Below, piece by piece: positions 1-64,000 of a stretch of DNA of 64,000 nucleotides. The first letter of the stretch is position 1. The number at the start of each line of letters is the position of its first letter. Origin of the DNA: Sphingopyxis sp. DBS4 (GTDB taxonomy: Bacteria; Pseudomonadota; Alphaproteobacteria; Sphingomonadales; Sphingomonadaceae); the NCBI RefSeq assembly GCF_024628865.1, contig NZ_CP102384.1, forward strand, positions 1,375,001 through 1,439,000. Reading direction: 5' to 3'. The notes under the pieces were generated by a model. The model searched no databases. It was not told the DNA's origin and worked only from the letters and a program-made list of their open reading frames with translations. A program made the position numbers and the translations under genes.

Positions 1-457
1 GGCGAAGGCAAAGGAGTTAGCTATCGATCCGAAAAGAATTGGTGTTATGGGCTTCTCGGCGGGCGGCTATCTTGTCGCGCAAACCAGCAATATTTTCCAA
101 CCGGTCTACAAACCTATCGATGCGATCGACAACATAAGCAGCCGTCCCGACTTCGCCATTGCATTTTATCCCGGTCATCTGTGTCGCTCGGACGCCACGC
201 TGGATCCCGGGATACGGGTAACGAAGAATACGCCGCCGACCTTCCTTCTCCAAGCTTGGGACGATCCGGTCGACGATATCTGCAATAGCACGCTCTATGC
301 CCGTGCTCTGGACGGCGCAGGCGTGCCAACGGAAGTCCACCTATTCGCCAAGGGTGGACATGCCTTCGGTTTGCGGAAATCGGAGCACCCGGTCGTTGCA
401 GCGTGGCCGCCACTTGTCGAGAATTGGCTCGCAGAAATCGGCGCAATAGAGCGCTGA
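1..457 (+). CDS. alpha/beta hydrolase, C-terminal part (5' end outside window)
   Basis: Reading frame 2 is open from the first bases of the window, so the start lies upstream. The visible part begins AKAKELAIDPKRIGVMGFSAGG. The GFSAGG nucleophile elbow (Ser near base 60), a later acidic DDP segment and a GGHAFG histidine near the end give the Ser-Asp-His order of acetyl-xylan esterase / BD-FAE-like esterases. In that family the enzyme removes acyl groups from sugars or small esters; the substrate here cannot be told. Its stop is 211 bp before the IS66 element, so insertion did not break it. Neighbouring sugar genes make a carbohydrate esterase plausible, but that is inference. Confidence 0.8.
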   Translation, partial: AKAKELAIDPKRIGVMGFSAGGYLVAQTSNIFQPVYKPIDAIDNISSRPDFAIAFYPGHLCRSDATLDPGIRVTKNTPPTFLLQAWDDPVDDICNSTLYARALDGAGVPTEVHLFAKGGHAFGLRKSEHPVVAAWPPLVENWLAEIGAIER

Positions 458-660
458 TTCTGGCGTAGCGACGCGAGATTCATCTCCTACGAACCGCTGG
501 CTGGCCCACGAACCATGGCGCCACTATCCTGTTCAACGGCCGAACGACTGGCGTCCCGCCCCAGCGGCAGCGATCGGTGTTAGAAAATCAAGCCCTCCGC
601 ATACACTTGGCCGAAATCCCCGACTTTCTATTCTGATCAATTGGTGCTGGCCTCGGGTCA
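458..660. other. non-coding stretch before IS66
   Basis: About 200 bp with no convincing reading frame, tRNA or strong hairpin. It holds the 3' flank of the hydrolase gene and ends in the first copy of the IS66 target duplication. I see nothing else in it. Confidence 0.5.
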
Positions 661-668
661 GTACCAAC

Positions 669-690
669 GTAACCGTGTCCTGAAGGCCGC
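669..690 (+). repeat. IS66 left inverted repeat
   Basis: 22 bp starting GTAA, matching the right end at 3105-3126 in reverse with one mismatch. GTAA ends are typical of IS66 family members. Confidence 0.9.
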
Positions 691-743
691 CTTGCGGGAA
701 GCTGCTGCGGGATGCTGATAGCCGCTCTTTGCGAGGAGCGGTG

Positions 744-1163
744 ATGAGCGAGGATATCGGAGCGTCGGGAGCGAGTGCTCTTGTGACCGGTCATATGAGT
801 GATCGTATGAGCGGTCGGATTGCGGTCGTGGGCGGGCGTCGCCGTTGGTCGGTAGATCAGAAGCTGGCGATCCTGCGCGAAGCGTTCGGGCCCGACGGCT
901 CGGTCTCGGCGACGTGCCAGCGGCACGCGGTCGGCAGCGGGCTGCTCTATACGTGGCGCCGACAGGCCCTGGCTGGCGATCTGACGGGAGCGAAGCGCAC
1001 GCCGGCACCCTCGTTCGCCGAGGTGGAGGTGTCCGTTCCGGCCCCGGCGACGGCAGGCAGCGGCCAGATCGGGATCGAGCTGCCGTCAGGCGTGCGGCTC
1101 ACCGTCGACGCGGCGGTCGATGCCGATGCGCTGGCACGGGTGATGTCCGTCCTTGCCCGATGA
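744..1163 (+). CDS. tnpA: IS66 TnpA, helix-turn-helix accessory protein
   Basis: A 139-residue protein if started at ATG 744, which has an AGGAG ribosome site five bases upstream; a TTG at 729 is in frame but less likely. The motif RRRWSVDQKLAILREAF followed by SVSATCQRHAV and LLYTWRRQ is the helix-turn-helix of IS66 OrfA/IS3 OrfA proteins (about residues 30-80). IS66 needs TnpA and TnpB together with TnpC for transposition. The stop overlaps the tnpB start (ATGA at 1160-1163), suggesting translational coupling. Confidence 0.88.
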   Translation: MSEDIGASGASALVTGHMSDRMSGRIAVVGGRRRWSVDQKLAILREAFGPDGSVSATCQRHAVGSGLLYTWRRQALAGDLTGAKRTPAPSFAEVEVSVPAPATAGSGQIGIELPSGVRLTVDAAVDADALARVMSVLAR

Positions 1164-1507
1164 TCCCGTTACCGCCGACGACACGGATATATCTGGCCTG
1201 CGGCGCCACCGATATGCGCAAGGGGTTCGACGGCCTCGCGGTGCTAGTGCAGCAGGTGCTGGAGAAGAGTCCGCACTCGGGCGCGCTGTTCGCGTTCCGC
1301 GGCAAGCGCGGCGATCTGGTCAAGCTGCTCTGGTATGATGGCCAGGGCCTGTGCCTCTTCTCGAAGCGCATGGACCGTGGCCGGTTCGTCTGGCCGATCA
1401 CCAAGGCGGGCAAGGTCAGCCTCACCGCGGCGCAGCTTTCGATGCTGCTCGAAGGCATTGACTGGCGGCGTCCCGAACGCACCGCGGCGCCCTTGCTCGC
1501 AGGGTAA
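1160..1507 (+). CDS. tnpB: IS66 TnpB (Orf2) accessory protein
   Basis: The 115-residue product begins MIPLPPTTRIYLACGATDMRK, the highly conserved opening of IS66 Orf2, and contains FRGKRGDLVKLLWYDGQG and RFVWP, also family hallmarks. Length fits the family (about 115). Its start overlaps the tnpA stop by four bases. A 53-bp gap follows before tnpC; that gap holds a 9-bp inverted repeat (1507-1515 and 1547-1555). Confidence 0.92.
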   Translation: MIPLPPTTRIYLACGATDMRKGFDGLAVLVQQVLEKSPHSGALFAFRGKRGDLVKLLWYDGQGLCLFSKRMDRGRFVWPITKAGKVSLTAAQLSMLLEGIDWRRPERTAAPLLAG

Positions 1508-1560
1508 AAAGTGGCGGATTAGTGAGGGTTTTACTGGCATCGCGGAGCCACTTTTGCTAG

Positions 1561-3102
1561 ATGTTCCGCGTGTCGGAACCAGCCTCTTCCAGCATCGACA
1601 AGGACGCCCGGATCGCCGAGCTCGAAGCCGCTTTGGCGGCGCGCGATACGCTGATCGACACCCTCCGCCACCAGCTCGCGCAGCTTCGCCGCATGACCTT
1701 CGGCCAGTCCTCGGAGAAGCTCGCGCTCCAGATCGAGCAGCTCGAGCTTGCCCTCGAAGAGCTTGAAGGCGAAGCCGAGGTCGCCGACAGCCGAACGAGT
1801 GAGCGGGCACCCGCCGAGCGACCCTCACCGGTGCGCGCATTGCCCGACCATCTGCCGCGCGCCGAACGGCGGATCGAGCCCGAGGCCGGCAGCTGCACCT
1901 GCCCCGATTGCGGCGGCGCGCTGCGCCCGCTGGGCGACGACAGCGACGAGCAGCTCGACATTGCACCGGTCCAGTGGCGCGTCATCCGCACCGTGCGGCC
2001 CAAGTATAGCTGCCGCGCCTGCGACAAGATCGTCCAGGCACCGGCGCCGGCGAAGGCGATCGCCCGCGGCAAGGCCAGCTTTGCGACGCTCGCCCATGTC
2101 GTCGTGAACAAGTTCGATCACCATCTGCCCCTCTATCGCCAGGCAGAGATGATGGCGGCGCAGGGCATCGACATCGATCGTTCGACCCTCGCCGGCTGGG
2201 CGGGCCAGGCCGCGCATCTGCTCGATCCCATCGTGAGCCGCATCCGCGAGGAAGGACTGAAGGCCGCCAAGCTCCACACCGACGACACGCCGGTGCCGAT
2301 GCTCGTGCCCGGCAAGGGCCGCACCGCGCAGGCGCGGCTCTGGGCCTATGTCGTCGATGGTCGCGCATCGGGCGCCGCAACCCCGGCGCTCGCCTGGTAT
2401 CGGTTCACCCCCGATCGCAGCGGCATCCATCCGCAGAGCGAGCTGGGGTCATTCACCGGCCTTCTCCAGGCAGACGGCTATGCCGGATATGACAAGCTCT
2501 ACCAGGAGGGCCGCATCCAAGAGGTCGCCTGCTGGGCGCACTTCCGCCGCAAGATCTTCGAGTGCCACCAGACGAGCCCGACCCCGCTCACCACGGACCT
2601 GCTTGACCGTATCGCCGGGCTTTACCGGATCGAAGAGGAGGTCCGCGGTCAGCCGCCCGATGTCCGGCGCCGACACCGGCAAGAGCAAGCAATGCCACAG
2701 ATCGACGCGCTTCGCGGCGCGATCGACAACGCCCTGCGCCGCCTGTCGCCCAAGTCGGCGATGGCGAGGGCGCTCGCCTATGGCCGCAAGCGCTGGGATG
2801 CGCTGACCCGCTACATCGGCGAGGGCATCGCGGAGATCGACAACAATATCGCCGAGCGCGCGATCCGGTCCATTGCCATCGGCCGCAAGAACTGGCTGTT
2901 CGCCGGGTCGAAGGCTGGCGGCGAACGCGCCGCCGCCATTTACTCCGTCATCGAGACCGCCAAGCTCAACGGGGTCGAGCCGCAGGCCTATATCGCCGAC
3001 GTCATTGAGAAGATCGCCTCAGGCTGGCCCGCCTCCCGCTGGGACGAGCTCATGCCGTGGAACTGGCGGTCCGAGCAGCAGCAGATCGCCCAGGCCGCGT
3101 AG
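1561..3102 (+). CDS. tnpC: IS66 TnpC transposase
   Basis: A 513-residue IS66 transposase. The N-terminal third has a leucine-rich coiled segment (residues 10-65) ending in LRRMTFGQSSEKL, then a zinc-finger-like part with CTCPDCGG and CRACDK (about 105-160), then the DDE catalytic domain including HTDDTPVPML, a WAHFRRKIFE segment and a C-terminal DNNIAERAIR, IGRKNWLFAGS and GWPASRWDEL that are standard in IS66. No frameshift is seen. It ends two bases before the right inverted repeat. Confidence 0.95.
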   Translation: MFRVSEPASSSIDKDARIAELEAALAARDTLIDTLRHQLAQLRRMTFGQSSEKLALQIEQLELALEELEGEAEVADSRTSERAPAERPSPVRALPDHLPRAERRIEPEAGSCTCPDCGGALRPLGDDSDEQLDIAPVQWRVIRTVRPKYSCRACDKIVQAPAPAKAIARGKASFATLAHVVVNKFDHHLPLYRQAEMMAAQGIDIDRSTLAGWAGQAAHLLDPIVSRIREEGLKAAKLHTDDTPVPMLVPGKGRTAQARLWAYVVDGRASGAATPALAWYRFTPDRSGIHPQSELGSFTGLLQADGYAGYDKLYQEGRIQEVACWAHFRRKIFECHQTSPTPLTTDLLDRIAGLYRIEEEVRGQPPDVRRRHRQEQAMPQIDALRGAIDNALRRLSPKSAMARALAYGRKRWDALTRYIGEGIAEIDNNIAERAIRSIAIGRKNWLFAGSKAGGERAAAIYSVIETAKLNGVEPQAYIADVIEKIASGWPASRWDELMPWNWRSEQQQIAQAA

Positions 3103-3104
3103 CT

Positions 3105-3126
3105 GCGGCCTTCAGGACACGCTTAC
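3105..3126 (-). repeat. IS66 right inverted repeat
   Basis: 22 bp partner of 669-690, located just after the tnpC stop codon and followed immediately by the second GTACCAAC target copy. Confidence 0.9.
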
Positions 3127-3246
3127 GTACCAACTGCGCGATTGAGACTTGAGGCGACTTTGCCTGCCTTGAGGAGGCTATGCGCTACGAGATGTCGATG
3201 TTTCGGCCCCTGTTGCCGGCGCCGATAAGCCGCTACCGGCCAATAT

Positions 3247-3264
3247 TGGTATTAAAATGGTATT
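3247..3264 (+). promoter_or_regulatory. direct-repeat operator upstream of the TonB receptor
   Basis: TGGTATT at 3247-3253 and again at 3258-3264, an 11-bp period with an A-rich spacer. The same arrangement recurs at 11873-11890 and 17114-17131, only at promoters of this amino-sugar island. The TGGTAT core resembles half-sites described for NagR/DasR-type GntR regulators, and a GntR/HutC regulator is encoded at 8629-9372. That this regulator binds here is inference. Confidence 0.65.
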
Positions 3265-3333
3265 GCAGGTTTCCTTCAAGTGCATTACAAGTGGCCAACT
3301 CGATCGAGAGCCGTAATGGGAAGGGGTTTGGGC

Positions 3334-6060
3334 ATGAGAGGGACAAGTTCGAAAATACTCTATGGCAGCTGCGCGGTCCTTGGACTGGCGGCGGCCACGA
3401 CACCGGCCAGTGCTTTGGCGCAGGATGCGCCAGTCGCGGCAGAGGATGACGGTGCGATCATCGTTACCGGATCCAGGATCAAAAGCGCCGGCCTGTCGTC
3501 CACCAGCCCGATCAGTACGCTGGAGGGTGAGCAGATCCAACTGCAACGCGCCGTCACCATAGAAGACATTTCGGTCAAGATCCCGCAACTTGCCGGCGGT
3601 GTAAATTCGACATCGGTCGGTAGCGACGCCTTTGGTGCCCAGACCTTGGATCTGCGTAATCTCGGGCAGAACCGAACGCTGGTCCTGATCAACGGGACCC
3701 GGGCGCTGCCGTTCAGCTTTCGCAACGCCGTCGATGTCAATTCGATACCAGCACCGCTTCTGAAGCGCGTTGACGTACTTACCGGCGGTGCAGCAGCGGT
3801 TTACGGCGCCGATGCGGTCGCAGGCGTGGTCAATTTCATCATCAACGACGATTTCGAAGGGCTGCAGGCAAACATCAACTACCGCGCGGTCGCCGGTGGC
3901 GGATCGCAGAAGAGCGGCCATCTGATGGGCGGCATTAAGCTGGGCGATCGCGGCAGCATCGTCGGTTATGTGGAATATACCGATCGCGACCCGCTGCTTG
4001 CCGGCAACCGCCGTTTTGCGAGAAAGGGCGCGGCCACGTTGCCGATCGGCGGCAATTTTACCGACGTCGCAAGCGGGCGTACGTTTTCCTATGATGCGAA
4101 TGGCGTTTTCACGCTGACACCGCAATCTACGGATTATACGCCGCTGTTTCTGCTTGCGCAGCCGCTCCGCCGTTTCAACGCCGATGCCTTCTTCAAATAT
4201 GAGCTGTTTGACGGGGTCGAAACCTACGGCCGGGTCATGTATTCAAAGGTTGAAACGCAAGGCGGCACGCGCTCGGGCCAGAATCCGCCCACGACCGGCA
4301 CCGCAGGCGTCAATGTCCAGATTTCCGAGACCAATCCCTTCCTCGATCCGCAAGCGCGTGCGCAACTCACGTTCGTGAACGGCTTTGCTAACGTCAATGT
4401 CCGCCGTTCGCTGGGCGAACTGGGACCGACATTTGCCGAGAACGAGCGGGATAATATCCAGGCCCAGATTGGATTGCGCGGCGAGATCACGCCGGCCATC
4501 AGCTGGGACGCCTATTATCAATATGGCAGGTCCAAGGAGTCGATCACGGTCAAAGGGGACGGCCTGAAGGCGAGTTTCGCGGGTCTCGTGAACACCACCG
4601 ATATTTTCGGCCCTGGCGGCGATTTCACCAGCGTCCTGCGCGATTTCGACTTTGGTGATCGCAAGCGCACCCAGCAGGTCGCTTCGGCCTATATTGCAGG
4701 CGACACGAGCGATTTTTTCGGCGGTTGGGCGGGGCCGGTCGGATTTACCGTCGGCTATGAGTTCCGCAAAGAAACCGGGCGTTTTGCCTATGGCTCCGAT
4801 CTGGGGACGTCGTTCAATCAGGGCGCCGAATCCGCGCCACCGATCCCGCCGTTCGTCAAGGTCAACGAGGTGTTCGGCGAACTGGTCGTACCGTTGCTGT
4901 CCAACGTTCCACTGATCCAGCAACTGAATATCGAAGGTGCCTATCGGAAGTCCTGGTATGCAAAGTCCGTGGGGCCCGATCGCAGCTATGATACCAACAA
5001 GCTGGGCATCAACTGGACCGTGAGCGATGATCTGCGCTTGCGGGCCACCCGCCAGACGGTCATTCGCGACGCCAATATCGGCGAGTTTGCCAACCCGGTA
5101 TTTTCGATCCCCTTCGCAAATCTGCGTACCGTTCCCCGGTTATTCCCGCGTTATGCGGGCGATCCGTGCGTCGGCGCGACGAGTGCCGCGACCATCACGC
5201 AATGTACCGCGCAGGGGTATCGCGCGGCCTATGACGCGAACAATCCGGCGAATCTTACCGGTGGTTATTTCTTTGGCGGCAATGCGAATATCGCGGCGGA
5301 ACGAGGCAAGACCTATACCGTGGGGGGGATATTCACGCCGAGTTTCATCCCCGGCCTCAGCCTCTCTGTTGATTGGTACAAAATCAGCATCCGTGATGCC
5401 GTCGGCCAGATCCAGCCGATCGATGCGATCACAAGCTGTTATGTAACCGACCCCCGCGCCGACAACCCATTATGCGCAGCGGTCACGCGCGATCCGGTGA
5501 CAGGTTTCATCAAGGACGCGTTCGTCGACGACAGGAATCTAGCGTCGATCAAGCAAGAAGGTGTCGACGTCGATTTCAAATATGACTTCGATGTCCCGTT
5601 CGGCCTGCCGGGCGACAATTGGAGCCTTGGCTACCAAGGCAGCTTCGTGACCGACTACACGATTCAGCGCAATGCGGTGCTCACACCGGTCGATTGCAAA
5701 GCCCGTTATGGCGCGCCATGCTCATCTGATTTGGTGACGCTGGTCGTGCCCGATTACCGTCACAGGGCCACCTTCACCTGGGACAGCGAGCCGCTGACCG
5801 TTCAATTCGGCTGGAAACGGATCGGATCGGTCAAAGACAGCACGGCGGGCAGCGTGGGCAAAATCGCTGCGTTCGATTATTTCGATCTGAACATCGCGCT
5901 TCGCCCACCGATCGAAGGGCTTTCGCTCACATTCGGCATCGACAATATTTTTGCCAAAAAACCGCCCCTTGCGGTCAATCCGGGAGCCTTCAATACATTC
6001 CCCGACACCTATGACGTGCTGGGCAGAACCTTCGGCTTTTCGCTGACCATCCGCAGATAA
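3334..6060 (+). CDS. TonB-dependent outer-membrane receptor, probably for amino-sugar or muropeptide fragments
   Basis: I place the start at ATG 3334, which has AAGGGG eight bases upstream and gives a clean signal peptide ending ASALAQ; ATG 3316 and 3280 are in-frame alternatives. The 908-residue protein has the TonB-box-like segment DGAIIVTGSRI just after the leader, a plug domain (about residues 40-160, with VLTGGAAAVYGADAVAGVVNFI), a 22-strand-type barrel region, and a terminal GFSLTIRR with the usual penultimate aromatic/hydrophobic pattern. Such receptors import bulky ligands across the outer membrane using TonB energy. The operator upstream and the symporter, MurQ and NagA downstream suggest cell-wall or chitin-type sugars; ligand is not proven. 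Confidence 0.88.
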   Translation: MRGTSSKILYGSCAVLGLAAATTPASALAQDAPVAAEDDGAIIVTGSRIKSAGLSSTSPISTLEGEQIQLQRAVTIEDISVKIPQLAGGVNSTSVGSDAFGAQTLDLRNLGQNRTLVLINGTRALPFSFRNAVDVNSIPAPLLKRVDVLTGGAAAVYGADAVAGVVNFIINDDFEGLQANINYRAVAGGGSQKSGHLMGGIKLGDRGSIVGYVEYTDRDPLLAGNRRFARKGAATLPIGGNFTDVASGRTFSYDANGVFTLTPQSTDYTPLFLLAQPLRRFNADAFFKYELFDGVETYGRVMYSKVETQGGTRSGQNPPTTGTAGVNVQISETNPFLDPQARAQLTFVNGFANVNVRRSLGELGPTFAENERDNIQAQIGLRGEITPAISWDAYYQYGRSKESITVKGDGLKASFAGLVNTTDIFGPGGDFTSVLRDFDFGDRKRTQQVASAYIAGDTSDFFGGWAGPVGFTVGYEFRKETGRFAYGSDLGTSFNQGAESAPPIPPFVKVNEVFGELVVPLLSNVPLIQQLNIEGAYRKSWYAKSVGPDRSYDTNKLGINWTVSDDLRLRATRQTVIRDANIGEFANPVFSIPFANLRTVPRLFPRYAGDPCVGATSAATITQCTAQGYRAAYDANNPANLTGGYFFGGNANIAAERGKTYTVGGIFTPSFIPGLSLSVDWYKISIRDAVGQIQPIDAITSCYVTDPRADNPLCAAVTRDPVTGFIKDAFVDDRNLASIKQEGVDVDFKYDFDVPFGLPGDNWSLGYQGSFVTDYTIQRNAVLTPVDCKARYGAPCSSDLVTLVVPDYRHRATFTWDSEPLTVQFGWKRIGSVKDSTAGSVGKIAAFDYFDLNIALRPPIEGLSLTFGIDNIFAKKPPLAVNPGAFNTFPDTYDVLGRTFGFSLTIRR

Positions 6061-6064
6061 GCTA

Positions 6065-6113
6065 TCGGGGGAGGACCGAACGATCGGTTCGCTCTTCCCC
6101 GATCCTCCCCCGA
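6065..6113 (+). terminator. long hairpin between the receptor and symporter genes
   Basis: An 11-bp perfect inverted repeat (6065-6075 and 6103-6113, TCGGGGGAGGA and its complement) encloses a second small stem (CGAAC/GTTCG). There is no T run after it, so it may be an attenuator or an mRNA-stabilising 3' end rather than a full terminator. It would let receptor mRNA outnumber the downstream operon mRNA. Confidence 0.5.
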
Positions 6114-6180
6114 AACCTTCATTCATCATGACATTCGCCTTGCTGGCATTTACGCTGCCGAGAATGGGGAGATTTGGCGA

Positions 6181-7743
6181 ATGACGCCATTGCAGTTCAC
6201 GGCGCTGGATTGGGGCATATTGGCTGGTTACGTCGGCATACTTGCGGCCGCCGGCTATTTTTCGACCCGGCGCAACATGCAGAATGCTGACGATTATTTC
6301 CTCGCCAGCCATCACGCGCCGACCTGGCTGGTGGCGGTGTCGGTGTTGTCGACCGTCCAATCGGCCGCCACCTTCCTTGGCGTGCCTGACAATAGTTTTC
6401 GGGGCAACTACACCTATCTTACCAGCACAATCGGCGCGTTGCTCGCCGCTTGGTTCGTTGCCAAAGTGCTCATTCCCAGATTTTATGCGATCGGCGCCAC
6501 AACCGTTTATGAACTGCTCGAGCAGCGTTTCGACATAAGGGCACGCCGGGCGGCGGGGGCGATGTATCTTGTGGGGCGGATTTTCGCGAGTGGGGCCAGA
6601 CTTTATCTGGCGGCCATAGCCGTCTCCATGATCATGTTTCTCGATGTCGAGCCCGAGCACATCGTGATTGCGTCGTTCACGCTGCTCATATTCGGCCTCG
6701 CCTTCACCTTCATGGGCGGACTGAATTCCGTTATATGGAGCGATCTGGTGCAGGTGGTTCTCTATGTCGGGGCGGCCGTCATGGTGCTGGTCTTTCTGCT
6801 GATCAAGATACCGGTCCCGCTACCGGAAATAGTCGATAGTCTGACTATGTCGCCGTCTGGGGACAAGACGCAGGTGATTGACTGGTCCTTCAACTTGACC
6901 GCGCCTTTCTCAATATTTGCTGCTGTTACCGGACTCGTGCTTCTGAATATTGGCAATTCGGGTCTCGACCAGGACACAACGCAGCGCCTGCTCGCCTGCG
7001 ACAACGCCAAACATGGCAGCCGCGCCCTTTATGCGTCGGTTTGGGCCTCCATCCCGGTCATTCTCCTGTTTCTGATCATCGGTTCCCTGCTGCACATATT
7101 TTACGAGCGGCCCGATCTGATGGGCTTCGCTGGAAATGAGGTGGTTCAGACGTTTCAGGGCGAGAAGATCACGGTCTTTATGCATTTCATACTAAGCGAG
7201 ATCCCGCCGGGACTCCGGGGCCTGGTGACGGTGGGCGTCATTGCGGCGGCGGCGATAAATTCGGGGCTGATCTCGATGGCCGCGGTGCTGATCAACGATT
7301 TCTACCGGCCGTGGAAAGAACGGCGCGGCGCCTATGGCGAAAAACACTTCATCTTTGCTGGGCGCGTGACGACGGTGTTGCTGGGGCTGTCGCTGTTTGC
7401 GATGTCGATCCTATGCTATTATTGGCAGCGCTACAGCAGTTTGCCGCTATTGGAATTCGTGCTGGGAGTCATGGCCTTCGCATATTCAGGATTGCTCGGG
7501 GTTTATTTTACGGCTTTGTTCACAAAGCGCGGATCGTCGACCTCTGTCATCGCCGCGCTGATTGCAGGCTTTCTCACTATCGTCGCTTTTCAGGGATATG
7601 TTGTCGATACGCTGGGCTTGCCCGCCGCGATGAAAACAATCGCATTCCCTTGGCAGCTGTGCGTCGGGAGTGCCATCGCGACGGTCGTGTGCCTGATGGG
7701 CTCTCAACCGAAATCCGCCACGCCGAGTATTGCGCATGCCTAA
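6181..7743 (+). CDS. sodium/solute symporter (SSS family), likely inner-membrane uptake of the amino sugar
   Basis: The 520-residue product is hydrophobic throughout, with about 13 membrane segments, and shows SSS features: an early YFSTRRNMQNADDYFLASH segment, GRIFASGARLYLAA, FTFMGGLNSVIWSDLVQ and the segment DQDTTQRLLACDNA. Family members couple sugar, sialic acid or amino-acid uptake to sodium. The stop overlaps murQ by eight bases, so the two are translationally linked. No PTS MurP or AmpG permease gene is in the window, so this symporter is the best candidate for carrying the substrate into the cytoplasm. Confidence 0.85.
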   Translation: MTPLQFTALDWGILAGYVGILAAAGYFSTRRNMQNADDYFLASHHAPTWLVAVSVLSTVQSAATFLGVPDNSFRGNYTYLTSTIGALLAAWFVAKVLIPRFYAIGATTVYELLEQRFDIRARRAAGAMYLVGRIFASGARLYLAAIAVSMIMFLDVEPEHIVIASFTLLIFGLAFTFMGGLNSVIWSDLVQVVLYVGAAVMVLVFLLIKIPVPLPEIVDSLTMSPSGDKTQVIDWSFNLTAPFSIFAAVTGLVLLNIGNSGLDQDTTQRLLACDNAKHGSRALYASVWASIPVILLFLIIGSLLHIFYERPDLMGFAGNEVVQTFQGEKITVFMHFILSEIPPGLRGLVTVGVIAAAAINSGLISMAAVLINDFYRPWKERRGAYGEKHFIFAGRVTTVLLGLSLFAMSILCYYWQRYSSLPLLEFVLGVMAFAYSGLLGVYFTALFTKRGSSTSVIAALIAGFLTIVAFQGYVVDTLGLPAAMKTIAFPWQLCVGSAIATVVCLMGSQPKSATPSIAHA

Positions 7744-8632
7744 CACCGAAAGCCTCAACCCGCGATTTGCGGACATCGATAGCTGGCCGACCACCGAAGC
7801 CGTTGAAGCCATGCTCGAAGGGCAAATGTCGGCCATTGCCTCGTTGAAGAGCCAGACCCGGCAGATAGCCGCGGCCGCAGAGGCAGCGGCCGTGCGGCTG
7901 CAGAAGGGCGGCCGACTAGTCTATGTGGGCGCCGGAACCTCGGGACGGGTTGCGGTTCAGGATGGCGTCGAACTGGGGCCGACCTTCGGATGGCCAGCCG
8001 AGCGCCTGCTATATTTGATGGCCGGCGGGATCGACGCGCTGGTGGACAGTGCCGAAGGCGCGGAAGACGACGCCGACGATGCCAGGTCCAGGATCAGGGA
8101 ATCGGCTATCAACGCTGACGATGTCTTGATCGGCGTCGCGGCCAGTGGCCGTACGCCCTTTACCATCGCGGCGTTGACCGCCGCCAAGGAAGCGGGTGCA
8201 CTGACGATTGCCATCGCCAACAACGCAGGAACCGAACTGCTTCATGCAGCGCAGCATGATTTATTGGCTGCGACAGGCAGCGAAGCCATTGCCGGATCAA
8301 CGCGAATGAAGGCGGGAACGGCGCAAAAGGCCATCCTCAACCTTCTGTCCACTGCAATCATGCTGCGGCTTGGCCGCGTGTATCGCGGGCTGATGGTGGA
8401 TATGGTCATTTCCAACGAAAAGCTGCTCAACAGGGCATTCGGCATTGTCAGAGCCTTGAGCAATTGCAGCGAGGCTGTTGCCATCGAGGCCGTGCATCTG
8501 GCCGGTAATGATATCAAGACGGCGGTGCTGATCGCCTTGGGAAAAGACCCGGCGGCGGCAGCGGCGCTGCTGCGCGACCATGGCGGCATATTACGCGATG
8601 CGGTCGAAGCCGTGAACGGCAGCGCGTCGTGA
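7736..8632 (+). CDS. murQ: N-acetylmuramic acid 6-phosphate etherase
   Basis: A 298-residue SIS-domain protein. ATG 7736 is preferred over the in-frame TTG 7730 because it gives MPNTESLNPRF, the typical MurQ opening. It carries YVGAGTSGRVAVQDGVEL, the PTFG segment, AEGAEDD with the second catalytic glutamate, and AGSTRMKAGTAQK. MurQ cleaves the lactyl ether of MurNAc-6-phosphate to give GlcNAc-6-phosphate and D-lactate in the cytoplasm. Its product feeds NagA (12927), and the D-lactate fits the dehydrogenase at 10451. It overlaps both the symporter gene and the GntR gene. Confidence 0.95.
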   Translation: MPNTESLNPRFADIDSWPTTEAVEAMLEGQMSAIASLKSQTRQIAAAAEAAAVRLQKGGRLVYVGAGTSGRVAVQDGVELGPTFGWPAERLLYLMAGGIDALVDSAEGAEDDADDARSRIRESAINADDVLIGVAASGRTPFTIAALTAAKEAGALTIAIANNAGTELLHAAQHDLLAATGSEAIAGSTRMKAGTAQKAILNLLSTAIMLRLGRVYRGLMVDMVISNEKLLNRAFGIVRALSNCSEAVAIEAVHLAGNDIKTAVLIALGKDPAAAAALLRDHGGILRDAVEAVNGSAS

Positions 8633-9372
8633 ATTTAGTCTCGGCGGATAGCAGCGAACACAGCAATTCGCCGATCTACATGAAGCTTGCCCACCGCTTG
8701 CGGCAGCAGATCGAGGATGGCCTGATCGGTGCAGGCGAAGCCCTGCCCTCCGAACGTGATCTTTGCAAGATCATGGGCGCGTCGCGAGTCACGGTGCGCA
8801 AGGCGATCGAGTTGCTGATCGAAGAAGGGTTGCTGTCGAGACGCCAAGGGTCCGGAACCTATGTGACGCCGCGCATTCAGGCTCCAGGCTCGTTTCTGAG
8901 CAGTTTCAGCGAAGATGCCGAAGCCCGCGGTGAAGCGACGGACACGATCTGGATCATGAAAGTGGTCGGTTCGGCGACCGAAGAGGAGGCGCGGATTCTG
9001 GAGTTGCCGGATGGCGCTGATGTGGCGCGGCTGAGCCGTGTTCGGATGGCGGGAGGCGAACCGTTGGCCATCGAGAATGCGGTGGTTCCTGCCGAAATGC
9101 TGTCCGATATCAAACATTTGGGCAATTCGCTTTATCTAGCGCTCGACCAGCGCGGCAACCGGCCGGTAACCGGCAAGCAGAAGATCCGCGCGGCGCTGGC
9201 AGGGTCAACCGAAGCCAGCCTGTTGTCCATTCCGGAAAATACCGAAATCCTGCGGATCGAGCGGCTCACGCGAAGAGCCGATGGACGGCCCGTGGAATTC
9301 ACCCGTTCAGCCTATCGCGGCGAACGGTATGAATTTGTGAGCGAACTGCGCGGGCCGTTCGTGCTTTTGTGA
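8629..9372 (+). CDS. GntR/HutC-family transcriptional regulator of the amino-sugar island
   Basis: 247 residues from a GTG start that overlaps the murQ stop (GTGA). A winged-helix domain (about residues 15-80) contains KLAHRLRQQIEDG, PSERDLCKIMGASRVTVRKAIELL and LLSRRQGSGTYV, all standard for GntR. The rest is a UTRA ligand-binding domain (about 95-240) with RVRMAGGEPLAIENAVVP and an EFTRSAYRGERYEF segment near the end. HutC-type regulators of GlcNAc genes usually sense GlcN-6-P or GlcNAc-6-P and are released from DNA. Candidate targets are the three TGGTATT repeats at 3247, 11873 and 17114. Confidence 0.9.
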   Translation: MNLVSADSSEHSNSPIYMKLAHRLRQQIEDGLIGAGEALPSERDLCKIMGASRVTVRKAIELLIEEGLLSRRQGSGTYVTPRIQAPGSFLSSFSEDAEARGEATDTIWIMKVVGSATEEEARILELPDGADVARLSRVRMAGGEPLAIENAVVPAEMLSDIKHLGNSLYLALDQRGNRPVTGKQKIRAALAGSTEASLLSIPENTEILRIERLTRRADGRPVEFTRSAYRGERYEFVSELRGPFVLL

Positions 9373-10454
9373 ACAAGGCTGCCACCGATCGCGATCCATC
9401 GCTCGACAGCTTTCGCGGCATCGACGTGCTGTTGATGATATTGGTGAACGTCCAGGGGGATGGAGCGGCCGCCTTCGCCCCGCTCCGGCACGCGGAGTGG
9501 AACGGCCTGACATTTGCCGACCTGGTATTTCCGATATTCCTGCTGATCGTCGGGCTGTCGGCGCCGCTGGCGCTCGACAAGCCAGGGCGTGTTTTCCGCT
9601 GGACCGCAATTGGCCGCAGGGCAGTTCTGCTGTTCATGATCGGCGTCGCCCTGAGCTGGCTGATCAGGCCAACGCTCGATCCGGATCTCATTCGGTGGAC
9701 GGGCGTCTTGCAGCGTATCGCGATCGTCTATCTGATTTGCGCCGCGGTGATATTCGTAAGGCGAAGTGCCCTTCTGCCTATGCTTGTCGCCGTGTCGCTG
9801 CTCCTTTTCCACGCGTGGATGCTGCTGAACGTGGGCACCCCGCTCGGCGCGCCGCCCGGCATGGAACCCGGCGAAGGGATCAGCGGATGGCTCGATCAAA
9901 ACCTTATCCCGGGGCGGGTCTTGAGAGAAAGCTGGGATCCTGAAGGCGTGTTATCGACGCTGCCCGCGGCGGCCAATGGCCTGATTGGCGTGGCGGTGAT
10001 GCGCTGGGTCAAAGGTAACAAGGTTTCTAACGCGCGGCTGGCGCTGGCTGGCTTGATCCTGCTGGTCGCAGGACTGGCGTTGACGCCTGCGTTGCCGCTG
10101 AACAAGAATTTGTGGACCGCCAGTTTCGCACTGGTCACTTGCGGCATCGGGATCCTGGTCTGGGCATGGCTTAAATCGATTTGGTCCAGCATTGGCGAGA
10201 CCAAGATTGCGCTTTGGACCGTAACCCTCGGTCAGGCCGCCCTGACGCTCTATGTCGTGCACACCTTGCTGATTGCGATCATTGTCCGCGAGCTGCCCGG
10301 CGGCGCGACGATATGGGAGGTGACATATCAGGGCCTCGCCCGCATCGGATTGCCGGCGTCGGTCACATCGCTGCTCTACGCCATCATTGCGGCGGCTATG
10401 TCCTGTGCGATTCTTCCATGGCTGAAGCGGCGCAGATGGGTGCTCAAGGTTTAG
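9369..10454 (+). CDS. nagX: NagX-like membrane acyltransferase-family protein
   Basis: 361 residues from a GTG start overlapping the regulator's stop. It opens DPSLDSFRGIDVLLMILVN, then has roughly nine to ten membrane segments, including PIFLLIVGLSAPLAL and WTVTLGQAALTLYVVH. This is the DUF5009 / heparan-glucosaminide N-acetyltransferase-like family. In Caulobacter the homologue nagX lies in the GlcNAc cluster and is needed for use of larger chitooligomers; its reaction is not clear. The stop overlaps the convergent lactate dehydrogenase stop, making this the last gene of the rightward symporter-murQ-gntR-nagX operon. Confidence 0.8.
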   Translation: MNKAATDRDPSLDSFRGIDVLLMILVNVQGDGAAAFAPLRHAEWNGLTFADLVFPIFLLIVGLSAPLALDKPGRVFRWTAIGRRAVLLFMIGVALSWLIRPTLDPDLIRWTGVLQRIAIVYLICAAVIFVRRSALLPMLVAVSLLLFHAWMLLNVGTPLGAPPGMEPGEGISGWLDQNLIPGRVLRESWDPEGVLSTLPAAANGLIGVAVMRWVKGNKVSNARLALAGLILLVAGLALTPALPLNKNLWTASFALVTCGIGILVWAWLKSIWSSIGETKIALWTVTLGQAALTLYVVHTLLIAIIVRELPGGATIWEVTYQGLARIGLPASVTSLLYAIIAAAMSCAILPWLKRRRWVLKV

Positions 10455-11827
10455 TGCCTGTCCAGGAATATCTTGCCCGGGTTGAACAAGCCCGTCGGGT
10501 CCAACGTATCCTTGATCCGCCGCATCGTAGCAACGCTCTCGGCGCCGTGCTCGCGTTGCATCGCCTGCCGTTTGCCCAGCCCGATGCCATGCTCGCCGGT
10601 GCAGGTGCCGCCCACCGACAGGGCGTGGTCGATCATGGCGTCATTGATGATGCGCGCCTTGTCCCAGCTGGCGGCATCGTCGGCCCGCAATATGAAGAAG
10701 ATATGGAAATTGCCGTCGCCGACATGACCCAGGATCGGCGCAAAGAGGCCCGACGCTTCGATCGCGGTTTTGGCGCGGGTGATGGCATCGCTCAACTGGC
10801 TGATCGGAACGCAGACATCGGTAATCCAAGCGACGGCTCCAGGTACCATATTTTTGGCAGCCCAAAGCGCCTGATGACGCGCTTTCCATAGGGCATTGCG
10901 GTCTTCGGTCGCGGTTGCAAACCGAAGCTGGCCGCCGCCATTGCCCTCGCCCAATAGCCGGACCAGCGACAACTGATCGGCCACCCCGGCTTCCGAGCCA
11001 TGAAATTCGAGGAACAGCATCGGCTTTTCCGGCAGCCCCAAAGCGCTTTGCCGGTTGCAGGCCCGGATTGCTGCCTCGTCGAGCAACTCCATCCGCGCGA
11101 TCGGCACGCCCGACTGGATGGTCGCGATGACGGTGTCGACCGCCCCCTCGACCGTGCCAAAGTCCCATGTTGCGGCGAGGATTCTGTCTGGCTGGCCGTG
11201 CAGCCGCAAACTGGCTTCGACAATCAGGCCAAGCGTCCCCTCGGAACCTGTGAACAGATGCGTCAGGTCATATCCCGAGGCGGACTTGCGCGCACGTGTT
11301 CCCGTCGAAACAAGGCTGCCGTCGGCTGTCACCACCTTCAGCCCAAGAATATTCTCGCGCATGCTGCCATAGCGGACGGTGGTCGTTCCCGAGGCGCGCG
11401 TCGAAATCATTCCGCCGAGCGAGGCATTGGCACCGGGATCGACGGGAAAAAACAGCCCGGTGGCCCGGATATCTTCGTTCAACTGTTCGCGCGTCACGCC
11501 CGGCTCGACGACGCTTAAAAGATCGGCGGCACTGACCTCCAGGATGCGGTTCATGCGGCTGAAATCGACACAAAGACTGTTGGCATGGGTAGTCGCGGCA
11601 TTGCCCTCGAGCGATGTTCCGGCGCCATAGGCGACGATTGACCATTGTTCTTCGGCAGCTCTATTCACGAGCAGCTGGACGTCTTCAACCGTCTCTGGCT
11701 GAACGACCAGGGACGGCGGTTGATGGGCGTGATACCCTTCGCTCTGCGCATATTGCGCCCGCGCCGATGGCGCGGTGACAAGGCGTGAACCGAACCGGTC
11801 GGCAAGCGAGTTTGCAAGGCTGTCCAT
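10451..11827 (-). CDS. FAD-linked D-lactate dehydrogenase (Dld/GlcD type)
   Basis: I choose ATG 11827 (MDSLANSLADRFG), which has GGAGA six bases upstream; the open frame extends further but without need. The 458-residue protein has the PCMH FAD-binding fold (VVQPETVEDVQLLV, YGAGTSLEGNA, PGANASLGGMIST, SGYDLTHLFTGSEGTLGLI) and the C-terminal FAD-oxidase cap with GHVGDGNFH and TCTGEHGIGLGK. These enzymes oxidise D-lactate or glycolate to the oxo acid with quinone or cytochrome. The link to MurQ is direct: MurQ produces one D-lactate per MurNAc-6-P. It is divergent from the deaminase gene, with the operator at 11873 between. Confidence 0.88.
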   Translation of the reverse strand: MDSLANSLADRFGSRLVTAPSARAQYAQSEGYHAHQPPSLVVQPETVEDVQLLVNRAAEEQWSIVAYGAGTSLEGNAATTHANSLCVDFSRMNRILEVSAADLLSVVEPGVTREQLNEDIRATGLFFPVDPGANASLGGMISTRASGTTTVRYGSMRENILGLKVVTADGSLVSTGTRARKSASGYDLTHLFTGSEGTLGLIVEASLRLHGQPDRILAATWDFGTVEGAVDTVIATIQSGVPIARMELLDEAAIRACNRQSALGLPEKPMLFLEFHGSEAGVADQLSLVRLLGEGNGGGQLRFATATEDRNALWKARHQALWAAKNMVPGAVAWITDVCVPISQLSDAITRAKTAIEASGLFAPILGHVGDGNFHIFFILRADDAASWDKARIINDAMIDHALSVGGTCTGEHGIGLGKRQAMQREHGAESVATMRRIKDTLDPTGLFNPGKIFLDRH

Positions 11828-11872
11828 ATTGTCTCCGTGGACCTGATAGCAGTCTTGCGCCCGCGCGTAAAT

Positions 11873-11890
11873 TGGTATTATATAGGTATT
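11873..11890 (+). promoter_or_regulatory. direct-repeat operator in the lactate dehydrogenase / deaminase gap
   Basis: TGGTATT at 11873-11879 and AGGTATT at 11884-11890 (11-bp period). It lies in the 65-bp divergent gap, so one bound regulator could shut both directions. The second repeat ends two bases before the deaminase ATG, leaving no room for a ribosome site downstream of the operator. Confidence 0.65.
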
Positions 11891-11892
11891 AT

Positions 11893-12930
11893 ATGAAGGA
11901 TCCGTCCCAAACATTGATGTACCGCGAAGCATCGCAAGCCAGCGAAGTTGCGGCCCTGCAATATGCCTTGAACGCGTCGATGATCTGCGACCTCGCGCAA
12001 AGGCTGCGCGCTCTCAACCCGCAGATCATCTTCACATGCGCGCGCGGCAGTTCCGATCACGCGGCGACTTATGCCAAATATCTGATCGAGACGCGGCTTC
12101 GGATTCCCGTCGTGTCGCAGGCTCCATCGATCAGCTCCATTCATGGCGCGCCGCTGCTTCATATGAAAAATCAGCCGTTCATCGTCATTTCGCAATCGGG
12201 CAAAAGCCCCGATCTCCTGTTGTCGGCAGAGGCGGCGCGAAAAGCCGGGGCGCTGGTCATCGCTTTGGTGAACGATATTGAATCGCCGCTCGCCGATCTC
12301 GCCGAAATCGTCGTGCCCTTGCATGCCGGACCCGAGACAAGCGTCGCTGCGACCAAAAGTTACATCGCGACCCTGTGTGCATTGGCGCACCTCGTTGGCG
12401 AATGGGCCGCGGCCAGAGAAACACAGGACGCCGTAAAAATGCTTCCCAACCTGTTGAGCGCGGCGTGGGCGGCCGACTGGACGGCCGGGGTCGAGATGTT
12501 CAGCTCAGCCCAGAGCATGTTCGTCCTCGGCCGTGGCCTGACGCTCGGCATTGCGCAGGAGGCTGCGCTCAAGTTCAAGGAAACCAGCGGAATTCATGCC
12601 GAAGCGTTCAGCATGGCCGAGGTCATGCATGGCCCGATGGCACTGGTAAAGGCGGGCTTTCCGCTGCTGATATTTCCGCCGGCCGACAAAGCCGCCGTGG
12701 GATTGGAGCCCATTGTCCAGCAGTTCCTCGGCCGCGACGCCCGAATAGCGGTGGCGGGCCGGCAATTTGATCGGGCTGTATCGCTCGGGCTTCCCGAGCA
12801 ACACGACAGCGTCACCGCTCCGATCGCGATGGTGCAGAGCTTTTACGCCATGGTGAATACCATATCCGTGCAGCGAGGCTATGATCCCGATCGCCCGCCG
12901 CTGCTGCAAAAGGTGACCGAGACAATATGA
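11893..12930 (+). CDS. SIS-domain glucosamine-6-phosphate deaminase (NagB-II type)
   Basis: Started at ATG 11893 the protein is 345 residues and begins MKDPSQTLMYREASQAS, which matches the family opening (TxMxREAxE). Two SIS domains follow, with CARGSSDHAATYAKYLIE, VISQSGKSPDLL, ETSVAATKSYIATL and the FKETSGIHAEAFSMAEVMHGP segment shared with GlmS isomerase domains. NagB-II proteins turn GlcN-6-P into fructose-6-P and ammonia, finishing the pathway after NagA. The start overlaps nagA at the other end (ATGA). No ribosome site is visible before ATG 11893, so a leaderless mRNA is possible. Confidence 0.87.
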   Translation: MKDPSQTLMYREASQASEVAALQYALNASMICDLAQRLRALNPQIIFTCARGSSDHAATYAKYLIETRLRIPVVSQAPSISSIHGAPLLHMKNQPFIVISQSGKSPDLLLSAEAARKAGALVIALVNDIESPLADLAEIVVPLHAGPETSVAATKSYIATLCALAHLVGEWAAARETQDAVKMLPNLLSAAWAADWTAGVEMFSSAQSMFVLGRGLTLGIAQEAALKFKETSGIHAEAFSMAEVMHGPMALVKAGFPLLIFPPADKAAVGLEPIVQQFLGRDARIAVAGRQFDRAVSLGLPEQHDSVTAPIAMVQSFYAMVNTISVQRGYDPDRPPLLQKVTETI

Positions 12931-14063
12931 CCAAGACCGCATTGGTGGGCGCGCGCATATTTGCGGGCGACACATGGTATGACGAGCACGCGCTGGTCAT
13001 GAGCGACGGCCGGATTGAAATGCTGCAGGCCGCCGATGCCTTGCCGCACACTATGCCGGTGCAGACGCTGGAGGGCGGCGTTCTTCTGCCCGGCTTTGTC
13101 GATACGCAGGTGAATGGCGGCGGCGGTGTCCTGTTCAACGACGCGCCGACCGTGGACGGCATAATCTCGATCGCCAAGGCGCATCGAAAATTTGGAACGA
13201 CCGCGATGCTTCCGACGCTGATCAGCGATGATCTTGACGTCATCGCCAAGGCGATATGTGCCGTCGATGACGCTATTCAGGCGGGCGTTCCGGGTATCGT
13301 GGGAATTCATATCGAAGGCCCGTTTCTTAATCCCCGCAAGCATGGCATTCACGATGCCGGAAAATTCCGGTCCCTGAATGCCGACACCGTCGTGCTTTTG
13401 TCTTCGCTTAAATATGGCCGAACGCTGGTCACGCTGGCGCCCGAACTCGCGCCCGAAGGTGCCATCGCTGCGCTTGTAAAAGGCGGCGTCGTTGTCGCTG
13501 CCGGGCATACATTGGCGTCCTATGACGACATGCAGCGGGCGATCGGCGAGGGGCTGTCGGGCGTCACCCATTTGTTCAACGCGATGACGCAGATGGAAAG
13601 CCGGGCGCCGGGGGTCGTGGGGGCGAGCTTGGACAGCGATCTGGTCTGCGGTATCATTGCCGACGGACATCATGTCCATCCGGCATCGCTGCGCGCGGCG
13701 TATCGCGCCAAGGGCAGCGAGGGACTGATGCTCGTCACCGACGCCATGCCGACGGTCGGTTCCGACATTATGCACTTCACGGTTGGGGGCACCGACGTGA
13801 CGGCGAGTAAAGGAATGCTGCGATCGAATGACGGCACGCTCGCGGGCTCAGATCTCGATATGGCCCAGGCGCTGCGAAACTGCGTGCAGTTGATGCGCGC
13901 CGACCTGGGGTCGGCTTCGCACATGGCGAGTACAACCCCTGCGGAATTCATCGGCATCGGAAACGCATATGGCCGGATAGCGGCAGGCTATCGGGCCGAC
14001 CTGGTCCATCTGGACGACGCGCTGAACATCCAGAATGTCTGGATCGCCGGCGACATAGCATGA
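12927..14063 (+). CDS. nagA: N-acetylglucosamine-6-phosphate deacetylase
   Basis: 378 residues, matching the family. It contains LLPGFVDTQVNGGGG, GIHIEGPFLNPRKHGIHD, the metal-binding AAGHTLASYDDM, GVTHLFNAMTQM, IADGHHVHP and VTDAMPTVG with the catalytic aspartate. NagA removes acetate from GlcNAc-6-P to give GlcN-6-P in the cytoplasm. It takes substrate from MurQ and from the kinase at 15096 and passes it to the deaminase just upstream. Start overlaps the deaminase stop and its stop overlaps the GH84 start, so the three form one translationally coupled operon. Confidence 0.95.
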   Translation: MTKTALVGARIFAGDTWYDEHALVMSDGRIEMLQAADALPHTMPVQTLEGGVLLPGFVDTQVNGGGGVLFNDAPTVDGIISIAKAHRKFGTTAMLPTLISDDLDVIAKAICAVDDAIQAGVPGIVGIHIEGPFLNPRKHGIHDAGKFRSLNADTVVLLSSLKYGRTLVTLAPELAPEGAIAALVKGGVVVAAGHTLASYDDMQRAIGEGLSGVTHLFNAMTQMESRAPGVVGASLDSDLVCGIIADGHHVHPASLRAAYRAKGSEGLMLVTDAMPTVGSDIMHFTVGGTDVTASKGMLRSNDGTLAGSDLDMAQALRNCVQLMRADLGSASHMASTTPAEFIGIGNAYGRIAAGYRADLVHLDDALNIQNVWIAGDIA

Positions 14064-15124
14064 TGCCGGAACTGGGCATTATCGAAGGCTATTTTGGTCG
14101 GGCGTGGAGCTGGGCAGACCGCAGCCAAGTGATCGACCGACTTGCACCGGTCGGCTATGCTTTCTTCCATTATGCACCCAAGATTGACGGCAAATTGCGC
14201 CGCGACTGGCGCCAATTGCATGATGACGCGGAGACGCAAAATCTGCGGCAATTCGCCCGGCATTGTGCAAGCCGCCAGATGCGGTCGGGTATCGGACTGA
14301 CGCCTTATGGCGCGCATGTCGATTTTGACCGGAAGACCCGGCAAGAGTTAAAAGCGAAGATCGCCCATCTCGATACGATCGGCATCGACGATCTGGTGAT
14401 ATTGTTTGATGACATGCGCGGCGATTTTTCCGACCTTGCCGAGCGACAGGCCGAAATAATCGATTGCGCGATAGGGTGCAGCAAAGCATCGCGCGTTTTC
14501 ATGTGTCCGAGCTATTATTCCGACGATCCGCTGCTCGACCGCGTGTTCGGACAACGACCCGAATCCTATCTGGAAAAGCTCGGCAAGCTGCTGGACCCTT
14601 CGATTTCGGTCTACTGGACCGGCGAGGAAGTATGCTCGCGCGAATTAAGCATCGGTCATTTGGTCAGCGTCGCCGAACGCCTCGGCCGCAAACCGTCCCT
14701 TTGGGACAATTATCCCGTTAATGACGGACCGCGCATGTCGAACCATCTGCATTTGCGGTCATTCACGGGTCGTCCAGCAGCAATTGGGCCATATTTGGCG
14801 CATCATACCATCAATCCCGCGTCGCAGCCGATCCTGAACTGCATCCCGGCGCTGACCTTGCCGTCCTGCTATGCCAAGGGCGACGCTTATTGCTACGCCT
14901 CCGAATTCCTGGACGCAGCGACCCGCATCGGCGGCGCCGAATTCGCCGTGATGCTGCAGCGCGATCTCCATGCACTGGAGGATCGCGGGCGGTTGGGGAT
15001 CGCCGACGAGGCTGCGCAATTTTGCCGGACATATGGGGCCATCGACAACCCGGCCGCGCGCGAGATCGTCGACTGGCTAAGCGGCGGTTATGCCATCACG
15101 GGCGAGATGCTCCGGACCCAATAG
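14060..15124 (+). CDS. GH84-family beta-N-acetylglucosaminidase, apparently cytoplasmic
   Basis: 354 residues beginning MMPELGIIEGYFGRAWSW. The GIIEGYFG opening, FFHYAPKID, the catalytic Asp pair at residues 117-118 (ILFDDM), VYWTGEEVCS and LWDNYPVND are hallmarks of the NAGidase (GH84) fold of O-GlcNAcases and bacterial hexosaminidases, which use substrate-assisted catalysis. There is no signal peptide, and only the catalytic domain is present. In this operon it would free GlcNAc from imported disaccharides or muropeptides, the task usually done by GH3 NagZ, which is absent here. Its last 29 bases overlap the convergent kinase gene. Confidence 0.85.
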   Translation: MMPELGIIEGYFGRAWSWADRSQVIDRLAPVGYAFFHYAPKIDGKLRRDWRQLHDDAETQNLRQFARHCASRQMRSGIGLTPYGAHVDFDRKTRQELKAKIAHLDTIGIDDLVILFDDMRGDFSDLAERQAEIIDCAIGCSKASRVFMCPSYYSDDPLLDRVFGQRPESYLEKLGKLLDPSISVYWTGEEVCSRELSIGHLVSVAERLGRKPSLWDNYPVNDGPRMSNHLHLRSFTGRPAAIGPYLAHHTINPASQPILNCIPALTLPSCYAKGDAYCYASEFLDAATRIGGAEFAVMLQRDLHALEDRGRLGIADEAAQFCRTYGAIDNPAAREIVDWLSGGYAITGEMLRTQ

Positions 15125-15977
15125 GACGGCCCGCCAGGATCAGGGCTCCATCGAGCGCATCGCCCAAGGCCTCATGCAATTGCGCGACGATCCGTACGCG
15201 CAACCAGGGCTTCATCCGCTCGGCAAGTCCGCCCATCAGAACGCATCGCGGCGCGCCGCGCGATATGATGGTTTCGATAAACCGTTCGACGTGCAGCGCG
15301 GCATCGCGGACGATCGACAAGGCGATTTCATCGCCAAGGTCCGCATAGTCCATGACCAGCGGCGCAAAGCTGGCGTAATCGCCTGGTGCCGCATCGTCCA
15401 TCCAGGCGATCACTCGCGGAATCGCATGGTCGAATTGCTTGGTGACGGCCTGGCTCAACGGCGACGGCCTGGTCCGTCCGTCGAGCGCCCGCAACGCGTG
15501 CCGGATGGCACTAAGGCCAAGTGCCGCGCCGCTCCCTTCGTCGGATATCGGAAAGCCATAGCCGCCGATGCTGAAGCTGTCTTCGCCCCGTTTGACCAAG
15601 CCGACGCTGCCGGTTCCGATAATCAAAATCGCGCCATCACCTCCCATATGCGCGCCAAAATTGGCAATCATGGCGTCGCTGGTGAACTGGACGTTGGCGA
15701 ATGGAAAGGTCAGCGCCTGAATCTTCGGTTTCATGCCCATGCGGGTGATGCCGGCGATGCCCATTCCGCAGCGAATTTTGCCGGTATCGTCCGCGCTTAG
15801 TCCAGCCGCCTGGATGGCCTGCATCGATACATCGAGCAGCGTGGCGTGGAGCGCATCGAGGCCAATGCGGGTATTGGCTGGTCCTGCATGACCCGATCCC
15901 AGAATTTTGCCGTGCTCATCGGTCAACCTGGATTTGCTCGAGGTGCCGCCGGCATCGACTCCAAGAAATAACGTCAT
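15096..15977 (-). CDS. BadF/BadG-type amino-sugar kinase (GlcNAc, glucosamine or MurNAc kinase)
   Basis: A 293-residue ASKHA-fold kinase starting MTLFLGVDAGGTSSKSRL. The phosphate-1 motif (DAGGTSSK), GMGIAGITR, the ILIIGTGSVGL phosphate-2 segment, GYGFPISDEGSGAALG and the adenosine-binding CVLMGGLAE fit the N-acetylglucosamine kinase / MurK group. It would phosphorylate GlcNAc released by the GH84 enzyme, and perhaps MurNAc, as clostridial MurK does both. Its ATG overlaps the anmK stop (ATGA), so both kinases are made from one leftward mRNA. Substrate preference cannot be read from sequence. Confidence 0.85.
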   Translation of the reverse strand: MTLFLGVDAGGTSSKSRLTDEHGKILGSGHAGPANTRIGLDALHATLLDVSMQAIQAAGLSADDTGKIRCGMGIAGITRMGMKPKIQALTFPFANVQFTSDAMIANFGAHMGGDGAILIIGTGSVGLVKRGEDSFSIGGYGFPISDEGSGAALGLSAIRHALRALDGRTRPSPLSQAVTKQFDHAIPRVIAWMDDAAPGDYASFAPLVMDYADLGDEIALSIVRDAALHVERFIETIISRGAPRCVLMGGLAERMKPWLRVRIVAQLHEALGDALDGALILAGRPIGSGASRP

Positions 15978-17098
15978 GCCGGGATTTTTCCAGCAGCCAT
16001 CCGGTCGGGCCTTGTCAAAACGCCCCCGGACATGGGTTCAGCAACGCCTGTGGTGCCGGGATATGTTATCGGCAGGCCGTGGAGACAGCGATACGCCAGA
16101 TAGGCAAATCCCTGCGCTTCGATCGCGTCGCCGTCCCAGCCCAGATCGTCCGTAAGCACCGTCGGGATTCCGGAATATTTCTCGATCATCTTGAGCATCG
16201 TATCGTTCTTGCGTCCTCCGCCACAGACAATCAAGCGTTGTGGTCTGGCAGGAAATTGCTGGAAGCCCAAGGCGACGGCTTTGGCAGAAAATGCGGTCAA
16301 GGTGGCAGCGCCGTCCGGCGCCGACAGGTCTGCTACCGGGTTTAGGTTGAAGTCTTTACGGTCCAGTGACTTGGGCGCTGGCGCAGTAAAGAACGGATGG
16401 TCCAGCATCGCGAGCAATGCACTTTCGTCGATCGTGCCATTGGCTGCGAATTCACCACCTACGTCGAACGGATAGTTTGTTTTTTGACCCATCCAGTCAT
16501 CGATCAACGCGTTCGCCATTCCACAATCAAACGCAACCAGCGCGCCGTCGGTGCCGATGAAGGTGAGGTTTGCTACGCCGCCAAGATTGAGCACCGCCAC
16601 GGGCTGCGACGCATCTGAAAACAGCGCGCGGTGAAAGACGGGAATGAGAGGCGCGCCTTGGCCGCCGAACATGACATCGAAGTGGCGCATGTTCGACATT
16701 ACCGGGATGTTCAGCCGGTTCGCCAAAAACTCCGGCTGACCGATCTGCCAGGTCCAGCCCAGATCAGCGCGGTGCGCGATCGTATGGCCGTGAAGCCCGA
16801 TCACCGCGACCTCATTGGCTGGTACACCGGCTGTTTCAAGCAAAGTTTCGACGGCAGCAAGATGGCGCTGATCCAGCAAATTTTCGCAATCGTCTATGGA
16901 CTGGCTGGGTACACGCTGCGGATGTGCCATGGCCAAATCGCAGGCATCCGCAATGACGGCTTTCAGATCATCGGGGTAGGGCTCAAACTGAAACGCCACC
17001 GCATCGACCGAATTGAGACCGTCGGTTTTGATCAGCGCAGCGTCAACCCCGTCGCGCGAGGTTCCCGACATAAGTCCTACAACAAATTTTATCGCCAT
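15974..17098 (-). CDS. anmK: anhydro-N-acetylmuramic acid kinase
   Basis: Starting at ATG 17098 gives 374 residues and the standard opening MAIKFVVGLMSGTSRDGVDAAL. Other family signatures are VIGLHGHTIAHR, GQGAPLIPVFH, LNLGGVANLTFI, FDCGMANALIDDW and LIVCGGGRKN. AnmK opens and phosphorylates 1,6-anhydro-MurNAc to MurNAc-6-P, the MurQ substrate. An upstream in-frame ATG at 17182 would put the operator inside the coding region and is rejected. The operator at 17114-17131 sits 15 bp before the start. Its presence shows that the island handles the anhydro sugars made by lytic transglycosylases. Confidence 0.95.
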   Translation of the reverse strand: MAIKFVVGLMSGTSRDGVDAALIKTDGLNSVDAVAFQFEPYPDDLKAVIADACDLAMAHPQRVPSQSIDDCENLLDQRHLAAVETLLETAGVPANEVAVIGLHGHTIAHRADLGWTWQIGQPEFLANRLNIPVMSNMRHFDVMFGGQGAPLIPVFHRALFSDASQPVAVLNLGGVANLTFIGTDGALVAFDCGMANALIDDWMGQKTNYPFDVGGEFAANGTIDESALLAMLDHPFFTAPAPKSLDRKDFNLNPVADLSAPDGAATLTAFSAKAVALGFQQFPARPQRLIVCGGGRKNDTMLKMIEKYSGIPTVLTDDLGWDGDAIEAQGFAYLAYRCLHGLPITYPGTTGVAEPMSGGVLTRPDRMAAGKIPA

Positions 17099-17113
17099 AT
17101 GCCCATCCAAGAT

Positions 17114-17131
17114 TGGTATTGGATTGGTATA
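17114..17131 (+). promoter_or_regulatory. direct-repeat operator upstream of anmK
   Basis: TGGTATT at 17114-17120 and TGGTATA at 17125-17131, again 11 bp apart. Relative to the leftward anmK gene the repeats run in the opposite direction from the other two sites, as they also do for the lactate dehydrogenase gene. TATATA/TATACC-like sequence on the anmK strand overlaps it and may be the -10 element. Confidence 0.6.
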
Positions 17132-17393
17132 TATTAATTGAAGGCTTTGGTCTAGGCTAATGTCGGACCACAATGCCGCCACTCAATCCTCCGGTGGCCA
17201 GCAAAGCGCATTTGCCGCCGGATTGCAGCCATGTGATGGCATCTAACAACTTGTTGCCGTTTCGACGGTACGATGGTGAAGGCGCGAGCCAATCAAATCT
17301 CTGGGTGTCCAACCATGATCGTGCAGCGCACCCGCTTCTTTGCGTTGAGCGCAGCCTTTTCGCATCCTGCAATTTTGCCCTTATTGTCGTGCC
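17132..17393. other. junction region between anmK promoter and recombinase remnant
   Basis: About 260 bp with lower GC than the surroundings and no supported gene. It contains the rest of the anmK upstream region. The recombinase homology starts abruptly near 17394, so a DNA junction should lie in or at the end of this stretch. I could not find the missing recombinase N-terminus in any frame here. Confidence 0.45.
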
Positions 17394-18908
17394 GCATATG
17401 AGGATGCAGCGATCTCGGGTGCGAGCATGATCTTGCGTCCCGGCATCCAGCGGCTGCTTGCCGACGCGCAGGCGGGCAAGTTCGATATTGTCCTCGCCGA
17501 GGCGCTCGACCGCGTGTCGCGTGATCAAGCCGATGTAGCGACGCTCTTCAAGCACCTCCAGTTTGCGCGGGTGCCGCTCATCACGCTCGCCGAAGGCGAG
17601 ATTTCAGAGCTTCATGTCGGGCTCAAGGGGACGATGAACGCGCTGTTCCTCAAAGACCTTGCCAAGAAAACCCATCGCGGTTTGCGCGGGCGTGTCGAGA
17701 AGGGCTTCTCGTCTGGCGCGGTGGGCTATGGCTATCGGATGATCCGCCGCCTTTCGAGCGAAGGCGAGCTGGTGCGCGGCGAGCGCGAGATCGATCCCGC
17801 CGAAGCGCTGATCGTCGAACGCATCTTCCGCGAGTTCGCAGCGGGCAAGAGCCCGCTCGCGATTGCGCGCGACCTCAACGCCGATGGCATATCGGGGCCA
17901 GCGGGCAAGGCCTGGCGCGATACCAGCATCCGCGGTGATATTCGCCGAGGGACCGGCATTCTCAACAATGAACTTTATGTCGGTGTCCGTGTCTGGAACC
18001 ATAAACATTCGGTCAAAGACCCCAGCACCGGAAAGAGGGTTACGCGCCTCAACCCCGAAGCCGAATGGGTCAGGAACGCGGTTCCGGAGCTTCGCATCAT
18101 CGGCGATGACCTGTGGGCAGCGGTTAAGCGCCAGCAGGCGACGCTTGCCGAACGCCATGCGGGGATCAAGGAAGCGGCACAGGCGCGCGCCCTGCATGGC
18201 GCTCGTCGGCCCGCCTATCTACTCTCGGGGCTCCTCGAGTGCGGCGTCTGCGGCGGTGTTTATGCGATCGTCGTGGGAGACCGCTACGGCTGCGCCGGTC
18301 ATCATCGCGGTCGTGCCTGCGCCAACGGTCGGACGATCCGGCGCGAGATATTGGAGCGCCGGGCGCTGGCAGGCATAACCGACCGTCTTGTGTCGGCGGA
18401 CAAGATCGACGCCGCTGTTGCGGCCTATACGGCGCAAATCAACGGCGAGAACCGCGAGCGGCGGATCGAGGCTGATGGCGACAAGCGCGCGCTCGCGAAG
18501 ATCGACAAAGCCGTCGCGGGCATCATGGCTGCCATCGAGGACGGGTTATACCAGCCCGCCATGAAGGCGCGCATAGCCGAGCTGGAACAGGAAAAAGCCG
18601 AAATCACCGCGCGTCTTGCGAAGGCGCCGCAGGACGTTCCAGACATCCATCCCGGCATCGCCGAGATCTACAAGCGCAAGGTGGAACGGCTGACCGCAAC
18701 ACTTACGGACCCTGAAACGCGGCTCGATGCTTCGAGCGACATTCGCTCGCTCGTTGGCAAGATCGTCCTGCATCCCGGCGCGAATCGCGGCGAAATTCAT
18801 GCTACCCTTCACGGGTCGTTGATGGGGATACTCGACTTCGCTAACGACAATCCCGCACCCGACGCCAGCCGAGTTATAACATCGGTGGCCTCGGGTTCGC
18901 GGGGATGA
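17394..18908 (+). pseudogene. large serine recombinase, 5'-truncated remnant
   Basis: Recognisable protein begins AYEDAAISGASMILRPGIQ, which is normally about residue 50-55 of these enzymes; the first complete start codon is ATG 17427 (493 residues). Present are EALDRVSRDQ of the catalytic domain, the recombinase domain with GYGY, the AR-DLNADGISGP segment and NELYVGVRVWNH, a zinc ribbon (CGVCGGVYA to CAGHHRGRACAN), and a C-terminal coiled coil. The N-terminal strand carrying the nucleophilic serine is missing, so it should be inactive. It is probably the scar of an integrated element and marks the right edge of the sugar island. Confidence 0.82.
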
Positions 18909-18921
18909 CGGATGAAGAGGG

Positions 18922-19380
18922 TCAGTCCGTGCCGCCCACGTCCCGCACCCGGATCAGCCCCGCCGAGCGCATCGTCATCACCGGCTCGTCATGCTGGTTG
19001 AACACGGTCATCCGCGACTGGATGATCCCCATTTCGGGGCGGCTCCCCGACCGCCGCTTTTCGAATATTTCGCTTTCGCAGCGCAACGTGTCGCCCGGAT
19101 AGACGGGCTTCAGCCAGCGCAGATCCTCGATCCCCGGCGAACCGAGCCCGGCCTGTTCGTGCTGCTTCATGTCGTCGACCATCATCCGCATCATCATCGC
19201 GCCGGTATGCCAGCCGCTCGCCGACAGCCGCCCGAAATAGGTCTGCGCCGCCGCTTCGTCGTCGAGATGAAAGGGCTGCGGGTCATATTTGGACGCGAAG
19301 TCGATCACTTCCTCACGCACCACCTCTTTGCTGCCGAAACGCCGGACGACGCCGACCTCGATATCTTCGTAGTAAAGCAA
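18922..19380 (-). CDS. MaoC-like hot-dog hydratase
   Basis: 152 residues if started at TTG 19380 (LYYEDIEVG), which has GGGGA six bases upstream; longer starts run into the phoD gene. The DPQPFHLDDEAA segment has the Asp and His pair of R-hydratases, followed by GWHTGAMMMRMM and PVYPGDTLRCESEI, typical for MaoC dehydratases acting on enoyl-CoA or related thioesters. It lies 13 bp after the phoD stop in the same direction, so it is probably the second gene of that operon. The functional link with a phosphatase is unclear. Confidence 0.83.
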   Translation of the reverse strand: MLYYEDIEVGVVRRFGSKEVVREEVIDFASKYDPQPFHLDDEAAAQTYFGRLSASGWHTGAMMMRMMVDDMKQHEQAGLGSPGIEDLRWLKPVYPGDTLRCESEIFEKRRSGSRPEMGIIQSRMTVFNQHDEPVMTMRSAGLIRVRDVGGTD

Positions 19381-19393
19381 GATAATTCCCCGA

Positions 19394-20965
19394 TCAGGCC
19401 GACATCTTGATCCCGGCGACGCCATTTTCGACGACGCCCGTCGCGCGCTTCGACAGTGTGTTCACCGGCGTCGTCACCTTGTCGACGGTCATGAAATGCG
19501 TCTGCCACGCCTCGCGCCTGACCTCGCAGACCATATAGCCGCGCAGATCGTTGGCGAATTTGAGCTCGGGGTTGAGCTTCAGGAAGACGTCGGTGCCCTT
19601 GCGCAGGTCGCTGCCGTCGCCGCCGCTGGTGATCGAGGTGCCGACGAACTCCGCGCCGACGACCTTGTCCTTGAGGATCAGGTCGCCGCAGAAATTCTGA
19701 TGCTCGTCGCCGGTGATGACGACGGCATTCTTGAGACCCGCGAGGCGCGACAGCATCCGCTCGCGCGGCGCTTCATAGCCCGCCCAGCTATCGAGGTTCA
19801 GAATCTTCTTCGGCTCGCTTTCGTCACGGCGGCGATCGAGCGACATCATCGTCACCTGCTGCGCGATGCCGTTCCAGGTCGCGCCGCCCCTTGCCAGATT
19901 CTTCGCGAGCCAATCGTCCTGCGCCTTGCCCAATACCTCGGCATTCTTGGCGAAGACGTCGGGGCAGGCGGGCTTGAAGCCGTCGCCGCACGGCTGATTG
20001 TCGCGATATTGGCGCGTGTCGAGGATCTGCATCGACAAAAGGTCGCCATAGCGCAGCTCGCGGTTCGCGGCGATGAAGCCGCCCTTGGGGAGCAGCGCCT
20101 TGCGCACCGGCATATGCTCGTACCACGCCTGAAACGCTGCCTGCCGGCGCAGCATGAAAACCTCGGGCGGCGGCGCGTCGGGATCGTTGCCGTCGAGACC
20201 CATCTTCCAGTCGTCGTAAACCGAGACCCAGTCGTTGCGGATCTCGTGATCGTCGAAGGAGGAGATGAAGGCGTGGACCGATCGCGCCGCCTGCATGTCG
20301 ATGTCGAGCAGCGTCTGGGTGTAGGAGGTGCGGAAATCGTTCAGATCCTGCAATCCGCGCAGCGCATATTTGCGCACCGGCCGCACCGGCAGGCCGTCGG
20401 GGAAGATATAGTCCTGCTGATATTCATAGATGAAGTCGCCATAATGATAGACGAAGGCGAGGTCTTCGCGCGCGAGGTGGCGATAAGCGCCGTAAAAGCC
20501 CGATTCATAATGCTGGCAGCCACACACACCGAATTTCAGCGCGTCGGTGCGCGCGCCGACAGCAGGAAGCGTGCGTGCGCGCCCGCGCAAGCTGCGCTCG
20601 CCGCCCGCGGTGAAGCGGTAATAATAGGGGCGGTCGGGTTTCAGTCCCGCGACCTCGACATGGACGCTGTGGCCGAGTTCGGGGCGCGCGAGCTCGGTGC
20701 CCTTGGCCGCAATGGTGCGAAAGCCGCTGTCTTCGGCGACTTCCCACTCGACCGGCACATTGACCAGCGGCATCCCGCCGTGCCGCTCCATCGGGTCGGG
20801 CGCGAGCCGCGTCCAGATGACGAAGCCGTCGCTCGCCGGATCGCCCGCCGCGACGCCCAGGCTGAACGGAAAATCGCGAAAGAAACCTGCTTCCGCGCGC
20901 AGGATCGCGGGGGCGGACAGGCCCGCGAGCGTTGCGGTGGCTAGGAAATGGCGGCGGTTCAGCAT
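19394..20965 (-). CDS. phoD: PhoD-like alkaline phosphatase/phosphodiesterase, Tat-exported
   Basis: ATG 20965 has GGAG five bases upstream and gives 523 residues starting MLNRRHFLATATLAG, a Tat signal with the twin arginine. Next come a PhoD_N beta domain (about 35-130, SLGVAAGDPASDGFVIWTRLAP) and the metallophosphatase domain with FGVCGCQHY, VYHYGDFIYEY, SSFDDHEIRNDW and AVVITGDEHQNF supplying Fe/Ca ligands. PhoD enzymes release phosphate from esters in the periplasm. No Pho-box was identified with confidence. Confidence 0.92.
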   Translation of the reverse strand: MLNRRHFLATATLAGLSAPAILRAEAGFFRDFPFSLGVAAGDPASDGFVIWTRLAPDPMERHGGMPLVNVPVEWEVAEDSGFRTIAAKGTELARPELGHSVHVEVAGLKPDRPYYYRFTAGGERSLRGRARTLPAVGARTDALKFGVCGCQHYESGFYGAYRHLAREDLAFVYHYGDFIYEYQQDYIFPDGLPVRPVRKYALRGLQDLNDFRTSYTQTLLDIDMQAARSVHAFISSFDDHEIRNDWVSVYDDWKMGLDGNDPDAPPPEVFMLRRQAAFQAWYEHMPVRKALLPKGGFIAANRELRYGDLLSMQILDTRQYRDNQPCGDGFKPACPDVFAKNAEVLGKAQDDWLAKNLARGGATWNGIAQQVTMMSLDRRRDESEPKKILNLDSWAGYEAPRERMLSRLAGLKNAVVITGDEHQNFCGDLILKDKVVGAEFVGTSITSGGDGSDLRKGTDVFLKLNPELKFANDLRGYMVCEVRREAWQTHFMTVDKVTTPVNTLSKRATGVVENGVAGIKMSA

Positions 20966-21020
20966 GGGCACTCCACGGGCAAGGGCGACTCAATGCCAGC
21001 GGCATAGCCCAGCTATCCGA

Positions 21021-21758
21021 TCAGAACCACATGCGCGCCATCCACAGCGCCATCGCGATCATCATGACATTTTCGGTCAGCGAGACGAAGCCGAGCGGCA
21101 CCTTGCTGCTGCCCCCGACGCAGGCGCATTTGATGTCGCGCTTGTCGATATAGACCGCCTTGAACACCGACACCGCGCCGATGCCGCCGATGAAGAGCGC
21201 GACCGGGATCGACAGCCAGGGCAGGGCGTGCGCGGTCATCAGCACCCCCGCCAGTCCCTCGGCGAAAGGGTAGATGCTCGCATAGGGCACCCAGCGCCGC
21301 GCGAGCAGATCGTAATTCAGGAACATCGTCGCGAACTTGTCGACGTCCTGCAATTTCAGCAGCGCGAGCACGATCATGCTGAACGAGATGAACCATTCGG
21401 CCGCTCGCAGCGTGAAAGGGGTGCCGTCGACGGCAAAGCCCGCCGCGAGCGCCATCAGCGCGGTCATCGCGAACAGCGCGATCACCGGCGTGTAGCTCGT
21501 GGCGTCGGGGTCGGCGACCTTCAACCCGAAATGCCGGCGCAGATCGTCGTAGCCGCCGATGCGGACGCCATCGATGAAGGTCTGCGGGGTCGTCTTGACG
21601 TCCTGCGCGGCCTTGAACGCGTCGGTCTCCTCGCGCGTCGTCAGCCAGCGGTCGTCGACCGCGAAGCCGCGGCTTTTCAGAAGATGTTTTGCCTTGAGGC
21701 CATAGGGGCAGATATGCCCCGGCATGACCATGCGATGGAGGATTGCCTGTTTCGTCAT
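21021..21758 (-). CDS. glutaredoxin-MauE fusion membrane protein
   Basis: 245 residues from ATG 21758. Residues 1-75 are a glutaredoxin-like thiol domain (PGHICPYGLKAKHLLKSRG, then TTPQTFIDGVRIGGYDDL), with CPYG in place of CPYC. The rest is a MauE/DoxX-like domain with about four to five membrane helices and a CACVGGSSKVPLG loop containing two cysteines. MauE-type proteins help disulfide or heme-type maturation. ATG 21767 is in frame but lies inside the probable -10 element, so 21758 is better and the mRNA may be leaderless. It is controlled by the MerR protein encoded divergently. Confidence 0.8.
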   Translation of the reverse strand: MTKQAILHRMVMPGHICPYGLKAKHLLKSRGFAVDDRWLTTREETDAFKAAQDVKTTPQTFIDGVRIGGYDDLRRHFGLKVADPDATSYTPVIALFAMTALMALAAGFAVDGTPFTLRAAEWFISFSMIVLALLKLQDVDKFATMFLNYDLLARRWVPYASIYPFAEGLAGVLMTAHALPWLSIPVALFIGGIGAVSVFKAVYIDKRDIKCACVGGSSKVPLGFVSLTENVMMIAMALWMARMWF

Positions 21759-21764
21759 GCGCCC

Positions 21765-21796
21765 CATATAGGATCCGTACCATGGTACGGAGTCAA
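21765..21796 (-). promoter_or_regulatory. MerR-type promoter and operator
   Basis: On the minus strand TTGACT (21796-21791) is followed by a 20-bp spacer and TATATG (21770-21765). The overlong 20-bp spacer is the hallmark of MerR-activated promoters. The dyad TCCGTAC-CATG-GTACGGA occupies 21774-21791 within it and has the same half-sites as classical mer operators. The likely start point falls at or near the ATG at 21758. Confidence 0.85.
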
Positions 21797-21799
21797 GCG

Positions 21800-22201
21800 A
21801 TGCAACTCACGATCGGAAAATTGGCCGCCGCGGGCGGGGTCGGGGTCGAAACGGTGCGCTATTATCAGCGCCGCGGCTTGATGGGCACGCCGGTCCGCAG
21901 CGGCGGCGACGGCTGGGGCGGCGGCGTCCGCCGCTATGGCAAGGACGATGTGCGGCGGCTGAAATTCATCCGCGCGGCACAGGCATCGGGGTTTACGCTC
22001 GAGGAGATTTCGGAACTGCTCGCGCTGGAGGAAAGCGACGACCGCATCCGCGTGCGGGCGCTGGCGCGCCAGCGGATCGAGGCGCTCGACGAAAAGATCG
22101 CGCAGATGACCGAAACCCGCGCGGCGCTCGCCAGGCTCGCCGACCAATGCGCGGCGAGCGATGTGGGGCCATGCCCGATACTGACGGCGTTCGAGCCGTA
22201 A
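21800..22201 (+). CDS. MerR-family regulator with a two-cysteine effector loop
   Basis: 133 residues from ATG 21800, with GGAG seven bases upstream. The helix-turn-helix (TIGKLAAAGGVGVETVRYYQRRGLM) and wing (VRRYGKDDVRRLKFI) are followed by a dimer helix. The effector loop holds two cysteines seven residues apart (QCAASDVGPCP), like the CX7C of CueR. The cysteine that mercury-type MerR (Cys82) and ZntR use from the partner subunit is replaced by an arginine region (LEESDDRIRV). It should activate the divergent glutaredoxin-MauE gene, but the inducer is open. Confidence 0.85.
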   Translation: MQLTIGKLAAAGGVGVETVRYYQRRGLMGTPVRSGGDGWGGGVRRYGKDDVRRLKFIRAAQASGFTLEEISELLALEESDDRIRVRALARQRIEALDEKIAQMTETRAALARLADQCAASDVGPCPILTAFEP

Positions 22202-22245
22202 GGCTTGGAGGCTGAAACGGATTCGCCGCTAACGACCGATTACGG

Positions 22246-22383
22246 CCGCCCGGCTTCTCCTAACTTCGTCATCCCCGCGAAAGCGGGGACCCAGAGCGTG
22301 CGTCGGCTAACCCCACACTGGGTTCCCGCTTTCGCGGGAATGACGAAGGTGGGGAGGGGCAGATTCCCACCCCAAAACCGCCC
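22246..22383. repeat. dispersed palindromic repeat, copy A
   Basis: A core palindrome with CGTCAT and ATGACG ends at 22267-22345 contains two strong stems (CCCCGC-aaag-GCGGGG type). Flanking bases also match copy C at 50347 on both sides (GGCCGCCCGG before, GGGGAGGGGCAG and CACCCCAAA after). It fills the gap between merR and ychF and may work as a bidirectional terminator. Confidence 0.75.
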
Positions 22384-22409
22384 TGCGCCCTTTTGGGGCG
22401 AAGTCGGTG

Positions 22410-23507
22410 TCAGCTATGCAAAAAGTGCATCACGTCGCCGTCCTGCACGACATAGCCCTTGCCCTCGGCGCGCAGCTTGCCCGCTTCGCGCGCCCTGGCT
22501 TCGCCGCCCAGCGTAACATAGTCGTCGAAAGCGATCGTCTCGGCGCGGATGAAGCCCTTCTGGAAATCGCTGTGAATCTCGCCCGCCGCCTCGGGCGCGC
22601 TCGCGCCCTCGTGGACGGTCCACGCGCGCGCTTCCTTCGGCCCGACGGTGAAGAATGTCAGCAGGTGGAGCAGCTCGTAGCCCGCGCGGATCACGCGCGC
22701 GAGCCCGGTTTCGTGTAGCCCCATTTCTTCGAGGAACATCATGCGCTCGTCGGCGTCCATGCCGACCAATTCGCTCTCGATCGCCGCCGAGACGATCACC
22801 GCCTGCGCGCCTTCGGCCTTCGCGCGCGCGAAGACGGCTTCGCTGTGCGCGTTGCCGGTCGCGGCGTTACCCTCTTCGACATTGCAGACATAGAGGACGG
22901 GCTTGGTGGTCAGAAGCTGCGCTTGGCGGAGGATGCGCTCCTCCTCGACGTCCTTCGGCTCGGTCAGCCGCGCGGGCTTGCCGGCGCGCAGCAGGTCAAG
23001 CGCCTGCCCCAGCACCGACGCCGCCGCCTTGGCTTCCTTGTCGCCTCCCGTCGCCTTCTTGGCGAACGCAGGAACGCGCTTCTCGAGGCTTTCGAGGTCG
23101 GAGAGCAGCAGTTCGGTCTCGACCGTCTCGGCATCGGCGACCGGATCGACCTTGTTCTCGACATGCTGGATGTCGTCATCCTCGAAACAGCGCAGGACGT
23201 GGACGATCGCATCGACCTCGCGGATGTTGCCGAGGAACTGGTTGCCGAGCCCTTCGCCCTTCGACGCGCCGCGCACCAGCCCCGCGATGTCGACGAAGGC
23301 GAGTTGGGTCGGGATGGTCTTCTGGCTGCCCGCGATCGCGGCGAGCTTGTCGAGCCGCGCGTCGGGCACCGCGACGTTGCCGATGTTCGGCTCGATCGTG
23401 CAGAAGGGATAATTCGCCGCCTGCGCCGCCTGCGTCTCGGTCAGCGCGTTGAACAGAGTGGACTTGCCCACGTTGGGCAGCCCGACGATCCCGCATTTGA
23501 AACCCAT
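22410..23507 (-). CDS. ychF: redox-regulated ATPase YchF (Obg/OLA1 family)
   Basis: 365 residues, the usual length. The P-loop GLPNVGKSTLFNAL is at residues 8-21, followed by switch segments (FVDIAGLVRGASKGEGLGNQFL) and the ATP-specifying NVEE in place of GTPase NKxD (YVCNVEEGNA), a coiled-coil helical domain and a C-terminal TGS domain ending YVVQDGDVMHFLHS. YchF binds ribosomes and affects oxidative-stress and antioxidant responses. It is followed closely upstream by the GNAT and pth genes in the same direction. Confidence 0.97.
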   Translation of the reverse strand: MGFKCGIVGLPNVGKSTLFNALTETQAAQAANYPFCTIEPNIGNVAVPDARLDKLAAIAGSQKTIPTQLAFVDIAGLVRGASKGEGLGNQFLGNIREVDAIVHVLRCFEDDDIQHVENKVDPVADAETVETELLLSDLESLEKRVPAFAKKATGGDKEAKAAASVLGQALDLLRAGKPARLTEPKDVEEERILRQAQLLTTKPVLYVCNVEEGNAATGNAHSEAVFARAKAEGAQAVIVSAAIESELVGMDADERMMFLEEMGLHETGLARVIRAGYELLHLLTFFTVGPKEARAWTVHEGASAPEAAGEIHSDFQKGFIRAETIAFDDYVTLGGEARAREAGKLRAEGKGYVVQDGDVMHFLHS

Positions 23508-23510
23508 TTT

Positions 23511-23930
23511 CTAACCCTTTTGACCAAGCCATCGCGCAAAGACGCGCACCGGCTGATATTCCCAATCGAGGCGCTCATAGAGCCCCGTGGCGGGATTGCC
23601 ATCCCGAACCATCAATTCGACCTTCGGACAGCCGCGCGCGCGAAGCCAGTCGCAGCCCTCGTCGAGCAGTCTGCGCGCGATGCCCGTCCCGCGCCGGTCG
23701 GGCCGCACACCCAGATAATAGACCCAGCCGCGATGCCCGTCGAAGCCCACCATGATCGTCCCGACGATCGCGCTTTCTGCTTCGGCGAGCAGGATCGTCG
23801 ATGCGTCGTGGCCCAGCACGCGATCGAAATCGGCGCCGGGGTCGTTCCACGGCCGGGTGAGGTCGCAGCTTTCCCAAAGGGCGACCGCGGCGTCGCGATC
23901 GGCGGGCGTCGCGGCGCGGATCGCCGTCAC
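23511..23930 (-). CDS. GNAT-family acetyltransferase (YpeA-like)
   Basis: 139 residues starting MTAIRAATPADRDAAVALWESCDLTRPWNDP. The acetyl-CoA binding loop is GVRPDRRGTGIARRLLDE, followed by GCPKVELMVRDGNPATGLYERL. The family has a single GNAT fold and acetylates small molecules or protein N-termini; substrate unknown. Its start overlaps the pth stop by four bases and its end is three bases before ychF, making a pth-GNAT-ychF operon. Confidence 0.87.
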   Translation of the reverse strand: MTAIRAATPADRDAAVALWESCDLTRPWNDPGADFDRVLGHDASTILLAEAESAIVGTIMVGFDGHRGWVYYLGVRPDRRGTGIARRLLDEGCDWLRARGCPKVELMVRDGNPATGLYERLDWEYQPVRVFARWLGQKG

Positions 23931-24496
23931 GGCTGCAGGCGTAGCGCGAGATCGTTCTGAAAGCGCACGTCGTCGCCGTCGGCGAGCCAGCCCGCTTCGG
24001 CGGCGATCGCGCCGAGCAGGTCGGTCAGCGGCTCGATCTCGCTCTTGTGATAATTGCCGAGGACGTGGCCGGTGACGCGGTCCTTGTGCCCCGGGTGGCC
24101 GATGCCGATGCGCACGCGACGGAAATCGTCGCCGATATGGGCGATCATGCTGCGGATGCCGTTATGCCCCGCCGCCCCGCCGCCCCGCTTCACCTTGACC
24201 TTCATCGGTGCAAGGTCGAGCTCGTCGTAAAAGGCGGTGACGTCCTGCGGCGTCAGCTTGTAGAAATCCATCGCGGCGCGCACGCTGCGGCCGCTTTCGT
24301 TCATGAAGGTGCCGGGTTTGAGGAGCAGGACACGCTCGCGGCCGATACGGCCGTCCTGAATCCAGCCCTGGAATTTCTTCACCGGGGTGGAAAAGCCGTG
24401 CGTGTCGGCGATGACGTCGGCGGCCATGAAGCCGACATTGTGACGGTGCATCGCATATTGGGGCCCGGGATTGCCGAGGCCGACCCAGAGCTGCAT
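23927..24496 (-). CDS. pth: peptidyl-tRNA hydrolase
   Basis: Start at ATG 24496 gives 189 residues and the canonical MQLWVGLGNPGPQYAMHRHNVGF, including the catalytic histidine. Further family motifs are KPGTFMNESGRSV, FYDELDLAPMKVKVK, GGAAGHNGIRSM and RIGIGHPG. Pth recycles peptidyl-tRNA that drops off ribosomes. The frame stays open to 24583 but that extension is repeat-derived and rejected. It lies downstream of rplY in the same direction, a common pairing. Confidence 0.97.
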   Translation of the reverse strand: MQLWVGLGNPGPQYAMHRHNVGFMAADVIADTHGFSTPVKKFQGWIQDGRIGRERVLLLKPGTFMNESGRSVRAAMDFYKLTPQDVTAFYDELDLAPMKVKVKRGGGAAGHNGIRSMIAHIGDDFRRVRIGIGHPGHKDRVTGHVLGNYHKSEIEPLTDLLGAIAAEAGWLADGDDVRFQNDLALRLQP

Positions 24497-24556
24497 GACA
24501 GTGCCTTTCCCCGCCGCGAGAGCGATGACGATAGCATTGTCGAATAAAGCAGCCGT

Positions 24557-24637
24557 GTCCCCGCAAAAGCGGGGACCCATCACCGGCCGGTGCTATCTTG
24601 AGCCGTCCGGTGATGGGCACCCGCCTTCGCGGGTGCA
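24557..24637. repeat. palindromic repeat between pth and rplY (copy D)
   Basis: Contains GTCCCCGC-aaaa-GCGGGGAC (24557-24576), a CCGG-rich stem, and a third stem near 24621-24634 (CACCCGCcttcGCGGGTG). It resembles the other intergenic palindromes but lacks the CGTCAT/ATGACG ends. Confidence 0.6.
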
Positions 24638-24664
24638 TGCTGCTCTTTATTCCTATTCAGGCGA

Positions 24665-25291
24665 TCAGGCCTCTTCGGCGGCTTCGCCCTCGTCCTTCGT
24701 CGTGTCGCCGTCGCTCGACTTGAGCGCCGACGGAGCGACGATGGTCGCGATGGTGAAGTCGCGGTCGGTGATCGCGCTTTCGCTGCCCTTGGGCAGCGTC
24801 ACATTGCTGATGTGGATCGAATCGCCGACATCGAAACCGGTGACGTCGATCGTGATCTCGTCGGGGATCTTGTCCGCTTCGCAGACCAGTTCCAGCTCGT
24901 GGCGAACGATGTTCAGCACGCCGCCGCGCTTCAGGCCGGGCGAGGCTTCTTCGTTCGCGAACACGACCGGCACTTCGACATGGACCTTGGCGTCCTTCGA
25001 AATGCGCAGGAAGTCGGCGTGGATCGGACGGTCCTTGACCGGATGGAAAGCGACGTCCTTCGGCAGCGTGCGAATGCTCTTGCCGTCAACGTCGATCATC
25101 ACGACCGAGTTCATGAAGTGACCCGTCATCAGCTGCTTCATCAGCAGCTTTTCCTCGACGTGGATCATCAGGGGTTCTTCCTTGCCGCCATAGACGACGG
25201 CGGGGACGCGGCCATTACGACGCAGCTCGCGCGAGGCTCCCTTGCCTCCGCGTTCGCGCGTCTCGGCCGTCAGCGTCAGCTGATCGCTCAT
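24665..25291 (-). CDS. rplY: 50S ribosomal protein L25 (Ctc form)
   Basis: 208 residues from ATG 25291 ([27 protein letters not shown]), the long TL5/Ctc form with an N-terminal 5S-rRNA-binding beta barrel (to about residue 95) and a C-terminal beta domain ([22 protein letters not shown] onward), finished by an acidic tail ([10 protein letters not shown]). The upstream extension to 25537 consists of repeat DNA and is not used. It protects 5S rRNA on the ribosome. Confidence 0.95.
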
Positions 25292-25438
25292 AGTTATTCT
25301 CCGAGTTCGGTTACACAGTTCCGCCACGCCTCCAGGGATGACCATGACGGAAGCGCGGGCGCATAGCGGGGAAGCGGCGGAAATGCAAGCGGGGAGGGGG
25401 ATGGCCGCTTCTCGACCGGGAGCGGACCTATCTTGCAT

Positions 25439-25514
25439 CGTCATCCCGGACTTGATCCGGGATCCATTCTCTCGGCGCCGGATGAATGGATCCCGGACCA
25501 AGTCCGGGATGACG
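25439..25514. repeat. palindromic repeat (copy E)
   Basis: CGTCAT at 25439 and ATGACG at the other end enclose CCCGGACTTGATCCGGGATCCAT and its near-complement, so the whole 76 bp can fold into a long hairpin. It lies in the 386-bp gap upstream of rplY. Confidence 0.75.
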
Positions 25515-25547
25515 AGAGTCTGAAAGTCGCTTAGCATCTCTTATCTT

Positions 25548-25666
25548 CGTCATTCCCGCGAAAGCGGGAACCCAGAGCGTGCATCGGCTGACCCCACTCT
25601 GGGTTCCCGCTTTCGCGGGAATGACGAAAGTGGGGAAAAGGCCGCTCTCCACCCCAAAGCCGCCAT
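25548..25666. repeat. dispersed palindromic repeat, copy B
   Basis: Core palindrome 25548-25626 with CGTCAT/ATGACG ends is a close relative of copies A (22267) and C (50371), including the CCCAGAGCGTGC centre. The downstream flank (GGGGAAAAGGCC to CACCCCAAAGCCGCC) is also shared, just before the end of the TraB-like gene at 25678. Confidence 0.75.
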
Positions 25667-25677
25667 CTCCCGTTCAC

Positions 25678-26574
25678 TCACTGCACCCGCACCACCTGAT
25701 ACCCCTCGGCCGCCAGCATGGCCGGCACGCCGTCATCGCCCACCAGATGCCCCGCGCCGACCGCCATCAGCACCGTGCCCGGCCGGTTCAGGCGCTGCTC
25801 GACCCACGCGGTCCAGCGCCGGTTGCGGTCGGTGAGGAGCGCCTTGCGCGCGGCGGGAACGCGGTCGACGTCCTCGTTGACGATCTTCGCCAGCGCATCG
25901 ACGTCGCCGCGTGACCAGGCAGCCGCCATCGCGATCACGTCCCGTTCGGCGCGATCGGCGTTCGCGGCCGCACGGACAAGCAGCGCGCGCTGGGTGGCGG
26001 GGTCGAGCGTCTCGAACAGCATCAGTTGCGCTTTCGCGCTTTCGAGCCCGCGAACCGGCTTGCCCGCGTGCCGAAAGGCAGTAGTCAGCCCCGCCTCGAC
26101 CCCGTCGGCGGACGACAGCTCGGCGCGCGCCGCGACGCGCTGTCCCATCAGCACCAGCACCGCCCAATCGTCGAGGCCGTCGCCGCCGAGCGGTTCGTCT
26201 CCCTCAATCGCGCGATAGCCCGCGAACGCCTTGGCGGGCAGGCGCGCGCGCATCGCCAGCGGCGCGACGCGCGGTGCAAGCTCCTGAAAGACCATGCCGG
26301 CGTCCGCGAGTTGCTCCGGCGACAGTTCGAGCATCAACTCGTCGGCCTTGCCGATCGCTGCGGCGACCTGGCCCTCGTCCCAATCGGTCCCGGCGGGCAG
26401 CGCGTGCATCGTGCCGAGCATATAGATGCGCGTGTCGTCATCGGCGACCAGCCACATCGCCGGCCGCGCCTCGACCGCCGGCTCCGCCTGGCACGCGATC
26501 AGAAGTAGCGGCAAAAGGGCCGCCGCAAGGCGGCGACCCCTTCTTGTCGGGATATCGGTCCCGATCTGCGTCAC
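25678..26574 (-). CDS. TraB/GumN-family lipoprotein
   Basis: 298 residues from GTG 26574, which overlaps the stop of the paralogous gene (GTGA). The leader RRLAAALLPLLLIACQ contains a lipobox, so the mature protein should be a membrane lipoprotein. The TraB/GumN (PF01963) domain shows YMLGTMHALPAGTDW, ELMLELSPEQ, DRNRRWTAW and the terminal VGAGHLVGDDGV. In this family conserved GxxH and glutamates suggest a metalloprotease-like site; function is not settled. It appears to be a tandem duplicate of the next gene. Confidence 0.83.
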   Translation of the reverse strand: MTQIGTDIPTRRGRRLAAALLPLLLIACQAEPAVEARPAMWLVADDDTRIYMLGTMHALPAGTDWDEGQVAAAIGKADELMLELSPEQLADAGMVFQELAPRVAPLAMRARLPAKAFAGYRAIEGDEPLGGDGLDDWAVLVLMGQRVAARAELSSADGVEAGLTTAFRHAGKPVRGLESAKAQLMLFETLDPATQRALLVRAAANADRAERDVIAMAAAWSRGDVDALAKIVNEDVDRVPAARKALLTDRNRRWTAWVEQRLNRPGTVLMAVGAGHLVGDDGVPAMLAAEGYQVVRVQ

Positions 26575-27509
26575 TGAACGCGCGTCGCCTTCAGTCCGCG
26601 TTCCTTCAGATAGTCCTGAACGCTCTTCTGTCCCGCAAGGTGGCCCGCGCCGACCGCGACGAAGACCGTGCCGGGCTTGTCCATCCGCGCCTTGATCTGG
26701 TCGGCCCAGCGGGCATTGCGGTCCCACAGCAGGATCTTGGTCAGTTCGGGGGTCGCGGCCATGCTTTCGTTCATCGTCGCGGCCAGATTGTCGGTGTCGC
26801 CCTTGCTCCACTGTCCGACCATCGTGTCGAGCGTGGGAGCGAGCTTGTCGATATCCTTCACCGTCGCGTTGAGGAAAGCGATCTGCCCGTCCTCGGGGAT
26901 CGAATCGAAGAAACCGAGCTGTTCCTCGAGCGTTTCGAAGCCGGAAATCGGCTTGGTCGCCGTCTTGGCGGCTGCGGTGAGCTGCATTTCGGCACCCTGC
27001 GTCGGATCATAGCCGAGCTTGGTCAGCGGCAGGACCGACAACGTAACGGCTGCGAACCACGGCTTGAACGCGTCGAAGGCGGCGACCGGCACGCCGAGGC
27101 CTGTCAGCGCGGCCTGATAGGCCTTGAGCGCGTCGGGGTCGAGCTTGGCCGACAGGGTCGTGCCGCTCTGGTCCATCGCCAGCGGCATGGTGACTTTCGC
27201 CGCCTCGGCCTGATCCTCGGGCAGTACCATTTCGAGGACGAGTTCGTCCGATTTGTCGAACGCCTGCTTCACGGCGCCGTCGAACCAGCCGAGGCCGGGC
27301 TTCAGCACATGGACGGTGCCGAACAGATAGATGGTCGTGTCGGCGTCCTTGACCGCCCACAGGCCCGGCTTGGCGGCGACCGTCGCGGTTGCCGGGGCCG
27401 GGGCGACCGCGGCTTCTTGGGCAAAGGCGACGTTGCCGGGAGTCAGCGCGCAGGCGGCAAAGGGAACCACCGCGCAGCTTGCAACGAACGTCTTGAACCA
27501 GCTTTTCAT
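26571..27509 (-). CDS. TraB/GumN-family secreted protein
   Basis: 312 residues from ATG 27509, with AAAGG eight bases upstream; the leader KSWFKTFVASCAVVPFAACALTPGNVAFAQ ends in an AFAQ cleavage site, though a cysteine after AA could alternatively be lipidated. The TraB domain shows IYLFGTVHVLKPGLGW, ELVLEM, DRNARWADQI and VGAGHLAGQKSV. It shares motif order and length with the gene at 25678, so the pair looks like a tandem duplication with diverged targeting signals. Molecular role unknown. Confidence 0.85.
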   Translation of the reverse strand: MKSWFKTFVASCAVVPFAACALTPGNVAFAQEAAVAPAPATATVAAKPGLWAVKDADTTIYLFGTVHVLKPGLGWFDGAVKQAFDKSDELVLEMVLPEDQAEAAKVTMPLAMDQSGTTLSAKLDPDALKAYQAALTGLGVPVAAFDAFKPWFAAVTLSVLPLTKLGYDPTQGAEMQLTAAAKTATKPISGFETLEEQLGFFDSIPEDGQIAFLNATVKDIDKLAPTLDTMVGQWSKGDTDNLAATMNESMAATPELTKILLWDRNARWADQIKARMDKPGTVFVAVGAGHLAGQKSVQDYLKERGLKATRVQ

Positions 27510-27571
27510 CAAAAACACCTTTCAGTCATGGCCTTATGGCCGGATGGAAATAGGGGAGGGGAAAGCGAAAG

Positions 27572-28201
27572 TCAGCGGAATTTGAGCCAGAGATAGACGA
27601 TGGCGTTCGCGACCATCGACAGCAGGAACAACAGCATCGCATCAGCTGGCGGAGCAAGGCCGGCGCGGTGGAGCACCCACCAGACGGGGGCCGGAAAGAT
27701 GAAGGCATACCAGCCGGCAAGCCCGGCCCACAGCCAGGCACGCTCCTCATGATCGTCGATCGAGCGATGATAGATGACCATCGACACGAGCAGCCCGATC
27801 ACCCACAGGATCGACGCGCCGATCGCGAACTTCGCGCTGAGCGCCCCGGTGAACGCCATCTCGATCGCGCCGCGATTTGCGGGCTGATCGAACGAGGCCC
27901 AGACGCCGACGATTCCGCCGATCACCGCGGCAAGGCCCAGCGCCGTCCAATAGCGGCGGCGGCGGCGCGACAGGGCACGGAACCAGTCCGCGTGTCGGCG
28001 GAAATAGAAGAAGAGCCCCGCCATGCCGAGCGCAGCCGCGATCAGCGGCCCGACCCAAGGCGCGAGCGTCGCATTGCCCGCTTCCGCGGCGGCCTTGCTA
28101 TAGCCCGCGAAGATGCCGGCTAGGAAGATCGCGCCAAAGCAGATCAGCGTCGGCCAGATGAATCCCGGCGCGCGCGGTTCCTGAGGCTCCGTGACCATCA
28201 T
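27572..28201 (-). CDS. five-helix membrane protein partnered with an XRE regulator
   Basis: About 209 residues if started at ATG 28201 (MMVTEPQEPRAPGF), which follows AAGGA; the frame is open to 28222. Hydropathy suggests five to six membrane helices (TLICFGAIFLAGIFAGY, PLIAAALGMAGLFFYF, YWTALGLAAVIGGIVGVWA, FAIGASILWVIGLLVSMVIY, WAGLAGWYAFIFPAPVWWVL, LLFLLSMVANAIVYLWL). I do not recognise a family. It directly follows the small helix-turn-helix gene, a pairing seen widely where the regulator controls a membrane protein. Confidence 0.72.
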   Translation of the reverse strand: MMVTEPQEPRAPGFIWPTLICFGAIFLAGIFAGYSKAAAEAGNATLAPWVGPLIAAALGMAGLFFYFRRHADWFRALSRRRRRYWTALGLAAVIGGIVGVWASFDQPANRGAIEMAFTGALSAKFAIGASILWVIGLLVSMVIYHRSIDDHEERAWLWAGLAGWYAFIFPAPVWWVLHRAGLAPPADAMLLFLLSMVANAIVYLWLKFR

Positions 28202-28202
28202 C

Positions 28203-28403
28203 CTATCCTTCATGGCCGTCATCGAAAATCTCCTCGATCGGCATGGCGAACAAACGGGCCAGCTTGAAGGCGAGCGGCAGCGACGGGTCGTATTTGCCCG
28301 TTTCGATCGCGTTCACCGCCTGCCGCGACACGTCGAGCCGGTCGGCAAGTTCCGCCTGGCTCCAGTTGCGCATCGCGCGCAGTACCTTCAACTTGTTGTT
28401 CAC
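28203..28403 (-). CDS. small XRE-family transcriptional regulator
   Basis: 66 residues, consisting only of an HTH_3 domain: NKLKVLRAMRNWSQAELADRLDVSRQAVNAIETGKYDPSLPLAFKLARLF, then a short FDDGHEG tail. The SRQAVNAIE recognition helix is intact. It belongs to the YozG-like compact regulators commonly paired with a membrane protein gene, here one base downstream. The upstream region has TGTCA/TGACA repeats that could be its own operator. Confidence 0.87.
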   Translation of the reverse strand: MNNKLKVLRAMRNWSQAELADRLDVSRQAVNAIETGKYDPSLPLAFKLARLFAMPIEEIFDDGHEG

Positions 28404-28434
28404 ACGCCGTATCCGTCATGCGTCCCTGACTGAA

Positions 28435-28492
28435 TGTCAGGTGTTATTGACTAAATGACATGATTCGCTGACCATGTCAACAAGACCTGACA
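28435..28492. promoter_or_regulatory. TGTCA/TGACA repeat region between XRE gene and glyQ
   Basis: TGTCAGGT at 28435-28442 is matched by ACCTGACA at 28485-28492, and between them are further TGAC and GTCA copies (TGACATG and CATGTCA). The clustering of half-sites in an AT-richer 60-bp stretch upstream of the XRE gene suggests an operator, probably autoregulatory. Confidence 0.45.
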
Positions 28493-28617
28493 TCGGCGGT
28501 CGGGAACCATGCGCTCCGCGGCACTTTCGCCAACTTCCACCGCCCTCCCTTGACCCTGCGCCGCCGCTGCGCCAAGGGCGGCGGGGATTGTTGCACCTGC
28601 GAAAGGCGGAAAATCGG

Positions 28618-29541
28618 GTGGCCGACGCGGCGGAAAAGAAAGTCCTCAGCTTTCAGGACATGATCCTGACGCTCCATGCCTATTGGGCGGCGCGCGGCTG
28701 CGCGATTCTCCAGCCCTACGACATGCGCGTCGGGGCGGGGACCTTTCACCCCGCGACGACGCTGCGCAGCCTCGGGCCGGAACCGTGGAACGTCGCCTAT
28801 GTCCAGCCGAGCCGTCGGCCCACCGACGGCCGCTATGGCGAGAATCCGAACCGCCTCCAGCATTATTACCAGTATCAGGTGGTCCTGAAGCCGTCGCCCG
28901 CCGACCTGCAGGAACAATATCTGGGCTCGCTCGCCGCGATCGGCATCGACCCGCTGCTCCACGACATCCGCTTCGTCGAGGATGATTGGGAATCGCCGAC
29001 GCTCGGCGCCTGGGGGCTAGGCTGGGAGGTCTGGTGCGACGGGATGGAGGTGACCCAGTTCACTTACTTCCAGCAGATGGGCGGCTATGACTGCAAGCCC
29101 GTCGCGGGCGAACTCACCTACGGGCTCGAACGTCTCGCCATGTATATCCAGAATGTCGACAATGTGTACGACCTGCGTTTCTCCGACGCCGTCGGCGACG
29201 TCGCGGCGGTCAGCTATGGCGATGTGTTTCTGGAAAATGAGCGGCAATTCTCGAAATGGAATTTCGAGGTCGCCGACACCGACACGCTCTTCGCGGGCTT
29301 CAAGGCCGCCGAGGCCGAATGCCAGCGCGCGATCGAGGCAGGGGTTCCGCTCGCGGCCTATGATCAGGCGATCGAGGCAAGCCACCTCTTCAACCTCTTG
29401 CAGGCACGCGGCGTGATCAGCGTGCAGGAACGGGCCAATTATATGGCGCGCGTCCGCGACCTCGCGAAGGGAAGCTGCAAGGCGTGGATCGACAGTCAGT
29501 CCGAACGCTGGACCGCCAACTATCCGGGGTGGACGCTGTGA
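28618..29541 (+). CDS. glyQ: glycyl-tRNA synthetase alpha subunit
   Basis: I prefer GTG 28618 ([23 protein letters not shown]), with AAAGGCGGA upstream, giving 307 residues, close to the usual 290-300; the ATG at 28474 would add an unlikely basic extension. Class II synthetase features are [55 protein letters not shown] and [12 protein letters not shown]. It activates glycine as part of an alpha2beta2 enzyme. Its stop overlaps the glyS start. Confidence 0.96.
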
Positions 29542-31730
29542 CCGATTTCCTTCTCGAACTGCGCAGCGAGGAAATCCCGGCGCGGATGCAGGCCGGCGCG
29601 CGCGCCGAGCTCGAAAAGCTGTTCCGCGCGCAGATGCGCGCCGCGGGCCTCGAAGCCGGCGACCTCACCATCTTGTCGACCCCGCGCCGCCTTGCGCTGA
29701 TTGCGAAAGGCCTTCCCGATGCGACCGCCGCGGTAAGCGAGGAACTCAAGGGTCCGCGCACCAGCGCGCCGCCGCAGGCGCTCGAAGGTTTTCTCCGCAA
29801 GACCGGCCTGACGCAGGATCAGCTCGAAGACCGCGACGGCGTCTGGTTCGCCGTGATCGACAAGCCCGGACGCGCGACCGCCGACGTCCTCGCCGAAGCG
29901 ATCCCAGCGATCGTCCGCGGCTTCGCGTGGCCCAAGTCGATGCGCTGGGGCAAGCAAAGCGCGAGCAGCGAAAGCCTACGCTGGGTGCGCCCGCTGTCGG
30001 GCATCGTCGCGATCTTCGGCGAAGCGCTGATTGCGTGTGAAGTTGGCGGGATTTCCGCCGGTTTCGCAACGCGCGGCCATCGCTTCCACTGCCCCGGCGA
30101 GATCACGATCGGCTCGGCCGCCGACTATGCCGACAAACTGCGCGCCTGCCATGTCATCGTCGACCATGAGGAGCGTGCGTGCATCATCCGCGACGGCGCT
30201 GCGAAGGCTGCGGCCGATGCCGGGCTGACGCTCGTCGAGGACGAAGGGCTGGTGATCGAGAATGCCGGCCTTACCGAATGGCCGGTGCCGCTGCTGGGCC
30301 GCTTCGACGAGGCGTTTCTGGAGGTGCCGCCTGAGGTCATCCAGCTGACCGCGCGGGTGAACCAGAAATATTTCGTCGTGAACGGCACCGACGGCAAGCT
30401 CGCCAACGGCTTCGTCTGCACCGCGAACATCGATGCGATCGACGGCGGCGCGGAGATCGTCGCGGGCAACCGCAAGGTTCTCGCCGCGCGCCTCTCCGAC
30501 GCGCGTTTCTTCTGGGAACAGGACCAGAAGAAGACGCTCGCGCAGCACGCCGAAAAGCTCGCGAACATCACCTTCCACGAAAAGCTCGGCACCGTCGCCG
30601 ACAAGGTCGAGCGCGTCGCCAAGCTCGCCGAATGGCTGGCGAGCGAAGGCATCGTCCCGGGCTGCACCCCCGCGCTTGCGCGGCAGGCAGCCGAGCTGGC
30701 GAAGGCCGACCTCGTCACCGAAATGGTCGGCGAATTCCCCGAACTGCAAGGCCTGATGGGCGGCTACTATGCCCGCGCCGAAGGCTTGCCCGATGCCGTC
30801 GCCGACGCGATTCGCGATCATTATAAGCCGGTCGGGCAGGGCGACGACGTGCCGACTGCGCCCGTTACGGTGGCCGTGGCGTTGGCGGACAAGCTGGATA
30901 CGTTGGTTGGCTTTTTTGGGATTGGGCAGGGGCCTACGGGATCGAAGGATCCGTTTGCGTTGCGCCGTGCCGCTCTGGGAGTCCTGAGGCTGCTGGAAGC
31001 GAATGGCGTTCGGCTAAAGTTGCAGCCGTTCCAAGCGTTTGCTGTGCATGACCACGTATATCGACATGTTTATGCTCATACAAAGCCGCTCGCTGACGTA
31101 GATGCGCAGAGCTTGGTGAAATTTGGACTGGATCCCTCTCGTGTAACCGAGGGCGAATATCAGCGTGCTTTGAATGAACGACCGATTATCAAAGAGTTCG
31201 TCAACGGCTTCGCTGCATCTGATAAGCCGTTCCTCGACTTTTTTGCCGACCGCCTCAAGGTTCAGCAACGCGAAGCCGGCGTCCGTCACGACCTGATCGA
31301 CGCGGTGTTCGCACTCGGCGGCGAGGATGATCTCGTGCGTCTGCTCGCGCGCGTGAAGGCGCTGCAGGCGTTCATGGCGACCGACGATGGCACCAACCTG
31401 CTCGCGGGCTACAAGCGCACGGCGAATATCCTGAAGCAGGCGGGCGAGGTCAGCGGCACAGCCGCTGCGACGCCGCCGACCGAGGCCGACGCGGCGCTGC
31501 TCGCCGCACTCGACGCCGCCGAGCCCGCAGCCTCTGCCGCGGTCGCCGAAGAACGCTTCACCGACGCCATGGCCGCGCTCGCGAGCCTGCGCGCACCGAT
31601 CGACGCCTTTTTCGACGGCGTGATGGTCAATGACTCCGATGAAGCGGTCCGCGCTTATCGCCTCGGCCTGCTCGCGCGATTTACCGGCGCGGTGCATGGC
31701 GTCGCAGATTTCTCGAAAATCGAAGGCTGA
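29538..31730 (+). CDS. glyS: glycyl-tRNA synthetase beta subunit
   Basis: 730 residues from GTG 29538 ([18 protein letters not shown]), coupled to glyQ by a GTGA overlap. It has the tRNA_synt_2f body with [29 protein letters not shown] and [20 protein letters not shown], an HD-like domain and a C-terminal DALR anticodon-binding region ending near [17 protein letters not shown]. The portion from about 30888 to 31235 is clearly poorer in GC and uses other codons than the rest of the gene, though the frame stays open and the ends of the patch join conserved sequence. Confidence 0.96.
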
Positions 31731-31842
31731 CGCTACGGCTATGCGCCGCAGCTTATAACGAACGAAGTAAAACTGAATCGACCAACCCGGATTGCATACC
31801 TATCCAGCCGCAACCTCCTCCCCGGGGCAGCAGGAGCATATG

Positions 31843-34500
31843 ATGACGAAGATGGTGCATTTGTTCGGCGGCGCGGCCACCACGGCCGAGCGCTCGAAGG
31901 AATTGCTGGGCGGCAAGGGATCGAACCTTGCCGAAATGGCCTCGATCGGCCTGCCGGTTCCGCCGGGCTTTACGATCACCACCGACGTCTGCACCGCTTA
32001 TTATGCCAATGGTGAGCAATTCCCCGCCGGATTGGTCGAGGATGTCGCCGCGGGGATCGCGCATATCGAGGGCATCACCGGCAAGACATTCGGCGACGCC
32101 GCCGATCCTTTGCTCGTCTCGGTCCGTTCGGGCGCGCGCGTGTCGATGCCGGGGATGATGGACACCGTCCTCAACCTGGGGCTCAACGACAGCACCGTCG
32201 TCGGCCTGTCACAGGCGTCGGGCGACCCGCGCTTCGCGTGGGACAGCTATCGCCGCTTCATCCAGATGTACGCCGACGTCGTCATGGGCCTCGACCATGC
32301 GGCGTTCGAAGAGGCGCTGGAAATCGCGAAGGAAGACAAGGGCTTCTATCTCGACACCGAAATGACCGCCGAGGACTGGCAGGCGCTGGTCAAGGAATAT
32401 CAGGCGATCGTCGCGCGCGAGACCGGCGCGCCTTTCCCGCAGGAGCCCAAGGATCAGCTCTGGGGCGCGATCGGCGCCGTCTTCGCGAGCTGGGAAAGCG
32501 ATCGCGCGAAAGTCTATCGCCGCCTGAACTCGATCCCCGGCGAATGGGGCACCGCGGTCAATGTGCAGGCGATGGTGTTCGGCAATATGGGCGACACCTC
32601 GGCGACCGGCGTCGCCTTCACCCGCGACCCGGCGACCGGCGAGCGCGCCTGGTACGGCGAATGGCTGATCAACGCGCAGGGCGAGGACGTCGTCGCGGGC
32701 ATCCGCACCCCGCAGTATCTGACCAAGATCGCGCGCGAAAAGGCAGGCGCCAAGCCGCTCAGCATGGAAGAGGCGATGCCGGAGACTTTCGGCGAACTCG
32801 GCCGCGTCTTCGACACGCTCGAAAATCATTATCGCGACATGCAGGACATCGAGTTCACCGTCGAACGCGGGACGCTGTGGATGCTGCAAACCCGCTCGGG
32901 CAAGCGCACCGCCAAGGCAGCGCTGCGCATCGCGGTCGAAATGGCGGCCGAGGGGCTGATTACCGAGGAAGAGGCCGTCGGCCGCGTCGACCCCGGCGCG
33001 CTCGACCAGCTTCTCCACCCGACGCTCGATCCCAAGGCGCCGCGCGACGTGCTCACCAAGGGTCTTCCTGCAAGCCCCGGCGCCGCATCGGGCAAGATCA
33101 TGTTCGACGCCGACAGCGCCGAAAAGGCTGCGGGCATGGGCGAGGCGGTAATTCTCGTCCGCGTCGAGACATCGCCGGAGGACATCCACGGGATGCACGC
33201 GGCAAAGGGTATCCTGACCGCGCGCGGCGGGATGACCAGCCACGCGGCGGTCGTCGCGCGCGGTATGGGGCGCCCCTGCGTCTCGGGCGCGGGCGGGCTG
33301 GCGATCGACGGAAATGCGCGCGTGCTGCGCGTCGCGGGCCGTGAGCTGCGCGAAGGCGATATCCTCACCCTCGACGGCTCGACGGGCGAGGTGATGGCGG
33401 GCGAGGTTCCGACCTTGCTCCCCGAATTGGTCGGCGATTTCGGCACGCTGATGGGCTGGGCCGACAAGGTGCGCCGGATGAAGGTGCGCACCAACGCCGA
33501 AACCCCCGCCGACGCGCAGGTCGCGCGCGATTTCGGTGCCGAGGGCATCGGGCTTTGCCGCACCGAGCATATGTTCTTCGACGCCGCGCGGATCACCGCG
33601 GTGCGCGAAATGATCCTGGCGGAGAGCGAGGACGGCCGCCGCGCCGCGCTCGCCAAGCTGCTCCCCGAACAGCGCGGCGATTTTGCCGCGATCTTCGGCG
33701 TGATGGCGGGGCTGCCCGTGACGATCCGCCTGCTCGACCCGCCGCTGCACGAATTCCTGCCGACGCGCGAGGAGGATTTCGCCGAGGTCGCCGCTGCCGC
33801 AGGCGTCGGGATCGAGGCGCTCAAGGCGCGCGCCAACGAGCTTCATGAATTCAACCCGATGCTCGGCCACCGCGGTTGCCGCCTCGGCGTGACCTATCCC
33901 GAAATCTACGAGATGCAGGCGCGCGCGATCTTCGAGGCGGCGTGCGACGTCGCCGCCGAAACCGGCGCGGCGCCGATCCCCGAGGTGATGATCCCGCTGG
34001 TTGCGACGCGCCGCGAGTTCGACCTGATGAAGGCGGTCGTCGACACGGCGGCGAAGGCGGTGTTCGCCGAAAAGGGGCGCGAGATCGCCTATCTCGTCGG
34101 CACGATGATCGAACTGCCGCGCGCCGCGCTGATGGCGGGCGAGATCGCCCAGTCGGCCGAATTCTTCAGCTTCGGCACTAACGACCTCACCCAGACGACG
34201 ATCGGGATCAGCCGCGACGATGCGGGCCGTTTCCTGACCCAATATGTCGACAAGGGCATCTTCGTCACCGACCCCTTCGTCAGCCTCGATGTCGAGGGCG
34301 TCGGCCAGCTCATCGAGCTTGCCGCCGAACGCGGCCGGGGCGCCCGCCCGGGCATCAAACTCGGCATCTGCGGCGAGCATGGCGGCGACGCGCCGAGCAT
34401 CCATTTCTGCGAAAAGACCGGGCTCGATTACGTCAGCGCCTCGCCCTATCGCGTGCCGATCGCGCGGCTTGCAGCGGCGCAGGCGGCCTTGCAAAAATAA
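31843..34500 (+). CDS. ppdK: pyruvate, phosphate dikinase
   Basis: 885 residues from ATG 31843, which has AGGAG six bases upstream; an earlier in-frame ATG at 31792 lacks one. N-terminal ATP-grasp nucleotide-binding region (LLGGKGSNLAEMASIGLPVPPGFTI), central phosphohistidine domain with GILTARGGMTSHAAVVARGMG including the catalytic His, and a C-terminal PEP-binding barrel (GLCRTEHMFF, FGTNDLTQTT, GICGEHGGD). It interconverts pyruvate, ATP and phosphate with PEP, AMP and PPi. The glyQS-ppdK order is common in alphaproteobacteria. Confidence 0.97.
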   Translation: MTKMVHLFGGAATTAERSKELLGGKGSNLAEMASIGLPVPPGFTITTDVCTAYYANGEQFPAGLVEDVAAGIAHIEGITGKTFGDAADPLLVSVRSGARVSMPGMMDTVLNLGLNDSTVVGLSQASGDPRFAWDSYRRFIQMYADVVMGLDHAAFEEALEIAKEDKGFYLDTEMTAEDWQALVKEYQAIVARETGAPFPQEPKDQLWGAIGAVFASWESDRAKVYRRLNSIPGEWGTAVNVQAMVFGNMGDTSATGVAFTRDPATGERAWYGEWLINAQGEDVVAGIRTPQYLTKIAREKAGAKPLSMEEAMPETFGELGRVFDTLENHYRDMQDIEFTVERGTLWMLQTRSGKRTAKAALRIAVEMAAEGLITEEEAVGRVDPGALDQLLHPTLDPKAPRDVLTKGLPASPGAASGKIMFDADSAEKAAGMGEAVILVRVETSPEDIHGMHAAKGILTARGGMTSHAAVVARGMGRPCVSGAGGLAIDGNARVLRVAGRELREGDILTLDGSTGEVMAGEVPTLLPELVGDFGTLMGWADKVRRMKVRTNAETPADAQVARDFGAEGIGLCRTEHMFFDAARITAVREMILAESEDGRRAALAKLLPEQRGDFAAIFGVMAGLPVTIRLLDPPLHEFLPTREEDFAEVAAAAGVGIEALKARANELHEFNPMLGHRGCRLGVTYPEIYEMQARAIFEAACDVAAETGAAPIPEVMIPLVATRREFDLMKAVVDTAAKAVFAEKGREIAYLVGTMIELPRAALMAGEIAQSAEFFSFGTNDLTQTTIGISRDDAGRFLTQYVDKGIFVTDPFVSLDVEGVGQLIELAAERGRGARPGIKLGICGEHGGDAPSIHFCEKTGLDYVSASPYRVPIARLAAAQAALQK

Positions 34501-34508
34501 TCGCTGAA

Positions 34509-34538
34509 AGGGGGTTGCGCGACTCCGCGCTGCCCCCT
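34509..34538 (+). terminator. possible hairpin after ppdK
   Basis: AGGGGG (34509-34514) can pair with CCCCCT (34533-34538) over an 18-base loop that itself has a GCGCG-rich stem. No T run follows. It lies between ppdK and the tRNA gene. Confidence 0.35.
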
Positions 34539-34554
34539 AAAGGCACCGCTCCAC

Positions 34555-34631
34555 GCACCCGTAGCTCAGCTGGATAGAGCACCAGACTACGAATCTGGGG
34601 GTCGGACGTTCGAATCGTTCCGGGTGCGCCA
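34555..34631 (+). tRNA. tRNA-Arg (anticodon ACG)
   Basis: 77 bases with CCA encoded. Acceptor GCACCCG pairs with CGGGTGC; the D arm holds GCTC...GAGC; the anticodon stem CCAGA/TCTGG encloses loop CTACGAA, so the anticodon is ACG (read as ICG, for CGU/CGC/CGA arginine codons); the T arm has GTTCGAATC. Discriminator G precedes CCA. Confidence 0.97.
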
Positions 34632-34687
34632 TTCCCTTCCATCGATCGATATTCCCGCCTAAACGGAGCCGCGGCCAGCGATTTCGT

Positions 34688-34717
34688 GGGAACATTTTTG
34701 CGCGTGCCGCATCCAAT
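34688..34717 (+). promoter_or_regulatory. ECF-type promoter of the sigma factor gene
   Basis: GGGAAC at 34688-34693, a 15-bp spacer, then GCATCCAAT at 34709-34717, ending about 21 bp before ATG 34739. The same two boxes with the same spacing stand before folE and the ferritin gene, so the sigma factor probably transcribes its own gene. Confidence 0.72.
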
Positions 34718-34738
34718 CGCCTTTGGCGGGAGGTGTCG

Positions 34739-35470
34739 ATGGCTGATTCATCGGTGATGGCGGCAGGGGTGACGGCGGCAGGCGGGTTCGAGGCCATGGC
34801 CGACGCCGGGCTCGTCGAGCAGGTGCGGCGCGGCGAGCCGCTGGCCTTTTGTGCGGTGATGCGGCGTTACAATCAGCCGCTGTTCCGCGTCGCGCGCGCG
34901 ATCATGGCCGACGATGCGGAGGCCGAGGATGTCGTGCAGGAAAGCTATGCGCGCGCTTTTGCCGCGATCGACGGCTTTCGCGGCGAGGCGGGGCTGGGGA
35001 CCTGGCTGACGCGGATCGTGATCAACGAAAGCCGCGGCCGCCTGCGCCGCCGGCGGCCGCTGGTCGATCTCGATCAGGTCGAGCGGAGCCAGGCGGCGGG
35101 CGCGTTGATCCTCGGCTTTCCGGGCGGCAAGGTCGTCGACGATCCCGAGGCCGACGCGGCGCGCGCCGAGGTGCGGCGGCTGCTCGAACGCGCGGTCGAT
35201 GACCTGCCCGAGCCCTTCCGCCTCGTCTTCATCCTGCGCGATATCGAGGGCCGCTCGGTCGAGGAGGTCGCGGGTCTGCTCGATATCCGGGCCGAGACCG
35301 TCCGCACCCGGCTGCACCGTGCGCGCCGCCAGCTTCGCGCGGCGCTCGACGCGACGCTTGCCGACGCGCTGCGCGGCAGTTTTCCCTTCCTTGGCGCCCG
35401 GTGCGACCGGCTGGTCGACGCTGTAATGCGGCGGCTGCGGGCAGAGCGCGGCTGGCCCGATCCGCTCTAG
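34739..35470 (+). CDS. ECF-type RNA polymerase sigma factor
   Basis: 243 residues from ATG 34739 (GGAGG five bases upstream). Region 2 spans about residues 30-110 (MRRYNQPLFRVARAIMADDAEAEDVVQES with AFAAIDGFRGEAGLGTWLTRIVIN) and region 4 about 145-205 (LPEPFRLVFILRDIEGRSVEEVA with ETVRTRLHRARRQLR). A C-terminal extension of about 35 residues contains FLGARCDRLVDAVMRRL. No anti-sigma gene is adjacent. Matching promoters occur at 34688, 36141-36170 and 36182, pointing to a regulon of itself, folE and the ferritin/cytochrome pair. Confidence 0.92.
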   Translation: MADSSVMAAGVTAAGGFEAMADAGLVEQVRRGEPLAFCAVMRRYNQPLFRVARAIMADDAEAEDVVQESYARAFAAIDGFRGEAGLGTWLTRIVINESRGRLRRRRPLVDLDQVERSQAAGALILGFPGGKVVDDPEADAARAEVRRLLERAVDDLPEPFRLVFILRDIEGRSVEEVAGLLDIRAETVRTRLHRARRQLRAALDATLADALRGSFPFLGARCDRLVDAVMRRLRAERGWPDPL

Positions 35471-36114
35471 CGATCGAGTCCGAACGGGATTGCGGCGAGC
35501 AGATCACGGCGCAGGTCGGGATCTTCGCGAAAATCGCCGAGCCACGCCTTGGTCACCATTGCAACGCCCGGTTGGTTGACGCCGCGCGTCGTCATGCAGC
35601 CGTGCCGCGCCTCGACGATCACCGCGACGCCGTGCGGCTTTAGGACGGAAAACAGCGTGTCGGCGATTTGCTGGGTCAATCGTTCCTGCAATTGCAACCG
35701 GCGGCCAAAGGCGTCGACCAGCCGTGACAGCTTCGATATGCCGACGACCCGGCCGCGCGGGCGATAGGCGACATGGACGCGCCCGGTGATCGGCGCGAGA
35801 TGATGCTCGCAGGTCGAAACGAGCGGGATGTCGCGAAGCAGGACGGTGTCTTCATATCCGTTCGCCTCGTCGAAGACGCGCGCCAGATAGGCGGCGGGAT
35901 CGACGGCATAACCCGCGAACCATTCGGCATAGGCGCGCGCAACGCGGGCGGGCGTGTCGCGCAGCCCCTCGCGCGCGGGATCGTCGCCCGCGGCCGCGAT
36001 CAGGGTGCGGACGGCGGCCTCGACCGCCGCGCGTCCGGGGCGCGGTGCGGCTGCCGGATCGAGGGTTTCGCAGTCGTGGCGGTCGGCGGAGGCGGGGGGC
36101 TGCAATAAATCCAT
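35467..36114 (-). CDS. folE: GTP cyclohydrolase I (FolE)
   Basis: 215 residues from ATG 36114. Zinc ligands are in STCEHHLAPITGRVHVAY and HGCMTTRGV, and PALINDROMIC family segments such as REGLRDTPARVARAY and YRPRGRVVGISKLSRLVD are present. It makes 7,8-dihydroneopterin triphosphate from GTP, the first step to folate or tetrahydrobiopterin. It is convergent with the sigma gene (stops overlap) and divergent from the ferritin gene. Its promoter carries the same GGAAC / CATCCAAT boxes, so it may be a stress-induced copy. Confidence 0.95.
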   Translation of the reverse strand: MDLLQPPASADRHDCETLDPAAAPRPGRAAVEAAVRTLIAAAGDDPAREGLRDTPARVARAYAEWFAGYAVDPAAYLARVFDEANGYEDTVLLRDIPLVSTCEHHLAPITGRVHVAYRPRGRVVGISKLSRLVDAFGRRLQLQERLTQQIADTLFSVLKPHGVAVIVEARHGCMTTRGVNQPGVAMVTKAWLGDFREDPDLRRDLLAAIPFGLDR

Positions 36115-36140
36115 GACATATCCTTGGCGTTTCGGAGCGC

Positions 36141-36170
36141 ATTGGATGGCGCGGCGCGGGGAATGTTCCG
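36141..36170 (-). promoter_or_regulatory. ECF-type promoter of folE
   Basis: On the minus strand CGGAAC (36170-36165), 15 bp, then CCATCCAAT (36149-36141), 26 bp before the folE ATG. Box sequences and the 15-bp spacing match the sigma-gene promoter and the promoter at 36182. Confidence 0.7.
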
Positions 36171-36181
36171 GAATCTTTTTC

Positions 36182-36211
36182 GGGAACGCCGCGCCCGCAT
36201 CCGCATCGAAT
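36182..36211 (+). promoter_or_regulatory. ECF-type promoter of the ferritin_2/cytochrome c operon
   Basis: GGGAAC at 36182-36187, 15 bp, then GCATCGAAT at 36203-36211; the gene starts at 36265. Its -35 box lies 11 bp from that of the divergent folE promoter, so the two are arranged back to back. Confidence 0.7.
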
Positions 36212-36264
36212 GACCGCCATCGCGCGGCGTATTCCCGCCGCGCCGACTGCAAAGGAGGCTTTCG

Positions 36265-36852
36265 ATGATCGAACATTATAGCTCGCGCCGCGGATTGCTG
36301 CGCGCGACCGGCACTGTGGCCCTCTCCGCTGTCGCTATCGGGATATTGGGCGACGCGCCGGCGCTGGCCCGCGCGGCGGGAAAGGAACCGGGAGGCGCCG
36401 CCAATGCCGGCGACATCGACATATTGAACGTCGCGCTCGGGCTCGAACATGAAGCGATCGAGGCGTATCAGATCGGTGCCGAAAGCGGCCTGCTGCAAAA
36501 GCCCGTGCTCGACCTTGCGCTGGTCTTCCAGGGCCAGCACAAGGGGCACCGCGATGCGCTCGCCGGCGCGATTGGCCAACTCGGCGGCAAGCCGGTCCAG
36601 CCCAAGTCGCGCGCCGACTATATGACCAGCCTCAACATCGCCGCGATCAAGACCCAGGCCGATATCCTGCGCCTCGCGCAGGCACACGAACTGGGGGCGG
36701 CCAACGCCTATATCGGCGTCATGCCGTCGCTCGGCGGCAAGGACCTCGCGCAGGTCTGCGCCAGGATCGCCGCCGACGAGGCCGCGCATTGGTCGCTGCT
36801 GACGTCGGCGCTCGGCGAAGCGCTGCCGCAGTCCGCCTTCATGTTCGGTTGA
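36265..36852 (+). CDS. ferritin-like (Ferritin_2) Tat-exported protein
   Basis: 195 residues. It begins MIEHYSSRRGLLRATGTVALSAVAIG, a Tat signal with SRRGLLR. The mature part is a four-helix bundle with ILNVALGLEHEAIEAYQ, QGQHKGHRDALAGAI, AQAHELGAANAYIG and AADEAAHWSLL, each helix supplying Glu/His pairs expected of a di-metal site (PF13668). It should act in the periplasm, perhaps in iron or peroxide handling. AAGGAGG lies just upstream of the start. It is co-transcribed with the cytochrome c gene three bases downstream. Confidence 0.85.
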   Translation: MIEHYSSRRGLLRATGTVALSAVAIGILGDAPALARAAGKEPGGAANAGDIDILNVALGLEHEAIEAYQIGAESGLLQKPVLDLALVFQGQHKGHRDALAGAIGQLGGKPVQPKSRADYMTSLNIAAIKTQADILRLAQAHELGAANAYIGVMPSLGGKDLAQVCARIAADEAAHWSLLTSALGEALPQSAFMFG

Positions 36853-36855
36853 GCC

Positions 36856-37239
36856 ATGCGGTGGGGACTGGAGATAGCCGCGGGCGTCTGGCTGTTGGCC
36901 GCCGGTGCGATGACCGCGGCGGTCGCGCTGGCGCCGAGCGGTGACCCCGCGCGCGGCGCCAAGGCCTATGCCGCCAATTGCGGAAGTTGTCACTCGCTCG
37001 ACGCCAACCGCGTCGGCCCGGCGCACCGCGGCGTTTACGGCCGCAAGGCGGGAACGGCGCGCGGCTACGCCTATTCGCCCGCGATGCGCGGCGCGCGGAT
37101 CGTCTGGAACGAGGCGACGCTCGATCGCTTCCTGCAGAATCCGCAAGCGATGGTGCCGGGCACGCGAATGGGCTTTCGTGTGCCCGATCCCGCCCGCCGT
37201 GCCGACGTGATCGCCTATCTGCGGCAGCAGAGTCGATAG
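36856..37239 (+). CDS. class I cytochrome c, membrane-anchored or secreted
   Basis: 127 residues. An N-terminal hydrophobic segment (GLEIAAGVWLLAAGAMTAAVAL) acts as signal or anchor. The heme motif CGSCH is at about residues 42-46, preceded by AKAYAANCGSC, and the Met ligand is probably in MVPGTRMGFRVPDP, as in mitochondrial-type c cytochromes. It would shuttle electrons in the periplasm, possibly for the ferritin-like protein encoded just upstream; this partnership is inference from operon position. Confidence 0.9.
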   Translation: MRWGLEIAAGVWLLAAGAMTAAVALAPSGDPARGAKAYAANCGSCHSLDANRVGPAHRGVYGRKAGTARGYAYSPAMRGARIVWNEATLDRFLQNPQAMVPGTRMGFRVPDPARRADVIAYLRQQSR

Positions 37240-37435
37240 GCGGCGGTGGATAAGGGCTGGCCGTCGCTGCGGGCGGACGAAGATCTGCCGGCGACATCGT
37301 GGCCGGTCCGGGCGGCGAGCCTCGATCCACCCCCTGCATCGAGGTCTCGTCGCCGATCGCCCCGCGCATAGCTATGGCGATTGCATCGGCCGATGCGATG
37401 CGACATGCCCTCTCGAGCAAGAGCAAGGGAGAGTC
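37240..37435. other. non-coding gap before glucokinase
   Basis: About 200 bp, GC-rich, with no supported gene, repeat or clear promoter box. Only the AAGGGAG ribosome site of glk at its end is recognisable. Confidence 0.4.
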
Positions 37436-38407
37436 ATGAGCGAAGCCATCGTCACGGTCGATATCGGCGGTACCCATGCGCGCTTCGCGATCGCCGAGGT
37501 CGGAGGCGGCCGGGTTATCGCCCTCGGGCCGGAAGCGACGCTGCATACGAAGGATCATGCGAGCTTTCAGACCGCGTGGCAGGATTTCGAGCGCCGGCAG
37601 GGTGGCGCGCTGCCGCGCGCGGTCGCGATCGCTATCGCCGGGCCGACGCGCGGCGAGATCATCCGCTTCACCAACAACCCGTGGATCATCCGCCCGGCGC
37701 TGATCGGCGAAAAACTCAACGTCGATCGCTATGCGCTGGTGAATGATTTCGAGGCGGTGGGGCACGCGGTCGCGCAGGCCGGCGAAGCCTATTTCGAGCG
37801 ATTGACCGGCCCCGACGAACCGTTGCCCGCCGCGGGCACGATCAGCATCATCGGCCCCGGCACCGGGCTCGGCGTCGCGCATGTGTGGCGCGACGGCGCC
37901 GACTATCGCGTCCAGGCGACCGAGGGCGGGCATATCGACTTCGCGCCGCTCGACAGCATCGAGGATGCGATCCTCGCGCGGCTGCGGACGCGCCATCGCC
38001 GCGTGTCGGTCGAACGTGTCGTTTCGGGGCCGGGCATCGTCGACATTTACGAAACGCTGGCGAGCATGGAGGGACGCGCGATCACCCCGCTCGACGACCG
38101 CACCATCTGGACGCGCGCGATGAGCGGCGAGGATGCGCTCGCCGCCGCTGCCGCCGACCGCTTCTGCCTGTCGCTCGGCAGCGTCGCGGGCGACCTCGCG
38201 CTCGCGCAGGGAGCGAGCGGGGTCGTGATCGCGGGCGGTCTTGGCCTCCGCATCCGCGACCAGCTCGTGCGCTCGGGTTTCCCCGAACGCTTCGTCGCCA
38301 AGGGGCGGTTCGAGAATTTCATGGCGGCGCTGCCGGTCAAGCTGATCACCCACCCGCAGCCCGGCCTGTTCGGCGCGGCAGCGGCGTTCGCGCGCCGCTA
38401 CGCCTGA
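37436..38407 (+). CDS. glk: glucokinase (proteobacterial Glk family)
   Basis: 323 residues with SD AAGGGAG. It starts MSEAIVTVDIGGTHARFAIAEV (phosphate-1 motif DIGGTHARF), has AIAGPTRGEIIRFTNNPW, the catalytic aspartate in LVNDFEAVGHA, IGPGTGLGVAHV, TEGGHIDFAPLD and VIAGGLGLRI. This is the PF02685 type that uses ATP to make glucose-6-phosphate in the cytoplasm. No Entner-Doudoroff genes are next to it; the following gene belongs to polyamine breakdown. Confidence 0.94.
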   Translation: MSEAIVTVDIGGTHARFAIAEVGGGRVIALGPEATLHTKDHASFQTAWQDFERRQGGALPRAVAIAIAGPTRGEIIRFTNNPWIIRPALIGEKLNVDRYALVNDFEAVGHAVAQAGEAYFERLTGPDEPLPAAGTISIIGPGTGLGVAHVWRDGADYRVQATEGGHIDFAPLDSIEDAILARLRTRHRRVSVERVVSGPGIVDIYETLASMEGRAITPLDDRTIWTRAMSGEDALAAAAADRFCLSLGSVAGDLALAQGASGVVIAGGLGLRIRDQLVRSGFPERFVAKGRFENFMAALPVKLITHPQPGLFGAAAAFARRYA

Positions 38408-38449
38408 AATTCCGCTGGCGCCGCGCGCCGAAACGCGGCAGCAAGGGGC

Positions 38450-39190
38450 ATGTCCGCGCGCCCCGTCCTCGGCATCATCGCCTGCAACCGCACCGTCGGG
38501 AGCGAGGTCGCGCAGGTCGTGATCAACCGCTATGCGACCGCGGCGATGCGCCACGCCGATTGCGCCGCGCTGATCATCCCGTCGCTGCCTGATTTCATGC
38601 GGGCGGAGGAGATCGTCGGGCGGCTCGACGGCGTACTACTGACCGGCACGCCGTCCAACGTCGAACCGGCGCTTTATGGTGACCCGGCGGCGGGGGACGG
38701 GCCGTTCGATCCCGCCCGCGACCGCATGATGCTGGAGCTCGTCGAGGCGGTGATCGCGGCGCAGCGGCCCTTGTTCGGCATCTGCCGCGGTTTTCAGGAG
38801 ATCAATGTCGCGCTCGGCGGGACGCTGCGGCGCGATACGTCGGCAAACGAGCATCTGCTGCACCATCATGCCCCTGACGGCGTGGCGTTCGATGCGATGT
38901 TCGATCACCGTCACAAGGTCGATCTGGTCGAAGGCGGTCTGCTGGCGTCGGCGTATGACGCGCTGTCGCTCGACGTGAATTCGGTCCATTATCAGGGGGT
39001 CGGAGAACTAGCGGACGGATTGCAGGTCGAGGCGCGGGCGCCCGATGGGCTCGTCGAGGCTTACAGCGCGCGCCCGAACGGCGTGCCCTTGCTGGCGGTG
39101 CAATGGCACCCCGAATGGGCGACCGATGACAATGGGCAGAGCCAGACCTATTTCCACCTGCTCGGCCGGGCCTTGCGGGGCGCGTTATGA
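38450..39190 (+). CDS. puuD: gamma-glutamyl-gamma-aminobutyrate hydrolase (class I glutamine amidotransferase-like)
   Basis: 246 residues. PF07722 features: VLLTGTPSNVEPALYG, the nucleophile elbow FGICRGFQEINVALGG, VNSVHYQGV and LLAVQWHPEW providing the His/Glu of the triad. PuuD frees GABA and glutamate from gamma-Glu-GABA, the last specific step of the glutamylated putrescine pathway. PuuA- and PuuB-like genes at 46194-50207 and the Pot importer support this role. It is 42 bp after glk and may share its transcript. Confidence 0.88.
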   Translation: MSARPVLGIIACNRTVGSEVAQVVINRYATAAMRHADCAALIIPSLPDFMRAEEIVGRLDGVLLTGTPSNVEPALYGDPAAGDGPFDPARDRMMLELVEAVIAAQRPLFGICRGFQEINVALGGTLRRDTSANEHLLHHHAPDGVAFDAMFDHRHKVDLVEGGLLASAYDALSLDVNSVHYQGVGELADGLQVEARAPDGLVEAYSARPNGVPLLAVQWHPEWATDDNGQSQTYFHLLGRALRGAL

Positions 39191-39252
39191 ACCGCTGTGT
39201 CACCCGCTATAACCGCTACCTCGCGCGGCTGGGCTTCTCGCCCTGATCCGGG

Positions 39253-39360
39253 TCCCCCTCCCTGAAAGGGAGGGGCTAGGGGTGGGTGGCTCGCCGCAAG
39301 CGAGCGCTCTTCCCTGTCACGTCCTCACCCACCCCCGACCCCTCCCTTTCAGGGAGGGGA
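39253..39360. repeat. long inverted repeat before the class III aminotransferase
   Basis: CCCCTCCCTGAAAGGGAGGGG with GGGGTGGGT near 39253-39287 is mirrored by ACCCACCCCC and CCCCTCCCTTTCAGGGAGGGG near 39327-39360. The two halves are each palindromic and pair with each other over a 40-bp centre. It probably ends puuD transcription. Confidence 0.75.
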
Positions 39361-39375
39361 GAGCAGGAAAAGCCC

Positions 39376-40749
39376 ATGCCCCGCAATCATAACATCGCCG
39401 AACTGCGCCGCCTCGACATCGCGCATCATCTTCCCGCGCAGGCCGACTGGGCCGAGATCGAAGCGCTCGGCGGCAGCCGCATCATCACCCATGCTGAGGG
39501 TGCCTATATCACCGATGGCGACGGCCACCGCATTCTCGACGGCATGGCGGGCCTCTGGTGCGTCAACGTCGGCTATGGCCGCGAGGAACTGGCCGAGGCG
39601 GCGGCGGCGCAGATGCGTGAACTGCCCTTCTACAACACCTTCTTCAAGACCGCGACGCCGCCGACGGTGACCCTCGCGGCGAAGATCGCCGAACTCACCG
39701 GCCAGCGCCTGCCGCATATCTTCTTCAACGCCTCGGGCAGTGAGGCGAACGACACCGTCTTCCGCATGGTGCGCCACTATTGGAAGCTCAAGGGCGAGCC
39801 GAAGCGTACCGTCTTCATCAGCCGCTGGAACGCCTATCACGGCTCGACCGTCGCGGGCGTCTCGCTCGGTGGGATGAAGGCGATGCACGCGCAGGGCGAC
39901 CTGCCGATCCCCGGCGTCGAACATGTCCGCCAGCCCTATTTCTATGGCGAAGGGCAGGGGATGAGCGAGGAAGCGTTCTGCGACGCTTGCGTCCAGGCGA
40001 TCGAGGACAAGATCCTGGAGGTCGGCCCCGAAAACTGCGCCGCCTTTATCGGCGAGCCGGTGCAGGGCGCGGGTGGCGTGATCATTCCCCCCAAGGGCTA
40101 TTGGCCGAAGGTCGAGGCGGTGGTGCGCAAATATGGCCTGCTGCTCGTGTCCGACGAGGTGATCTGCGGTTTCGGACGCACCGGGCGGATGTGGGGGCAT
40201 GAGACGATGGGCTTCACCCCCGACCTGATGCCGATGGCGAAGGGGCTGTCATCGGGCTATCTGCCGATTTCGGCGACCGCGGTCGCCGCCCACGTCGTTG
40301 ACGTGCTCAAGACCGGCGGCGATTTCGTCCATGGTTTCACTTACTCGGGCCACCCGGTCTGCGCGGCGGTGGCGCTCAAGAATATCGAGATCATCGAACG
40401 CGAAGGGCTGGTCGAGCGCACCGGCAGCGTCACCGGCCCGCATCTCGCCAAGGCGCTCGCGACGCTGAACGATCATCCGCTCGTCGGCGAGACGCGCGCG
40501 ATCGGGCTGCTCGGCGCGGTCGAGATCGTCGCCGACAAGGACACGCGCGCGCGCTTTGGCGGCGCCGAAGGCACGGCGGGTCCGATGGCGCGCGACGCCT
40601 GCATCGCAAACGGGCTGATGGTGCGCGGCATCCGCGACAGTCTCGTCATGTGCCCGCCGCTGATCATCACGACCGAACAGATCGACGAGATGGTTGCCAT
40701 CATCCGCCAGTCGCTGGATGAGGTGATGCCGAAATTGCGGGCGCTCTAA
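39376..40749 (+). CDS. class III PLP aminotransferase (putrescine/GABA/omega-amino acid type)
   Basis: 457 residues from ATG 39376 (AGGAAA upstream); the frame extends to 39286 only through repeat DNA. It has GMAGLWCVNVGYG, FFNASGSEANDT, FISRWNAYHGSTVAGVSLGG, AFIGEPVQGAGGVIIPPKGYW, LLVSDEVICGFGRTG and the PLP lysine in PMAKGLSSGYLP. Homologues accept putrescine, GABA or similar amines with pyruvate. The setting among polyamine genes suggests removal of amino groups from putrescine or GABA. Confidence 0.9.
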   Translation: MPRNHNIAELRRLDIAHHLPAQADWAEIEALGGSRIITHAEGAYITDGDGHRILDGMAGLWCVNVGYGREELAEAAAAQMRELPFYNTFFKTATPPTVTLAAKIAELTGQRLPHIFFNASGSEANDTVFRMVRHYWKLKGEPKRTVFISRWNAYHGSTVAGVSLGGMKAMHAQGDLPIPGVEHVRQPYFYGEGQGMSEEAFCDACVQAIEDKILEVGPENCAAFIGEPVQGAGGVIIPPKGYWPKVEAVVRKYGLLLVSDEVICGFGRTGRMWGHETMGFTPDLMPMAKGLSSGYLPISATAVAAHVVDVLKTGGDFVHGFTYSGHPVCAAVALKNIEIIEREGLVERTGSVTGPHLAKALATLNDHPLVGETRAIGLLGAVEIVADKDTRARFGGAEGTAGPMARDACIANGLMVRGIRDSLVMCPPLIITTEQIDEMVAIIRQSLDEVMPKLRAL

Positions 40750-40759
40750 ACCCTTCATT

Positions 40760-40837
40760 CGTCATCCCGGCGAAGGCCGGGATCTCGCCGTCTCGGCCTG
40801 ACGCACCGGCGAGATCCCGGCCTTCGCCGGGATGACG
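40760..40837. repeat. palindromic repeat (copy F)
   Basis: CGTCATCCCGGCGAAGGCCGG at one end and its complement at the other, with GATCTCGCCG in the middle; almost the entire 78 bp can form one hairpin. Located just after the aminotransferase stop, so it may terminate transcription. Confidence 0.75.
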
Positions 40838-40921
40838 GAGGGAAGCAAACGACCTTCGACAAGCTCAGGGCGAACGGTTAGGGGAATGGAGCGTAAATTT
40901 AGAAGGAAAGAAAACTCTCCC

Positions 40922-41857
40922 ATGCCATCCGGCCTTTTTGCCCTGCTCGACGACGTTGCCACCATCGCCAAGGTCGCCGCCGCGAGCATCGACGATGTCG
41001 GCGCCGCGGCGTCGAAGGCCGGGGTGAAGGCGGCGGGGGTGGTAGTCGACGATACCGCGGTCACGCCGCGCTACGTCACCGGCTTTACCCCCGACCGCGA
41101 ACTGCCGATCATCTGGCGGATCACCAAGGGGTCGCTGTTCAACAAGCTGGTGCTGATCCTGCCGGCGCTGCTGCTGCTCTCGACCTTCCTGCCGTGGGCG
41201 ATCACGCCGCTGCTGATGCTCGGCGGCGCCTATCTCTGTTTCGAGGGCGCCGAGAAGGTGCTGCACGCTGTGCAGGAGGACAAGACCAGCCTGGCGGAAG
41301 ATGCCGAGATCGTCGCCGACAAGAATCATGAGGAGACGATGGTGAAGGGCGCGGTGCGTACCGACTTCATCCTCTCGTCGGAGATCATGGTGATCGCCCT
41401 CAACGAGGTGCTCGACCAGCATCTCGCCATGCGCGGCGCGACGCTCGCGGTGGTCGCGGTGCTGATCACTATCGCGGTCTATGGCGTCGTCGGGCTGATC
41501 GTGAAGATGGACGACATCGGCCTGCATATGGCGAAGGAAGGCAATGCCGCGCGCCGCGGGATCGGCCGCGGGCTTGTCGCCTTCATGCCGAAACTGCTCG
41601 CCGCGCTCGCGACGATCGGCACCGCGGCGATGCTGTGGGTCGGCGGACAGATCGTCCTGCACGGGCTCGACGAATATCATATCGGCGGGCTGGGTCATGC
41701 GCTGCACGACTTCGCGCAGACGATCGGCGGCGGTCTGCCGCTGGCGGGCGTGTGGGAATGGCTGATCGGCGCCGCGGGCGCGGGCGTGTTCGGGCTGGTG
41801 CTCGGCGGGCTGATCGTCGGTGTGCTGCATTTCCTGCCGGGCAAGAAGGCCCACTAA
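40922..41857 (+). CDS. yedI: DUF808 (YedI-like) inner-membrane protein
   Basis: 311 residues from ATG 40922 (MPSGLFALLDDVATIAKVAAASIDDVG). The DDVATIAKVAA-ASIDD opening, DDTAVTPRYVTGF, RELPIIWRITKGSLFNKLVLILPALLLL and GGAYLCFEGAEKVLH are characteristic of the YedI/DUF808 family, followed by several more membrane helices and a terminal GGLIVGVLHFLPGKKAH. Function is not known; E. coli YedI is also uncharacterised. It stands alone between two palindromic repeats. Confidence 0.9.
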   Translation: MPSGLFALLDDVATIAKVAAASIDDVGAAASKAGVKAAGVVVDDTAVTPRYVTGFTPDRELPIIWRITKGSLFNKLVLILPALLLLSTFLPWAITPLLMLGGAYLCFEGAEKVLHAVQEDKTSLAEDAEIVADKNHEETMVKGAVRTDFILSSEIMVIALNEVLDQHLAMRGATLAVVAVLITIAVYGVVGLIVKMDDIGLHMAKEGNAARRGIGRGLVAFMPKLLAALATIGTAAMLWVGGQIVLHGLDEYHIGGLGHALHDFAQTIGGGLPLAGVWEWLIGAAGAGVFGLVLGGLIVGVLHFLPGKKAH

Positions 41858-41860
41858 CCT

Positions 41861-41936
41861 CGTCACCCCGGACTTGATCCGGGCCCGGCTGAGCGACGCC
41901 CGAAAAGCGGGACCCCGAATCAAGTCCGGGGTGACG
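41861..41936. repeat. palindromic repeat (copy G)
   Basis: CGTCACCCCGGACTTGATCCGGG at 41861 with a matching CAAGTCCGGGGTGACG at the end, four bases after the yedI stop and convergent with potA, so well placed as a two-way terminator. Confidence 0.72.
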
Positions 41937-41961
41937 GTGGCGGGTTGCGTCTTTGGGTAAT

Positions 41962-43089
41962 CTATCCCAGCAACACGACCGGACTATCGGCGCGCCAGTG
42001 CATGCTCACCTTGTCGTCCCAGGTGAAATCCTCCTGATCGTGGCGCGACAGGTTCGGGCGCGAGACGCGGAGGCGCGCCCCCGATTCGAGTTCGATCTCG
42101 AACAGCGTGATGTCGCCGAGGTAGCTCATCCCCTTGATCGTTCCGCGCGCGAAATTATGCCCGTCGGGCGCGTCCTGCGCGGCCGCCTTCACCGCCTTGC
42201 CCGCGCCGGGAACGTGGAGATAGATTTTCTCGGGCCGCAGCGCGATCCAGACGTCGGCGCCGTGCGGGCCGGTGACGCCGTGGTTCAGATAGACCTTGCC
42301 CAGCCCCGGACAATCGACCGCCGCCTTGTCGGGCTCGTCGAGGATCAACTTGCCCTCGAAGATGTTCACCGAGCCGACGAAATCGGCGACGAAGCGGTTG
42401 GCGGGATATTCGTAGAGATCAGACGGGGTCGCGAGCTGCGACACCTCGCCCTTGTTGATCACCGCGATCCGGCACGCCATCGACAGCGCCTCGTCCTGAT
42501 CATGGGTCACGGTGACGAAAGTGATGCCGACCTTTTCCTGCAATTCCGAAAGCTCGAACTGCATCTGTGCGCGTAGCTTGGCGTCGAGTGCCGACAGCGG
42601 CTCGTCGAGCAGCAGCACCTTGGGTCGCATCACCAGACTACGCGCGAGCGCGACGCGCTGGCGTTGGCCGCCCGACATCTGGTCGGGCATCCGGCTCTCA
42701 TACCCGCCGAGCTTGACGAGTTCGAGCGCTTCCGCGACTCGGTCGCGCACCTCGCCGCCTTTCAGGCCAGCGATCTTCAGGCCATAGGCGACATTGTCGG
42801 CGACGCTCATATGCGGGAAGACGGCATAGCTCTGGAACACCATATTCACCGGCCGCTTGTTCGGCGGGATGCCCGCCATATCCTGCCCGTCGATCAGGAT
42901 GCGGCCCTCGGTCGGCAGCTCGAACCCCGCGATCATGCGCAGCAAGGTCGTCTTGCCGCAGCCCGAGGGGCCGAGCAGCACGAAAAACTCACCCGCCTGA
43001 ATATCGAGGCTGACATTGTCGACCGCGGTCACCTTGCCGAAGCGTTTGGAGATGTTCTGGATCTGGATGATCGGTGGGGCGTCGGTCAT
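41962..43089 (-). CDS. potA: polyamine ABC importer ATP-binding protein
   Basis: 375 residues. ABC motifs: Walker A GPSGCGKTT, Q-loop FQSYAVFPHM, signature LSGGQRQRVALARSL, Walker B LLLDEPLSALD and H-loop VTHDQDEAL. A C-terminal TOBE regulatory region follows (about 245-375). The nearest described families are PotA and PotG, which energise spermidine or putrescine uptake. It is the last gene of the leftward potD-potB-potC-potA block, two bases after the permease. Confidence 0.93.
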   Translation of the reverse strand: MTDAPPIIQIQNISKRFGKVTAVDNVSLDIQAGEFFVLLGPSGCGKTTLLRMIAGFELPTEGRILIDGQDMAGIPPNKRPVNMVFQSYAVFPHMSVADNVAYGLKIAGLKGGEVRDRVAEALELVKLGGYESRMPDQMSGGQRQRVALARSLVMRPKVLLLDEPLSALDAKLRAQMQFELSELQEKVGITFVTVTHDQDEALSMACRIAVINKGEVSQLATPSDLYEYPANRFVADFVGSVNIFEGKLILDEPDKAAVDCPGLGKVYLNHGVTGPHGADVWIALRPEKIYLHVPGAGKAVKAAAQDAPDGHNFARGTIKGMSYLGDITLFEIELESGARLRVSRPNLSRHDQEDFTWDDKVSMHWRADSPVVLLG

Positions 43090-43091
43090 GG

Positions 43092-43937
43092 TCAGTGGGT
43101 TTCCGCAATGGCTTTCACGCCCTGCAGCTTGAGCGCGATGGCGGTCAGGGCGACGGTCAGGATGATGAGGATGGTCGAGGCCGCGTTGACCTCAGGCGTC
43201 ACCGAAAAGCGGAGCATCGAATAGACTTTCACCGGAAAGGTGATCGTCTCCGGCCCGCTGGTGAAATAGGTGATGACGAAATCGTCGAGGCTGAGCGTGA
43301 AGGACAGCAGCGCGCCCGCGACCAGCGCCGGCTTCATGTGCGGGATCAGCACGTCGCGGAACATCTGCCATTCGCCCGCGCCGAGGTCCTTCGCGGCCTC
43401 CTCCTGCTCGCGGTTGAAGCTTGCGAGGCGCGAGCGCACGACCATCGTCACGAAGGGGAAGCAGAAAGTGATGTGCGCGATGGTGATCGCGCCCAAGTTG
43501 AGCGGCCAGACGAGATCGGTCGGCCAGTGGAGCCCTTTGGCGAAGAACATCAGGAAGGCGACGCCCATGCAGATTTCGGGGACGATGATCGGCAGCGAGA
43601 TCGTCCCGTCGACCGCGCCCTTGAAGGGAAAGCGGAAGCGCCACAGCATCACCGCCGCGACCGCGCCGAGGATCAGGCTGAACACCGTCGCGAGCGCCGC
43701 GATGGTCAGCGAATTGACCAGCGCCTCGATCAGCGCGTCGTTGTTCAGCGCCTTGTCGTAATATTTGAGCGTGAAGCCGCGCCAGACGACGTTGCGCTTG
43801 CTGTCATTGAAGCTGAAGATCATCAGCACGATCAGCGGCGCATAGAGAAAGACCATCACCGCGCCGACCCAGAGCCGCATCCACAGGGTGCGGCTATATT
43901 CGAGCGGGGCGATCGCGGTTCGGGAGAAGAGCGCCAT
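43092..43937 (-). CDS. potC: polyamine ABC importer permease (PotC/PotI type)
   Basis: 281 residues with six predicted membrane helices, the first in RLWVGAVMVFLYAPLIVLMIFSFND. The EAA loop that contacts the ATPase is EEAAKDLGAGEWQMFRDVLIPHMKPALVAG. Its start overlaps the stop of the partner permease by one base (TGATG), as expected for subunits made in equal amounts. Confidence 0.92.
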   Translation of the reverse strand: MALFSRTAIAPLEYSRTLWMRLWVGAVMVFLYAPLIVLMIFSFNDSKRNVVWRGFTLKYYDKALNNDALIEALVNSLTIAALATVFSLILGAVAAVMLWRFRFPFKGAVDGTISLPIIVPEICMGVAFLMFFAKGLHWPTDLVWPLNLGAITIAHITFCFPFVTMVVRSRLASFNREQEEAAKDLGAGEWQMFRDVLIPHMKPALVAGALLSFTLSLDDFVITYFTSGPETITFPVKVYSMLRFSVTPEVNAASTILIILTVALTAIALKLQGVKAIAETH

Positions 43938-44842
43938 CAGAGGGTCTCCGGCCCTTTCCGGCGCATCGATTGCAGCGCGATCAGGATGAACATCGCATAG
44001 ATGAGGATGAAGGACAGCGCCGAGCCGAAGGGCCAGTCGTTCGCTTTCTTGAACTGGCGCTCGATCACGTTCGCGATCATCTGGCTGTCGGTGCCGCCCA
44101 TCAGGTCGGGGGTGAGGTAGGCACCGAGCGCGGGGATCAGTGTGATCATCACGCCGGCGACGATCCCCGGCGCGGCGAGCGGAACGACGATGCGCAGGAT
44201 CGTGCGGAAATGCCCCGCGCCGAGATCGAGGCTCGCCTCGATCAGGCTGCGATCGAGCCGGTCGAGCGCGGCATAGAGCGGCAGGACCATGAAGGGCAAA
44301 TGGACATAGACGAGCCCGAAGACGACCGCGAAATTATTGAAGAGAAGCTGCACCGGCTCCCACGTTGGCAGCGGCTGGAGCCCGATCAGCGTCTTCACCC
44401 AGCTCGCGCCGCCCCACAGCGCGCCGAGCCCCTTATTGGCATAGCCCTGCTGCCCGAGCAGGATCATCAGCGCATAGGTGCGGACGAGCAGGTTGGTCCA
44501 GAAGGGCAGCATGATGCCGAGCAGCAGCCACGGCCGCCATTTCTCGCTCGCGAAGGTGATCGCCATCGCGACGGGAAAGCCGACGATCAGGCAGATCAGG
44601 GTGACGAGCGCGGCGACCGCGAAACTCTTGCCGAAGATGCCGAGATAGAGCCACTCGGTCGCACGCTTGTAATTGTCGAGCGTGCCCGAGACGTGGATTT
44701 CGTTGAGCCCGGCATTCTCGCCGAAACTGTAGAACCAGACGATCGCCATCGGGACGACGAAGAAGACGAGCGTCCATAGCAGCGTCGGCAGCGATACCGC
44801 CGCGAAGCCCCTCTTGTTGGCTTTCCAGTCCTGCTCGGCCAT
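43937..44842 (-). CDS. potB: polyamine ABC importer permease (PotB/PotH type)
   Basis: 301 residues with six predicted helices. The N-terminal part (LPTLLWTLVFFVVPMAIVWFYSF) and the EAA loop (EASLDLGAGHFRTILRIVVPLAAPGIVAG) fit PotB/PotH. It forms the membrane channel with the PotC-like permease. A palindromic repeat lies between it and the binding-protein gene, which could lower permease expression relative to the binding protein. Confidence 0.92.
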   Translation of the reverse strand: MAEQDWKANKRGFAAVSLPTLLWTLVFFVVPMAIVWFYSFGENAGLNEIHVSGTLDNYKRATEWLYLGIFGKSFAVAALVTLICLIVGFPVAMAITFASEKWRPWLLLGIMLPFWTNLLVRTYALMILLGQQGYANKGLGALWGGASWVKTLIGLQPLPTWEPVQLLFNNFAVVFGLVYVHLPFMVLPLYAALDRLDRSLIEASLDLGAGHFRTILRIVVPLAAPGIVAGVMITLIPALGAYLTPDLMGGTDSQMIANVIERQFKKANDWPFGSALSFILIYAMFILIALQSMRRKGPETL

Positions 44843-44887
44843 CCCCCCGATGCCTCCAGACTATGATGCGCTTGCGATATTACACTC

Positions 44888-44970
44888 CGTCATTGCGAGC
44901 GGAGCGAAGCAATCCAGGGCGGTTTGCGCCCGCTCTGGATTGCCGCGGGCCTTCGGCCCTCGCAATGACG
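44888..44970. repeat. palindromic repeat (copy H) between potD and potB
   Basis: CGTCATTGCGAGCGGAGCGAAGC at the left and CGGCCCTCGCAATGACG at the right, with CCAGAGCGG/CCGCTCTGG-like inner stems. This is the familiar CATTGCGAGC-type intergenic repeat. Placed inside a transport operon it may protect upstream potD mRNA. Confidence 0.75.
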
Positions 44971-44993
44971 AGGCTGGTGAACGCGCCCACGGC

Positions 44994-46100
44994 TTACGCC
45001 GCCCGCACCTTGGTGAAGGCTTCCTCGTAGAGCGGCTGGAGCTTTTCGTTGAACTTCGCATATTCGCACCGCGCGAGGACGTCGGCGGGCGGATAGATGA
45101 CGGGGTTGTTCCTGTAGCTGTCGGGCATCAGCGCCTTGGCCGCCGCGTTCGGAGTCGGGAAGAGGATCGTTTCGGTGATCTTCTTGTCGACCTCGGCATC
45201 GAGCATATAGTTGATGAAGGCGTGGGCGTTTTTCGGATGCGGCGCGCCCTTCGGGATGGCGAGCGTGTCCGAATTGAACTGGCTGCCTTCCTTCGGCACG
45301 ATGAAATCGAGGTCGTCGTCCTCGGTCATCACCTGCGCGATGTCGCCATTATATTCGAGCACGACGTCGCAATCGCCCTTCATCAGCAGGTCCTGCCCGT
45401 CGTCCTCGTGGAATTTCTTCACATAGGGCTTCTGCTTGATCATCATCGCCGAGATCGTCTCGATATCGGCGGGGGTGAGGGCATTGACCGACTTGCCGAG
45501 ATATTTGCCGTAGAGGCGGTACATGTCGCCGGCTTCGGACAGCCAGGCGATGCGGTCCTTATATTCGTCGCTGTCGAACAGCACTTTCCAACTATCCGGC
45601 TTCGCCTTCACCTTCGACTTGCGATAGCCGATGCCGAGCACCAGCCAGGTATAGGGCATCGAGAATTTGCGGCCCGGGTCGTAATCGACGTTCATGAAGC
45701 TCGGGTCGATATTCTTGATGTTCGGAATCTGCGCATGGTCGAGCGGTTGCAGCATGTCGGCGCGGATCATGCGCTCGACGAAGTCGTTCGACGGCACGAT
45801 CACGTCATAGCCGGGATTGCCCGCCTTGAACTTCGCGAACAGGGTATCGTTGCTGTCGAACAGGTCCATCGTGACGTCGACGCCGGTCGCCGCCTTGAAA
45901 TCGTCGAGCGTCGTCTCGCCGATATAGGTGTCCCAATTATAGAAGTTGAGCTTGGCTTCCTCGCCGTTCGCGAGCTTCTTGCCTTCGCCCTTGCCGCACG
46001 CCGCGAGCCCGCCAAAGCTGATCCCGACCGCCGCGACCCCCAGCGCCTGAAGCAACGAACGGCGACCGCGGCTTTGCCCCAAGAGTTCCTTCAGATCCAT
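44994..46100 (-). CDS. potD: polyamine-binding periplasmic lipoprotein
   Basis: 368 residues. The leader SRGRRSLLQALGVAAVGISFGGLAAC has a twin-arginine stretch and ends in a lipobox (LAAC), so the protein may be Tat-exported and lipid-anchored. The mature part has KLNFYNWDTYIGETTLDDFKAATG, DLFDSNDTLFAKF, YDVIVPSNDFVERM, FSMPYTWLVLGIGY and ILFPTPNAAAKAL, close to PotD/PotF. It hands polyamines to the permeases. Which polyamine is bound is not clear. Confidence 0.92.
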   Translation of the reverse strand: MDLKELLGQSRGRRSLLQALGVAAVGISFGGLAACGKGEGKKLANGEEAKLNFYNWDTYIGETTLDDFKAATGVDVTMDLFDSNDTLFAKFKAGNPGYDVIVPSNDFVERMIRADMLQPLDHAQIPNIKNIDPSFMNVDYDPGRKFSMPYTWLVLGIGYRKSKVKAKPDSWKVLFDSDEYKDRIAWLSEAGDMYRLYGKYLGKSVNALTPADIETISAMMIKQKPYVKKFHEDDGQDLLMKGDCDVVLEYNGDIAQVMTEDDDLDFIVPKEGSQFNSDTLAIPKGAPHPKNAHAFINYMLDAEVDKKITETILFPTPNAAAKALMPDSYRNNPVIYPPADVLARCEYAKFNEKLQPLYEEAFTKVRAA

Positions 46101-46193
46101 GGCCGGCCTCCCTGTTTCAATGGGTGAAGCTGACTCAATAATGGCGGGTTGGAAAGAGGCTATTTTGCGGCGTCGCGCAAATTTTTGAATGGA

Positions 46194-47585
46194 TCATGCG
46201 TTGCGAAGATACCAGTCGTAATCGAGCGTCGGAACGACGCTGAAATAATGGTCCTGCTCGACGCGCTTCACGATGCTGAACATGTCGACGAAGCGGTCGC
46301 CGAGATAGTCGCGCATCAACGCCGAGGCGTGGAAACGATCGACCGCGGCGAACCAGTTCGACGGCGGCTTCTCGCCGCCGCTGTTCTCCCGGTCATAGCC
46401 GTTACCGACGACCGCCGCGCCGGGATCGGTCTTGTTCATCATCCCGTGATGCATCCCCGCCAGCACCGCCGCGGCCGCGAGATAGGGGTTGGCGTCGGCG
46501 CCGCAGGCGCGATGCTCGACATGGCGGCTCGCGGGCGGCCCTGCCGGGATGCGGAAGGAGACGGTGCGGTTGTTGACCCCCCAGGTCGGCGCGACCGGGG
46601 CATAGCTGTTCGCCTTGAAGCGACGATAGCTGTTCGCGTGCGGCGCGAAAAGCGCGAAGCCGTCGCCGACGCTGGCGATCATCCCGCCGATCGCATGGCG
46701 CAGCGCGGGCGTGCCCTCGGGATCGTCGCTCGCGAAGATGTTCGCGCCGCTCGCGTCATCGACCGAGACATGGATATGCATCCCGCTGCCCGCCTGTTCG
46801 GCGAAGGGCTTCGCCATGAAGGTTGCCTCGAGGCCGTGCTGCTGCGCGACCGCCTTGACCAGCCGCTTGTACATGATCGCATCGTTGCAGGCGCGTAAGC
46901 CGTCGGGCTTGTGGCGCAGGGTCAGCTCGAACTGGCCCGGCGCGAATTCGGAGATCGTGCTTTCGAGCGGCAGGCCCTGTCCATCGGCCGCTGCATAAAG
47001 CGCGTCGAAGAAGGGCCGGAAATCGTCGAGCTCGCGCAGGCCATAGACCTCGACATTGCGCGGCGTATCGCGGCTGTAACCGGGGTGGGCGGGGCGGATC
47101 GTCCCATCGCGCGCGCGGCGCGGATCGACGAGGTAGAATTCGAGCTCGATTGCGAGCACCGGCGTCAGCCCGTCGGCGGCGAAACGATCGAGCACGCGGC
47201 CGAGGACGTGGCGGGGGTCGAGGTCGTGCGGCGTGCCGTCGAGTTCGTAGAAGCTGGTCAGGAATTGCGCGGCCTGGTCGCCGCCCCACGGCGTGCGGAC
47301 GAGCGTTCCGGGAACCGGCTTCATCGAGCGATCGGCATCGCCATCTTCCCACACGAGGCCGGTCTCGACCGTGTCCTGCCCGGTGATATCGACGACGGTG
47401 ATCGATCCCGGCATCATCCGGCCGCTGTCATAGACCGCGAGCACTTCGTGCCGGCGCAGCCGCTTGCCGCGCGGAACGCCGCCCATGTCGGTATAGATGA
47501 GCTCGATCGAATCGACGTCGGGATTGGCCGCGAAAAAGGCCTCGGCCTCCGACCTCGGGGCGATCACGCCCGATGACTTCGACAT
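46194..47585 (-). CDS. puuA: gamma-glutamylpolyamine synthetase-like (glutamine synthetase family), copy 1
   Basis: 463 residues. Glutamine-synthetase catalytic fold with VLAIELEFYLVDP, QFELTLRHKPDGL, the MAKPFAEQAGSGMHIHVS ATP/ammonia-site segment, NSYRRF, RTVSFRIPAG, EHRACGADANPYLAAAAVLAG. The N-terminal IELIYTDMGGVPRGKRLRRHE fits PuuA rather than GlnA, and no adenylylation region is seen. PuuA-type enzymes glutamylate putrescine or other amines using ATP. It is followed on the same strand by the Pot block. Confidence 0.88.
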   Translation of the reverse strand: MSKSSGVIAPRSEAEAFFAANPDVDSIELIYTDMGGVPRGKRLRRHEVLAVYDSGRMMPGSITVVDITGQDTVETGLVWEDGDADRSMKPVPGTLVRTPWGGDQAAQFLTSFYELDGTPHDLDPRHVLGRVLDRFAADGLTPVLAIELEFYLVDPRRARDGTIRPAHPGYSRDTPRNVEVYGLRELDDFRPFFDALYAAADGQGLPLESTISEFAPGQFELTLRHKPDGLRACNDAIMYKRLVKAVAQQHGLEATFMAKPFAEQAGSGMHIHVSVDDASGANIFASDDPEGTPALRHAIGGMIASVGDGFALFAPHANSYRRFKANSYAPVAPTWGVNNRTVSFRIPAGPPASRHVEHRACGADANPYLAAAAVLAGMHHGMMNKTDPGAAVVGNGYDRENSGGEKPPSNWFAAVDRFHASALMRDYLGDRFVDMFSIVKRVEQDHYFSVVPTLDYDWYLRNA

Positions 47586-47598
47586 GGATTACGCTCCT

Positions 47599-48861
47599 TC
47601 ACCCCAATCGGTCGCGCAGCGCATACCAGAGCAGGCCGAGCGTGGCGAGCGGTCGGCGGAGCCATGTGCCGCCGGGAAACGGCCGCGACGGCAGGCTCGC
47701 CAGCACGTCGAACCGCTCGGCCGTTCCCGCCATCGCTTCGGCGATCAACTCGCCCGCGAGCGTCGTCACCAGCGCGCCGTGCCCCGAAAAGCCGTGCGCG
47801 AAGAAGATATTCCCGCGCCGCCCGATATGCGGCAGCCGGCTGCGTGTCACCGCGACCGCGCCGCCCCAGCCATAATCGATCTTCGCCTCTGCGATCTGCG
47901 GGAACACCTCGGCCATGAATGGCCGCACGAAGGCGGCGATGTCGCGCGGCGGGGTCTGCGAATAGCGCTCGCCGCCGCCGAAGATCAGGCGCTTGTCGGC
48001 CGAGAGGCGGAAATAGTTGAGCACGAACCGGCTGTCGGCGATCGCGGCGTCGCTGGGGAGCAACTCATCGGCGTTCGCGAGCGGCGCGGTCGCGATATTA
48101 TAGTTCATGATCGGCACGGTGTAGCGGCCGAGATCGGGCTCGACCTCGCCGATCCAGCTATCGGTCGCGTCGATGAAATAACGCGCTTCGACCGATGCGT
48201 CGCGGGTGAGCAATTCGCCGGGGTTGAAATCGAAGAGCCCCGTGACGCGCTCTTTTTCGACGATGCGAACCCCGGCGGCTTCCGCCGCTTTCGCTAGCCC
48301 GATCGCATAGTTCAACGGGTGGAAATGCCCGCCCTGCGGATCGTGGATGCCGCCATGATAGAGCGGGCTCGCGATATGCGCGCCCATGTCGGCCTTCGCG
48401 ACACTATCGCTTGCATAGCCGAAGCGCGCGGCGAGGTAATCGGCCTCGCGCTGCATTGCGCCCATATCCTTCGGCGTCCACGCCGCCTCCAAATGGCCGG
48501 TTTTGAGATCGCACGCGATGCCGTGCCGGGCGATCCGCGCTTTCACCCGATTGTCGCGCCAGCAGAGGTCGAACAGCGCATCGGCGCGGTCGCGGCCCAA
48601 TTCTGCTTCCAGTTCCGACGCCGTCCAGCGGAGGCCGGGAATCAATTGCCCGCCGTTGCGTCCCGAGGCGCCGAAGCCGATATGCTCGGCCTCGAACAGG
48701 ATCACCGAAAAGCCGCGCTCGGCACAGGCCAGTGCGGCGCTGAGACCCGTGAAGCCGCCGCCGATCACCGCGACGTCGCACGCCAGCTCCCCATCGAAGG
48801 GGCGTGGCCGCCAATCCTGCGCGTTCGCGGCGTAATAGCTGTCGGCGAGCCGGTCGATCAT
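47599..48861 (-). CDS. puuB: gamma-glutamylputrescine oxidase-like FAD oxidoreductase
   Basis: About 420 residues from ATG 48861 (or GTG 48864), overlapping the stop of the upstream ligase gene. FAD-binding DAO fold: CDVAVIGGGFTGLSAALACAERG, GFGASGRNGGQLIPGLRW, a central VRIVEKERVTGLF segment and C-terminal GYGWGGAVAVTRSRLPHIG with HGFSGHGALVTTLAGELIAEA. PuuB oxidises gamma-Glu-putrescine to the aldehyde, releasing ammonia and peroxide. Its position between two PuuA-like genes strongly supports this. Confidence 0.9.
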   Translation of the reverse strand: MIDRLADSYYAANAQDWRPRPFDGELACDVAVIGGGFTGLSAALACAERGFSVILFEAEHIGFGASGRNGGQLIPGLRWTASELEAELGRDRADALFDLCWRDNRVKARIARHGIACDLKTGHLEAAWTPKDMGAMQREADYLAARFGYASDSVAKADMGAHIASPLYHGGIHDPQGGHFHPLNYAIGLAKAAEAAGVRIVEKERVTGLFDFNPGELLTRDASVEARYFIDATDSWIGEVEPDLGRYTVPIMNYNIATAPLANADELLPSDAAIADSRFVLNYFRLSADKRLIFGGGERYSQTPPRDIAAFVRPFMAEVFPQIAEAKIDYGWGGAVAVTRSRLPHIGRRGNIFFAHGFSGHGALVTTLAGELIAEAMAGTAERFDVLASLPSRPFPGGTWLRRPLATLGLLWYALRDRLG

Positions 48862-50207
48862 CACACCCGCATCAGCAGATGTTCGCGCTCCCAGCTCGAC
48901 ACTACCGACTGATAGTTGAACAGCTCATAATCCTTCACCGCGAAGAAGATTTCGAAGAAATCGTCGCCGAGCAGGTTGCGGACCTTCTTGCACGAAGCAA
49001 AGCGGTCGAGCGCTGCTTCCAACGTGCGGGGCAGGGTGCGTGCGCGGTTGTAGGCGCTGCCGGTGATCGGCTTCGGGGGCACCATGCGGTCGACCATGCC
49101 GATATAGCCGCAGACGAGCGATGCCGCGATCGCCAGATAGGGATTGCTGTCGGCGCCGGGCAGACGGTTCTCGACGCGGCGGTTGTTGCGGTCGGAGACC
49201 GGCACGCGGAATCCGCACGAACGATTGTCGACGCCCCATTGCACATTGATCGGCGCCGCGCTGTCTGGGCGCATGCGGCGAAAGCTGTTCACGTTCGGCG
49301 CCCACATCGGCGAGATTTGCGGCATGAAGCGGATGAGCCCCGCGACATAGGAACGGAACGCCGCGCTGTCGCGCCCATTGGCGGTCGCGAACAGGTTGCG
49401 CCCGGTCTCTGCGTCGACGACCGACTGGTGGATATGCATCGCGCTGCCCGGCTGGCCCGCCATCGGGTTCGCCATGAAAGTCGCATAGACATTGTGCTGC
49501 TTCGCGACATTGCGGACGACGCGCTTGAACAGGAAGACCTCGTCGGCGAGGCGCAGCGGGTCGCCGTGGATGAAATTCACCTCGAGCTGCGCCGCGCCCA
49601 TTTCGTGGATCATCGTGTCGATATCGAGTCCCATCAACTCGCAATCGTCATAGATATGATCGATGATATCCTCATATTCGTTCATCGCTTCCAGCCCATA
49701 GGGCTGGCTTGCGGTCTCGCTGCGGCCCGACTGGCCTACGGGGGGCGTCAGTGGAAAGTCGGGGTCGGCGTTCTGCGAGACGAGATAGAATTCGACCTCG
49801 GGCGCGATGATCGGCTTCCATCCCTTGTCGGCATAGAGCGCGAGCACCTTTTTCAGGATCGTCCGCGGCGCGATGTCGACCTCGGTCCCGTCGCCATTAT
49901 AGGCGTCGGCGATCACGAAGGCGGTCGGTGAGGTAAAGCCCGGCGCGACGCAGATGGTATCGGGGTCGGCGAGCAATATCTTGTCGGGATCCTTGTCCCA
50001 GATATCGTCGATATCCTCCGGGTAATGGCCGTCGATGGTGCAGATGAAAACGCTGCCGGGAATGCGCAGCGACTTGTCCTTCACCGACGAGAGGAACTTC
50101 TTGGCGGGCAGCACCTTGCCGCGCTGGACCCCGTTGATGTCGGGGACGATGCATTCGACTTCGTCGACCGCGTGCTCGCTGATCCATTGTTCCAGATTGA
50201 CCGCCAT
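48861..50207 (-). CDS. gamma-glutamylpolyamine synthetase-like (glutamine synthetase family), copy 2
   Basis: 448 residues from ATG 50207 (MAVNLEQWISEHAVDEVECIVPDINGVQRGKVLPA); the open frame upstream is not needed. Contains IAPEVEFYLV, AAQLEVNFIHGDPLRLAD, FMANPMAGQPGSAMHIHQS, NSFRRM, CGFRVP and ENRLPGADSNPYLAIAASL. It is a paralogue of copy 1 with a different N-terminus and loops, so the two may handle different amines (for example putrescine and a larger polyamine or ethanolamine-like substrate). First gene of the leftward ligase-oxidase-ligase block. Confidence 0.87.
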   Translation of the reverse strand: MAVNLEQWISEHAVDEVECIVPDINGVQRGKVLPAKKFLSSVKDKSLRIPGSVFICTIDGHYPEDIDDIWDKDPDKILLADPDTICVAPGFTSPTAFVIADAYNGDGTEVDIAPRTILKKVLALYADKGWKPIIAPEVEFYLVSQNADPDFPLTPPVGQSGRSETASQPYGLEAMNEYEDIIDHIYDDCELMGLDIDTMIHEMGAAQLEVNFIHGDPLRLADEVFLFKRVVRNVAKQHNVYATFMANPMAGQPGSAMHIHQSVVDAETGRNLFATANGRDSAAFRSYVAGLIRFMPQISPMWAPNVNSFRRMRPDSAAPINVQWGVDNRSCGFRVPVSDRNNRRVENRLPGADSNPYLAIAASLVCGYIGMVDRMVPPKPITGSAYNRARTLPRTLEAALDRFASCKKVRNLLGDDFFEIFFAVKDYELFNYQSVVSSWEREHLLMRV

Positions 50208-50346
50208 GCGCCCCCGATTGGGCCGAGGAACCGGCCCGCTTGTGGAAGGCCAGCCTATCGCAACCCCGGACGAAGCGCCAGAGGGGCCGGTATCGGCCAT
50301 TTTTCCGTGGATCTTTAGGGAGCGAATGTCTGGTTTCGACCGGAAG
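50208..50346. other. upstream region of the ligase-oxidase block
   Basis: Part of a 496-bp gap (50208-50703) without genes. This portion should hold the leftward promoter, but I could not pick boxes with confidence. The rest of the gap holds repeat copy C and the transaminase upstream region. Confidence 0.4.
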
Positions 50347-50488
50347 CGGCCGCCCGGCATCTCCTAACTTTGTCATCCCCGCGAAAGCGGGGACCCAGAG
50401 CATGCGTCGGCTAACCCCATACTGGGTTCCCGCTTTCGCGGGAATGACGAAGGTGGGGAGGGGCAGCTCCCCACCCCAAAGCCGCCAT
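50347..50488. repeat. dispersed palindromic repeat, copy C
   Basis: The core 50371-50450 (TGTCATCCCC to GGAATGACGA) is nearly identical to copy A at 22267, and the homology runs on both sides (GGCCGCCCGGC before; GGGGAGGGGCAG and CACCCCAAAGCCGCC after), so the repeated unit is about 140 bp. It separates the two divergent transcription units. Confidence 0.78.
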
Positions 50489-50703
50489 TCCGTCAGGCGA
50501 TTTTTCGCTGTCCTACTTTATTCGGGCGCGATAGCGTTACGCCATGTCGATGCCCGCGCATCCCGTCTCCTGCGATCGCGCCCTGCATGGCGTATCCATC
50601 GACAGGGGCGAAACAAGAGGGGGACGTAGCGTGACTTTCGTGACCTTTGGAATAAAATTACACGGAACAGCGCGGGCGCGTCGGACGGTCATGGAGATGC
50701 GCA
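50489..50703. other. upstream region of the omega-transaminase gene
   Basis: About 215 bp with no gene. An AT-richer part near 50640-50670 (GACCTTTGGAATAAAATTACAC) may hold the promoter, and GGAGATGCGCA just before ATG 50704 gives a ribosome site. Confidence 0.4.
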
Positions 50704-52017
50704 ATGCAGGGTGACAACGACGTTCTGGCCTCCTTCTGGATGCCCTTCACCGCGAACCGGTCTTTCAAGGCGCATCCGCGCCAGCTCGTCGCGGCGAGCG
50801 GCATGCATTACCGATCGGGCGACGGGCGCGAGATTCTCGACGGCACCGCGGGCCTGTGGTGCAGCAACGCCGGCCATTGCCGGCCCGAGATCACCGAGGC
50901 GATCGCCAAGGCGGCGGCGACGCTCGATTTCGCGCCGACCTTCCAGCTTGGCCACCCGGCGCCGTTCGAGCTGGCGCAGCGGCTTGGCGCGCTGATGCCC
51001 GCGGGGCTCGACCGCATCTTCTTCACGAACAGCGGGTCGGAGTCGGTCGATACCGCGCTCAAGATCGCGCTCGCGGTGCAGCGCGCGAGGGGGCAGGGAA
51101 CGCGCACCCGGCTGATCGGGCGCGAGCGCGGCTATCATGGCGTCGGTTTCGGCGGGATCAGCGTCGGCGGCATCGTCAGCAATCGCCGGACCTGGCCCGG
51201 GCTTCCTGGCACCGACCATCTTCGCCATACGCACGACCTGGCGCGCAACGCCTTCACGCGCGGCTTTCCGCGGCATGGCGCCGAACTCGCCGACGACCTC
51301 CAGCGCCTCGTCGATCTGCACGGGGCGGAAACGATCGCGGCGGTGATCGTCGAGCCGATGGCGGGCTCGACCGGAGTGTTGTTGCCGCCCGACGGCTATC
51401 TTCAGCGGCTCCGCGAGATCTGCGACCGCCACGGCATCCTGCTGATCTTCGACGAGGTGATCACCGCCTTCGGCCGCGTCGGCGCCGCGACCGCGGCCGA
51501 GGCGTGGGGCGTCACACCGGACATCATCACGATGGCGAAGGGGCTGACCAACGCCGCGGTGCCGATGGGTGCGGTCGCGGTGAAGCGCGAGTTGCACGAC
51601 GCGGTGATCGACAGCGTTCCGGGCGGGATCGAGCTGTTCCACGGCTACACCTATTCGGGGCACCCGCTGGCGAGCGCCGCCGGGCTGGCGACGCTCGACC
51701 TCTATGCGCGCGAAAGCCTGTTCGACCGTACGAACGAACTCGCCGCTTATTGGGAAGAGGCCGCGTTCAGCCTGAAGGGCCGGCGCCATGTCATCGACAT
51801 TCGCACCGTCGGGCTGGTCGCGGGCATCGAACTCGAACCGCGCCCCGGCGCGCCGACCGCGCGTGCGATGGAATTGTTCCATGCCTGCTTCGACAACGGC
51901 CTGCTCGTCCGCGCGACCGGCGACATCCTTGCACTGTCGCCGCCGCTGATTGTCGAGAAGGTCCAGATCGACGAGATGTTCGGCAAGATTGGCGATCTGC
52001 TGAACGCGATCGACTGA
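50704..52017 (+). CDS. omega-amino acid--pyruvate aminotransferase (class III)
   Basis: 437 residues. It opens DVLASFWMPFTANRSFKAHPR, characteristic of beta-alanine/omega-amino acid:pyruvate transaminases, and has GTAGLWCSNAGH, FFTNSGSESVDTALKIAL, RERGYHGVGFGGISVGG, VIVEPMAGSTGVLLPPDGYL, LLIFDEVITAFGRVG and the PLP lysine in TMAKGLTNAAVPMG. It could deaminate beta-alanine, putrescine or GABA made by the divergent polyamine genes. Distinct from the transaminase at 39376. Confidence 0.92.
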   Translation: MQGDNDVLASFWMPFTANRSFKAHPRQLVAASGMHYRSGDGREILDGTAGLWCSNAGHCRPEITEAIAKAAATLDFAPTFQLGHPAPFELAQRLGALMPAGLDRIFFTNSGSESVDTALKIALAVQRARGQGTRTRLIGRERGYHGVGFGGISVGGIVSNRRTWPGLPGTDHLRHTHDLARNAFTRGFPRHGAELADDLQRLVDLHGAETIAAVIVEPMAGSTGVLLPPDGYLQRLREICDRHGILLIFDEVITAFGRVGAATAAEAWGVTPDIITMAKGLTNAAVPMGAVAVKRELHDAVIDSVPGGIELFHGYTYSGHPLASAAGLATLDLYARESLFDRTNELAAYWEEAAFSLKGRRHVIDIRTVGLVAGIELEPRPGAPTARAMELFHACFDNGLLVRATGDILALSPPLIVEKVQIDEMFGKIGDLLNAID

Positions 52018-52164
52018 CGCTGCCGCAGATTTGCCACGCCTCGCAGGGCGAACGACCCGGCTGTGCCGAAACGGGACGAACAGCCTATGGTCTATGAAGA
52101 CCAAATGCGGTAAAGGCCCGCAACGCCGGAATCGGCGAATCTCCCCTTGATACAGGTTTTTACA

Positions 52165-53255
52165 GTGTCCTTTGCTTTTCGTTACCTCGCCCCGGCGGTC
52201 GTCGCGGCGTCGCTGGCGGCTTTGCCCGTGCTGGCGCAGTCGGGTTCGTCGATCACCGGGATCGACGCGCTCAAGGAGTGGAATCTTGTCGTCCTCGGCA
52301 ATCTCGAATCCTCGTCAGAGGTCGAGGGGCGGACATTCGTCGGCGGCAATCTGACCGGCAATTCGTCGAACTACAACATTCGCGGTGGCACGCCCTCTGC
52401 CAACGGCCAGCCGGGGCTGACCGTCGTCGGCGATGTCACCGGCGGGCACAAGAATCTCAACAATAGTTCGGGCGCGGTCGTCGGGGGAATGTCAGCAGCG
52501 GTTTCAACCTCAACGGTGCGCCGCAGACGGTGAAGGTCGGCGGGACGATCAGCAACACCAATGTCAACCAGAACACCGTCCTCTCGAACCTCGGCACGAG
52601 CGACCCCGCCTTCACGGTCAAGCTCCAGCAGCAGAAAAGCGACCTCAAGGACAGCATGGGCAGCCTGTCCTATGCGATGGGAACGCTGACCTCGAACAGC
52701 CAGCTCAGCATCCAGGGCAACCGCGGCATTTTCAATGCCCAGCCCGATGCGAAGGGGATGGCGGTATTCAATATCAGCGCCGCCGACCTCGACAAGATCG
52801 GCGAGATTCAGTTCAACCTGAACGGAGCCGACACCGCGATCGTCAACGTCACCGGCCGGGCGATCAACCTCAACGACAATTTCCTCGGCGGAACGAACAA
52901 CCTCGGCGAGCATGTCATCTGGAATTTCCCCGACGCCGAGGAACTGAACGTCACCACCGCCTGGGGCGGCTCGGTGCTCGCGCCGCTCGCCGATGCAGAA
53001 ACGCGCAATTACATCCAGGGCTCGGCAGTCTTCGGCAATCTCAAGCAGAATGGCGAGATGCACATCGGCACGTATAATGGCACTTATTCGCCGCCGCCGT
53101 CGGGAGGTTCCTCCTCGGGCGGGTCGTCGAGCGGCGGCTCCAGCTCGGGCGGCGATCCGGTGCCGGTACCCGAACCCGGCATGGTCGGGCTGTTCGGCCT
53201 GGGCGTCGCGGGGCTGATCTATCTGCGGCGGCGGCGCGCGAAGCGCGAGGATTAG
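52165..53255 (+). pseudogene. choice-of-anchor A PEP-CTERM protein, split by a one-base frameshift
   Basis: The first frame (from GTG 52165, or TTG 52147) gives a signal peptide ending PVLAQ and the choice-of-anchor A domain start (LKEWNLVVLGNLESSSEVEGRTFVGGNL), but after GAVVGG it runs into SAAVSTSTV and stops at 52533. Adding one G to the run at 52483-52487 restores GAVVGGNVSSGFNLNGAPQTVKVGG, joining the second frame, which continues to 53255. The C-terminal half ends with a GGSSS linker and a PEP-CTERM signal (VPEPGMVGLFGLGVAGLIYLRRRR). Sequencing error, slippage control or a true mutation all fit. Such proteins are sorted by exosortase to the surface. Confidence 0.85.
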
Positions 53256-54478
53256 GCGCCGTCCGCGAGCGGGAAGGCCACCGAAACCCGCGTGCCCTTC
53301 CCAAGCGCGCTTTCGATATCGAGCAGCCCCTGATGGCGCTCGCTGATATGCTTGACGATCGCGAGACCAAGGCCGGTGCCGCCGACCGAGCGGCTGCGTG
53401 CCTCGTCGACGCGGTAGAATCGCTCGGTCAGGCGCGGGAGGTGATCGGGGGCGATGCCGTCGCCTTCGTCGCTGACCGACAGGCGGATGCGCTGTCCTTC
53501 GCGGGCCAGTTCGACCGTCACCGGCGTGCCGGCGCGGCCATATTTCATCGCGTTCGAGACGATGTTGTGCACGAGCTGGCCAAGCTGTGCCTCGTCGCCA
53601 AGCATCGGCTGCTTTTCCGTTCCGAACCGCGCGACGATATCCTTGGGGCGTGCGGCTTCGCTGTCCTGTAGCTGCGCGATCGTATTGCGCACGATCGCGG
53701 CGAGATCGACCGATGCCGTCGGGCGGCGAAAGCGGTCGGCCTCGACACGCGAAATGGACAGGAGGTCGATAACGAGTTGCTGCATGCGGCCCGCCTCGCG
53801 CTCGATGATCGAAAGGAAGCGGTGACGCATCGGGCCATCGGCCTCGCCATCCATGTCCTGTAACGTCTCGACATAGCCGAGGATCGCCGCCAGCGGCGTC
53901 CTGAGCTCGTGGCTGGCGTTGGCGACGAAGTCCGATCGCATGCGATCGGCAGCGTCGATCGCCGTGCGGTCGGACAGGAAGATGATCCGGTCGTCCCCCG
54001 ACAGCGCCGCGACACGCATCGTCCAGCGCTGTCCCGGGCGCGGAAAGTCGACGAGATTCAGCGTTTCGAGCGGCGCTTCGCCGCCGATGCGCGCCAGCCA
54101 TTCGGTCGCGGCAGGGTGGCGGATCGCGGTGCGGACGTCCGCACCGACGATGTGCCGACCAAGCAGGCGCACCGCGGCATCGTTGGCGATCGTCACGATA
54201 GTGCCGTCGACCCCGATCAGCGGCTCCTGCTCCTGATCGACCCAAAGCGCGAAATCGGGGTGACGCAGCAGCGAGAACAGGGGCGCTTCGACCGGGGACG
54301 GCGCCTGCGGCTCGGGAAGCTGCGCGGGGAGAGCGGTATAGACCGCGGCCGCGCCGACGATGCCCGCCAGCGCCAGAATCACGATCGTCAGCGCGTCACC
54401 GCCGGCCAGCGCGGCAAAGATCGCCGCGACCGCAATCAACGTCAGGGCGGCGACAAGGCTCGAAAGGCGATCGAACAT
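53252..54478 (-). CDS. PhoR-like sensor histidine kinase
   Basis: 408 residues from ATG 54478 (MFDRLSSLVAALTLIAVAAIFAAL). Two N-terminal membrane helices, a PAS domain (about 85-180, DQEQEPLIGVDGTIVTIANDAA), HisKA with FVANASHELRTPLAAILGYVETLQD containing the phosphoacceptor His, and HATPase with N box NIVSNAMKYG, DEGDGIAPDHLPRLTERFYR and GGTGLGLAIVKHIS. It resembles PhoR. No response regulator gene is adjacent, so its partner must lie elsewhere. Its stop overlaps the PEP-CTERM gene stop. Confidence 0.9.
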   Translation of the reverse strand: MFDRLSSLVAALTLIAVAAIFAALAGGDALTIVILALAGIVGAAAVYTALPAQLPEPQAPSPVEAPLFSLLRHPDFALWVDQEQEPLIGVDGTIVTIANDAAVRLLGRHIVGADVRTAIRHPAATEWLARIGGEAPLETLNLVDFPRPGQRWTMRVAALSGDDRIIFLSDRTAIDAADRMRSDFVANASHELRTPLAAILGYVETLQDMDGEADGPMRHRFLSIIEREAGRMQQLVIDLLSISRVEADRFRRPTASVDLAAIVRNTIAQLQDSEAARPKDIVARFGTEKQPMLGDEAQLGQLVHNIVSNAMKYGRAGTPVTVELAREGQRIRLSVSDEGDGIAPDHLPRLTERFYRVDEARSRSVGGTGLGLAIVKHISERHQGLLDIESALGKGTRVSVAFPLADGA

Positions 54479-54543
54479 CGCCTCTGCGCCTCGCATGAAG
54501 CGAGGGGCCGTGCAAGGATGTTCGCGGCCGTTAACCCTCGTTC

Positions 54544-54555
54544 GGGACATGTCCC
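54544..54555. promoter_or_regulatory. 12-bp perfect palindrome upstream of the Tat-exported unknown
   Basis: GGGACATGTCCC lies in the divergent gap between the kinase gene and the gene at 54628. It could be a regulator site; no factor is known and chance is possible. Confidence 0.25.
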
Positions 54556-54627
54556 ATTGCGGGAAGCGCCGCGATGGGCGCGGTGTTTCGCTTTTCCTGT
54601 CCGCCGCATTGAGCTATGCGCTTCGCG

Positions 54628-55041
54628 ATGGAAAACAGTGATATCCCGGCCGAAAATCCCGTTCACGACGAAGAAGGCGTGCCGTCGCGGCGCCGGATGC
54701 TGGCGCTCGGCGCGGTGGGCGTGTCGGCGGCGCTGACGATCCGGCCCGCCTTTGCCCAGACCGCGGTATCGGTGATGAACTGCCAGATTCCGGTGCCCGG
54801 GCCGACCGCGGCCGGTCAATATATCGACGCAAGCGGCAAGCTGGTGCCGGCGGGAACCAAGGGTGCCTTTCCCGGCTCGCCGCGTCCCTTTACGGGCGAA
54901 GAGGTTCGGCGTGCGTTTCGCGGTCAGACGCTGCCCGGCGCGACCTACAACCAGTCGCAAGCCTATCTCCAATATATCCGGCGCTTGCAGGCGGGGCAGA
55001 GCGGCTTTACCTGTTTCGCATCGATCCAGATGCCGCGCTGA
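54628..55041 (+). CDS. small Tat-exported protein of unknown function
   Basis: 137 residues if started at ATG 54628; ATG 54616 is also in frame. The twin-arginine leader is PSRRRMLALGAVGVSAALTIRPAFAQ. The mature protein of about 90 residues has two cysteines (MNCQIPVPGPTAAGQYIDASG and GFTCFASIQMPR) that could form a disulfide, and a FTGEEVRRAFRGQTLPGATYNQSQAYLQYIRRLQ segment. I do not recognise a family. The next gene (FAH hydrolase) is 49 bp downstream in the same direction. Confidence 0.7.
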   Translation: MENSDIPAENPVHDEEGVPSRRRMLALGAVGVSAALTIRPAFAQTAVSVMNCQIPVPGPTAAGQYIDASGKLVPAGTKGAFPGSPRPFTGEEVRRAFRGQTLPGATYNQSQAYLQYIRRLQAGQSGFTCFASIQMPR

Positions 55042-55090
55042 TCATCCCCGTCTCGGGCGATGAACGGCATCGCCAGACAAAGGGATATAT

Positions 55091-56092
55091 GTGAAACTAG
55101 CTTCGCTCAAAGCCGGCCGCGACGGGCGGCTGGTCGTCGTGTCGGACGATCTCGCCTGGTACGCCGACGCCGGCCAGATCGCCCCGACGATGCAATATGC
55201 GCTCGACAACTGGGCCTATGCCGCGCCGCGCCTCGCCGCGCTGGCCGAAGACCTCAATCACGATGCGATCCCGAAAGAGCGGTTCCACGAGCGCGATGCC
55301 GCCTCGCCGCTGCCGCGCGCCTATCAATGGGCCGACGGCAGCGCCTATGTGAACCATGTCGCGCTGGTACGACAGGCGCGCGGGGCGGAGATGCCCGACA
55401 GTTTCTGGCACGATCCGTTGATGTATCAGGGCGGCAGCGATGCCTTTCTCGCGCCGCGCGATCCGATCCCGCTCGGTGATCCAGCCTGGGGCTGCGACAT
55501 GGAGGCGGAGGTCGTCGTCGTTACCGGCGACGTGCCGGCCGGGATCGATCCGGTCGCGGCGCGCGAGCATATCCTGCTCGTCGGCCTGACCAACGACGTG
55601 TCGCTGCGCGGGCTGATCCCGGCCGAACTCGCCAAAGGATTCGGTTTCTTCCAGTCGAAGCCGTCGTCCGCCATGTCGCCGGTGTTCGTCACGCCCGAAG
55701 CGCTGGGCGATCGCTGGCAGGGCGGCAAGCTGCACGGCGCGCTGTGTGTCGATCTCAACGGGCAGCCGCTCGGCCGCGCCGACGCGGGGGTCGATATGAC
55801 CTTCGACTTCGGCCAGCTCATCGCGCACGCGGCGAAGACGCGTAACCTCGGTGCGGGGACGATCATCGGGTCGGGAACGGTGTCGAACCGCGACGCCGAC
55901 GGCGGTCCCGGCAAGCCGATCGGCGAGGGCGGGCTCGGCTATTGCTGCCTCGCCGAAGTGCGGACGGTCGAGACCATCCGGCAGGGTGAACCGAAGACGC
56001 CCTTCATGCAAAAGGGCGACGTCGTGCGCATCTGGATGGATGACGAGCGCCATCACAGCATTTTCGGCGCGATCGAACAGCAGGTCGGCTGA
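55091..56092 (+). CDS. fumarylacetoacetate hydrolase (FAH) family protein
   Basis: 333 residues from GTG 55091, with AAGGGA upstream. An N-terminal FAA_hydrolase_N part (KLASLKAGRDGRLVVVSDDL) precedes the FAH fold with WGCDMEAEVVVVTGD (metal-binding acids), LVGLTNDVSLRGLIP, SKPSSAMSPVFVTPEALGD, LGAGTIIGSGTVSNRD and GYCCLAEVRTVETI. The family cleaves C-C bonds in beta-diketo acids, as in tyrosine breakdown; hmgA or maiA neighbours are not here, so the exact substrate is uncertain. Confidence 0.9.
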   Translation: MKLASLKAGRDGRLVVVSDDLAWYADAGQIAPTMQYALDNWAYAAPRLAALAEDLNHDAIPKERFHERDAASPLPRAYQWADGSAYVNHVALVRQARGAEMPDSFWHDPLMYQGGSDAFLAPRDPIPLGDPAWGCDMEAEVVVVTGDVPAGIDPVAAREHILLVGLTNDVSLRGLIPAELAKGFGFFQSKPSSAMSPVFVTPEALGDRWQGGKLHGALCVDLNGQPLGRADAGVDMTFDFGQLIAHAAKTRNLGAGTIIGSGTVSNRDADGGPGKPIGEGGLGYCCLAEVRTVETIRQGEPKTPFMQKGDVVRIWMDDERHHSIFGAIEQQVG

Positions 56093-56100
56093 GAAACGAA

Positions 56101-56126
56101 AAGGGGCGGGATCGCTCCCGCCCCTT
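56101..56126. terminator. bidirectional rho-independent terminator
   Basis: An 11-bp perfect stem AAGGGGCGGGA / TCCCGCCCCTT with a TCGC loop, eight bases after the FAH stop and 24 before the tadC stop. The A-rich flank at 56095-56102 becomes a T run for leftward transcription, so it best serves the cpa/tad operon. Confidence 0.85.
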
Positions 56127-56149
56127 CGATTATCGCCAGGGATCCGGGT

Positions 56150-57196
56150 TTAACCGGCGCTTTTGCCGAACCCGCCGCCCGACATCGCGTCGCTCAGCGA
56201 ACAGGCCGCCGGGCCGAGGATGACGATGAACAGCACCGGCAGAATGAACAGGATCAGCGGCACGGTCATGATCGCGGGCAGGCGCGCGGCCTTTTCCTCG
56301 GCGCGCATCATGCGTTCGTTGCGGAATTCGGCCGACAACACGCGCAGCGCGCTCGCCAGCGGCGTGCCGTATTTTTCGGTCTGGATCATGGTCGTGACCA
56401 CGCCCTTCACCGATTCCAGATTGACGCGATAGGCGAGATTCTCGAACGCCTGCCGACGTTCGGTCAGAAAGCCGAGTTCGATCGAGGTCAGCGCGAATTC
56501 TTCGCCGAGTTCGGGATAGGCGCGGCCCAGTTCCTTCGCGACGCGCGAGAAGGCGGCGTCGACGGTCAGGCCGGCTTCGGCGCAGATGACGAGCAGATCG
56601 AGCGCGTCGGGCAGGCCCTTGCGGATCGCGTCGGTGCGCTTCTGGCGCTTGTTCTGCACGAACAGATCGGGCGCCTTGTAACCCAGAATTAGCGCGGCCA
56701 TCGTGAAGCCAGAACGCTTGAACGGCGTCATGTCGGGCCACATGTCGACCCAATAGATCAGAAAGGCGGCAAGCCCGCCGAACAGGATCGGCAGCACGAG
56801 ACGGCCGAAGATGACGGTGACCGCCAGATCCTTCGACCGGATGCCGGCCTGCGCCAGCTTTTGCTGGACGTCCTGAATCTGCCCTTCCTGCAGCACCTGG
56901 AGCCGGCCGAGGAAGGTGCGCATCCTGTCGGCGGTCTGGTTCTTGCGGACCAGCTTCGCGCGACGCTTGGCGGTCGAGGCGGTGATCCCGGCCTTGAGCT
57001 GTTCGCGGCGGTCGTTGAGCGCCTTGACGCGCTTTGCCATCGGGTTGCGGACGGTCAGCGCGCCATAGATGGCGAAGAGCACCGCGCCGACGCCGACCGC
57101 GGCCAGCATCGTCGCGGCCCAGACGACGTCGACACCCATCAGCGTCGGGCCGGGCTGCGCTCCCGAAAATGCGGCAAGAAGGAAATTGCTGTTCAT
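56150..57196 (-). CDS. tadC: TadC, pilus inner-membrane platform protein
   Basis: 348 residues with a T2SSF domain: membrane helices near the N-terminus (VVWAATMLAAVGVGAVLFAIYGAL), then KRTDAIRKGLPDALDLLVICAEAGLTVDAAFSRVAKELG and a C-terminal MTVPLILFILPVLFIVILGPA helix. TadB and TadC anchor the Flp pilus assembly ATPase to the membrane. It is the last gene of the leftward cpa/tad operon, before the terminator at 56101. Confidence 0.93.
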   Translation of the reverse strand: MNSNFLLAAFSGAQPGPTLMGVDVVWAATMLAAVGVGAVLFAIYGALTVRNPMAKRVKALNDRREQLKAGITASTAKRRAKLVRKNQTADRMRTFLGRLQVLQEGQIQDVQQKLAQAGIRSKDLAVTVIFGRLVLPILFGGLAAFLIYWVDMWPDMTPFKRSGFTMAALILGYKAPDLFVQNKRQKRTDAIRKGLPDALDLLVICAEAGLTVDAAFSRVAKELGRAYPELGEEFALTSIELGFLTERRQAFENLAYRVNLESVKGVVTTMIQTEKYGTPLASALRVLSAEFRNERMMRAEEKAARLPAIMTVPLILFILPVLFIVILGPAACSLSDAMSGGGFGKSAG

Positions 57197-57206
57197 CTGC
57201 CGCCCT

Positions 57207-58178
57207 TCAGATCTCGAAGCTGATCATTTTTTTCATGATGAGGGCACCGATGGTCATCCAGATCAGCCCCCCGATTCCCGCGATGATCAGACGCTGTTCG
57301 AAGAAGAAGCCCGCGAGATAGTCGGGATTCATCGACCAGACGACGCCGAACACGAAGAAGGGCAGGGCGCCGACGATATAGGCCGATGCCTTGGCTTCCG
57401 ATGACATGGCGCGGATTTTCAGCTTCATCTGCGCGCGCTTGCGCAACACTTCGGACAGGTTGGCCAGCGTTTCGGCCAGGTTGCCGCCCGTCTCGCGCTG
57501 GATCGCGATGGTGATGCAGAAAAACTGGAATTCGGGCGTTCCGATCATCTCTGCGGTTTCCTGGAGCGCGGCCTCCATCGTGTTGCCGATGCGGATACGC
57601 TCGACCACGCCCCGGAACTCCTCGCCGACCGGGCCCGGTAGTTCCTGGCTGACGACCTGAAAGGTCTCGGTGACGGGAAGACCCGATTTCAGGCCGCGAA
57701 CGAGCAGATCGATCGCGTCGGGAAAGCGGGCGTTGAACTTTTGGACGCGCTTCGCGATGACCTTGCCGACATAGGCGTGGGGCAGGCCGATGCCGGCCAG
57801 CAGCCCCGCCATCACGGCGAGCAAAAAGGGCGTGCGCAGAACGAGCAATCCGCCGGTCGCGACGACGAACAGGCCCATGCACCAGAATATATATTGGGTG
57901 AGGTTCCAGCCCTTGCCCGCGCGGCGCAACCGCTTTTCCATCAGGTCGCGGCGCGGCACCAGGTCGGAGAGGCTGCTCCCGCCCCGACCGCCGACCGCCT
58001 GGATCGTCTTGCGCATTTGCGCCGCGACGACCGCTTCGGTCGACGCGGCGTGACGATCGCGCACCGATGCGAGCCGGCGGCTTTTCGCCTTGCCGGCCGA
58101 CGGCCCCGCAAAGGCGAGAACCAGCATGGCAAGCGCCACCATGGCGGCGGCGACGGTCAGGATCATTGGCAGGTTCAT
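57207..58178 (-). CDS. tadB: TadB, pilus inner-membrane platform protein
   Basis: 323 residues from ATG 58178 (MNLPMILTVAAAMVALAMLVLAF). T2SSF domain with VQKFNARFPDAIDLLVRGLKSGLPVTETFQVVSQELPGPVGEEF and ITIAIQRETGGNLAETLANLSEVLRKR, plus membrane helices at both ends. It is the partner of TadC. Upstream in the operon one expects the cpaF motor ATPase gene, but only 69 bp separate tadB from cpaE. Confidence 0.94.
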   Translation of the reverse strand: MNLPMILTVAAAMVALAMLVLAFAGPSAGKAKSRRLASVRDRHAASTEAVVAAQMRKTIQAVGGRGGSSLSDLVPRRDLMEKRLRRAGKGWNLTQYIFWCMGLFVVATGGLLVLRTPFLLAVMAGLLAGIGLPHAYVGKVIAKRVQKFNARFPDAIDLLVRGLKSGLPVTETFQVVSQELPGPVGEEFRGVVERIRIGNTMEAALQETAEMIGTPEFQFFCITIAIQRETGGNLAETLANLSEVLRKRAQMKLKIRAMSSEAKASAYIVGALPFFVFGVVWSMNPDYLAGFFFEQRLIIAGIGGLIWMTIGALIMKKMISFEI

Positions 58179-58247
58179 AATGGCCTTTTGTCCGTTTCCT
58201 GCTTGGAAGGCCGCCACGGCCGGGGTGTCCCGGCCGCCGCGGCGTCC

Positions 58248-59525
58248 TTATTTCGCGCTCTTCTTCGCGACCAGCGTGCCGAGGCCGCCGAGCTTGCCGA
58301 GCAGCGAGCCGCCGCCCGGTTTCGCCTTGCCGGCGATGGCCGCTTCCTCGCTGCTTTCGTCGGCGCCGTCGATGATGACGCGCATCAGGCTGGTCCAAGC
58401 CTGGGCGCCCTTGGTGCCCTTGCAGATTTCGGCATAGGATTTGCCGAGCTTCGCGGCCTGGCTGACCAGCTTGGGATCGAACGGTATCGTGATGTCGATC
58501 GGACGTTCGATCGACGATTCGAATTCCTTGCGCGACAGTTCGCCGATGGCATTCTGGAACTTGTTCGCGACCAGCACCACGCGGGCGCCCGGCACATGCT
58601 GCTTGAACCAGGAAAGCAGGCGGATGGTATCGCGCGCCGAGGCGAGCGTCACGTCGCTGACGAGCAGGATTGTGCCCGCTTCCTGCACCAGGTGCGGGAA
58701 GGGGATCAGGACGTGGCGCGGAATATCGACGATCGTCATTTCGAACGCGCCGCGCAATTCCTCTTCGAGCTGGAAGAAGGCCGAGCCGTCGGTCATCACC
58801 GGCTGATGGATCGGCGCCTCGGCCGACAGCAGGCTGAGCTTGTCGGAGGCGCGCACCATCGCGCGTTCGATGAACAGGCCGTCGATGCGGCTGGGGTTGT
58901 CGATGGCGTCGATCAGCCCGCGGCCGGGCTCGAGGTCGAGCGTCAGCGCGCCGGTTCCGAAATGCACGTCGAGGTCGAGCAGCGCCGTCTGCCGGCTGCC
59001 CTGTTCGCTCATCACCCAGGCCAGCGACGTCGACACCAGCGACGCGCCGACCCCGCCGCGCACGCCGACCACCGCCGTCATATGGTGCGGCTTGTCGTCG
59101 TGCATGTCGGCGTGCTTCGGCGCCGACAGCATCGCCTGCGCCATGGTGAAGCTCTCGCGCACCTGGTCGAGCGACAGCGGCTTGAGCAGATAATCCTGAA
59201 TGCCGCTCGACAGGAGGTCGCGGTATAGGCGAACGTCGTTCACCTGGCCCGCCGCGATCACGACCGTGCCCGGCTCGCAGACTTCGGCGAGCGCGTTGAT
59301 GTCGTTGATCGGGTCACCCGATTCGGACATGTCGACGAACAGGATGTTCGGGCTCGCCGACACCGAAAGCGACTGGACGGCGTTGCGCAGCCCGCCCTTG
59401 TTGCATTTTTCGATCGGCCAGCCGAGGTCGGCGGCGGCGACGCGGATCAGCTCCAGCGTATCGTCGTCGCAGACGAAGGCGTTGAACGGATCACGCAGCC
59501 CGGCTGCTTTGAAAGGAGCGTTCAC
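58248..59525 (-). CDS. cpaE: CpaE/TadZ, pilus localisation ATPase-like protein
   Basis: 425 residues from GTG 59525, which has GGAGG six bases upstream and overlaps the cpaD stop. Residues 13-125 form a receiver-like domain (NILFVDMSESGDPINDINAL, IQDYLLKPLSLDQVRES). The MinD/ParA-like domain follows from about 150, but its P-loop reads RGGVGASLVST, lacking both the signature lysine and the Walker A lysine of KGGxGKT. Later motifs LLDLDVHFGTGALTLDLEPGRGLID and MTIVDIPRHV remain. CpaE/TadZ positions the pilus machine at a pole. Confidence 0.92.
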   Translation of the reverse strand: MNAPFKAAGLRDPFNAFVCDDDTLELIRVAAADLGWPIEKCNKGGLRNAVQSLSVSASPNILFVDMSESGDPINDINALAEVCEPGTVVIAAGQVNDVRLYRDLLSSGIQDYLLKPLSLDQVRESFTMAQAMLSAPKHADMHDDKPHHMTAVVGVRGGVGASLVSTSLAWVMSEQGSRQTALLDLDVHFGTGALTLDLEPGRGLIDAIDNPSRIDGLFIERAMVRASDKLSLLSAEAPIHQPVMTDGSAFFQLEEELRGAFEMTIVDIPRHVLIPFPHLVQEAGTILLVSDVTLASARDTIRLLSWFKQHVPGARVVLVANKFQNAIGELSRKEFESSIERPIDITIPFDPKLVSQAAKLGKSYAEICKGTKGAQAWTSLMRVIIDGADESSEEAAIAGKAKPGGGSLLGKLGGLGTLVAKKSAK

Positions 59526-60172
59526 TGAGCGCCTCCGCTGTTGCTCGTTGACGTGGCCTTGAGTTCGCCGGCGCCCGTCTGGGGTTTTTCCCGATAGGTC
59601 TTGATCGCGCGTGTCGCCGCGTTGGGATCGTTGACCGTGGCCCGGTTGCCCTTGATCAGATCATTGGGGTCGGCGACCATTGCCGCAAGATTGCTGTTCG
59701 TCGCGCAGCCGTAGTTGGACGAGGTCGCGTTGGTCGGATTGATCGACGATTTGCTCGACCAGTCCGGGCAGCCCGGCACATGCGCCGACGCGCGCGTCAC
59801 GATGACGCGGACATAGCCCGGCGGCACCGCGCCGGTCGTCACCGGAACGTCGGGGCTCAGCAACAGGCCGCGGCGTTCGACCATCGCGCGGATGGTCGCC
59901 TGCGCTTCGCCCGCGCCATATACCGACGGATCCTCGATCGAGACGCGATCGCCGTAGCGGATACCCATCGCGTCGAGCCATCCTTGGAGGCGGCCCTGTT
60001 CGCTCGGCACCAGATCGCCGCTACCGACGGCGACGTCGAACTGGTGGATGGTGTTGCGGACCACCGGCTGGTGGACCGATTCGAGGCTGTGGTTGCTGTT
60101 TGCGGCCCCGGTGCACCCCGTCAGCGACGTTGCCAGTGCCAGGGCGGCGGTCCAAGTTGCGATTTTGCTCAT
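59522..60172 (-). CDS. cpaD: CpaD pilus biogenesis lipoprotein
   Basis: 216 residues from ATG 60172. Lipoprotein leader SKIATWTAALALATSLTGC with a clear lipobox. The mature part has NTIHQFDVAVGSGDLVPSEQGRLQGWLDAMG, VTTGAVPPGYVRVIVTRASAHVPGCPDWS and NYGCATNSNLAAMVADPNDLIKG, diagnostic of CpaD (PF09476). It assists the CpaC secretin in the outer membrane. Confidence 0.93.
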   Translation of the reverse strand: MSKIATWTAALALATSLTGCTGAANSNHSLESVHQPVVRNTIHQFDVAVGSGDLVPSEQGRLQGWLDAMGIRYGDRVSIEDPSVYGAGEAQATIRAMVERRGLLLSPDVPVTTGAVPPGYVRVIVTRASAHVPGCPDWSSKSSINPTNATSSNYGCATNSNLAAMVADPNDLIKGNRATVNDPNAATRAIKTYREKPQTGAGELKATSTSNSGGAQ

Positions 60173-60195
60173 CACTCTGCTCCCCAAAACCAGCG

Positions 60196-61668
60196 TCACT
60201 TCTTGTTCAGGCTGAAACCGGGCGCGACATCGCCGCCGCCGCGCGGGCGATCCGCGTCGCCGACCGCCGTATCGAGCGACGGCTTCGGCCGGTCGCCGCC
60301 GGTCACGCCGTCGCTCGTCTGATTGAGCAGCAGGCGCTGAAGATCGTTGGCATCCTGATAGGCGTCGGTCGGCAGCTTGATTTCGTTCGCCGACACCGGC
60401 TGAACCAGATAGGGCGTCACGACGATAACGAGTTCGGTCTCGCCGCGCTTGAAGCTGTCCGATTTGAACAGCGTACCGAGGATCGGCACGTCGCCGAGAC
60501 CGGGAATCTTGTCGATCGCGCCGATCGAACGATTGTTCATCAGGCCGGCGATCATGAAGCTTTCACCCGAACCCAGTTCGACCGTCGTTTCGGTACGGCG
60601 GATGGTGAGCGCCGGGATCTGGAAGCCCTGCATCTCGATCGCGCCTTCGGTCGACAGTTCCGACACTTCGGGGCGAACACGCAGGCTGATGCGGCCGTTC
60701 GACAGCACCGTCGGCGTATAGGCGAGGCTGACGCCATATTTGCGATATTCGATCGTCGTGCCGGCGAAATTGCCGGGGATCGGGATCGGAAATTCGCCGC
60801 CCGCGAGGAAGTCGGCGGTCTCACCCGACATCGCGGTGAGGTTCGGCTGCGCCAGCGTCGCGACCAGGCCCGAACGCTCGCCGAGGTCGAGCGAGGCGAT
60901 CAGGTCCAGCCCGAACAGGCGGCCGGCGCCGGCCAGGCTGCTGGTTCCGGCCGGGGTGCTGAACTCAACGGTCTTGGTACCATCGGGGTTATAGGTGATC
61001 GTGCCGGGATTGCGGCCGCGGAACACCCCGCCCAGGAAACCGCTGCTCTTGTCCCGCGTCAGGATGTTGCCGCTGATCTCCTTGACCAGCGAGCGGTTCA
61101 CTTCGGCGATGCGGACCTGCAGATTGACCTGCAGCGGCGTCGCGGTGCGCAGGCGCGACAGTACCTTGGTCTGGTCGCCGACGAAGGCCTGGACCAGCCG
61201 CTCGGCCTCGGCGGCGTCGTCGGGCGACGCGACCGTGCCGGTGAGCAGCACGAAGCCGTTCATCGTGTTCGAGGTGATTTTCGCATCGGGCATCGCCAGC
61301 GTCAGCATCTGGTCGATCGTCTCGATATTGTTGCCGACACGGGCGACGGTCGAATAGACGACCCGGCCGCTGGCGTCGGTCGCATAGATGCTCGTCTCGC
61401 CCGGCGCCTTGCCGAAGACGTAGAGCTGGCGACCCGAGCGGACCTGGACGTCGGCGACCTTGTCGTCGGCGACGAAGACGTCGGTCATCGGCGCCGACAG
61501 GCTGACCAGGCGGCCGCGGCCGACCGACAGGTCGATGCTGCTGCTGGCATTCTGCGTTGCCTGGGCCGAAGCCTGCTGCGCCGGGGCGGAGATCAGGGTC
61601 GCCGCGACCAGGCCGATCGCCAGAGTGCGGGCGAGCGCGGCCGCCTTGAAACGGGTTTTGCTGGTCAT
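60196..61668 (-). CDS. cpaC: CpaC/RcpA outer-membrane secretin
   Basis: 490 residues from ATG 61668. Signal peptide ending APAQQASAQ. The N-terminal Pilus-CpaC domain has LSVGRGRLVSLSAPMTDVFVADDKVADVQVRS, a BON-like module (NGFVLLTGTVASPDDAAEAERLV) and the secretin core (QVNLQVRIAEVNRSLVKEISG, LNLRVRPEVSELS-type segment, VTPYLVQPVSA). It forms the outer-membrane channel for the Flp pilus. It starts one base after the cpaB stop. Confidence 0.95.
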   Translation of the reverse strand: MTSKTRFKAAALARTLAIGLVAATLISAPAQQASAQATQNASSSIDLSVGRGRLVSLSAPMTDVFVADDKVADVQVRSGRQLYVFGKAPGETSIYATDASGRVVYSTVARVGNNIETIDQMLTLAMPDAKITSNTMNGFVLLTGTVASPDDAAEAERLVQAFVGDQTKVLSRLRTATPLQVNLQVRIAEVNRSLVKEISGNILTRDKSSGFLGGVFRGRNPGTITYNPDGTKTVEFSTPAGTSSLAGAGRLFGLDLIASLDLGERSGLVATLAQPNLTAMSGETADFLAGGEFPIPIPGNFAGTTIEYRKYGVSLAYTPTVLSNGRISLRVRPEVSELSTEGAIEMQGFQIPALTIRRTETTVELGSGESFMIAGLMNNRSIGAIDKIPGLGDVPILGTLFKSDSFKRGETELVIVVTPYLVQPVSANEIKLPTDAYQDANDLQRLLLNQTSDGVTGGDRPKPSLDTAVGDADRPRGGGDVAPGFSLNKK

Positions 61669-61669
61669 C

Positions 61670-62710
61670 TTACTTACCCCCAACCGGAACTTCGGTCATC
61701 TTGTCGCCGCGCGTCACGCGGACCACCGGGCCCCTCGGTGCCGCGGGGGCGCCCATGGTCACGGGCGATCCGCCGCCACTGAAGGATTGCTGCTGCGGCT
61801 GCTGGCGCGGGGCCGATACGCGGCCGCTTACCGGAACCCAGAAGCGGGAGACGTCGCCGCCCGTGGTGGCTGAGCTCTTGTTCGCGGTCGGCCGTGCGGC
61901 GGCCTCGGCGAGCATCTTCTTTTCGGCGGCGGTGCCGCCGCCGGCCGGAACATTGACTTCGCCCGACGCGATCGCGGCTTCCAGATCGCCGCTGTTTTCG
62001 GCGAGCGGACGGAGCGCGAGCGACAGCTTGCCCATATTCTGCGCGACGGCGATCTTCTCCGCGATATCGGGCGTCGCCTCGAGCGTTACTGAGCCGAAGG
62101 TGCGGACCGGCGTCTTGCCGGTTTCATCCTCGGCATCGTAGCGCTGGTCGGTCGCCAGGACGCGAACGTTGCGGACGATCGTCTCTGCCGTATAGAGTTC
62201 GTCGTCGGGATAGGCGCTGCCTTCCTTGATCTTGAGCTCCTGCGCCAGAACCACGTCGACGCGGTCGCCCGGAAAGACGAAGCCGGCGACGCCCTGTTCC
62301 TGCGAAACCTTGACCGTCACCGCGCGCATGCCCGGCCCAAGCGCCGCGGCGAGGAAGCCGCGATCATCGGGATGGACGAGCGCGCCCTGCGTCAGCGGCT
62401 GCCCCGCGGTGATCGGATAGCGCACGACGGTGCCGACCAGAGTCTGGACGTCGGTCTTTTCCTTCAGGAAATAGGCCTTTTCGACCAGTTCCTTCGGCCA
62501 GGGCTGAAAGCGGAAGCTGTCGGGGCCGATGATCGTGCCGGCCGGCAGCTGCCGGGTCGCGACAAGGATCATGGGTCCGTTGATTTCCGGTGCAGCCGCC
62601 GCGCGTGCCGTCGGCGTCGACGCGCCGCGCATCATCTGATTGACCCCGAACGCAGCCCCGATCGCAATGACCAGCGCGCCGACGATCAGCATAATCTTTC
62701 GTGTATCCAC
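61670..62710 (-). CDS. cpaB: CpaB/RcpC pilus assembly protein
   Basis: 346 residues from GTG 62710, which has a strong AGGAGGCG seven bases upstream. One N-terminal helix (KIMLIVGALVIAIGAAFGVNQMM), a SAF domain (about 45-110, VATRQLPAGTIIGPDSFRFQPWP, then YPITAGQPLTQGALVHP) and the RcpC domain (RAVTVKVSQEQGVAGFVFPGDRVDVVLAQE). The tail is rich in Ala, Pro and Gln. It is thought to link the secretin with the inner membrane. Confidence 0.94.
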   Translation of the reverse strand: MDTRKIMLIVGALVIAIGAAFGVNQMMRGASTPTARAAAAPEINGPMILVATRQLPAGTIIGPDSFRFQPWPKELVEKAYFLKEKTDVQTLVGTVVRYPITAGQPLTQGALVHPDDRGFLAAALGPGMRAVTVKVSQEQGVAGFVFPGDRVDVVLAQELKIKEGSAYPDDELYTAETIVRNVRVLATDQRYDAEDETGKTPVRTFGSVTLEATPDIAEKIAVAQNMGKLSLALRPLAENSGDLEAAIASGEVNVPAGGGTAAEKKMLAEAAARPTANKSSATTGGDVSRFWVPVSGRVSAPRQQPQQQSFSGGGSPVTMGAPAAPRGPVVRVTRGDKMTEVPVGGK

Positions 62711-62754
62711 GATTTTCGCCTCCTACGCCGAACCAGAGATGGTGGCGCTTGCCC

Positions 62755-63243
62755 TCAACTCGATGCGATAGACTGAAAGTGGTTAAGATATTGTTGGTGA
62801 AGCGCCCAAAGACCGGCGATCGCGATCGCCACGCCATAAGGAACCTCTATCACCTTGTCCGAAGGCCTTATTTTCGACTGGATCAGCATGACGGCCGACA
62901 GGATGCCCCCGCCGATCGCCATGATGGTCAGCATCGGAACGAACAGCGGCAGCGGAATCCACAGCATCACCGCGCCGATCATCTTCACGTCGCCGCCGCC
63001 CATCGCGCCGATAGCGAACAGTCCGGCAAAAAGCAGGAAGACGCCGAACGCAGCCGCCAACTGAAGCGGAATATCGGGCCATAGCGCCCATCCCGCGGCG
63101 ATCCAGAAGGGGACGGCGAGCAAGGCCATCGCCGCATTCAGGCCGTTCGAGATGGTGCGCGAGCGTAGGTCGCTGACCGCCGCGGCGATCATCAGCACGC
63201 CGAGAAGCGCCATCAGGCATAGGGAAACGAAGCCGCTTTGCAT
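62755..63243 (-). CDS. cpaA: CpaA type IV prepilin peptidase
   Basis: 162 residues from ATG 63243. The two catalytic aspartates are in AAVSDLRSRTISN and GAMGGGDVKMIGA (GxGD motif). Six hydrophobic stretches are visible and the N-terminal methylase domain is absent, as usual for TadV/CpaA. It cleaves Flp prepilin at the inner membrane. No pilin gene (flp/pilA) is next to it in this window. It heads the leftward cpa operon. Confidence 0.93.
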   Translation of the reverse strand: MQSGFVSLCLMALLGVLMIAAAVSDLRSRTISNGLNAAMALLAVPFWIAAGWALWPDIPLQLAAAFGVFLLFAGLFAIGAMGGGDVKMIGAVMLWIPLPLFVPMLTIMAIGGGILSAVMLIQSKIRPSDKVIEVPYGVAIAIAGLWALHQQYLNHFQSIASS

Positions 63244-63332
63244 CGGTTTTCCCCTACACATCATGGCTTACCAAAGAGTAACCATGTCCCCGCACGGGTT
63301 GCATTCCGGCGCACAGCCGATATGCGGCGGCG

Positions 63333-64000
63333 ATGACCGATGCGCTGCCCTCCTCGACCGACGTGCTGATCGTCGGCGCGGGCATCGCCGGTGCCAGCCT
63401 CGCCGCCGCGCTGGCGCCCTATCGCCGGATATTGATGATCGAGGCGGAGGATGCTCCCGGCTATCATGCGACCGGCCGTTCGGCGGCCTTCTGGCAGGAA
63501 ACCTATGGCGGACCCGGCGTCCAGCCGCTGTCGATCGCGTCGTTCGATGACTTGCAGAATCCCCCAAGCGAATTTTCGGCGCGCGGTTTTCTGTCGCCGC
63601 GGACTGCCGTCAACCTCGCGCGCCGCGGGGATGCGGCTGCGGTCGATGCGTTCGTTGCGGGCTTTGCGGCCGGCGGCGTGCCGATGGAACGGATGTCCGC
63701 GACCGGGATTGCACGCCTCGTTCCCGGAATCCGCCCCGAATGGAGCGAGGCAGCCTTCGAGGCGTCTTGCAGCGATATCGACGTCGGCGGGCTTCACGCC
63801 GCCTATCTGCGCGCGGCGAAGCGCGCGGGCGCAGGGCTCGCGACGCGAGCGCGGCTTGATAGCGCACGCAGCACGGGCGCAGGGTGGGAGGTTCGCCTCG
63901 GGGACGAAACCGTCCGTGCGAACCTGATCGTCAATGCCGCCGGAGCCTGGGCCGACCGGGTAGCCGAAGCCTGCGGCGCCGCGCCGCTGGGCATCCAGCC
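63333..64000 (+). CDS. FAD-dependent oxidoreductase (DAO family), 3' end outside window
   Basis: Open from ATG 63333 to the window edge (222 residues seen). It begins MTDALPSSTDVLIVGAGIAGASLAAALAP with the GxGxxG FAD motif, then LMIEAEDAPGYHATGRSAAFWQETYG, and later ANLIVNAAGAWADRVAEACG, all typical for glycine/D-amino-acid oxidase-like enzymes. It reads divergently from cpaA across 89 bp. The catalytic C-terminal half is not visible, so substrate cannot be named. Confidence 0.88.
   Translation, partial: MTDALPSSTDVLIVGAGIAGASLAAALAPYRRILMIEAEDAPGYHATGRSAAFWQETYGGPGVQPLSIASFDDLQNPPSEFSARGFLSPRTAVNLARRGDAAAVDAFVAGFAAGGVPMERMSATGIARLVPGIRPEWSEAAFEASCSDIDVGGLHAAYLRAAKRAGAGLATRARLDSARSTGAGWEVRLGDETVRANLIVNAAGAWADRVAEACGAAPLGIQ

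Follow-up and report, generated by a model that had tools for sequence, protein, structure and literature searches.

ECF41 sigma factors carry a SnoaL-like C-terminal domain, and those of ECF44 and ECF238 (CorE) carry a cysteine-rich one. A TPR C-terminal domain has also been described among extension-bearing ECFs, and a 2021 review calls the control of ECFs without a neighbouring anti-sigma open (PMC8103513). In S. meliloti, the ECF26 sigma factors RpoE1 and RpoE4 are reported to control tiny regulons made up of their own genes and of genes for sulfite oxidase, cytochrome c and pseudoazurin (PMC6180224, PMC3511301). All four ECF26 members of this species (RpoE1, RpoE3, RpoE4 and RpoE6) are described with a downstream anti-sigma and with promoters that have a GGAATA -35 box and a GT -10 box (PMC6180224). 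As for GTP cyclohydrolase I, folE is reported to be light-induced in P. putida, as are folM and folE in P. mendocina, where they lie in one predicted operon with folX (PMC9758184). Two other systems were considered and set aside: Bradyrhizobium EcfQ/EcfF, in which EcfQ belongs to ECF33 and no common target motif is reported (PMC3420878), and P. syringae PSPTO_1043, for which a CGTA-type motif is given (PMC5507510).

The locus described here lies within a 64,000-nucleotide stretch of DNA, the whole of which is referred to as the window, and comprises four genes and three copies of a spaced element (Table 1). These elements are, with high probability, the cognate promoters of the adjoining ECF sigma factor, which is predicted to amplify itself and to drive a folE branch and a ferritin-like/cytochrome branch. 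The gene identities originally read from the letters alone (a sigma factor, GTP cyclohydrolase I, a ferritin_2 protein and a cytochrome c) were confirmed with Pfam and NCBIfam. The sigma factor matches NF008888 with 265.4 bits (cut-off 204) over model positions 13-229 of 231, and its matches to PF04542 (Sigma70_r2), PF08281 (Sigma70_r4_2) and TIGR02937 are all over cut-off; with Sigma70 regions 2 and 4 only, it falls among the ECF sigma factors. It is the only one of 16 matches to the NF008888 model in its genome that exceeds the cut-off, and the other 15 stop at model position 217 or earlier. Upstream of the sigma gene are a tRNA-Arg gene (34555-34631) and a pyruvate phosphate dikinase gene, and its downstream neighbour is folE, which is convergent. 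Because these are its identified neighbours, no anti-sigma gene adjoins the sigma gene in the window. The ferritin-like gene and the cytochrome c gene are separated by 3 bases and are probably co-transcribed, with glucokinase encoded downstream of the latter. The genome has a second folE (C1:2800648-2801178, L149), and the folE of the window is therefore probably a stress-dedicated copy.

Table 1. Elements and genes of the locus, with positions in the window.
Feature	Position	Strand	Basis
Sigma-gene promoter element (predicted), GGGAAC-N15-GCATCCAAT	34688-34717	+	Exact match; element also precedes sigma gene or operon in relatives
folE promoter element (predicted), CGGAAC-N15-CCATCCAAT	36141-36170	-	Exact match
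Promoter element of ferritin-like/cytochrome c pair (predicted), GGGAAC-N15-GCATCGAAT	36182-36211	+	Exact match
ECF sigma factor, 243 aa, NF008888 (PRK11922) family, C-terminal extension with Cys222	34739-35470	+	NCBIfam, Pfam
folE, GTP cyclohydrolase I, 215 aa	35467-36114	-	PF01227 233 bits; TIGR00063 over cut-off
Exported ferritin-like protein (Ferritin_2), 195 aa, twin-arginine motif	36265-36852	+	PF13668 89.8 bits, cut-off 24.7
c-type cytochrome, 127 aa	36856-37239	+	PF00034 41.7 bits; CGSCH haem motif

The sequence-only reading had placed three GGAAC-N15-SCATCSAAT sites at this locus, and each was recovered exactly, at the same position and on the same strand. All three have a gene start downstream on their own strand with a purine-rich ribosome-binding site, as read from the sequence, and the distance from the box to the ATG is 22 bases for the sigma gene (34739), 27 for folE (36114, minus strand) and 54 for the ferritin-like gene (36265). 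The folE and ferritin elements (36141-36211) are divergent, with 11 bases between them. When up to three mismatches are allowed, the window contains 11 matches versus 15.8 expected, which is no enrichment, and matches with zero mismatches occur only at the three sites. In five relatives (L118, L119, L120, L195 and L198), the 30-base elements of folE and DUF4142 abut exactly, one of the two in L120 having two mismatches; as a result, their -35 boxes make up an inverted repeat at which binding of one polymerase might shut out a second.

The whole-genome scan that had been proposed for the element returned only three matches in 4,906,051 bases, all at this locus and each before a gene start, with none for the reversed-pattern control. 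A first-order Markov model estimated from the window puts the chance expectation at 0.31 matches in a whole genome and 0.004 in 64 kb. Up to two mismatches gave 23 further matches in this genome and 8 in all for the reversed control. Most of the 23 look like background, since 16 of them lie within codon-biased reading frames, as judged by a codon-bias heuristic instead of annotation, and a larger regulon built on two-mismatch sites was rejected for this reason. A search with spacers of 15-17 and CRTCNAAT added one match, with a spacer of 15 (C1:262066-262094, minus strand; L199). The predicted regulon is compact and local, with no clear promoter in the genome besides these three.

Across genomes, the strict form of the element (GGGAAC-N16-CATCNAAT) was present in 16 of 119 genomes of the genus and order, with 29 matches versus 3 for the reversed control. 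A family sigma gene adjoins the element in 11 of these 16, and the remaining 5 have single matches with no sigma, folE or partner gene closer than 1.5 kb. In the subset of 60 genomes with a sigma search (family sigma at E below 1e-40), the strict element occurs in 7 of 8 genomes with the family sigma and in 2 of 52 without it, so the proposed scan of related genomes shows an element that tracks the family sigma. In a class-wide sample of 385 genomes, 11 hold a sigma above the family cut-off; the strict element lies beside the sigma gene in 3 of them, and a form with spacer 16 and one mismatch in 6. Thirteen scattered strict matches were also seen in 12 genomes of this sample (reversed control, 5), one of which, G119, is a family genome that has its match on another contig. 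Five of the family genomes in the class are without the element: by eye, related boxes are found in G119 (CATCTATT), G425 (CATCATAG) and G460 (CGTCTAAC), and only degenerate boxes near sigma in G304 and G429. Overall, the element at no more than one mismatch is present at 20 of 29 family loci versus none of 78 other ECF-like loci (Fisher p 4e-15), although these others (22 lower-scoring genus or order loci, 47 distant loci from named genomes, 7 paralogues and 2 sub-cut-off class loci) were separated from the family on score or identity, not all of them with the family model, and may include some distant members. Not every family sigma is accompanied by the element: it is missing at one mismatch from 9 of the 29 family loci, and in the more diverged members the boxes read CGTC or CATCATA, or nothing clear is seen.

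This distribution bears on whether the element is read by some other ECF sigma factor, for instance EcfG of the general stress response, with the neighbouring sigma gene merely a target. The -10 box of EcfG is GTT, not CATC, and control by EcfG should give many sites, when only three exist here. Given also the contrast between 7 of 8 and 2 of 52 genomes, and the absence of the element from all 78 other ECF-like loci, we consider recognition by another ECF very improbable, even though many ECF promoters share the -35 core GGAAC, among them the published S. meliloti rpoE5 promoter (PMC6180224), and 15 further proteins of the genome match the sigma family model more weakly.

The character of the element was assessed on a collection of sites from 24 family loci, which were scanned with a spacer of 16 and up to one mismatch; 23 loci gave 45 sites, 44 of them distinct. 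The -35 box is GGGAAC, mostly followed by CT or AT, and the -10 box is CATCSAAT, with a conservation that is partly by construction because the sites were picked at no more than one mismatch. Information in the spacer is at most 0.8 bits in 15 of 16 columns, and a T at its second column, which is absent from the scan pattern, reaches 1.4 bits and gives a longer -35 box, GGGAACCT. GGAAC and ATC are 17 bases apart, which is the usual geometry of sigmaE-type promoters, in which G is usual at the A position of CATC. The great majority of the sites (41 of 45) lie 9-71 bases 5' of a point where a recognised target on their own strand could start, namely folE (13), sigma (11), DUF4142 (8), Ferritin_2 (5) and DUF5602/TTHB210-like (4). 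Two of the four leftover sites are in L185, and the other two, in L191 and L200, are GATC forms that may be background. In Microvirga sp. VF16 and Brevundimonas viscosa, separate elements precede the sigma gene and the targets.

Long and specific boxes, and a divergent arrangement with a -35 inverted repeat in five relatives, might also be expected if a conventional regulator bound there and co-ordinated the three genes. However, the element is asymmetric, with two boxes at a 16-17 base spacing and a freely varying spacer, it points at a nearby target start in 41 of 45 cases, and no sigma-70-like promoter was found in 34400-37500; this explanation is therefore very improbable. That the three sites, all within 1.5 kb, are alike by chance, or because an intergenic stretch was recently duplicated, is barely credible and already contradicted by the comparative data, since three were found where 0.31 are expected per genome, their spacers and flanks differ, and sites persist where the sigma factor is only 45-66% identical. 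Taken together, the own-genome scan, the 60 genomes and the 41 of 45 sites support the view, first put forward in the sequence-only reading, that the sigma factor would control itself, GTP cyclohydrolase I and the ferritin-cytochrome pair.

As a general rule for the family, this set of targets is too narrow. The 33 family loci tabulated are related to one another and are not random draws, and partner classes were assigned by domain search on representatives and by blastp to those for the rest, with export read by eye from N-terminal sequences except where noted. The partners were Ferritin_2 with cytochrome c at 11 loci, DUF4142 with cupredoxin at 12 and DUF5602/TTHB210-like with cupredoxin at 5, so that 28 of 33 sigma genes are accompanied by one of these proteins and a cytochrome c or cupredoxin. 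Ferritin_2 alone was found once, an unclassified, apparently exported protein once, and no recognised partner three times (once on a short contig); folE adjoins the sigma gene at 14 of the 33. The predicted regulon of sigma, folE and a ferritin-cytochrome pair thus suits the window, but the exported partner is not always ferritin-cytochrome elsewhere, and the target rule, as predicted from the comparison, is broader. Individual loci illustrate this variation: Microvirga sp. VF16 has its second element before DUF5602-plastocyanin, Rhizobium sp. K102 has the gene order DUF4142-cupredoxin-sigma, R. etli IE4803 has a ferritin-like gene after sigma and no element found with the pattern used, and the Devosia locus L063 has the element, although blastp recognised no partner there. 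The partner label changes at least 8 times on a quick tree and folE at least 5 times, counts that are rough because many branches are weak. Plasmid contexts amount to four records from among the matches listed (30 of 114). Two family sigma genes (L115 and L116) are present on one contig, G057:C13, about 31 kb apart and with different neighbours.

One family locus, L185, is informative about folE. Opposite folE, and with the element in front, it has a short-chain dehydrogenase gene (L185:3443-4195, minus strand) whose product matches PRK09134 with 366.5 bits (over the cut-off of 281) and the pteridine reductase model PRK09135 with 200.2 bits (under the cut-off of 288). The protein contains TGGAVRIG, which fits TGX3RXG, reported as a pteridine reductase signature (PMC13259868). 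The position of this pteridine-reductase-like gene opposite folE suggests that folE may serve reduced-pterin production. In the genome of the window, no PRK09134 match exceeds the cut-off, and the best one lies below it, away from the window. L185 also has a further element (L185:383-412, minus strand), 32 bases before a frame that by eye resembles a Rieske iron-sulfur protein. An apparently exported protein is encoded at L185:6195-6860 (plus strand), about 50 bases after a two-mismatch element; it has no Pfam or NCBIfam match and is possibly another cargo type.

The ferritin-like protein of the window belongs to Ferritin_2 by Pfam, and its closest named homologue, from Sphingopyxis lindanitolerans, is 86% identical, which makes Sphingopyxis the probable genus of the window. 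All 28 aligned homologues keep R8 and R9 of its twin-arginine motif. The modelled protein is a four-helix bundle for which the best structure match is tardigrade RvY_06210, followed by Rv2844 and bacterioferritins. RvY_06210 has been described as a metabolite phosphatase (FeMP) with a dinuclear site formed by Glu51, Glu90, His93, Glu132, Asp135 and Asp162, of which Glu90 binds both metals (PMC11616004). The counterparts of Glu51, His93, Glu132 and Asp162 are E61, H95, E142 and D171 (numbers transferred by eye), which are invariant in all 28 homologues. By eye, the reported Glu90 aligns with an invariant His92, and Asp135 with A145; because of these two replacements, the chemistry of the ferritin-like protein may differ from that of the FeMP phosphatase.

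The C-terminal tail of the sigma factor is conserved as well. Cys222 is present in 33 of 33 family sigmas and F217 in 31 of 33, and the tail motif F-x-G-x-x-C in 118 of the 120 close homologues listed, 83 of which have two cysteines in total. In the AlphaFold model (mean pLDDT 85.8, pTM 0.63), residues 220-237 form an ordered helix (pLDDT about 91), which is placed only tentatively since residues 211-220 are less sure (pLDDT 64). The model fits the sigmaE and AlgU structures, a fit that is uninformative on the tail. The helix with Cys222 is, at a guess, a candidate built-in sensor.

The most probable sequence of events is that the active sigma factor recognises the three promoters directly and amplifies its own gene. 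In the cytoplasmic branch, a stress-dedicated second GTP cyclohydrolase I would supply more pterin, and in the exported branch, a metal-binding ferritin-like protein would act with a small periplasmic electron carrier. Sigma activity would be released without a neighbouring anti-sigma, possibly through the Cys222 tail. The signal may be redox or photo-oxidative stress, which is favoured because folE and folM are light-responsive in Pseudomonas and the targets are redox proteins. A Brucella ECF is reportedly linked to hypochlorous acid. Arsenic was considered as a signal because a Brevundimonas folE is reported to have conferred arsenic resistance (PMC9144182), and general stress control was also considered (PMC6599016, PMC6472365); a Sphingopyxis ECF sigma, SGRAN_1161, is reported to be induced anaerobically (PMC6472365). 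A more far-reaching proposal, which we regard as speculative and rather unlikely, is that the sigma factor by itself senses redox state or metal in the cytoplasm, as a one-component system in which the tail helix with the F-x-G-x-x-C motif keeps it inactive or active depending on the state of Cys222, so that no anti-sigma is needed. The family would then be a plug-in controller, coupled to pterin production, in which the promoter code is kept and lineages swap the exported cargo, which is either an electron carrier with Ferritin_2 or DUF4142 or a cupredoxin with DUF5602.

The locus is thus best described as a recurrent, predicted sigma-promoter-cargo module, and as an ECF regulon it is of a known kind. 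In open-licence PMC literature, among the matches listed by title and abstract excerpt, a regulon that links an ECF sigma to folE, to ferritin-like, DUF4142 or cupredoxin genes, or to this motif was not found described, nor were the promoter code, the cargo rule and the anti-sigma-free tail. With these, the NF008888 family, named only as sigma in NCBIfam, gains a putative promoter code, target rule and sensing element, each of which can be put to the test because the group can be cultured. The module offers a compact three-promoter case for ECFs without a neighbouring anti-sigma, and a linked role is proposed for exported Ferritin_2 and DUF4142 proteins, two groups that are poorly understood, with their small electron carriers, and for a second folE.

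Compared with known systems, the sigma factor matches NF008888 (PRK11922) over near its full length, including the C-terminal part, and the description of that family is RNA polymerase sigma factor only, without targets or promoter. The ferritin-like protein has its Pfam family (PF13668) and fold in common with the FeMP of tardigrades and Deinococcus, described as stress-linked; tardigrade FeMP is reported with an N-terminal secretory signal, and the window's protein is likewise exported, judging by its motif. The Pseudomonas light regulons (LitR, short LOV photoreceptors) resemble the family in folE and in the pteridine-reductase-like gene opposite folE in L185, whereas they are described with a LitR-type repressor and not an ECF sigma, and the parts of the source available contain no ferritin-cytochrome branch. 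ECF41, ECF42 and ECF44/238 resemble the window's sigma in that region 4 is followed by an extension and no anti-sigma gene lies next to them; extension-bearing ECFs are discussed in PMC8103513. Unlike them, its only Pfam domains are sigma regions, with no SnoaL-like or TPR domain, and its tail has one invariant cysteine instead of a cysteine-rich domain. The reported ECF26 arrangement also differs, since convergent folE occupies the place directly downstream where an anti-sigma would be, and the boxes are GGGAAC or CGGAAC with CATCSAAT, not GGAATA with GT. Although its targets are not sulfite oxidases, the sigma factor is, like RpoE1 and RpoE4 as published, an alphaproteobacterial ECF that appears to control itself and a set of periplasmic redox proteins.
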